From a virus, in IMG/VR virus record IMGVR_UViG_3300009506_000315, positions 1 to 26,224 of that record: a DNA stretch of 26,224 nucleotides, one strand, 5' to 3'. Made by a program: the position numbers and the translations under genes. Below the pieces are notes generated by a model. The model was not told where the DNA came from. It made no database searches and saw only the letters and a list, made by a program, of their open reading frames with translations. This document shows, in pieces, positions 1-26,224 of the stretch (positions within the stretch are counted from its first letter, which is position 1; each line of letters starts with the position of its first letter).

Positions 1-335
1 CCGCCGGATGACGGGGCGGGCAGGTCGAGACTCACATGTTCATCGGTGATCGGGATGCCGCGCATTTTCATGGCCGTGTTGGCGATGGTGGCCGGGGAGC
101 GGTAGACGCGGACGATGCGATCGGCGGGCACCATGCCCAGCTCGGCGCCCAGGTACTCCAGCACGCCGTCCCGCACGGAGATAGCGGTCCGCTCCTTGGG
201 ATCGAACACTGCCGAGTCGCGGAATTCGCCGCTTACCGTGTCTTTTAGCTGGGCGTTACAAATGGCGTAGGCCGATTCTTCGGACTTCCCCGATTCCATA
301 ACCGACTTGACGCAGCGCTCGAGCTTCGCGGGCAT
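1..335 (-). CDS. DUF2213-type phage head protein (partial, C-terminus outside window)
   Basis: The visible 111 codons start at ATG 335-333, preceded by a purine-rich ribosome site (GGGAGCGAGG), and run off the left edge. The N-terminus contains KLERCVKSVMESGKSEESAY, a short helical lead-in common in phage head proteins. Then follows a region of the type RTAISVRDGVLEYLGAELG...DRIVRVYRSPATIANTAM, ending near ITDEHVSLD. This matches the start of DUF2213 proteins, which lie beside portal genes and are thought to act in capsid maturation, probably as a prohead protease or scaffold-linked protein (family knowledge). The head-gene order to its right (gp7-like, portal, TerL, TerS) fits. It has its own promoter at 365-393 and is separated from the other head genes by a plus-strand cassette. 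The protease role is inferred from the family, since the rest of the protein is not visible. Confidence 0.72.
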   Translation of the reverse strand, partial: MPAKLERCVKSVMESGKSEESAYAICNAQLKDTVSGEFRDSAVFDPKERTAISVRDGVLEYLGAELGMVPADRIVRVYRSPATIANTAMKMRGIPITDEHVSLDLPAPSSG

Positions 336-364
336 GGGCCTCGCTCCCTGGTAAATTACCCGTA

Positions 365-393
365 TTTATAGCCCCCAGCGCTCCGGCTGTCAA
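365..393 (-). promoter_or_regulatory. sigma70-like promoter for the DUF2213 head gene
   Basis: On the minus strand there is TTGACA (393-388), a 17-bp spacer and TATAAA (370-365), close to consensus. It lies 30 bases upstream of the ATG at 335. A second TTGACC (419-414) lies further upstream inside the palindrome at 402-421. Confidence 0.65.
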
Positions 394-401
394 CTATCAC
401 A

Positions 402-421
402 TATTGTCCACTTGGTCAATA
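402..421. promoter_or_regulatory. 20-bp palindromic operator candidate
   Basis: TATTGTCCACTTGGTCAATA is an inverted repeat of the half-site TATTG(A/T)CCA with a 2-bp centre and one mismatch. It lies between the divergent head gene (335) and the tiny-gene operon (514). Nearly the same 20-mer (two differences) occupies the only other divergent junction, at 19037-19056. That placement suggests a repressor or activator site controlling both directions. The binding protein is unknown; the TetR-type protein at 10747-11061 is a candidate by inference only. Confidence 0.5.
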
Positions 422-437
422 CCCCATCGGTAATATA

Positions 438-464
438 TTGCACTAGTGCGGAAAGGGCTATAGT
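438..464 (+). promoter_or_regulatory. possible promoter of the tiny-gene operon
   Basis: TTGCAC (438-443), a 15-bp spacer and TATAGT (459-464) lie upstream of the first plus-strand gene at 514. The spacing is short, so this is only a candidate. TAATAT at 431-436 is another possible -10 but has no well-spaced -35. Confidence 0.35.
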
Positions 465-513
465 TATTTCAACAGCGAGGCAATAGGGCCGGGCTGAATT
501 GAAGGATAGAGAG

Positions 514-696
514 ATGCAATATATAGAAGATCCGATACCTGAGAAACTGATTGGTCAATATCCGAACGGGGATGGAGTACTTGATTGGATCAATGCGGAA
601 TTAACCAATGGTAAATTGTTTTGCGGGTGGTCATTAGGCTCCGATGGTCGTGTAATCGGCGCCTTTTTCCTGGTCGGACTGGTGGCCCTGCGATGA
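514..696 (+). CDS. small hypothetical protein, first gene of plus-strand cassette
   Basis: This 60-residue protein begins MQYIEDPIPEKLIGQYP and ends in a hydrophobic stretch, IGAFFLVGLVALR, that could be a short C-terminal membrane anchor. I chose ATG 514 over the TTG at 499 because AAGGATAGAGAG just upstream can act as a ribosome site. The stop overlaps the next start (ATGA at 693-696), so translation is probably coupled. It opens a run of five overlapping genes pointing opposite to the head genes on either side, which looks like a moron-type accessory insertion. I do not recognise the family. Confidence 0.5.
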   Translation: MQYIEDPIPEKLIGQYPNGDGVLDWINAELTNGKLFCGWSLGSDGRVIGAFFLVGLVALR

Positions 697-914
697 CAGG
701 CCGCAAACAGTCAACAGCAACCGAACGGGCACTGGCCCGTGTGGCGATGGGCGAAAAGCCCTACACGGCGGCGCTCAATGAGGGCATCAGCCCGAGCACT
801 ATCTACCGAGCATTAGCCCGCAACCGGCCGCGCTGGGACGATGAGCGCCGCGCCGATGAAGCCTACATGGAACGATCAGACGCCGCGCTGAGTGGCAAAG
901 GACGGAGGCGATGA
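693..914 (+). CDS. small helix-turn-helix protein
   Basis: This 73-residue basic protein starts MTGRKQSTATERALARVAMG. The segment PYTAALNEGISPSTIYRALAR (about residues 24-44) has the pattern of a helix-turn-helix: a helix, a GIS turn, and a recognition helix STIYRALAR. This resembles small resolvase or transposase-like HTH proteins found in many phages. The tail is very charged (RRADEAYMERSDAALSGKGRRR, split here as two stretches). The start overlaps the previous stop (ATGA), and its own stop overlaps the next start the same way. A DNA-binding role, perhaps autoregulation of the cassette, is inferred from the motif only. Confidence 0.6.
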   Translation: MTGRKQSTATERALARVAMGEKPYTAALNEGISPSTIYRALARNRPRWDDERRADEAYMERSDAALSGKGRRR

Positions 915-1135
915 AATACATCTGCATAGGTCCGATGCAGTATCGAATTTTCGACAATCACGAAACACACGTAGAGGTGGCGCGGGAGGTCGGGTTGCCG
1001 GTGCTCTCCGCTGGCTTTATCCGGTTCGACGAAAAGGGCCAGCCGATTGCCTATGGTGACAGCGTGTCGCTAGGCATCCCGTCGAATCCGACGGTCGATA
1101 CGCCAATGCTACAACTTATTTGGAGAAACTCATAA
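911..1135 (+). CDS. small conserved phage-type protein, unknown function
   Basis: This 74-residue protein starts MKYICIGPMQYRIFDNHETH and contains EVGLPVLSAGFIRFDEKGQP and YGDSVSLGIPSNP. The block 'SAGFIRF...YGDSVSLGI' resembles a small family I recall from other phage accessory regions, possibly a small beta-rich domain; no function is known to me. The start lies in an ATGA overlap with the preceding HTH gene, and AAGGACGGAGG sits just upstream. The stop TAA shares a base with the next ATG (TAATG). Confidence 0.58.
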   Translation: MKYICIGPMQYRIFDNHETHVEVAREVGLPVLSAGFIRFDEKGQPIAYGDSVSLGIPSNPTVDTPMLQLIWRNS

Positions 1136-1317
1136 TGCCTAGCTATGAATTGACAATGATGGTGCCGGTCAAAGTGCGGATCGACGGCATGGCGACCATC
1201 AAAGAGGCATTTGACTATGCGGCGCATGGGTTGGCTAACTGGAGCAAAGAACAAAGCGGTGGAAAACCTACGGGTTATGCGGTGGTATTGGCTGAATCTG
1301 AGGAGGTGAAGTCGTGA
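1135..1317 (+). CDS. small hypothetical protein
   Basis: This 60-residue protein starts MPSYELTMMVPVKVRIDGMA. ATG 1135 is preferred over TTG 1120 because TGGAGAA lies at a proper distance and the ATG overlaps the previous stop by one base. The protein looks like a compact alpha/beta fold: a beta-strand (ELTMMVPVKVRI), a helix (TIKEAFDYAAHGLANW), and a strand (GYAVVLAES). No enzyme motif is visible. The last codons overlap the GTG of the next gene (GTGA). Confidence 0.52.
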   Translation: MPSYELTMMVPVKVRIDGMATIKEAFDYAAHGLANWSKEQSGGKPTGYAVVLAESEEVKS

Positions 1318-1409
1318 AATGGTTATTATGGACGATGTTGATCGCCAATGGATTTGTTTTTATTCGAGCAGTTTGCCGCTTATGGGCTACTCGTCATCAG
1401 CAGGAATGA
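1314..1409 (+). CDS. 31-residue single-span membrane peptide
   Basis: GTG 1314 overlaps the previous stop as GTGA, after AGGAGGTGAAGTC, which contains a strong ribosome site. The peptide MKWLLWTMLIANGFVFIRAV (first 20 residues) is hydrophobic, followed by a basic tail CRLWATRHQQE, so one membrane span with a positive C-terminus is likely. It is the last gene of the cassette and overlaps the 3' end of the convergent head gene (1387) by 23 bases. Small membrane peptides encoded in phage morons are sometimes exclusion or toxin factors, but nothing here proves that. Confidence 0.42.
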   Translation: MKWLLWTMLIANGFVFIRAVCRLWATRHQQE

Positions 1410-2200
1410 TCAACTCATAGTCGCAGCGGCATTGATAGTCAACCCCGGGCAGCAACCATTCGCCATCGCACGATGAATAAAGCCCTTTGTCCAGGTCGAA
1501 CTCTTTGCCGTTGCGCACATCGTGGCATGGGCGGACCCGCTCATCGTGTGAGGTGATCCAGCGGGCGCGGGTGATTCCCAAGTTCTGCGCTCGCAGTTTG
1601 GTCGTGATGCTGTTGAAATTAGCGATCTGGTTGCGAGCCGTGAATTTGGCGTGGTTTTTGCGTTTCTCGACCAGACCATCGAACTGCTCCATGATCTCCG
1701 CTAGGCTACTTCCCTGGGTCATCGCCCGCAAGCTGTTCGCCGTATACATCTCCAGCGTCTCATCACGCAGCTTCTTGACCCATTGCGCCGTCTCTGATAT
1801 TGGCCATCAATCCTTCAGTCTGTGTAAGTTCGGTACTGTTCAGGCCGATCCGCTTCTCGACCTTGCTGTATAGCTCCGTGCGGTTGCGTTTGTTCACCTT
1901 ATCAAGAATGGTTTGCACCAGTTCCTCGATGCGCTTATCGTCAAATTGCTTCAGTAGCTTCCGGCGCACGCGATCTGCCATTCGCAAATACGCCTTGGCA
2001 TAATTGCCGCCCTGGCTAGGAGCATCGGCGAACTTCTCGACAGTCGATTGGTTCAGCGCTTTGAATACCTGATTACGGAATCGCTGCGACATCTGCTCGA
2101 CCATGAATAGCGCAGCCTCGGCTAGCTCCCGCTCCTGGGCCCGCGGTGCACCTGGAGCCTTGAGCGGCGTCGGCTTCTCGGCTTTTATCTCACGTTTCAT
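1387..2200 (-). pseudogene. SPP1 gp7-like minor head protein, frame broken
   Basis: The gene starts at ATG 2200, overlapping the portal stop (ATGA). Frame one runs to a stop at 1763 (145 residues). The second half (1749-1387) continues in another frame. Translation shows an N-terminal helical region (EREL...MVEQMSQRFRNQVF), then LNSTELTQTEG. After the frame change come ETAQWVKKLRDETLEMYT, LRAQNLGITRARWITSHDER, and VRPCHDVRNGKEF with PGVDYQCRCDYEL at the end. The last blocks are the signature of phage Mu gpF / SPP1 gp7 head morphogenesis proteins, which sit at the portal. Adding one AT dinucleotide in the minus-strand tract AATATCAGAG (about 1797-1804) gives an unbroken protein of about 271 residues reading GLMANISETAQWVKK. 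This is either a recent (AT)3 to (AT)2 contraction, a sequencing or assembly error, or less likely programmed frameshifting. Confidence 0.75.
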
Positions 2201-3435
2201 TGATCGTTACGGTTATGGAAGTCCTTGAGAGCATCCGTTAGATCATCATTTTTGGATGAATCCTCAGACGGTGTCGTGAACCAGTCGAACTCGTCTTTCT
2301 TGATGACCCCGCGTTCGATGAGATAATCACCGTAGTCCTCACCGAGAGCTTCCAGCTTGAGTGCGTTATCAATGGCTTTTGTCTCATAGTCCATCCGGCT
2401 ATTCGGCGTGTCGCCCTGGTTGTCCCTGAACTCGACGGCCCCCTGGCCGCATAGGCGCATCAGTTCGGTGATGGGCTCGAGCAGGTAGTCAGACTGCAGC
2501 GATTCGATCATGTCCTGGAACACCTGGCGTTCGTTCTCACCAGTACTGTTCAGCCCTTTGACGTTCTCCCCGACCAGCATGGCGAGCGGGATGCCCGTCA
2601 CCATAGCGAGCCGGCGCAGCGTGATCTGATCGGCCTCGGCCAAATTGCTGATCGACTGGTTGGCGATCTCCAGCTGGTCCTCGGCATCAATGAGTCCGGC
2701 TGCGAAGATCCCCCGCACATCCTCCAGCCGACTGAAATACTCGATCATCTCAGAGTCTTGTCCCGAGCGCATGGCGTCCTTGAAGCCGGCAATCTTGTAA
2801 AACAGCGTGCTGGCTTTCTCGAGGATGCGCGGACTCGCACGCTGCACTACACCATCAGCAATGATCTGCTCATAAATCATTTCGAACTCGGAGATCCCGC
2901 CATATAGATAGCGCGGCGCATCCAGCTCGGGCGGCTCAATATAGCTGAAATCGACAACCCGCGACCAATGGATAACTGCCCCGCGTACATTATAACTTAA
3001 CGGGCGATAATACCGCTCCGACTGTAGATCTCGCTCGATATCCCCAGGAGTTACCATATCGCCGCTAAATACGCTAAACATTAGGCGAGACGGATCCGGC
3101 AGGCCTAGTGGTTTTGATAGGTTATCCCCTCGAACATGTAGCACGACGATACCCCGACCGAATGCAATCATCCATTTGGTGGCCTTCTTAACGTGCTTTT
3201 CTAGCCGTGCCTTATAGAATTGTTCATCCTCCGTGCTTTCGAATTGCAGTGTATCTTTGAGTGCATGACCGGACTTGAGTCGCACCACTTTATTACCGAT
3301 GCCATGGCGGTAGAGCTGGCGAAGGGTGGCGGGGCTTAGAACTTGGGAGTAGATCTCATTCTGGTTGATCGGGTTGCGCCCATCGACCAGCGACGATACG
3401 AAATTACGCAATCCGTCTGTGAATTTGTTGGCCAT
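2197..3435 (-). CDS. phage portal protein, DUF1073 (Acb1-like N-terminal) family
   Basis: This 412-residue protein starts MANKFTDGLRNFVSSLVDGR. ATG 3435 is chosen over a GTG at 3462 because AAGGAGG lies just upstream at 3441-3447 and this start clears the TerL stop. Recognisable blocks are YSQVLSPATLRQLYRHGIGN, the SERYYRPLSYNVRG...HWSRVV region, and LRRLAMVTGIPLAMLVGENV followed by GLNSTGENERQVFQDMIESL. These are hallmarks of the DUF1073 portal family. The protein would form the dodecameric ring at the capsid vertex through which DNA is packaged and ejected. Gene order TerS-TerL-portal-gp7-DUF2213 supports this. Pfam groups this family with the N-terminal part of the anti-CBASS protein Acb1, but I see no Acb1 phosphodiesterase residues to claim that activity. 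Confidence 0.85.
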   Translation of the reverse strand: MANKFTDGLRNFVSSLVDGRNPINQNEIYSQVLSPATLRQLYRHGIGNKVVRLKSGHALKDTLQFESTEDEQFYKARLEKHVKKATKWMIAFGRGIVVLHVRGDNLSKPLGLPDPSRLMFSVFSGDMVTPGDIERDLQSERYYRPLSYNVRGAVIHWSRVVDFSYIEPPELDAPRYLYGGISEFEMIYEQIIADGVVQRASPRILEKASTLFYKIAGFKDAMRSGQDSEMIEYFSRLEDVRGIFAAGLIDAEDQLEIANQSISNLAEADQITLRRLAMVTGIPLAMLVGENVKGLNSTGENERQVFQDMIESLQSDYLLEPITELMRLCGQGAVEFRDNQGDTPNSRMDYETKAIDNALKLEALGEDYGDYLIERGVIKKDEFDWFTTPSEDSSKNDDLTDALKDFHNRNDQ

Positions 3436-3445
3436 GGCGGCCTCC

Positions 3446-4810
3446 TTAGAGTAGTCGACCATAATCCGCCGTCGAAGATATTAGGGGATTGTAAGCCATT
3501 ATGAAGGCATCCGCTAGATTTGGCGATTTCACGTCCCGTTTGTCAAGGTCTTTTTTGCTCTCGACCTTCACCTTACCATTCGCATCGAAATCCCGGCGGG
3601 GCGTGGATAGCTCGTCGATCAGCTGCGCCAGGTTCTCGCAGCCGCTATTAATGCTGATCAACATATCCTCGGACACCTCTTCGTCGTTGCGCACGGCTGC
3701 ATAGGTCGCTTTTAGCCGATCGGCCACTGTCCACCAGGCTTGCGCCTTGAGGTTCGAGAAGAAATCGCGGTTCGTCACGCCGGGTTGGTATTGGGCTTCG
3801 GGACGGTGTACCGCATTGCCCGCGCCGAATCCCTTGTAGACGATCCGCGCTCGGGTAGCCTGGTTTAGCTCTTTGAACTTCGACCCGGCTGCAGCGCCCA
3901 CCCCGATATTGTCGTAGTAGATAGTAGCTTGCATCTGGCGGGCCAGGCTGTAGACTCTGGAGCAGCTGCCAAGTAGGTCGTCGGTCTTACCCTTCCACTG
4001 CTGTGCATTCAGTGCCAGCAGGCCGTATGCCGTGACCGTGGCGTTCATATCGCTGCCATCGTCCGCCACGTCATAGCCTATGCGCTTTAAGCCGCTAGGC
4101 CGGACGTTGAGCGTCTTGTGAGCGTCGATGGCCGCCATGAGCCAGGATCGTTTGATGATAGCCGACTCATCGTCGGTACGTGGTTCGCCGAGATAAATGT
4201 GGCGATACTCATCCTCGTCTTCTCGTCTGGCTGTCTCGATGATAGACCGCATGGTCTTTGACAGGAACTGATTCTCGTCGTAGTTGATTTTGCGAACGAT
4301 GGTATTCGGCGGTGGGTTGACTACGAACCGGCGCCAGACGAAATCGGACACCAATCGCGGATTAAATATGATCCAATGCTGCGAACCCTCTTTACGGATA
4401 GTCGGGTCGATAACTTTCCACTGTTCCTCGCTCAGCAGATGCGCCTCCTCGGCCCAATGAATATCAACCCCTTCCAGCGACTTGATCTCATCGATGGATC
4501 GCCATAGGCCGTAGAAGATGAATTCAGTCCCGGTATATTTGTGGATTATCTTGTTCTTGAGGATGGTGAACTGGTCCTGTAGTCCGAACCGGTATATCTG
4601 GACCTTCAGCAGAGAATATACCGACTCTTCGATTTTGTTCTGAAACTGTCGGGTACACAGTATGCGTAAAGTACAGCGTTGCGCTAAGAAGATGGCGAAT
4701 CCTGCGGCATCCCAGCTTTTCGACGATGAGCGTCCGCCGTATAGGATGCGGTTGCGGGCTGGAGTCGTCCAGAAATTCCGTAGGGCCGGGTTAAGTGTCG
4801 GACTGGTCAT
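3446..4810 (-). CDS. terL: terminase large subunit (packaging ATPase and nuclease)
   Basis: This 454-residue protein drives ATP-dependent packaging and cuts the concatemer. Walker A is GGRSSSKS (residues 25-32) and Walker B is VDIHWAEEA (115-123) with the catalytic glutamates. IIFNPR (about 147-152) is the coupling region. The C-terminal RNase H-like nuclease carries acidic residues in GYDVADDGSD (D248 area), IYYDNIG (D300) and PNLADAFIMAY (D434). Length and motif spacing fit the PBSX/Terminase_3 type. The start overlaps the TerS stop by 20 bases with no clear ribosome site, so translation is probably coupled. A 10-base gap separates it from the portal start. Confidence 0.93.
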   Translation of the reverse strand: MTSPTLNPALRNFWTTPARNRILYGGRSSSKSWDAAGFAIFLAQRCTLRILCTRQFQNKIEESVYSLLKVQIYRFGLQDQFTILKNKIIHKYTGTEFIFYGLWRSIDEIKSLEGVDIHWAEEAHLLSEEQWKVIDPTIRKEGSQHWIIFNPRLVSDFVWRRFVVNPPPNTIVRKINYDENQFLSKTMRSIIETARREDEDEYRHIYLGEPRTDDESAIIKRSWLMAAIDAHKTLNVRPSGLKRIGYDVADDGSDMNATVTAYGLLALNAQQWKGKTDDLLGSCSRVYSLARQMQATIYYDNIGVGAAAGSKFKELNQATRARIVYKGFGAGNAVHRPEAQYQPGVTNRDFFSNLKAQAWWTVADRLKATYAAVRNDEEVSEDMLISINSGCENLAQLIDELSTPRRDFDANGKVKVESKKDLDKRDVKSPNLADAFIMAYNPLISSTADYGRLL

Positions 4811-5531
4811 CCGATTTGTTCAAGTCGCGATAGAAGTCATCCAGGCTACGAGGGGTCATGCTGCCGTCGGGGCTGGAGTGGGCCAGATTGTCGGTGAACA
4901 TGGCCAGGTGTCGGCCGAGCAGCTCCAGAGACTTATCGCGGGAATGGGTCAGTATCTCGATGCCGCTGCGTGTCTGCTTGGCCCCAGCATACAGCTGCTT
5001 GGCGGCAGGAGATAGCGTGCGGGTATCCTTCACTGCGATGGACTCAATGCCCCGGCCGAAACATTCCGGGCATTCGGGATAGGGCAGGAACTTTGCATCG
5101 TACCCGACGCCGCCCTCAGGGTCTGGCTCGGCTGGGAGCGGCTGGTCTATACGCTTGGCCATCTGGCAGGCTTGTTGGTGCTGGCGCTGTACCTGTTCCC
5201 ATTCCGCCGGTGTGAACTGGTAACGGTGACCTTCGCCGTAACAGTGCCGACAGCAGTCCCGCCGCACCTCTACCAGTTCATTCGGATCGGCGGTCACTGT
5301 AGCCCACAGGAGGCGCACCACGTCATCCGCCTTGATATCGAGCCGCTCGGCACGTTCGCGCAGCAATTCGCCGATCCGATCGCGAACCTCAACATTTTTC
5401 AACAGACGAGTAGCGCACGTTGCCGCGGAGGCGGGCGTACAGTTCGGGTGCACGGTCTGGTATGCACGGGTTTGGTTCATTTCCGGATCGGCCACCAGCG
5501 CCCGGCAGAATTGTTCGGCGTTATTGTCCAT
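4791..5531 (-). CDS. terS: terminase small subunit with extra cysteine pairs
   Basis: This 246-residue protein recognises the packaging site. The N-terminus (AEQFCRALVADPEMNQTRAY, then SAATCATRLLKNVEVRDRI) matches the helical DNA-binding region of Terminase_2-type small subunits. The middle (about 88-165) carries two Cys pairs, CCRHC and CPECFGRG, with a Gln-rich stretch between them, suggesting a zinc-bound insertion. Near the C-terminus, TLSPAAKQLYAGAKQTRSGI and KSLELLGRHLAMF are typical of the family. The gene starts only 6 bases after a -10 element and has no ribosome site, so the mRNA may be leaderless. It is the first gene of the packaging operon and directly follows the putative origin. 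Confidence 0.88.
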   Translation of the reverse strand: MDNNAEQFCRALVADPEMNQTRAYQTVHPNCTPASAATCATRLLKNVEVRDRIGELLRERAERLDIKADDVVRLLWATVTADPNELVEVRRDCCRHCYGEGHRYQFTPAEWEQVQRQHQQACQMAKRIDQPLPAEPDPEGGVGYDAKFLPYPECPECFGRGIESIAVKDTRTLSPAAKQLYAGAKQTRSGIEILTHSRDKSLELLGRHLAMFTDNLAHSSPDGSMTPRSLDDFYRDLNKSDDQSDT

Positions 5532-5537
5532 GCCGAC

Positions 5538-5567
5538 AGTCTAGCTGCCTCGCTGCACCTTGGTCAA
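5538..5567 (-). promoter_or_regulatory. promoter of terS, predicting a leaderless transcript
   Basis: On the minus strand there is TTGACC (5567-5562), an 18-bp spacer and TAGACT (5543-5538). The same -10 hexamer and a TTGACC -35 occur upstream of the pentapeptide gene at 8520-8548. Transcription would begin at about 5531, on the terS ATG itself. Confidence 0.55.
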
Positions 5568-5569
5568 CA

Positions 5570-5832
5570 TGTGCAAATGTGTGCAAATGTTATTGACCTA
5601 TTGTCACACGAAAAAACCCTTTAAAATCAATGACTGTGCAAATAGTGACAATTGTGATAATGATTATATGAAAGGCTAGAAATAATAGCAGTAAATTATA
5701 GTAATTATAAAAGAAGGTATTCAGGGGGTTATAGGGAAAACATCTGCACAATTGTCACAGTTTGCACAGTCATTGATTTTAAAGGGAAAATTCCGTGACA
5801 ATGCCGAATTTTCATTGTCACACATTTGCACA
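5570..5832. repeat. iteron-like 10-bp repeats
   Basis: TGTGCAAATG occurs in tandem at 5570-5579 and 5580-5589, and its exact inverse CATTTGCACA lies at 5823-5832. ATTGTCACAC occurs at 5600-5609 and again at 5814-5823. The outer pair of words therefore mirrors or repeats around the big inverted repeat. Confidence 0.7.
5617..5786. repeat. inverted repeat, 40-bp arms
   Basis: The left arm (5617-5656) and right arm (5747-5786) are reverse complements over 26 outer bases and 12 inner bases, with only a 2-base mismatch between the blocks (TA against AG). A 90-base AT-rich loop separates them. The arms contain the TGTGCAAA and GTGACAATTGTG words. Perfect complementarity with no wobble pairs suggests a DNA-level role (protein binding or cruciform) more than an RNA structure. 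Confidence 0.85.
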
Positions 5833-5880
5833 AAACGGGGTTTATAATTATAAAACCGCCGCTGTAATTACTATAATTAT

Positions 5881-5903
5881 AAAAAAGCCCGCGTAAAGCG
5901 GGC
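5881..5903 (-). terminator. Rho-independent terminator
   Basis: Read on the minus strand, a perfect 6-bp GC stem (GCCCGC / GCGGGC, loop of 5) is followed by six T residues (5886-5881). It lies 20 bases past the stop of the 5924-6163 gene. It would stop the replication/modification operon before the origin region. Confidence 0.85.
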
Positions 5904-5923
5904 AAAAATGGGTGCTCAATAAA

Positions 5924-6163
5924 TTATTTTTCGCGCTTCTCGGATTTTATTCGTATCGAACCGATCCCGAGATCCAATACTATATCCCGAAATGACGCGC
6001 TCATCGTTATGCCGAATTTGAATGCCCACCCGCCCCCGAACCGGCCCAAACCTTTCACCGAAAACGGATTCCATCCCCATTTCTGTCCAATTGTTTTATC
6101 AACCTCGTTGGCCCAAAACCCATTTACCCGTTGCCACGGCCATCCTCTGAACGTAATCTTCAT
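5924..6163 (-). CDS. small conserved phage-type protein, unknown function
   Basis: This 79-residue protein starts MKITFRGWPWQRVNGFWANE. It is rich in Trp, Gly and Phe in the middle (IGQKWGWNPFSVKGLGRFGG), then GWAFKFGITMSASFRDIVLD, and ends with a basic tail. No membrane span or catalytic motif is clear; the pattern suggests a small beta-rich protein. It is the last gene before the terminator. The ATG with GAGAG just upstream lies in the downstream copy of a 14-bp tandem duplication (6155-6182). It follows the broken methyltransferase gene after 20 bases. Confidence 0.55.
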   Translation of the reverse strand: MKITFRGWPWQRVNGFWANEVDKTIGQKWGWNPFSVKGLGRFGGGWAFKFGITMSASFRDIVLDLGIGSIRIKSEKREK

Positions 6164-6182
6164 CTCTCAATCTTCATCTCTC
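6155..6182. repeat. 14-bp tandem duplication of a translation start
   Basis: AATCTTCATCTCTC is present twice head to tail. Read on the minus strand each copy is GAGAGATGAAGATT, so ribosome site and start codon are duplicated. The upstream ATG (6177) opens a five-codon mini-ORF (MKIER) whose TGA overlaps the true ATG. Confidence 0.8.
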
Positions 6183-6183
6183 G

Positions 6184-7643
6184 TCACTCCTCTGTCACAC
6201 GTTTAAATAACGCCCAAGCGCACCGAGCCTCAATAATCGGCAGGTATTCCGCCTCCCGTTCGCACAGCACCGGATTGAACCCCTCCAGCAGCGCCGCCTT
6301 CCCGGTCGACCCACTACCGGCGAACAGGTCTAGTACCGTCCCACCTGGCGACGTTACCAACCGGCAGCACCACCGCATCAGCTCGGTCGGCTTGACGGTC
6401 GGGTGATGATTCTTCGCACCACTGGTACGCCCAGCACCCGCTCTCGGTGAATTGAGACCATCTGAGCCCTTCTTCCTCCCACCGGTCACCTCCCCGGCGG
6501 CCACATGCGCCAAATGCTCGCAGCCCTCGTTCCGGTCTGCCTTACTCGCCTTCGCCGCATAGAAGTACCGCCCCCACGGCTCATCGTCGAAGCACCCGTC
6601 ATGTAGGATGTTGGCGGGCCAGCGGCCTGCTGGGTCCCCACCTCGCGGCCCGGGCTTCATTGCATAGTTCGTCGCTCCGGACTCAGTATATCTATTATCC
6701 TGCGACGGTTCGTTCTTTCGATGTCTCCCACCGTCACTAGGCACCCTACATCCATCCACATTGATCGCCCCCACGCCATGAGTCAGCACATTGTCCGCGA
6801 CGGTGCCTTCGAGTGGTTTCCTGGCGATGATAATTGGCTCATAGGCGGGCTTGAGCGCGGTCCCCCATCCTTCCCACTGTTTCGCCTCGTCGGTATGGGC
6901 GATGGTGATGTCATAAGCCCCGGTACTGATCCCCGCTAGGTTTACTGTGCTTTCATTTCGGATGCGGTATCCTTCGCCAACCACTTCCCGCCGCTTCATA
7001 TTCTCCGACTCGACTGTCCGCCACTGCATAAGCTTCATGATGTCCGCAGGCGGTTCGGGGAGTAGGTGGCGCATCTTCTCGAACATATCGAGCGTTGCGA
7101 CACCCGGCTGCGCGGCATCCGTCAAATAGTGCCCACCCATTGCCGAGCCGGTCGCCTCGTCTATCTGTCGTGCCGTGATTCCCGTCGATCGCATCCAGGC
7201 GGTGAACCGTAAAGCCCGTTCACGCCTAACCCGCACCGCATCTGCAGCATCAATCGCCTTGCTAACGTCCAGACTTTTCGGGAATCCGCTTCCAACGCCG
7301 TGTCGCGGATCTCAAACCCCGCCAGACGCAACGATATCGACATCAAGTCTTGTGTCCGACTGCCAGCGAAGACCAGTGCATAGCCGCCCGGCTTGAGCAC
7401 CCGTAGCGCCTCCCGCCATACCGACGGCCCAGGGACAAACGAATCCCAGCTCTTGCCCATGAACCCACTACCCGTGTGCACATAGTCGTCACCTTTTAAC
7501 CAGTGCCGCAGCACCTCGGCCATATCCGGCTGTTTGCTCAGACCATACGGCGGATCGGTCACAATGCTGTCGACCGAACTCTCCGTCATCCCGCGCAACG
7601 TCTCCAGACAATCCCCGTGGTGTATCTTGTAATCAATTATCAT
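6184..7643 (-). pseudogene. beta-class DNA N-methyltransferase (N6-A/N4-C), frame broken
   Basis: ATG 7643 begins a protein with SVDSIVTDPPYGLSKQ (catalytic DPPY, residues about 28-36), then LRVLKPGGYALVFAGSRTQD. The rest lies in another frame: GSGFPKSLDVSKAIDAADA (about 7300-7240), an inserted HTH-like segment (ITARQIDEATGSAMGGHYL), then PTVKPTELMRWCCRLV and the SAM-binding LDLFAGSGSTGKAALLEGF near the C-terminus. DPPY before FAGSGS defines the beta class. The break is near 7310-7320, after EIRDT. Relatives, as I recall them, have a few residues such as LMWIY here before GSGFPKS, so codons seem missing along with the frame. An intact fusion would be about 485 residues. A stop at 7161 ends frame one, so an active enzyme is unlikely unless the sequence is wrong. 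Confidence 0.78.
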
Positions 7644-7812
7644 CCGTCCGCCCTATAATCACGCTGCCGTACAGACAAAACCCATCCAGTCCCATCGACT
7701 CACCGCCGAACTCGACTCCGTGCGCCATACACTCTAGCCTGTCCGCCGTGGCGTAGTACGTCCACGCGCCCGCCCAGACGCAGAGTAGAAGGAATGCGAA
7801 TAGCCTAATCAT
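7633..7812 (-). CDS. 59-residue membrane or secreted peptide
   Basis: This short ORF starts MIRLFAFLLLCVWAGAWTYY, a classic hydrophobic N-terminal span or signal, followed by a soluble tail with two Cys and GESMGLDGFCLYGSVIIG. The start overlaps the preceding gene's stop by 8 bases (ATGATTAG), and its end overlaps the methyltransferase start by 11 bases, so it fits exactly between its neighbours. LLLC is not a good lipobox. The function is unknown, but overlap on both sides makes it likely to be a real gene. Confidence 0.55.
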   Translation of the reverse strand: MIRLFAFLLLCVWAGAWTYYATADRLECMAHGVEFGGESMGLDGFCLYGSVIIGRTDDN

Positions 7813-7978
7813 CGCTCAACAACTCCCGCATCTCGTCCATCGCCATACACCTGGCCTCCTGTCGACGAGACTCCGACCCGCACACCGGCGGCTCGGAATC
7901 ATCCACATCCCAAGCCAACCCGCACTCGCACATCATCTGATCGCCATACCGGCGGGCTTTACAGTTATCGGCGATCAT
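7805..7978 (-). CDS. small cysteine-rich protein, likely zinc-binding
   Basis: This 57-residue protein starts [20 protein letters not shown]. It has five Cys (positions about 6, 17, 19, 33 and 44), with the pattern C-x10-C-x-C-GLAWD...PPVC resembling small zinc-ribbon phage proteins. ATG 7978 shares one base with the stop of the pentapeptide gene (TAATG), and its stop overlaps the next ATG. The longer possible ORF to 8017 lies inside the pentapeptide gene and lacks a ribosome site. The role is unknown. Confidence 0.55.
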   Translation of the reverse strand: MIADNCKARRYGDQMMCECGLAWDVDDSEPPVCGSESRRQEARCMAMDEMRELLSDD

Positions 7979-8484
7979 TATGGACAATCCGCAAATGCCA
8001 AAACCACATCTTTCCATTCACGCCACCATTCCAGCGCACCTTCATCCATCCTAGTGATTGTTTCGTCGTCGAATTGCCCCCACTCATGCAAGCGATGCCC
8101 CTTACAACCAATCTGCAGCCAATCGTCACACACATTGACGATATAACGCGGTAACTGCATTGAACGGATAACCGCGCCGTCACCGATGGCGTTGAAAATG
8201 CGAATCCCACTCAGGTCGGCCCCACTCAGGTCGGCCCAGCGCAAGTTGGCCTCGCTCAGGTTGGCCCCACTCAGGTTGGCCTCGCTCAGGTTGGCCCCAC
8301 TCAGGTTGGCCCCACTCAGGTCGGCTCCACGCAGGTCGGCCCCACTCAGGTCGGCCCAGCGCAAGTTGGCCTCGCGCAAGTTGGCCTCGCTCAGGTCGGC
8401 CCGGCGCAGGTCGGCCTGTTGCAGCGAATCGCCATTAAATGTATAAATTGTTTCACCTGTAAATCTGTGTTTGATCTCAATCAC
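7978..8484 (-). CDS. pentapeptide-repeat protein
   Basis: This protein of about 168 residues contains some 16 consecutive A(D/N)LxxA pentapeptides (about residues 20-95), e.g. [20 protein letters not shown]. They would form a right-handed square beta-helix. GTG 8484 ([16 protein letters not shown]) is preferred over TTG 8499 because GGAGG lies 8 bases before it, and phage relatives I recall begin the same way. The C-terminal half ([34 protein letters not shown]) is a non-repeat domain also seen in such phage proteins. The function is unproven; gyrase protection (DNA mimicry) is known for some family members but cannot be inferred from repeats alone. A promoter at 8520-8548 precedes it. Confidence 0.85.
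8208..8427. repeat. 15-bp tandem repeats encoding pentapeptides
   Basis: Units such as CTCAGGTTGGCCCCA and CTCAGGTCGGCCCCA repeat head to tail about 14 times with very few base changes. Near identity at synonymous sites suggests recent expansion or homogenisation by slippage. Confidence 0.85.
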
Positions 8485-8519
8485 TTCACCATCCTCCAAT
8501 AATTAGTCATCACGCCCAT

Positions 8520-8548
8520 AGTCTAGCCGCTACTGTCCGGCTGGTCAA
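8520..8548 (-). promoter_or_regulatory. promoter of the pentapeptide operon with operator-like sequence
   Basis: On the minus strand there is TTGACC (8548-8543), a 17-bp spacer and TAGACT (8525-8520). It lies over the last codons of the primase-helicase gene. TACTGTCCGGCTGGTCAATA (8531-8550) resembles the palindrome at 402-421 with 5 differences, keeping one full half-site. Confidence 0.55.
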
Positions 8549-10694
8549 TACTTCCATCGGTCATTCGTGGATCATCCGGGTCGCGGTAGAACACCACTCC
8601 CGGACCGCGAGTTCCAAATCGCTGTTTTTTCTTGCCGACAGTCCAGCCGAGGATTCGCAGCACATTGGCGATCCGCCGGCCATGTGCGGTGGTCAGCCGG
8701 TCATCGGATATCTTGAGTAACACCGATGCAATGAGGTTGGTTGTCACCGCAGTGATGTGGCTCGAATCCAGCCATTCGGCGATCTTATCCTGCCACGGGT
8801 CGCGCTCTCGACGTTCCTCCTGCTCGGGATGGATGAGCCGCTTTTCGACCTCGTACTTGACATGCCATTTCTCACCTGCCAGGTATCGCGCCTTAGCCTC
8901 TGCCCATAGCTGGTCGCGGTCCGCCACGATGCCGGCGATATCGCACAGGCCGCACATGACTGGCCAGAATCGGCGGTTCCCGGTCTGATCCTTGAGGTAA
9001 CCCACACCCTCCTCCGGGTTGACGGTGCCCATAAATACGCACTGGCGGGGCACATCGACGATAGTGCGACCGTAGGGCGGTCTGTAGCGGTCGACACGGC
9101 GGGAGGCGAACTTCTTTACGGCACCGGTCTCGGCCCGGTTCATCGCATCCATCTCTGCCACCTCTACGATCCAGGCGCCATGCAGCTGAATGGCCGCGTC
9201 CTTATTGGTCACGTCGGGTAGTTCATCGGTGAACCATTCAGGTTCAGGCATTAGGGAGAATATGGCAGTCGATTTCTGCAAGCCCTGGGAGCCTTCGAGC
9301 ACAACCATGTAATCGGCCTTGCATCCAGGTTCGTAGACCCGGGCGATTGCGGAGATAAGGAACTTGACGCCGATGATCTGCGAATATTCCGACGCCTCGA
9401 CGCCAAGATACCGAGACAGCCAGTTATCCAATCGCCCCATACCGTCCCATTCCAGCCGGTTCAAATAGTTGCGCACCGGGTGGTTACGGTTACGATGCGC
9501 GAGCATCAATACCGCATCGGCCACCGCCTCCTTGCCGGGCTTCATCAACTGCCCTTGCATCCAGGCCTGTGCCTCCACCGTGTCGGCATCCGTCCAGTTG
9601 CGCGGTGTCTCGTCGTGTTCGCGCCATGGCGGTTTGGCTAGCAGAATAACCCGCTGTTTAAACTCATCGAATGCTACAGCGATATGCCGCTCGACCATCA
9701 CCGCCGCCTCGAGCGTAGTATTGCCCTTTCCGCCCGCCGGTAGCTCCAGCCTACCCCCAGGTGACAAGGGGACGGCTGACACTTTAGGCGCGGGCATTGC
9801 CGCCCGGATAACCTGCGCTCCTCCTGCCATGTGAACAAGCGTACCCATACCAAGCTCGGTCGGCGGGCTGCCATGGTAGTGCCGCCACCTATCGTCGACC
9901 CCATTGCCCGATCCTGCTTGAATCGACCATTCGCGCCACAGCTCCCGCCCCTCGTCGGACCCACCGCTGGCGTTATAGACGGCCATGCCGATGCGGTTCC
10001 ACATCTCCCAGTCCGGCCCCTCGTTGGGGATCAACGCGAGCGCGATGCGCACCCGTTCGATATCGTCGGCGCGTTTGGGTATTAGGGCGAGGGGGTCGGT
10101 ATTACCGGTGCGGGGTTTGGCCTGGGCGGGGCCGGTGATTTCCAGCTGGTCGACGCCGGGCATGGTATCAATCGGCACACCGGCAACGCGATGGACCTCG
10201 TACTGCACACCGGATACCCGTCCCACATAGAACGCCTGCGATGCCGGGAACGATTCGTTCGCCAGGATGCCGCCCAGTATTGTATTGATTTTACCGGTGA
10301 ACGCATGCCGCGCCTCAAGCCCTTGCGCTTGGTTGAATGGCGCAATGACGCGCCAGCGGTTGCCCTTAACGCCGTGGCTTGGGGTCGTCACAACGATCGC
10401 TTCGACACCCATCAGCCCCAGAATGCCCGCTGCATCGCTGGGGGACATGTCGCCCTTATCGTAGTCCCCTATCACGCCCCACGCCTCTACGATGTTGGCA
10501 TCATGGCGGAGTGAACTCTTGAGAGTCTTCTGTTCGCCGTAGCGATTCAAGGAGATCAACGGGCATGCGGCCTTGTCCGAGTACTCGGGTAGCTGCTGCA
10601 ACCAGTCGACCATCCCGTCGGTGGTCGTGGTATACTCGGTCGCCCGCAGGCCGCCGAGATTGGGAAATAGTGTGAATGTGAGGGGACTATTCAT
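8523..10694 (-). CDS. VapE-like primase-helicase
   Basis: This 723-residue protein probably primes and unwinds phage DNA. The N-terminal part (1-180) has WGVIGDYDKGD (about 72-82), a D-x-D like that of archaeo-eukaryotic-type primases, and NRWRVIAPF (112-120). A PriCT_2-like region (about 215-290) contains GPDWEMWNRIGMAVYNASGG. The C-terminal half is a virulence-associated-E (VapE) SF3-like ATPase: LNRLEWDGMGRLDNWLSRYL (411-430), Walker A EGSQGLQKS (467-475), Walker B-type AWIVEVAEMDAM (507-518), a VFMGTVNPEEG sensor, and GNRRFWPV. ATG 10694 has GAGGGCGG upstream; a mini-ORF (10687-10722) overlaps the start. It lies between a TetR-like gene and the pentapeptide gene, within the replication group. 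Confidence 0.85.
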   Translation of the reverse strand: MNSPLTFTLFPNLGGLRATEYTTTTDGMVDWLQQLPEYSDKAACPLISLNRYGEQKTLKSSLRHDANIVEAWGVIGDYDKGDMSPSDAAGILGLMGVEAIVVTTPSHGVKGNRWRVIAPFNQAQGLEARHAFTGKINTILGGILANESFPASQAFYVGRVSGVQYEVHRVAGVPIDTMPGVDQLEITGPAQAKPRTGNTDPLALIPKRADDIERVRIALALIPNEGPDWEMWNRIGMAVYNASGGSDEGRELWREWSIQAGSGNGVDDRWRHYHGSPPTELGMGTLVHMAGGAQVIRAAMPAPKVSAVPLSPGGRLELPAGGKGNTTLEAAVMVERHIAVAFDEFKQRVILLAKPPWREHDETPRNWTDADTVEAQAWMQGQLMKPGKEAVADAVLMLAHRNRNHPVRNYLNRLEWDGMGRLDNWLSRYLGVEASEYSQIIGVKFLISAIARVYEPGCKADYMVVLEGSQGLQKSTAIFSLMPEPEWFTDELPDVTNKDAAIQLHGAWIVEVAEMDAMNRAETGAVKKFASRRVDRYRPPYGRTIVDVPRQCVFMGTVNPEEGVGYLKDQTGNRRFWPVMCGLCDIAGIVADRDQLWAEAKARYLAGEKWHVKYEVEKRLIHPEQEERRERDPWQDKIAEWLDSSHITAVTTNLIASVLLKISDDRLTTAHGRRIANVLRILGWTVGKKKQRFGTRGPGVVFYRDPDDPRMTDGSIDQPDSSG

Positions 10695-10722
10695 CCTCCG
10701 CCCTCGCCAGCGACTTGTTCAT
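10687..10722 (-). CDS. possible 11-residue leader peptide
   Basis: ATG 10722 with GGGGCACGAGG upstream encodes MNKSLARAEDE and stops with TAG overlapping the first codons of the primase-helicase gene. This would couple ribosome termination to the start at 10694. It is small enough to be chance; only position and ribosome site support it. Confidence 0.25.
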   Translation of the reverse strand: MNKSLARAEDE

Positions 10723-10746
10723 CCTCGTGCCCCTTTAGTGTTCTAT

Positions 10747-11061
10747 TTATCGCATCATCTGCCCGGTAGCCCGGCGTTTCAGCTCCTCGGGGGCTTTGAC
10801 CGCGTGCGGGTCGCGGGCAGCGAGGCCCTGGCCCACCACGACGGCTATCTCATTGCTAATAGCATGCCGGAGCACTGCCCGCCTCATTTGCGTCATGGTG
10901 TTGAAGTGGGCCATCACCAGTGAAGGCGACACGCCGGCCCGTTCGGCCACCCCACGTTTAGTCAGGTTACGGTAGTCATCTTCGGCGGCCAGGGTCACCG
11001 CTGCATCGAGGATTTGCAGCCGTCGTTCGGCTTTCGGCATCCAGTCTTTTGTCTTGCTCAT
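10747..11061 (-). CDS. TetR-type HTH protein lacking a ligand domain
   Basis: This 104-residue protein has an N-terminal TetR_N-like region: RRLQILDAAVTLAAEDDYRN (14-33), then LTKRGVAERAGVSPSLVMAHF (34-54), which is the helix-turn-helix with the typical AGVSPS turn and HF end. After MRRAVLRHAIS only about 35 residues remain, too few for the usual 120-residue TetR ligand and dimer domain. It may be a minimal DNA-binding regulator without an inducer. It stands alone with its own promoter (11093-11121) between the HNH and primase-helicase genes. It is a candidate to bind the palindromes at 402 and 19037, by inference only. Confidence 0.72.
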   Translation of the reverse strand: MSKTKDWMPKAERRLQILDAAVTLAAEDDYRNLTKRGVAERAGVSPSLVMAHFNTMTQMRRAVLRHAISNEIAVVVGQGLAARDPHAVKAPEELKRRATGQMMR

Positions 11062-11092
11062 AATTATTTGCTCTTTGTGTGCGTCAGCCTAC

Positions 11093-11121
11093 AGGTTAGC
11101 GGGTTATGCCCGAGCGGTCAA
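11093..11121 (-). promoter_or_regulatory. promoter of the TetR-like gene
   Basis: On the minus strand there is TTGACC (11121-11116), a 17-bp spacer and TAACCT (11098-11093). The -35 lies in ATATTGACC, the same extended element seen at 402-421 and 8531-8550, but the second half-site is mostly lost. It overlaps the methyltransferase-tail remnant. Confidence 0.45.
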
Positions 11122-11166
11122 TATGTACGCTTCGATGAACGCCGCCGCGACTTCGGCATTGATTGC
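11104..11166 (-). pseudogene. remnant of the C5-methyltransferase 3' end
   Basis: In a frame different from the HNH gene, these 21 codons read AINAEVAAAFIEAYILTARA and stop. The intact methyltransferase ends [20 protein letters not shown](L). Eleven of the first 14 residues agree, and the DNA (GCGACTTCGG..TT.ATTGC on the plus strand) is also alike. This looks like the original gene end left behind when the HNH gene arrived. Confidence 0.65.
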
Positions 11167-11615
11167 CAAGATTTAAACATTTCCCAAACTACTTCTTCCC
11201 CCCAGTCACCCATTGCAGCATTCATGGCATTGCATACAAGTCGAATGTTGTCATAGGTATACCCTTTCTCTGGTGAGATTCGGTCTATACTGGGACTGTT
11301 CCAGGATTTCCCCGGGGATAAGTCGAAAGTGCACCCTGTGATTTCACAGTGGCCGGCGTCAATCCGTTCTTGAACGGCGTCAACATAGGCATCCAAGTCG
11401 AAGGGCAGTCCCCGCTTTTTAGCTCTGGTTCGACAGTTTGCGACAAGACATTGCCCCCGCTTTGTCAAGCGGCGATTCGCCTCTTTCAATAACAGTTTCT
11501 TCTTATTCCTCGCGGCCCATTTTCTATAATTATCCCGACGCCGCGCTTTTACGTCGGGTCGCCTGGCGTATTCGCGTTGATATGCTCTTTTCTGCTCAAT
11601 ATCTTTATAAGCCAT
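11118..11615 (-). CDS. HNH-type endonuclease, likely mobile
   Basis: This 165-residue protein starts [20 protein letters not shown], with a long basic N-terminal region (DNA-binding; RRRDNYRKWAARNKKK). The core has HCEITGCTFDLSPGKSWNSP, then SIDRISPEKGYTYDNIRLVC and NAMNAAMGDWGEE. This is the pattern of phage HNH-like nucleases with C-x-x-(S)GC...DRI...GYT.DN.R.VC. ATG 11615 has GGAG 7 bases upstream and overlaps the methyltransferase stop (11605). Its last codons run through a second, diverged copy of the methyltransferase tail (11104-11166), suggesting insertion into that gene. Such genes are commonly free-standing homing endonucleases. Confidence 0.75.
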   Translation of the reverse strand: MAYKDIEQKRAYQREYARRPDVKARRRDNYRKWAARNKKKLLLKEANRRLTKRGQCLVANCRTRAKKRGLPFDLDAYVDAVQERIDAGHCEITGCTFDLSPGKSWNSPSIDRISPEKGYTYDNIRLVCNAMNAAMGDWGEEVVWEMFKSWQSMPKSRRRSSKRTY

Positions 11616-12582
11616 TTGACTGCTCCATGTAGGCACGTATGAAAGTATACGCGACTTCGGAGTTTATTGCATTACCATACCCTTTCAATCGTCCCGCCCA
11701 CGCTTTTGCGGTTTGCGCGACGTTACTGTCCACGCCTGGATCGCTGCCTCGCACCAGCTTTTCGGCAGTCCCATCAACCAGCGGGAATGTGCCGGGTTCA
11801 ACTGGCCGCCACTTTCCATCCCGGCAGTAGAGCCAGTCAGCATCTCGCCAGAGGCCGTTAGTCGGGCCGGGCTGTTCGTGTCGATGGCGAGAATCTGGTC
11901 CTCCAGTTTCCAACGCCCGTTCAATACACCCCCACCGCTTGGTAGCTTTGGGGTCAACCATCCCGCCAAATTCGCCTGCCTCGGTAACTGGTCGAAGCGC
12001 TCTTTCCCCGTGTCCTTGCGTGGTGTTATATCCGCCCCGCTGTCCTTCCAGTCCCTCGCGCTCGGGGTCACCCAGCCACTCGGCAACAAAGAAGAGTCTT
12101 TGTCTGATGTGCGGCGCACCGAGGCCCGCAGCGCAGAGATCGACCGCCCCGCAGGCGTAGCCCGCTCCTTCCAGGTCAGCTTGTACAAGGTCGAGCCAAG
12201 CAAGCCCGTCTTTACTTGCAACTTGCTCGCCAAAGACTGGGACCGTTTCTGGTTTTCCGTGTTGAATGAGGTGGAGCCAGTGTGGCCATAGGTGCCGCTC
12301 GTCAGCAAATCCGCCTGCTTTGCCTGCCGCGCTGAAAGGTTGGCAAGGACAACTTCCCGTCCATACTTGTCTATCATCAGGCCAACCTGCTCGGCGCAAT
12401 GCGTAGGACCACACTCCGATCCCGGCGAAAAAATGGCATTGAGTGTATCCTGCAAGGTCTGCTGGCACGATGTCTTCGATTGATCGTTCATCAACTACCC
12501 CCGGGGCGATCTGCCCCATTCTGATTAATTCCCGCAGCCATGCCGCTGCGAACGGGTCGTGTTCGTTGTAGTAGGCTGTCAC
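11605..12582 (-). CDS. DNA (cytosine-5) methyltransferase
   Basis: This 325-residue enzyme would methylate cytosine at C5, likely protecting phage DNA from restriction. Motif I is [14 protein letters not shown] (FAGIG 52-56). Motif IV is [14 protein letters not shown] with catalytic Cys80. The usual ENV motif VI reads GEQV (118-121). Motif VIII is [12 protein letters not shown] (R160-Q161-R162). A variable target-recognition region spans about 170-285. Motif X is [12 protein letters not shown] (about 300-311). The start overlaps the preceding gene's stop (ATGA at 12579-12582). Two oddities stand out: a long ORF fills another frame of the same strand (11685-12491), and the 3' end is duplicated beyond the HNH gene. 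ENV to EQV keeps the glutamate, so activity is plausible. Confidence 0.9.
11685..12491 (-). CDS. overlapping ORF within the methyltransferase (possible dual coding)
   Basis: This uninterrupted 268-codon reading frame lies wholly inside the methyltransferase gene on the same strand, starting at ATG 12491 with GGGGG 6 bases upstream. The product contains [67 protein letters not shown] and [17 protein letters not shown] recall these blocks ([38 protein letters not shown]) from many hypothetical proteins in phages, usually next to or overlapping methyltransferases. Either this is a true second gene or it is a shadow frame often annotated because the methyltransferase DNA is conserved. No enzyme motif is clear to me. 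Confidence 0.45.
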
Positions 12583-12842
12583 CTATATCTATCCTCGTAA
12601 TCCTGATCGGTTGGTCCAGTTGGGTGATGCCTGCACCATACCATCGAGCCCTTCTTGTGTGGATGGGATAACCCGTCGCAGTGACAGGTCCGCGCCTTAT
12701 TGCGCCGCCTGTCCGCCGAGTAATCGTGAAGCGTGCCACCACATGCGCACCGCTTCGGCTTGACGTATTCCTCGGGATGCTTGCTCAATGTGTAGATCCG
12801 CCGGCACCCGCCCCGACCGCATCGGAATTTAAACTTACTCAT
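12579..12842 (-). CDS. small zinc-ribbon-like protein
   Basis: This 87-residue basic protein starts MSKFKFRCGRGGCRRIYTLS. The cysteine pairs C8/C13 and CACGG (33-35) form a C-x4-C...C-x-C ribbon. A second Cys/His set lies at CHCDGLSHPHKKG and WCRHHP (about 53-74). A nucleic-acid-binding or nuclease-accessory role is possible but not shown. Its ATG overlaps the HNH gene stop (ATGA at 12839-12842), and its stop overlaps the methyltransferase start in the same way, so it is tightly embedded in the operon. Confidence 0.6.
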   Translation of the reverse strand: MSKFKFRCGRGGCRRIYTLSKHPEEYVKPKRCACGGTLHDYSADRRRNKARTCHCDGLSHPHKKGSMVWCRHHPTGPTDQDYEDRYR

Positions 12843-13231
12843 AACGCTAGGCTCATCTGGTGGTGCGACGGATAAATTAACGGTAATGGGATCTGCTCGT
12901 GCCAGCTATCAGGCCAGTATCGGTTCGACTTCTGCATATTCTCTCGCGCCCCAATTACCGTAAGGTTCCACGGTACATGCAGTCCGCAGACTTCATCTGA
13001 GCAGATCGGAACGATATGGTCGACGTGCACATCTTCGCCACACCTGCGCCGTCGTCTGGCCCACCCATAGATGCTTTTGAATCCCGGGTGATCGGCGCAC
13101 CACACGGGCCACGCTTGGTATAATGCGCGGTAATAACGGACGCTCCGGCGGTAGTTGTACGGTAGCTCTGGATCGTTCGGATCTTGTTTAGCCAACCATA
13201 TCGGATTAGAACGCGATAATGGTGTGGCCAT
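12839..13231 (-). CDS. HNH endonuclease
   Basis: This 130-residue protein starts [18 protein letters not shown]. The nuclease core is CGEDVHVDHIVPICSDEVCG, then LHVPWNLTVIGARENMQKSN: the first His pair and Asp in VDHI, the central Asn in WNL, and the last Asn in ENMQKSN give an H-N-N/H type ββα-metal fold. ATG 13231 with GGAAGGAG upstream shares one base with the preceding stop (TGATG). Phage HNH proteins can be packaging cofactors or homing enzymes. Its place between VRR-NUC and zinc-ribbon genes, with overlapping ends, suggests an established operon member rather than a recent insertion. Confidence 0.82.
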   Translation of the reverse strand: MATPLSRSNPIWLAKQDPNDPELPYNYRRSVRYYRALYQAWPVWCADHPGFKSIYGWARRRRRCGEDVHVDHIVPICSDEVCGLHVPWNLTVIGARENMQKSNRYWPDSWHEQIPLPLIYPSHHQMSLAL

Positions 13232-13713
13232 CACTCTCCTTCCCCATTAACAAACCGGGCATCGCCGCCGAGGCTGGTGATCAATTCGATAAAGGCCAGT
13301 TGCGCGGCCTCGTGAGCCGTGCCGGTGTAGCGCCAGGCGCCATGCTTGCATTCCCGGGCAACAAACTGTCCGATCGTCAAACCGACAAGTTCGGGTGTGA
13401 TGAGTACCGGCTGGATGCCGATAAGGTCGGAGCTTTTGATCTTCTTGTTCATCGCGGTGGACTCATTGCATAGCCCCCACCGCACGAACGACCCGTCCGC
13501 CATGTAGCCAGCGCCGACATTGTTGCGCCATAGCCGCCCGCCCTGGTGCCCAATAGTCAACCGCTCGGCATTCTGTACCGCCGCCTCGCTGCGCGGCGCC
13601 TGTCCAGTGCTGGGGATGGGCATGCCGTTATCCGCCGCGCCCATCATCTGCTGCAGCTCGTGCAGCGCATCCCATCCGATGCCGTGTTTGATTGCCCATT
13701 GTTCGAGTGTCAT
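13231..13713 (-). CDS. VRR-NUC domain nuclease
   Basis: This 160-residue protein starts [23 protein letters not shown] 13713 follows AAGGAGG at a fairly long spacing (about 9-11 bases) and lies just past the polymerase stop. The catalytic region shows [13 protein letters not shown], then [20 protein letters not shown] with IGIQPV (the G/SxxD position), [13 protein letters not shown] (E-x-K) and [15 protein letters not shown] (Q-x-x-F). These are the conserved points of the VRR-NUC branch of the PD-(D/E)XK nucleases. Probable roles are recombination or Holliday-type junction processing during replication, given the polymerase just upstream. The N-terminal 60 residues may be a helical regulatory region. 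Confidence 0.8.
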
Positions 13714-13717
13714 TCGG

Positions 13718-15784
13718 TCAGTCCTCCTTCTTGTAGCGGTACGATTCAAACCCCGCAGCGGCGAGCGGCAATGTCGGTGCCCAGGTCGGCGGTGTGGCCA
13801 GGATGCGGCTCAATTCATCTGTGCTGTGCATCGGCAAGTCCGGGCATTCGGTCACCAATTCGTCATGCACGGATAGGACAATCCGAAACCCGGCCGCCTC
13901 GGCGCCGGGCATGCTGGCCTTGAGTACGTCACCAGCGAGCGCCTGGGTGGCGTTCTCCACGATCTTTCCGCCATAGGTGTACTGCTGGCACCATGTTTTT
14001 CGAACACCGTCGATCCCCCAATAAGAGATATTGTCGGCCTCGTCGACGCGGGGGCGGTAGTACGTGAGGTATTTGCTGCTCGGCAGTTTGACCAGTAGCC
14101 ATTCGCCGGTGCAGCAGAATTGCAGATGAGGGCCGGCTTTGAACACGGCGCCAGGCATGCGGATAGCGGCACACGCAGCATCCTTGGCGGCATACCACAG
14201 CTGCCGGGTCGCCGGATGGCGATCGCGCCACGCGAGTTTGACCGCCTCACTGGCGACCCATTCGACCTCGCTGATCTCCAGCTCGATTTGCTTCTCGCGT
14301 CCGAACCGGTCCAGATTCTCCCAGGCGCGGGAGATCACATCGGCGGGCATGTTAGCCTGGATGGTCTCCCACTGGTCCTCCATCCTGATGCCGTAGGCTT
14401 TGGCGAATGTCTGGAACGCTCCAGCTCCGCCCTCATATCCACAGGCGAGATCGGGCACCTTGCCGAACACATTGCGCTGTTTCTTCTCGATCTTGTAGGG
14501 GTCAACGCCGAGGATGCTGGACGCTGTGATATTGTAAAGGTCGGGGCCGGTGCCCGCATCGTAGTCCCGGAACGCCTGCAACTTCCAATCCTCCCCGGCC
14601 AGATAGGCCAGCACACGCCCCTCGATGTTTGATAAGTCCGAAACGACCAGCTTTTTGCCTCCTGGCGCGGTTAGCACCCCGCGCAATGCCGCTGCACCGT
14701 ACAGCATCAAGTCATCGAAGATGCCGACATGGCAGCCCGCTTTTAATGCAGTGATGTATAGCTCGATCATATCGCCCGGAGGCAGTCCGCGGCTCGGCAG
14801 GTTCTGCGGCTGAAATGTGCGCCCAGCCCATCGGCGGGTACGACTCGCCCCTGCGAATTGCAGGCCGCCCCGGAATCGCCCATCGCCGCTCACCGCGTCC
14901 GCAATACTGCCATATTTCGCCGTGCTGGTCTTGTTGGCCGATAGCATGGTGCGGAACATCTCGCGCAATTCAGCGGGCAGGCGTTCATCCGCGACCATTG
15001 GCTCGATAATGTGTTTGGCCGTCGCTTCGAGGTGTAGGCCGTATTTCGATGCGATGAATTGTTGCACGGCGGTCCGGCGTGTCGGCGCGAGCCCACCGGT
15101 CAGCTCGGCGAATCGCCGCCGCAGGGCCTCTTTCTCAGTAACGGCGGCCCGTGCTCCGGCGATGGCCAATTCGGCATCGACACAAAACCCGCGGTCGTTG
15201 ATCCGCTGATCCAGGTGGTAGTCGGCAATATCGGATGCCTGCCAGTTGTAGGTCGGCAATCGCTTATGAATATCATGCAGCGCGACGATATCCTGGGCGG
15301 CGTAGTCCAGGAACCGCGCCCACTCATCGGGATGCGTCTCGCGAGTGTACCGGTCCGCCTTGTGGTTATTCGGTGCGGGTTTGCAGAATCGCTGGATCAG
15401 CTTCTTACCGTCAGCATCTTTCTGCTTATCCGCGTCCAGCCCCAGTACCGATCCTAGCTGCGCCAGGCTGCCGGGTAGCGCATGCTGCATCGCCTGCACC
15501 ATCGTGCATTGCCAATTTTCGATAGGGATCTCCATCTTGAGGTTACCCAGGCGTAGCACATTGCGATCGAACATGGCATTATGTGCGATCACCCACCGGC
15601 CCCGCGATAGGGCGACCAGATCGGGCGGCGGCGTGCCATCGGAATAATCCCACGTTTGCACAGGCCCATCGCCTACCGCCCAGGTGATGATCATGATCTG
15701 CGCCGACTCGGCGTAACGATAGGTGCCTGCCGTGATCGGCGTCTCGTTGAATGTCTCCGTGTCGAGATAAAGAGGCTCAAGCAT
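13718..15784 (-). CDS. family A DNA polymerase with 3'-5' exonuclease
   Basis: This 688-residue protein replicates phage DNA. The proofreading domain has Exo I LYLDTET (D8, E10), Exo II AHNAMFD (67-73) and Exo III YAAQD (161-165). Polymerase motif A is [19 protein letters not shown] (D383, E388), motif B is [20 protein letters not shown] (434-453), and motif C is [11 protein letters not shown] (HDE 640-642). There is no 5'-nuclease domain, as is usual in phage enzymes. ATG 15784 ([11 protein letters not shown]) is chosen over the earlier in-frame start at 15820 because the extra residues do not fit the family; the start overlaps the previous stop by 8 bases. All catalytic residues are present. 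Confidence 0.93.
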
Positions 15785-16028
15785 CGCGCAACGCCTCGAC
15801 GAAAATGCGACCAACCGCATCGGCGTGATCTTCCCAGTCGGCTTTAATCAGGTACCTGGGGCGAGGTGTGGTATGCCCATGCTCCCACACCGCCTGCACC
15901 GCCTTCTCGGGATACGCCGGCGCCTTGCGCAATTCATTCAGCTCATAGACCAGGCGCTGATTCTCTGCGGCCAGTAATTCGACTTCCTGCCGCAGCGCTT
16001 CGCATTCGGTTGTTATTGGTGATTCCAT
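15777..16028 (-). CDS. small coiled-coil protein
   Basis: This 83-residue protein starts MESPITTECEALRQEVELLA. Residues about 8-36 (ECEALRQEVELLAAENQRLV, then YELNELRK) show leucines in heptad spacing, so a short coiled coil is likely. The rest (AVQAVWEHGHTTPRPRYLIK, ADWEDHADAVGRIFVEAL) is a small basic/acidic domain without known motifs. GGAGG lies upstream of ATG 16028. It is the first gene after the structured RNA and overlaps the polymerase start, so it may be co-regulated with it. An oligomeric accessory role is a guess only. Confidence 0.6.
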   Translation of the reverse strand: MESPITTECEALRQEVELLAAENQRLVYELNELRKAPAYPEKAVQAVWEHGHTTPRPRYLIKADWEDHADAVGRIFVEALRDA

Positions 16029-16057
16029 CGTCTCATCCTCCGGGTTTGGTTAATCCA

Positions 16058-16186
16058 CATCGATTAGCATTCTGATAATTAGCTGGAGACTCGAACTCCA
16101 CCACCGCCGTCGCGGACATCCATGCCTTCCCAGGGACTCGAACCCCGCTTCTATCCTGAGACTAATCACCAGAATGCTAATCGATG
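16058..16186 (-). ncRNA. structured RNA with a 26-bp stem and tRNA-like hairpins
   Basis: The minus-strand transcript of this intergenic stretch can fold into a 26-bp stem (16186-16161 with 16083-16058): 23 Watson-Crick and 3 G-U pairs. Inside are two 5-bp hairpins with the same 7-base loop TTCGAGT, at 16147-16131 and 16100-16084. The second abuts the long stem exactly as a tRNA T-arm abuts its acceptor. Taking the last 7 bp as acceptor gives about 92 bases with CGA in the other loop and a long variable part, as in serine tRNA. However, the D-arm is abnormal, positions 8-9 are missing, and no CCA is encoded. The three wobbles in the stem and one in a hairpin pair only on this strand. A tRNA-like or regulatory RNA is favoured over a working tRNA. 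Confidence 0.6.
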
Positions 16187-16210
16187 CCAAGCAGATTACC
16201 CGCTGCTTGG
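16187..16210. other. 8-bp perfect hairpin next to the structured RNA
   Basis: CCAAGCAG and CTGCTTGG pair around an 8-base loop, directly abutting the 26-bp stem and 12 bases past the DUF2815 stop. It has no T run after it on either strand, so it is not a typical terminator. It may be a processing or mRNA-end-protecting structure. Confidence 0.7.
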
Positions 16211-16222
16211 GCCGGGGTTAAA

Positions 16223-17068
16223 TCAACCCTGCATCATGCCGTGCTGAACTAGCAGATCGTCGGTCCACCCTGCGGCAATCATCGCCTCGTAAGTAGCACC
16301 ATTGGCAGCGGGCAACATGACGTGCTGCGGGGCTGCGGGTGCCGGAGCCGGTGGTGGGACCGGTGCGCCGGCATTGGCCACAAAGTCGGGGTGCGGCTGG
16401 ACGGGTGCCGGAGCTGGGGTCGGCACCTGGGCCGCATTCGGATCGAGCTGTGCGTTAACGGGAACCACAGCAGCCACAGCACCGAACACTGTCGCAGCAT
16501 CCGGGCCATCCGAATTGATGATCTCAATACCGGCACGCACCAGGTCGAATATCGTAGGATTGACGTAGATACCCGGGGATTCCGAGGAACCGTTGCCCTT
16601 GACATTAAGGTATAGGCGTCCGTAGTCACCGCACTTGATTTCCTCCTTACGCTTAATCTGCTCATGCGATGCATAGTGGCCCGTGTGGTAGCAGGGAACG
16701 GTGAGTTCTGTGCTGCTATGAATGACCCAGTGCCCCGGATAGCCATCACGCTCGGCCGGAATTTTGCCCTTCTTATTCGGCACTCTGCTATCACCATCGC
16801 TGATTTTCCATGCGAAAGTGGGCGCCTGATACTCGCCACGCGACCAATCGGTCTGCGCTACCAGTTCGATCTGCCGGCCCCATTCGGTATCCTGCCACCT
16901 AGTCTCCGCACCCTTGGGGATAGCGAGGCCGATATAGGTACTCATGCGCGGTGTGATGCCATCTTTGTGCATTTTGGCCACACCCGTTTTACTATCCGTC
17001 ACCGGATGCGCCGTCATCGGATGGCCGCCAACAATGCGGCCCACTGGTGTTAATATATCAATCGCCAT
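16223..17068 (-). CDS. DUF2815 ssDNA-binding protein
   Basis: This 281-residue protein starts MAIDILTPVGRIVGGHPMTA. The segments YIGLAIPKGAETRWQDTEWG, FAWKISDGDSRVPNKKGKIP, then RDGYPGHWVIHSSTELTVPC and CGDYGRLYLNVKGNGSSESP with GIYVNPTIFDLVRAGIEI match DUF2815, a phage ssDNA-binding family with an OB-like fold. After residue 195 a Pro/Ala-rich linker (PTPAPAPVQP, PVPPPAPAPAAP) leads to a short conserved end, MIAAGWTDDLLVQHGMM, probably a partner-binding tip like those of SSB proteins. GGAGG precedes ATG 17068; it overlaps the DUF2800 stop by 11 bases. The DUF2800-DUF2815-polymerase order is a familiar phage replication set. Confidence 0.82.
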   Translation of the reverse strand: MAIDILTPVGRIVGGHPMTAHPVTDSKTGVAKMHKDGITPRMSTYIGLAIPKGAETRWQDTEWGRQIELVAQTDWSRGEYQAPTFAWKISDGDSRVPNKKGKIPAERDGYPGHWVIHSSTELTVPCYHTGHYASHEQIKRKEEIKCGDYGRLYLNVKGNGSSESPGIYVNPTIFDLVRAGIEIINSDGPDAATVFGAVAAVVPVNAQLDPNAAQVPTPAPAPVQPHPDFVANAGAPVPPPAPAPAAPQHVMLPAANGATYEAMIAAGWTDDLLVQHGMMQG

Positions 17069-18230
17069 CTTTTATTCCTCCGTTAAATATAGCTGCAACG
17101 GCAGCCTCTGTACGTTCGACCAGCTTCAATGCACCGGTCGGAGTTTCACTATAGCCGCTAATGACCGCCGGGTCAATACCGAGCTTTTTAGCCTGGACGG
17201 GGGTGACCGGCTCGGGCGGCTTGCGCAGATCGATCCCCAGCATATCGCCCAGCATCAGCACCTCGGCCGTCGGAACGGACCACTTCGTCCGTGTTTGCCC
17301 AGACTCGACCGCCCAACCAGGCACTGATCCGCCGCCCTTGATGGTCGCCTCGGCCTGCGCCTCCAGACCGGTAAGCCTGGCCTTGATGGTGGCTTGGGCT
17401 TCTCGCAAGATCTGCAATTCCAGTCCCAGGGCATCACCACTGAGCTGTGCGCTAACCGGCTGTCCGGTGTACGCCACGGCAGCCATGCCCGCTTGTTGCA
17501 GCGTCTCACAGGCGTGACGGGCGGAACAATAGCCGCATTCCGGCCCTACACGACAGGTCGGGTTGTCGCCCATCGCCTCGGCTTCGGTCGCCTCCAGCTT
17601 GTTGAAATATGGCCGGAGATCGGATGCCTGAACGGTCCAGGTGCGGATCGTCCCGATCCGGTGATAGGCCCTCGGCTGCACAACATGTAGATTGACGATG
17701 ACCGACTGGTCCGAATAACCATCAACTTGCAAAATATCCAGAATGCCCGCCGTGTAGGTTATCAGCTGCCAGTTCTCGAACGCCTCGACGACTTTATGGC
17801 CGAACTTGTAATCCCATACATGCAGTACACCGGCCACTTTATCGAACAGCCAGCAATCCGGCGTTCCCCAGCTATCGGGATGGATCCGGCCATTGCTGAT
17901 CCGCTCCTCGATATGCGGCACGAAACAGCCCGTCGACACCATCATCTCACGTACATGGTCGGCGTATTGCTTGGCGCCCTCGTAGCTCTCCTGCGTCCAG
18001 ATGACGCCATTGCTCGCGGATAAACCTACCAACTTATCCGCCGGTAGGCATGATGGACCCTTCGTGTAATCGTAGGTCAACATCGCCGCTAACTCATGCG
18101 AGGCCGTCCCCTCGTCCGCCTCCTTGCTGCTCGACGTGTCGGGGTGCTGCGCCCCCATCATGCGCGAGGCGGAGCACTGGACACGCCGGGCCGCCGAGGA
18201 GGGCGGGATAATGGAATGCTCTCCACTCAT
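17058..18230 (-). CDS. DUF2800 PD-(D/E)XK nuclease (Cas4/RecB-like)
   Basis: This 390-residue protein starts MSGEHSIIPPSSAARRVQCS. Nuclease landmarks are EGTASHELAA (E40, H45), WGTPDCWLF (D125), VWDYKFG (D140, K142) and ENWQLITYTAG (152-162). A four-cysteine set, C226-x5-C232-x2-C235-x5-C241, after the nuclease domain suggests an Fe-S or zinc site as in Cas4/AddB-type enzymes. The C-terminal part has a Lys/Arg region ATIKARLTGLEAQAEATIKG and Pro-rich EPVTPVQAKK. ATG 18230 overlaps the previous stop (ATGA). It likely processes DNA ends in recombination-linked replication, together with the DUF2815 protein that follows. Confidence 0.83.
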   Translation of the reverse strand: MSGEHSIIPPSSAARRVQCSASRMMGAQHPDTSSSKEADEGTASHELAAMLTYDYTKGPSCLPADKLVGLSASNGVIWTQESYEGAKQYADHVREMMVSTGCFVPHIEERISNGRIHPDSWGTPDCWLFDKVAGVLHVWDYKFGHKVVEAFENWQLITYTAGILDILQVDGYSDQSVIVNLHVVQPRAYHRIGTIRTWTVQASDLRPYFNKLEATEAEAMGDNPTCRVGPECGYCSARHACETLQQAGMAAVAYTGQPVSAQLSGDALGLELQILREAQATIKARLTGLEAQAEATIKGGGSVPGWAVESGQTRTKWSVPTAEVLMLGDMLGIDLRKPPEPVTPVQAKKLGIDPAVISGYSETPTGALKLVERTEAAVAAIFNGGIKDGD

Positions 18231-18991
18231 TTCGGCATTACCAGATCGGCCCATATCTGCGGGATAAGGTCCGGCCGGCCGCCGAGCAGCTGGAGATTAG
18301 CCACGCCATGCGGCTTGAGGGCGCTATTCACCTGCTCGATGGTCAGCTCCTTGGCCTGCACCTTCATTGTCACCGCCTTGAGGAATGCAGGGAATGTGTC
18401 GGGTGCTTGCCCCAGTTCGGTGGTCACGATGCCTGCCACTTCCGGCGATTGCACGGGCGGCGGAGGGGGTGGGGGTACAATAGTCGCGCCCTGTTGCTCC
18501 TGCGGTGCCGCGGTATCGTCGCTAACACCATCGCCCACCGGTTTAAGCATCCGCACCGGCGCGGCCATCAGCGATTTCAGCTCCTCGATGACACGATTAT
18601 AGTCCTCATCGTCAACGCCCCGTTTCTTGCGCCACGTACCGTCTTGCAGCTTGGCTTTGCTGCCCGCGTGAATGCGCGCGTCCCAGGGCAGGCCGCTGGC
18701 ATCCAGCTCGGGACAATTCGGATCGTCAGTGTCAGCCGTTGGATCAACGGGTAGGTCAAACGATTCATTGTCGGTTGCTGCGGGTGGCGGTGGAGGTGCG
18801 GGATTGCTTGTCGTTACGCACTCTGGGCCGGTATTACACGGATCCGCCGATGTGCAGCTTTCACAGTGCCCATCGTCCATCTCGGGAAGTTCCATTTCGG
18901 GGATCTTGCCCGCCAGGGTGAGCAGCATAGTGGCCCCGGCGACGAGCGCTTTCTCGTCATCGCTGGGGATCGTCAAACTGATATGACTCAT
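18227..18991 (-). CDS. conserved phage protein with proline-rich linkers, unknown function
   Basis: This 254-residue protein starts MSHISLTIPSDDEKALVAGA. ATG 18991 has AAGGAG at good spacing; the longer reading to 19060 would run through the promoter. A Cys cluster HCESCTSADPCNTGPEC lies near residue 45. Two Pro runs (APPPPPA, VPPPPPPPV) flank a central block, LDASGLPWDARIHAGSKAK, followed by LQDGTWRKKRGVDDEDYNRV. I recall that block from other phages, always beside DUF2800/DUF2815 genes. The end (LKAVTMKVQAKELTIEQVNS, GVANLQLLGGRPDLIPQIW) is helical. It is the first gene of the replication operon and may be a DNA-binding or scaffolding partner (inference). Confidence 0.62.
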   Translation of the reverse strand: MSHISLTIPSDDEKALVAGATMLLTLAGKIPEMELPEMDDGHCESCTSADPCNTGPECVTTSNPAPPPPPAATDNESFDLPVDPTADTDDPNCPELDASGLPWDARIHAGSKAKLQDGTWRKKRGVDDEDYNRVIEELKSLMAAPVRMLKPVGDGVSDDTAAPQEQQGATIVPPPPPPPVQSPEVAGIVTTELGQAPDTFPAFLKAVTMKVQAKELTIEQVNSALKPHGVANLQLLGGRPDLIPQIWADLVMPK

Positions 18992-19013
18992 CGGTGTTTC
19001 TCCTTTTCGGTTG

Positions 19014-19042
19014 TTGACGGGGCTAACTGTAGCTGCTATTGT
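19014..19042 (+). promoter_or_regulatory. promoter of the helicase operon
   Basis: TTGACG (19014-19019), a 17-bp spacer and TATTGT (19037-19042) lie upstream of the plus-strand genes. The -10 lies inside the palindrome at 19037-19056, so a bound protein would block it. Confidence 0.45.
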
Positions 19043-19054
19043 CCACCTAGTCAA
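19026..19054 (-). promoter_or_regulatory. promoter of the replication operon
   Basis: On the minus strand there is TTGACT (19054-19049), a 17-bp spacer and TACAGT (19031-19026), leading to the gene at 18991. Its -35 lies in the palindrome and its -10 within the spacer of the divergent promoter. Confidence 0.5.
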
Positions 19055-19056
19055 TA
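19037..19056. promoter_or_regulatory. 20-bp palindromic operator candidate (second copy)
   Basis: TATTGTCCACCTAGTCAATA differs at only two bases from the palindrome at 402-421. It overlaps both divergent promoters here. Confidence 0.55.
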
Positions 19057-19081
19057 GCAAATTACCGAGAGGATGAAGAGG

Positions 19082-19345
19082 ATGACACCATTACAGATCG
19101 AAATGCTTTTGCATTATTACACCGGCCCGTCCGACTATCCGGATCTCCATCATCCTGCACAACAGGATGCTATCGCCTATTTCATCGATCAGGGGTATTT
19201 AACAAAAATACAACTACACGAAGAGGCGCCGTTATGTGTACTAGAGTATAACCCGACCGAAAAGCTATATGCGTATTGTGAGGCCCTATGCCGCGTACCA
19301 GAGCCCCGGCAGGGGTGGATCGTCGATATGGAGGTTAAATCATGA
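19082..19345 (+). CDS. small conserved phage protein, unknown function
   Basis: This 87-residue protein starts MTPLQIEMLLHYYTGPSDYP. The first 15 residues and later pattern (AIAYFIDQGYLTK, YNPTEKLYAYCEALCRVP) look like a winged-helix-like fold: helix, helix, then a short hairpin and long helix. I recall small phage proteins beginning 'MTPLQIEILLHYY'. ATG 19082 is preferred over ATG 19073, since GAGAGGATGAAGAGG then lies upstream. The stop overlaps the next ATG (ATGA). Regulatory DNA binding is possible but unproven. Confidence 0.6.
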   Translation: MTPLQIEMLLHYYTGPSDYPDLHHPAQQDAIAYFIDQGYLTKIQLHEEAPLCVLEYNPTEKLYAYCEALCRVPEPRQGWIVDMEVKS

Positions 19346-19584
19346 AACTAACACCTGAACAAAAAGCCGAGCGCCTGGCACGGACGATGCGGGCCATTTC
19401 CGCTGCTAAAAAAATATTACAAAAAGGTGATCGTATCCGGGTCACACGTTGCCCAGGGACGAAACGATGGGTCATGTTTGACCATTGGGACGGAAATTGG
19501 ATCGTTTCTAAATCTGGAATCGATGATATTTCAGCGGGCACTATTGATATGCTGAATGGTGATCCAGTTGATTTTGATTCATGA
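19342..19584 (+). CDS. small hypothetical protein
   Basis: This 80-residue protein starts MKLTPEQKAERLARTMRAIS. The N-terminal 30 residues form a basic amphipathic helix. The rest (KGDRIRVTRCPGTKRWVMFD, HWDGNWIVSKSGIDDISAGT) looks like a small SH3-like beta barrel ending in an acidic tail. It overlaps both neighbours (ATGA at each end), as expected for a coupled operon gene. No known family is recognised; KGDRIRVTRCPG suggests possible nucleic-acid contact. Confidence 0.58.
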   Translation: MKLTPEQKAERLARTMRAISAAKKILQKGDRIRVTRCPGTKRWVMFDHWDGNWIVSKSGIDDISAGTIDMLNGDPVDFDS

Positions 19585-19775
19585 AACGCACCCTCGAACA
19601 ATGGCAAGGCTGCAACCCGGCCACCATGATGGAAGGCATGAGCAAGCGCGGCGTGATACGGACGCTCGAAGAGGCGAAGGCGGATATCCTGGAGCTGCAC
19701 GCGGAGATGGAACGATCGAAGAAAGCAATAACGATTTGCCCTAACTGTCTTATGGTTCACGAGGTCGACGGATGA
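19581..19775 (+). CDS. small hypothetical protein
   Basis: This 64-residue protein starts MKRTLEQWQGCNPATMMEGM. The middle is a charged helix (TLEEAKADILELHAEMERSK, possibly a short coiled coil), and the end has ICPNCLMVHEVDG, a C-x2-C that could bind metal with the nearby His. It overlaps the preceding gene and the helicase by ATGA. The function is unknown. Confidence 0.55.
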   Translation: MKRTLEQWQGCNPATMMEGMSKRGVIRTLEEAKADILELHAEMERSKKAITICPNCLMVHEVDG

Positions 19776-21487
19776 TTAAATACCGCCTTTACCAAGCCCA
19801 AATAGTCGATCGCATTAAAGCCGCATGGGCCGCCGCGCATCGCGTGGTGCTGGCCGTCCAGGCAACCCGCACCGGCAAGACGGTCGTATTCTGCGGCGTG
19901 ATGGCCGATGAGCCGGGCGCCTCGGTGGCTATCGCTCATCGGCAGGAGTTGATCAGTCAGATGTCGCTCGCCCTCGCCAAGAACGGCGTGATGCACCGCA
20001 TCATCGCACAGGAGGGGGATATTCGACGGATCATCCATTTGCATGTTCGCGAGGTCGGCGCGTCGTTCTATGACCCCCGCGCCAAGGCCGCCGTCGCTGG
20101 GGTTAAGTCGCTCATCAGTAAAGCGAAACGAGATAAAACCCTGATCACCTGGGCGCAGTTTGTCCGGCTATGGGTCGTCGATGAGGGCCATCACTGCCTC
20201 GAGGAAAACGAATGGGGCAAGGCGGTGCAGATGTTCCCAAACGCGCGCGGTTTGCTCGTCACCGCCACTCCCGACCGGGCTGACGGTAAGGGCCTCGGGC
20301 GACATGCAGACGGCCTGGCCGATGAGATGGTGATCGGCCTGCAGATGCGCGAGGCGATCAACGAGGGCTGGCTGCTGGATTATCGAATTTTCGCGCCGCC
20401 TGGGGATTTCCATCGACCGGACCAGCCCGAAGATATCGGCTCGACGGGTGACTATAAGCCAGCAGCAGTTAAGAAGGCAATCCGCCAGTCGCACATCATC
20501 GGCGATATCGTCACGCACTATCAGCGGATCGCCCCCGGCAAGAAGGCGATCGCCTATCTCTCCGATGTAGAGACTGCCACCGATGTGGCCGAGCAATTCC
20601 GCGCCTCGGGCATCCCGGCGGCGGTAGTGAGCGCCGAAACCCCGGACACCGAGCGGGCCCGCATCATGCGCCAATTTGCCACCGGCGAGCTGCTGGTTCT
20701 CACTAATGTGGACCTATTCGGCGAAGGGGTCGACCTGCCCGATATGGAAGTGGTGATCATGGGCCGCCCGACGGAGAGTTTCAGCCTGTATTGCCAGCAG
20801 TTTAACCGGGCGTCGACCGTGGCCTGGGGCGGACCGCCTCCTGAGACCGCCGAGGCCCGCCGTGCGGCCATCGCGGCGAGCAGCAAGCCCCACGCCATCA
20901 TCATCGACCACGTGGGCAATGTGGTGCGCCACGGGTTGCCCGACGCTCGAACCGAGTGGACCATGGACGCCAAACAGAAACAGAGCCGTGGCGCTTCGAC
21001 CGATGCCGTGCCTATTCGCTCCTGTCTGAATGTCGAGTGCATGCAGATATACGAACGATTCTATCCGGTCTGCCCCTATTGCGGCCATAAGCCCGAACCG
21101 GCCAGCCGCGCCGCACCCGAGTTTGTCGACGGTGACCTGGCCGAGCTGGATCCGGCCGTCCTGGCGGCGATGCGTGGAGCGGTTGAAAAGGTGGACATGT
21201 TGCCGGCGGACTATCGTAGCAAGCTGCAGAATCAGCGTGTCCCGGCGGCCGGGGTGAACGCCAACGTGCGGCGCCACATCGAGCGGCAGGAGGCTCAGGA
21301 GACACTACGCGAGATGATGGCTTGGTGGGCCGGGCATCACAAGGCCGCAGGGCGCAGTCAGTCAGAAATGGAACGGCGGTTCTATCACCAGTTTCAGGTG
21401 GATGCTTTAAGCGCAAAAGCCCTGAACGCCAAAGAGGCGGCAAATCTGGCGGCACGGGTACTAGATGCGATTGGGGGGATGAGCTAA
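19772..21487 (+). CDS. SF2 DEAD/DEAH-type helicase with unusual motif VI
   Basis: This 571-residue protein has motif I VQATRTGKTVVF (GKT 35-37), Ia AIAHRQELI, motif II VVDEGHHC (DEGH 137-140), motif III LLVTATPDR (162-169), motif V LTNVDLFGEGVDLPD (310-324), and a C-terminal Cys set SCLNVECMQIYERFYPVCPY followed by CG (about 425-447), a zinc ribbon. Motif VI, normally QxxGRxxR, reads QQFNRAST (342-349), so the glycine and one arginine finger are missing. The enzyme probably unwinds DNA in replication or recombination, but weakened ATP coupling is possible. The end helix bundle (LREMMAWWAGHHKAAGRSQS) is common in these phage helicases. The start overlaps the previous gene (ATGA); the stop collides tail-to-tail with the XhlA-like gene. 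Confidence 0.88.
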   Translation: MIKYRLYQAQIVDRIKAAWAAAHRVVLAVQATRTGKTVVFCGVMADEPGASVAIAHRQELISQMSLALAKNGVMHRIIAQEGDIRRIIHLHVREVGASFYDPRAKAAVAGVKSLISKAKRDKTLITWAQFVRLWVVDEGHHCLEENEWGKAVQMFPNARGLLVTATPDRADGKGLGRHADGLADEMVIGLQMREAINEGWLLDYRIFAPPGDFHRPDQPEDIGSTGDYKPAAVKKAIRQSHIIGDIVTHYQRIAPGKKAIAYLSDVETATDVAEQFRASGIPAAVVSAETPDTERARIMRQFATGELLVLTNVDLFGEGVDLPDMEVVIMGRPTESFSLYCQQFNRASTVAWGGPPPETAEARRAAIAASSKPHAIIIDHVGNVVRHGLPDARTEWTMDAKQKQSRGASTDAVPIRSCLNVECMQIYERFYPVCPYCGHKPEPASRAAPEFVDGDLAELDPAVLAAMRGAVEKVDMLPADYRSKLQNQRVPAAGVNANVRRHIERQEAQETLREMMAWWAGHHKAAGRSQSEMERRFYHQFQVDALSAKALNAKEAANLAARVLDAIGGMS

Positions 21488-21792
21488 TGCGGAGGCGGGT
21501 TACCGCCGCTCGTCAATACGGTCCATAGTTGCTTCATCACCAATAGAATGACACCAGTGAGCGCAGAGAAAGAAATGGTGGTACGTCGCTTTTCAGATTG
21601 CTCCAGACGATCCATGCGCACCCGGGCGCCTGGGTTGCCCGCATCGTCTGACCCGTAAATAAAACGGGCATGCCGCTCATTCTGTGCGGCGAGGCGCGTA
21701 TTGATGATAGATTGCTGTTCGAGATGGGTTTTTATTAATGTTTCCAACCTGGCAACCGCCACCTCTATTTTTGTTGAGTCATCATTTCCCAC
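21484..21792 (-). CDS. XhlA-like coiled-coil membrane protein (lysis-associated)
   Basis: This protein of about 102 residues starts at GTG 21792 (MGNDDSTKIEVAVARLETLI), with GGGGGCG 8 bases upstream and an 11-base overlap with the holin gene. Earlier in-frame codons lie inside the holin gene and are not expected to be used. The N-terminal half is a coiled coil (VAVARLETLIKTHLEQQSII, NTRLAAQNERHARF), followed by RVRMDRLEQSEKRR and one C-terminal membrane span (TTISFSALTGVILLVMKQLW). This layout resembles haemolysin XhlA and similar phage proteins that work with holins. Gene neighbours (holin, M15 endolysin) fit. The last codon overlaps the helicase end. Confidence 0.6.
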   Translation of the reverse strand: MGNDDSTKIEVAVARLETLIKTHLEQQSIINTRLAAQNERHARFIYGSDDAGNPGARVRMDRLEQSEKRRTTISFSALTGVILLVMKQLWTVLTSGGNPPPH

Positions 21793-22318
21793 GGATGGCG
21801 CCCCCGATAGCTTGCGCGACTTTATCGCCTGTGCGCAGTCCAAGATAGGCCCATGCAGGGGCTGAAAACATCCCGGCAAGATAAACGTTAAATATGTTTT
21901 TCCCGAGATATAAGCCAACCACACATGCAAGCCCGTAGATAACAGTCGCTGCCCACGATTGGCGGGCCATTTGGGGCCGAGTGCGGCGCACGTATTCATC
22001 CGTAGCCACATCCCCATTGCGAACGGTCTTTTGTGTTTCCTGATGCTCTTGCAGGCGTAGAGATTCCATCGCTTCGATGTGCTTCCGAATGCTATCCTGC
22101 TCGGCGTTGGCCAGCTCGCGCAATTTGATCACAGTCTGCGGGTTGCCTTGTAATGCCGCCAAGGCATCGGTCGGATCGTTAGTGCCGGTGGCACTGGAAA
22201 CCAGCGATACGCCCGCTGCCACGGCCCCCGGTACGTTACCGGTGAGCAGGGAGCCCACCAGCGCGGCCCCAGTACCGGCGTTCGCCTTGACCCATTCACC
22301 TACGTCTGACCAGTTCAT
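21782..22318 (-). CDS. three-span holin-like protein
   Basis: This 178-residue protein starts MNWSDVGEWVKANAGTGAAL. It has hydrophobic segments at about 18-41 (AALVGSLLTGNVPGAVAAGV), 122-139 (WAATVIYGLACVVGLYLG) and 142-161 (FNVYLAGMFSAPAWAYLGL), with a charged helix between (ELANAEQDSIRKHIEAMESL). The block RRTRPQMARQSW before the second span resembles the 'RP' region of the GTA_holin_3TM family. As a holin it would open the inner membrane at the end of infection to release the M15 endolysin encoded just upstream. The start is 3 bases after the endolysin stop. Confidence 0.72.
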   Translation of the reverse strand: MNWSDVGEWVKANAGTGAALVGSLLTGNVPGAVAAGVSLVSSATGTNDPTDALAALQGNPQTVIKLRELANAEQDSIRKHIEAMESLRLQEHQETQKTVRNGDVATDEYVRRTRPQMARQSWAATVIYGLACVVGLYLGKNIFNVYLAGMFSAPAWAYLGLRTGDKVAQAIGGAIRGK

Positions 22319-22321
22319 CGC

Positions 22322-22759
22322 CTAATCCTCCAGCAATTCGATGTGAGCGCAGTCCCAGCCATAGAGACCGTTCTGCTTTTTGTGTGGCCAGAGCCCACCC
22401 CACTGAATCTGATAGCCGAGTACGCTGGCCGCCTGCAGATGGGCCGCCGCGACCATAGCCAGGTGTTCCTGCTCCCAGCTGGCGGCCCCGTCGACCCATG
22501 CATAAAAGTCGAGTGCTTTGCCATCTTGGTGTCGGCTACGCTGGCTCACACCATCGCAATAGGGGGACGCTCCGGTGGCATGTAGATGCTGTTGATCACC
22601 GACGGACCGCAGCCCGGCGTATCGACCGTGGCCAAAATCGACAAGTGTGATCTGAATCGCCAGATCTGATATTTCGATTAGCCGCCGATCGATGCCTCGG
22701 CGATGTACTTTGGATGCTTCGCTGAGTTTGAATCGTGGTATCTGTTGAGTGTTAGCCAC
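22322..22759 (-). CDS. M15-family peptidase endolysin
   Basis: This protein of about 145 residues is a zinc peptidase that cuts peptidoglycan cross-links (L-Ala-D-Glu or D-Ala-D-Ala type). Zinc and substrate motif SRHQDGKALD (S75, H77, G80, A82, D84) fits SxHxxGxAxD, and DCAHIEL near the end supplies H139 and E141. GTG 22759, with GGGGGG just upstream and an 8-base overlap with the previous stop, is the best start; ATG 22771 in the same frame is possible but lacks a ribosome site. It has no signal peptide, so it depends on the holin that follows. Confidence 0.85.
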   Translation of the reverse strand: MANTQQIPRFKLSEASKVHRRGIDRRLIEISDLAIQITLVDFGHGRYAGLRSVGDQQHLHATGASPYCDGVSQRSRHQDGKALDFYAWVDGAASWEQEHLAMVAAAHLQAASVLGYQIQWGGLWPHKKQNGLYGWDCAHIELLED

Positions 22760-23084
22760 AGTGCCCCCCATTAGGGTCGAATTGGTCCAAAAGATGGGCA
22801 CATATCCAGTGGGCTAAACGGAACCGCCAACCTCGCCCTTCGGAAACATGATGCGAAAGTCGTGCCGTTAATAAAAGCCGCTTATAATGAGGCCATTCCA
22901 GAAAGAGCACTGACCCGACGGTTATGTTTAATATTACGTCGAAGATTAACCCCACAGTGAGTAATGCATAGGCATGGAATTTTGCGACAGGATGCAAATC
23001 CTTTCTATGGGGCAATAAAGACATGATCGCTAGGTATAGTACCCATGTTACTACTGCTAATAGGTAACCGATTAAAATACTCAT
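22752..23084 (-). CDS. two-span membrane protein in the lysis cluster
   Basis: This 110-residue protein starts MSILIGYLLAVVTWVLYLAI. Two strong membrane spans (about 1-23 and 39-64, the second being LLTVGLIFDVILNITVGSVL) are followed by a basic cytoplasmic region, RLLLTARLSHHVSEGRGWRF, and a Trp/Cys-rich end. I recall the end pattern (LTARLSHHV.EG.GWR..LA.WIC..LL..FD) from small proteins in phage lysis regions. ATG 23084 overlaps the preceding stop (ATGA). It may be a second holin, antiholin or pinholin partner; the exact role cannot be told. Confidence 0.62.
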   Translation of the reverse strand: MSILIGYLLAVVTWVLYLAIMSLLPHRKDLHPVAKFHAYALLTVGLIFDVILNITVGSVLFLEWPHYKRLLLTARLSHHVSEGRGWRFRLAHWICAHLLDQFDPNGGHCG

Positions 23085-23485
23085 GGCCACACCATCACGG
23101 GCAGTTCCGCGATTAGCTCAGCCTCGGAGGGTATTGCACGGGTCGCAGCTTGCACGTCAGCCAATACCTGATAACAATAAGTGTAACAATTATCCATCCA
23201 TTCACCAAAGGCGATCCCCTCAATCTGCCACGGGTTAGTGTAGCCCGCTCGCAAGGCACAAGTGATGCGGTTGTCATAACCCTTCGTCTGTGCGGTGGCG
23301 TTTATGTGAGCATCGACTGCCGCTTCAAGCTGTGTCCTAATCTCGGCATCCGTGGGAGCGGGATTTAGAATCGCATCAGCCTCCGCCAATGTGATTTCAA
23401 CGCAACCAGCGGGGAGTAGCCCAGCCATCGTATCGTCTCTTTCATGAATAGAGCCATCTGGAGCTTGATATAGTTTGATAGTCAT
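23081..23485 (-). CDS. tail-fibre assembly-type protein
   Basis: This protein of about 134 residues starts MTIKLYQAPDGSIHERDDTM. The region LAEADAILNPAPTDAEIRTQ, then DAHINATAQTKGYDNRITCA and FGEWMDNCYTYCYQVLADVQ, ends SEAELIAELP. The pattern 'AHIDATAQAKGYDN...A' in proteins after tail fibre genes is typical of tail-fibre assembly or chaperone-like proteins. It follows the fibre gene by 5 bases. ATG 23485 with GAGATAA upstream is chosen over earlier codons that would overlap the fibre gene. A chaperone role is inferred from position and sequence. Confidence 0.65.
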   Translation of the reverse strand: MTIKLYQAPDGSIHERDDTMAGLLPAGCVEITLAEADAILNPAPTDAEIRTQLEAAVDAHINATAQTKGYDNRITCALRAGYTNPWQIEGIAFGEWMDNCYTYCYQVLADVQAATRAIPSEAELIAELPVMVWP

Positions 23486-23490
23486 TGTGA

Positions 23491-24924
23491 TTATCTCAAT
23501 TCTGTCCAAGTAGTAAGTGACCCGCCACTCGTGAAACTAAGCACGTATGACGCCCCAGGTGGAACAATCCAAGTCCCAAACATACCGGTGCTTGCAGTAG
23601 CTTGAGTCTGACCTATCAGCGCTATCCCATTAACAGTAAGGATTATCGCAGATCCTCCTCCGCCGCCCGTAGTGGCCCGAATATGCGCCGTTATCGGCTT
23701 CCCGGTGTCGTTATAGTACGTAACCCCTGCTGATCGACTAACCGTAACATCCTGCCATGTCTGTCCATACCCTAGCGACTGCATCGCAGTTACGGCATTG
23801 CCCCCGGCTCCTTGCACAGTTGTTGGACCTGTTGCCCATGTCCCCGCAGTCGCCTCAGTAATATCGATGAACCCGACTACGCGGAAAGGTACATTTGTCC
23901 GCGCAGTAGTGGAATAAATCACATTTGCACTATCTGCGGCACCTGCTCCACCTTCAGCCGTGGTACTGATCAGGGTTGTCTCGTCGAGATTTACTCCACC
24001 CGCGAGATTGACAATCGCGGCCTCTACCGTTCCAGCATTATCAATGGCCAGGATCGCTAGTCGCGCTGCCACGCCATTGATAGTTCCGAGTGTCGATCCA
24101 CTCGAAACGGTCATAGAAATAGGAGATGAAATCTCCCGTGTAATGGGAACGCCGTCTGTGAGTGTTGCAGATCTGAAGTCTAACGATTGCGGATTTATGG
24201 TACTAGTTAAGGCATTTGCTGCCACAGAAGCCCCGATGCTCAGCACTTGTGATGCCGTGATAGAAGTCAAAGGATCTAGCACATCAGTCCCATCGCAATA
24301 AACTACTTTGCGTTTCCCTGCGGTTATGCCCACTCCAACACCAACTGCCGTTTTGATAGTCGCGGTATAACTACCTGCTGAATTATCAATCCAATATAAA
24401 CGAGCTTGGTCTGGGACGATGATATTGTGTCCCGTTGTCCATGACCCATCTTGAAGGACCAGTACATCAGCATTGTATTGCGCGGTGGTCAGAGTGACGT
24501 TTGCATCGGCTGCCGGTGTGATGGTCGCGATGGTGATGCTGTTATCGTCGAGCTGTCGCCAGTTCGTACCATCGTCGGTGGTCGGGTCGTTACCGATGTT
24601 CGCGTCAACCTTCGATTCATACAAGATGCCACCGATGTTTGTGATCGATCCGTTGTTGTATTCCTGCAGACTGTCCCATTCGGCAACACCCCACTGATGC
24701 AAATAGGCAATGAGTTGCCCCAGAGTAAACCCCATCGCGTTGAAGTCTTCGCGAGTTGGATTCTCATTAACCCCGACGATTTCCCAGCCAGTGAGAAAGT
24801 CGGCGTTGACGTTATTATCAAGGGTGTCGCTTTGGGTCAGAGCGCCGAATATTGTGCGATTCGTGCCTGTCGCATTGGCTGCGAAGGCAAGAAGGTTGCC
24901 CGTGTACCGTGTGATTTTAGACAT
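23491..24924 (-). CDS. tail fibre protein
   Basis: This 477-residue protein starts MSKITRYTGNLLAFAANATG. The N-terminal 100 residues (GALTQSDTLDNNVNADFLTG, FTLGQLIAYLHQWGVAEWDS) resemble the particle-binding end of phage tail fibres; LQEYNNGSITNIGGILYESK is the carbohydrate-binding-like motif often found there. The rest is Thr/Ala/Gly-rich beta structure, and the C-terminus (STGMFGTWIVPPGASYVLSF) looks like a small receptor-tip domain. It would bind the host surface. The start shares a base with the DUF2612 stop (TAATG), and the assembly-type gene follows, as is usual. Confidence 0.82.
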   Translation of the reverse strand: MSKITRYTGNLLAFAANATGTNRTIFGALTQSDTLDNNVNADFLTGWEIVGVNENPTREDFNAMGFTLGQLIAYLHQWGVAEWDSLQEYNNGSITNIGGILYESKVDANIGNDPTTDDGTNWRQLDDNSITIATITPAADANVTLTTAQYNADVLVLQDGSWTTGHNIIVPDQARLYWIDNSAGSYTATIKTAVGVGVGITAGKRKVVYCDGTDVLDPLTSITASQVLSIGASVAANALTSTINPQSLDFRSATLTDGVPITREISSPISMTVSSGSTLGTINGVAARLAILAIDNAGTVEAAIVNLAGGVNLDETTLISTTAEGGAGAADSANVIYSTTARTNVPFRVVGFIDITEATAGTWATGPTTVQGAGGNAVTAMQSLGYGQTWQDVTVSRSAGVTYYNDTGKPITAHIRATTGGGGGSAIILTVNGIALIGQTQATASTGMFGTWIVPPGASYVLSFTSGGSLTTWTELR

Positions 24925-25646
24925 TATCCGATCACCTTTTTTGCAAATCTTCCGCCAATCTCGGCGGGATTGAATTTACTGGCAAATCCCAACGCGTTCG
25001 GATTGTTTGAAAACCCGAACATTTCGCCCGGAGTTGCTAGGACAATGGTAGCATACCGTACCGCTTGTGGTTTAGGTAACAGCCCCAATTGACGTATCGC
25101 CAGCAGTCGTTCGCTATTAAAAGTCGGTGAAACATAGAGCGCAAGGGTCATATCCTGTCGGTCGACGACGTAAGCATTGCCTTCGAATGCCGTATTGACT
25201 ACATCCTGCATTGTCACGCGAGTATCGGACACCATAAATGCCGATCCTGAGTTTGCTGCAATCTTGGCTTTAATGAAAAACCGATAATCATCATCATTCA
25301 ATTCGAGCGGCGTTCTTGCCGGTTCGAACTTGCTGAGGAACGGTGCTCTATCGGTTAACATTTCGAACTTGCTGTCGAAACCGCGAGCATTCGGGTTTCC
25401 GTTGAAGCCGAATGCGATTTTCGCAATGACAAAGGGTATAATACGGCCTATACCAATTACTTTTCCGATGATGTCGAGGCGATCACCGGTAGCAATGTCA
25501 ATGTCGAACTCATTACCGAACTGACCCATGATGTCGCGGATCTTTTCCCAGGTCGCCGCCTGGGCGGCGATCTCCCCTCGAGCGTTCGGCTTCTCCCAAT
25601 ACTGCTTGATCAGGAGATCGACATAGGCGTCTGTAAACTCACTCAT
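24924..25646 (-). CDS. DUF2612 baseplate/tail protein
   Basis: This 240-residue protein starts MSEFTDAYVDLLIKQYWEKP. The motifs EIAAQAATWEKIRDIMGQFG, DIDIATGDRLDIIGKVIGIG and DYRFFIKAKIAANSGSAFMV are typical of DUF2612, which in contractile-tailed phages lies between baseplate J and the tail fibre and is thought to join them. The repeats FGFNGNPNARGFDSKFE and FGFSNNPNALGFASKFN are two similar internal segments, about 130 residues apart. The start overlaps the baseplate gene's stop (ATGA) without a ribosome site. Confidence 0.78.
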   Translation of the reverse strand: MSEFTDAYVDLLIKQYWEKPNARGEIAAQAATWEKIRDIMGQFGNEFDIDIATGDRLDIIGKVIGIGRIIPFVIAKIAFGFNGNPNARGFDSKFEMLTDRAPFLSKFEPARTPLELNDDDYRFFIKAKIAANSGSAFMVSDTRVTMQDVVNTAFEGNAYVVDRQDMTLALYVSPTFNSERLLAIRQLGLLPKPQAVRYATIVLATPGEMFGFSNNPNALGFASKFNPAEIGGRFAKKVIG

Positions 25647-26224
25647 GGAGGCGTGATGTCCGTGATAGCCACATTTGCTATCGCGATGCTGAACAGTCCG
25701 TCATATCCTGGAGTTAGCAAACTGTCGGTATAGGTAATACCGTCATCGCTGATCTTTAATAACGTCACTGTATAGTCATTCGCTATGCTGTATGCGGTAG
25801 CATACAATTCACCAGCTGATATATCTTCAGCTATCCCGAAATCGATAGCAGCAAAAGCGGCTTTGATAGCATCGGTGTCAACAGTCCCACCTGCCGGACC
25901 TTCAACAGTTAACGAAATATAAAGTGGCACATCGATGGGACGATCAAACGCCATAGTATGCGTTAGTGTATATCCAGTCCCGTCAGGCCTCAGTAAAGTC
26001 TCGATATAATCGCCAGTCACAGACCCCTTGAGCCCCGTTCCGCCAGTCTTGTTCTTGGCGATAGTCTCGACGATATCAGTAACCGTTCCGCCCTCAATGA
26101 CACACCAGATGGTATGAGGAGCAATATTGCGAACAGCATCTGTGGTGTCTTGATCATTTTCATAAATGACCAGATCCGTCACTCCTGACAGATTACCAAG
26201 AGCCGCAAATATCCCCCCGACCGT
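25643..26224 (-). CDS. baseplate J-like protein (partial, N-terminus outside window)
   Basis: The open frame continues through the right edge (194 codons seen), so the GTG at 26182 is not the start. The reading GNLSGVTDLVIYENDQDTTD, then VRNIAPHTIWCVIEGGTVTD and IVETIAKNKTGGTGLKGSVT matches the second half of the Mu gp47/T4 gp6-like baseplate J family. The end (FAAIDFGIAEDISAGELYAT, IANVAITDITPP) is the usual C-terminal beta region. It forms part of the baseplate ring that triggers tail contraction, which is the strongest sign that this phage has a contractile tail. Confidence 0.83.
   Translation of the reverse strand, partial: TVGGIFAALGNLSGVTDLVIYENDQDTTDAVRNIAPHTIWCVIEGGTVTDIVETIAKNKTGGTGLKGSVTGDYIETLLRPDGTGYTLTHTMAFDRPIDVPLYISLTVEGPAGGTVDTDAIKAAFAAIDFGIAEDISAGELYATAYSIANDYTVTLLKISDDGITYTDSLLTPGYDGLFSIAIANVAITDITPP

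Follow-up and report, generated by a model that had tools for sequence, protein, structure and literature searches.

The intergenic region at positions 16,058 to 16,210 of the window, by which we mean the whole stretch of DNA that was analysed (a linear virus record of 26,224 bases, itself a fragment), carries one member of a family of structured RNAs that recurs in other phages. We are highly confident that such a family exists: five strong homologues and one remote one were found in other phage contigs, and the pattern of substitutions among them shows the RNA structure, which has tRNA-like parts, to be under selection. The original idea of a structured RNA, possibly a tRNA mimic, is in this respect supported by the fold, the homologues and the covariation.

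The element belongs to a replication operon on the minus strand, where it is preceded by the gene of a Gp2.5-like ssDNA-binding protein (ssb, 16223-17068; phrog_7011, E = 3.3e-63) and followed by an 83-aa coiled-coil ORF (15777-16028, with the RBS GGAGG); a family A DNA polymerase gene (PolA, 13718-15820) and a DUF2800 nuclease gene (17058-18254) are found on the same strand. This is the place, ahead of the coiled-coil and polymerase genes, that had been announced for it. The gap of 194 bases between ssb and the 83-aa ORF contains an 8-bp hairpin, then a 26-pair stem around a body of 77 bases. The hairpin (CCAAGCAG-CGGGTAAT-CTGCTTGG, 16187-16210) lies immediately against the outer stem on its 5' side, and no T-run follows the hairpin in the window. 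The outer stem is formed by a 5' arm (16161-16186) and a 3' arm (16058-16083) and comprises 26 continuous pairs, namely 23 Watson-Crick and 3 G-U pairs in the minus-strand RNA. The body is made up, in this order, of D-like mini-arm 1 (CT-CAGGAT-AG, 16151-16160), with a conserved GG in its loop, T-arm 1 (CGGGG-TTCGAGT-CCCTG, 16131-16147), D-like mini-arm 2 (GC-ATGGAT-GT, 16116-16125), with a conserved TGGA in its loop, a small hairpin X (CCGC-GACG-GCGG, 16104-16115) at the place of a tRNA anticodon arm, and T-arm 2 (TGGAG-TTCGAGT-CTCCA, 16084-16100), which adjoins the outer stem, all of them on the minus strand. Both T hairpins carry the loop TTCGAGT on 5-bp stems. The extent of the element, its 26-pair stem, the twin TTCGAGT hairpins and the abutting hairpin had all been predicted correctly. 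A 3-bp TGG flanks the element on both sides, and the record contains a single copy of it.

This fold stands above chance. The minus strand has a minimum free energy of -86.8 kcal/mol (z = -6.2), and no shuffled sequence folded as well; the z-score of the plus strand is -5.6. The window has three T-arm-like hairpins, defined by a TTCRANY loop on a stem of at least 5 pairs, where 0.35 would be expected, and twin T-arms within 60 nt occurred in none of 200 simulated windows. Together with the covariation described below, the z-scores and simulations rule out chance or artefact. The optimum of the energy model opens T-arm 2 in the window; this arm rests on the homologues and on covariation. It had also been claimed that the fold favours the transcribed strand, with G-U and not A-C at its irregular positions. 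This holds for the window, and across 19 scanned regions, five of which gave dubious stems, the transcribed strand has 43 G-U but only 16 A-C positions (p = 0.0006); for our own subset, limited to the 14 gaps whose stem is clear, the counts are 26 and 9.

The homologues came from pattern searches and from a covariance model. Searching IMG/VR for a twin GTTCGAGTC pattern returned mostly ordinary tRNA clusters or repeats and one true match, L093, in which the same body as in the window (CGGGGTTCGAGTCCCTGGGTAGGTATGGAAGC...) is carried by a wholly different 22-bp stem, between small ORFs and just upstream of a polymerase gene of another family than that of the window. Looser patterns yielded L150, which immediately precedes a polymerase gene and has an outer stem of 6-7 bp and a 3' end reading ...CCCCTCAACCA, as well as L294 and L304. 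The element of L304 opens a replication cluster and is followed by a dUTPase-like gene, an exonuclease, ssb and polymerase (identities by inspection). The covariance model, built from the window, L093, L150, L294 and L304, retrieved L118 (69.4 bits, E = 5.8e-13), at a place picked by no pattern between the tRNA genes of a 142-kb phage, and more weakly L166 (31.7 bits), just behind a polymerase gene; neither had been selected by any T-loop pattern. Six members, the window among them, score above 60 bits. The window, L093, L150, L304 and L166 share a position in a replication cluster, and L118 lies in a tRNA array. The outer stem has only 6-10 bp in L150, L294, L304, L118 and L166; a long stem does not characterise the family as a whole. 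In L150 and L166, an acceptor-sized stem is followed by ACCA. The statement that CCA features are missing is therefore correct for the window, which has no 3' CCA and a stem of 26 bp instead of a 7-bp acceptor, but fails for these two relatives.

Remote members, at about 20-39 bits, overlap real tRNAs in score. Other matches were set aside. The look-alikes L292, L293, L303, L305, L066, L089, L102, L096 and L108, which display twin T-arms in a closed stem, were not counted because their scores lie at tRNA background. Pattern matches in genome contigs (L231-L238) fold without the structure and were attributed to chance, as were phiKZ-type blastn matches (E = 0.06). Comparison of the L118, L294 and L150 elements with named phages by blastn gave only scraps, mostly tRNA T-arms, and a model search of 398 genomes, in which 10 candidates per genome were scored without a positive control, yielded no copy.

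Some of these look-alikes have features of their own. At L066:3170-3227 and L278:1411-1638, less than 2 kb from a TROVE (Ro60) domain, there is a twin-T-arm RNA of looser resemblance that has a full D-arm (stem AGTCAG/CTGACT), and its outer-stem letters recur in L294, L303, L305 and L089. Twin TTCGAGT hairpins enclosed in stems of 12-19 bp are seen in L102:8490-8610, L096 and L108:1240-1315, with CAGGTGA-like words ahead of the T-arms; these elements possibly constitute a sister family.

In the alignment of seven members, which was fitted to the covariance model and to that extent favours the structure, 94.7% of the cells pair, versus 41-49% with slid partners. Changes on both sides were found at 20 of 25 pairs (shuffled mean 12.1) and in 54 cells (17.3 in shuffles, 6-13 with slid partners), and none of 500 shuffles reached the observed pairing or both-sides-change values. 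A MAFFT alignment of the first five sequences gives the same picture, with 92.1% paired and 18 of 26 pairs changed on both sides. The compensatory changes, whose absence the original prediction had named as refuting, are thus present in either alignment.

The individual helices behave in the same manner. The letters of the outer stem differ completely between homologues with the pairing kept, and its inner 7 pairs are changed on both sides without exception (7/7). The helix of T-arm 1 is 97% paired, with 3 of 5 pairs changed on both sides, and that of T-arm 2 is 95% paired, with 5 of 6, in line with the early view that the second hairpin is stacked on the stem as a T-arm. Hairpin X is found as CCGC/GCGG, CCTC/GAGG or ACAC/GTGT, always around the loop GACG, or as GGG/CCC with a 5-nt loop. 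The D-like mini-arms, of 2-3 bp, pair in 95.8% of their cells, a value equalled by 3 of 500 shuffles; both pairs of mini-arm 1 are changed on both sides, and mini-arm 2 is 100% paired with one such pair. A D-arm, which had been reported as missing, is thereby represented by two mini-arms with kept GG loops. A competing helix that would enclose T-arm 1 (AUGC/GCAU) was rejected, since 309 of 500 shuffles equalled its pairing.

The T-loop TTCRANY closed by G-C, which occurs twice in the window, is kept in all seven aligned members. In the homologues, the first loop is found as TTCGAGT, TTCGAAT, TTCAAGT, TTCGACT or TTCGATT and obeys the T-loop rules (T54 T55 C56 R57 A58 Y60, G-C closed). Since it varies as T-loops vary and does not follow anticodon rules, the reading of this loop as a serine anticodon falls, and with it the proposed serine-tRNA ancestor. 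The search patterns demanded T-loops and, in later scans, also the TGGA of mini-arm 2 (D2), so that conservation at these places is partly selected; the GG of mini-arm 1 (D1), the outer stem and hairpin X figured in no search pattern, yet they are kept.

The consensus order is therefore outer stem, D1 (GG), T1, D2 (TGGA), X, T2 and stem. Judging from the sequences, we infer a layout of two tRNA elbows devoid of an anticodon, each of which would be held by elbow docking. D1 and T2 would take the places of the D- and T-arms beside the acceptor, and T1 and D2 would form a second elbow replacing the anticodon arm. A tRNA cloverleaf with an anticodon arm was not found in the window, where the anticodon place is occupied by a hairpin with a 4-nt loop. 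ARAGORN called no tRNA gene, Rfam was silent at its gathering thresholds and RF00005 was unmatched at E <= 10; under lax Rfam settings, the best sub-threshold likeness was that of T-arm 1 to mascRNA (E = 0.83). Neither Rfam nor the literature searched, which takes in only part of the key work on Y RNAs, yielded an RNA built of two tandem elbow modules.

Several known RNAs resemble the element in part. With canonical phage tRNAs, it shares T-arms and, depending on the member, an acceptor-sized stem with ACCA (L150, L166) or a place in a tRNA array (L118), but it has no anticodon arm, its D arms are reduced to mini-arms, it possesses an extra D/T module and it is uncalled by ARAGORN and Rfam. 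mascRNA, menRNA and viral tRNA-like structures also use tRNA mimicry to recruit tRNA-reading machinery; they are, however, eukaryotic, with a single elbow and another layout. A further parallel can be drawn with T4 species 1 and 2, phage small RNAs encoded in the tRNA region and of unknown role (PMC3014915, PMC9697503). Species 1 (rnaC) has one perfect T-arm, to which the covariance-model match is limited (13.7 bits, L344), but no tandem D/T modules were seen in either RNA and species 2 (rnaD) is devoid of a T-arm. With just one T-arm in common, identity with these RNAs was rejected.

As to function, we give roughly even odds to a complete chain of events in which the element is a phage mimic of the tRNA elbow, made of two tandem D-like/T-arm modules, that is cut from the ssb-pol transcript and acts in trans. 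The element would be co-transcribed with the minus-strand ssb-pol operon, and its long duplex, of more than two helical turns, would be cut by RNase III, freeing the body and splitting the ssb mRNA from the pol mRNA. RNase III sites in phage operons, for example those of T7, are likewise long intergenic stems in a polycistronic transcript, with no tRNA-like top. The 26 pairs of the window exceed the duplex of at least 20 bp used as the RNase III criterion, provided that the region is transcribed as we suppose. In relatives with an acceptor-sized stem, tRNA-processing enzymes would do the trimming instead. Each T-loop would dock with a GG loop in the fashion of a tRNA elbow, and the freed RNA would be stable and act in trans on some host factor that recognises tRNA elbows, such as a tRNA nuclease, PNPase, RNase P or a modification enzyme. 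Factors that read the elbow are many (PMC4810234). More specifically, and only tentatively, we propose that the two anticodon-less elbows could decoy or clamp host factors that recognise elbows, e.g. tRNA-cutting defence nucleases. Small phages would then have swapped the acceptor stem for a long stem cleavable by RNase III, enabling excision from the ssb-pol messenger.

On the other hand, one could assume that the stem and its tRNA-like top act only in cis, by cutting (through RNase III and/or RNase P/Z) or attenuating the ssb-pol transcript so as to yield unequal amounts of ssb and pol, the excised RNA being taskless. We hold this to be a compatible rival, though less likely. In its favour, relatives retrieved through their polymerase or ssb often have, in the ssb-pol gap, a long stem without T-arms and of unrelated sequence (L005, L013, L014, L028, L153, L159, L163, Bordetella phage BPP-1 and Acinetobacter phage 4316). 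In most of them, a short GC-rich hairpin adjoins the 5' arm, within which there is a T-run; the two make a terminator-like unit. Near-polymerase gaps are moreover enriched for strong stems (score of at least 17: 4 of 28 versus 0 of 138 elsewhere, in an automated survey with crude ORF calls), and in further phages of this group, tRNA or tRNA-like sequences are present in gaps upstream of pol (L177:3401-3563, L156:3660-3775, L162:1043-1190). A role in cis leaves unexplained, however, the kept T-loops, GG loops and hairpin X, as well as the members that lie among tRNA genes (L118) or ahead of the whole cluster (L304), and the window is devoid of a terminator-like T-run.

The gaps themselves offer further observations. 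The recurrent unit, with a stem of 9-25 bp whose 5' arm begins with the T-run, is found at L153:3862-3997, L163:3653-3787 and L159:3598-3806, and also at L005:4957-5070, L273:2208-2324 and L274:2403-2500; its sequence is unrelated between phages. In Vibrio phage 1.185.O (L269:997-1200), a stem unit comes right after the terminator, and the sister phage PS25B.1 (L270:1134-1190) has the same terminator and no unit; the body of the 1.185.O unit may hold two T-like hairpins, GGTTGCAAACC and GGTGCAAATCC. In L338, where the C-terminus of ssb is closely similar and the 83-aa coiled-coil protein has a homologue, only a terminator occupies the gap. Finally, ORFs resembling HNH homing endonucleases (by inspection) are hosted in gaps upstream of pol (L154:785-1240, L166:3494-3883, L006:3546-3978), so that this place resembles a hotspot of insertion.

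Another hypothesis would be that the two T-loops interdigitate and bind the tRNA elbow, so that the element would sense tRNA as a leader of the pol genes. Three RNA classes, namely T-box stem I, RNase P and the L1 stalk, do read elbows through twin T-loops (PMC4810234), and the element does stand in the leader of the pol-side genes. This is nonetheless improbable, as the T-loops sit on full tRNA-type stems of 5-6 bp and are accompanied by GG D-like loops, as in mimics, T-box and yjdF were unmatched in Rfam, and members among tRNA genes do not occupy the place of a leader. We likewise give little credence to an element acting as DNA, either a mobile inverted-repeat unit or a cruciform or single-strand replication signal. 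The long inverted repeat, the TGG on both sides and the stem unit present in 1.185.O and missing from PS25B.1 would agree with it, but G-U prevails over A-C on one strand and the kept T- and D-loops are of RNA type. The several copies and shared terminal repeats of a MITE were not found either, the record having one copy and the arms being unrelated between homologues.

It is very improbable, too, that the element is an orphan YrlA Y RNA, whose stem would bind Ro60 and whose tRNA-like end would bind PNPase. The gross plan is the same, since bacterial Y RNAs combine a large 5'/3' stem with D and T arms in 90-150 nt (PMC8394870), and YrlA (RF02553) is also non-coding, anticodon-less and reported from phages; besides, two of the looser look-alikes, L066 and L108, have a Ro60 (TROVE) gene in their records. 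However, the window did not match RF02553 up to E = 10. In a reference set of bona fide bacterial YrlAs (L310-L317, best scores 72-92 bits), the arms follow the permuted order Ro60 stem, T-arm, acceptor hairpin and D-arm, with one T-arm and conserved letters in the Ro60-binding stem, and YrlA goes with a Ro60 gene, whereas the element has two T-arms, two mini D arms and stem letters that are not conserved. A TROVE gene was not found in the records of the window, L093, L150, L294 and L304, some of which are fragments; nor was YrlA found in Vibrio phage pir03 (L290). Identity with YrlA was thus rejected on the RF02553 model and the arm order. Least probable of all is a decayed tRNA gene or functionless pseudo-tRNA, which would suit the silence of ARAGORN, the lack of a usable anticodon and the member in a tRNA array, but is already contradicted by the covariation of every helix across distant phages, which needs continued selection.

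Coming back to the two-elbow mimic acting in trans, imitation of tRNA by non-coding RNA is already known from YrlA, mascRNA and the ends of plant viruses, and T4 species 1 and 2 have long raised the question of what phage RNAs of the tRNA region do. A covariation-backed family that recurs at a defined part of replication operons provides a tractable object for this T4-era question. If the RNA does decoy host factors that read tRNA, phages would have in it an RNA-based counter-defence.

Two other features were noticed in the window. An ORF at 7978-8499 contains pentapeptide-like repeats. A second long inverted repeat, of about 40 pairs of which 27 are perfect, lies in AT-rich intergenic DNA at 5617-5786, flanked by a small-terminase-like gene and a 79-aa ORF, and the words TTGTCACA and TTTGCACA are repeated in it.
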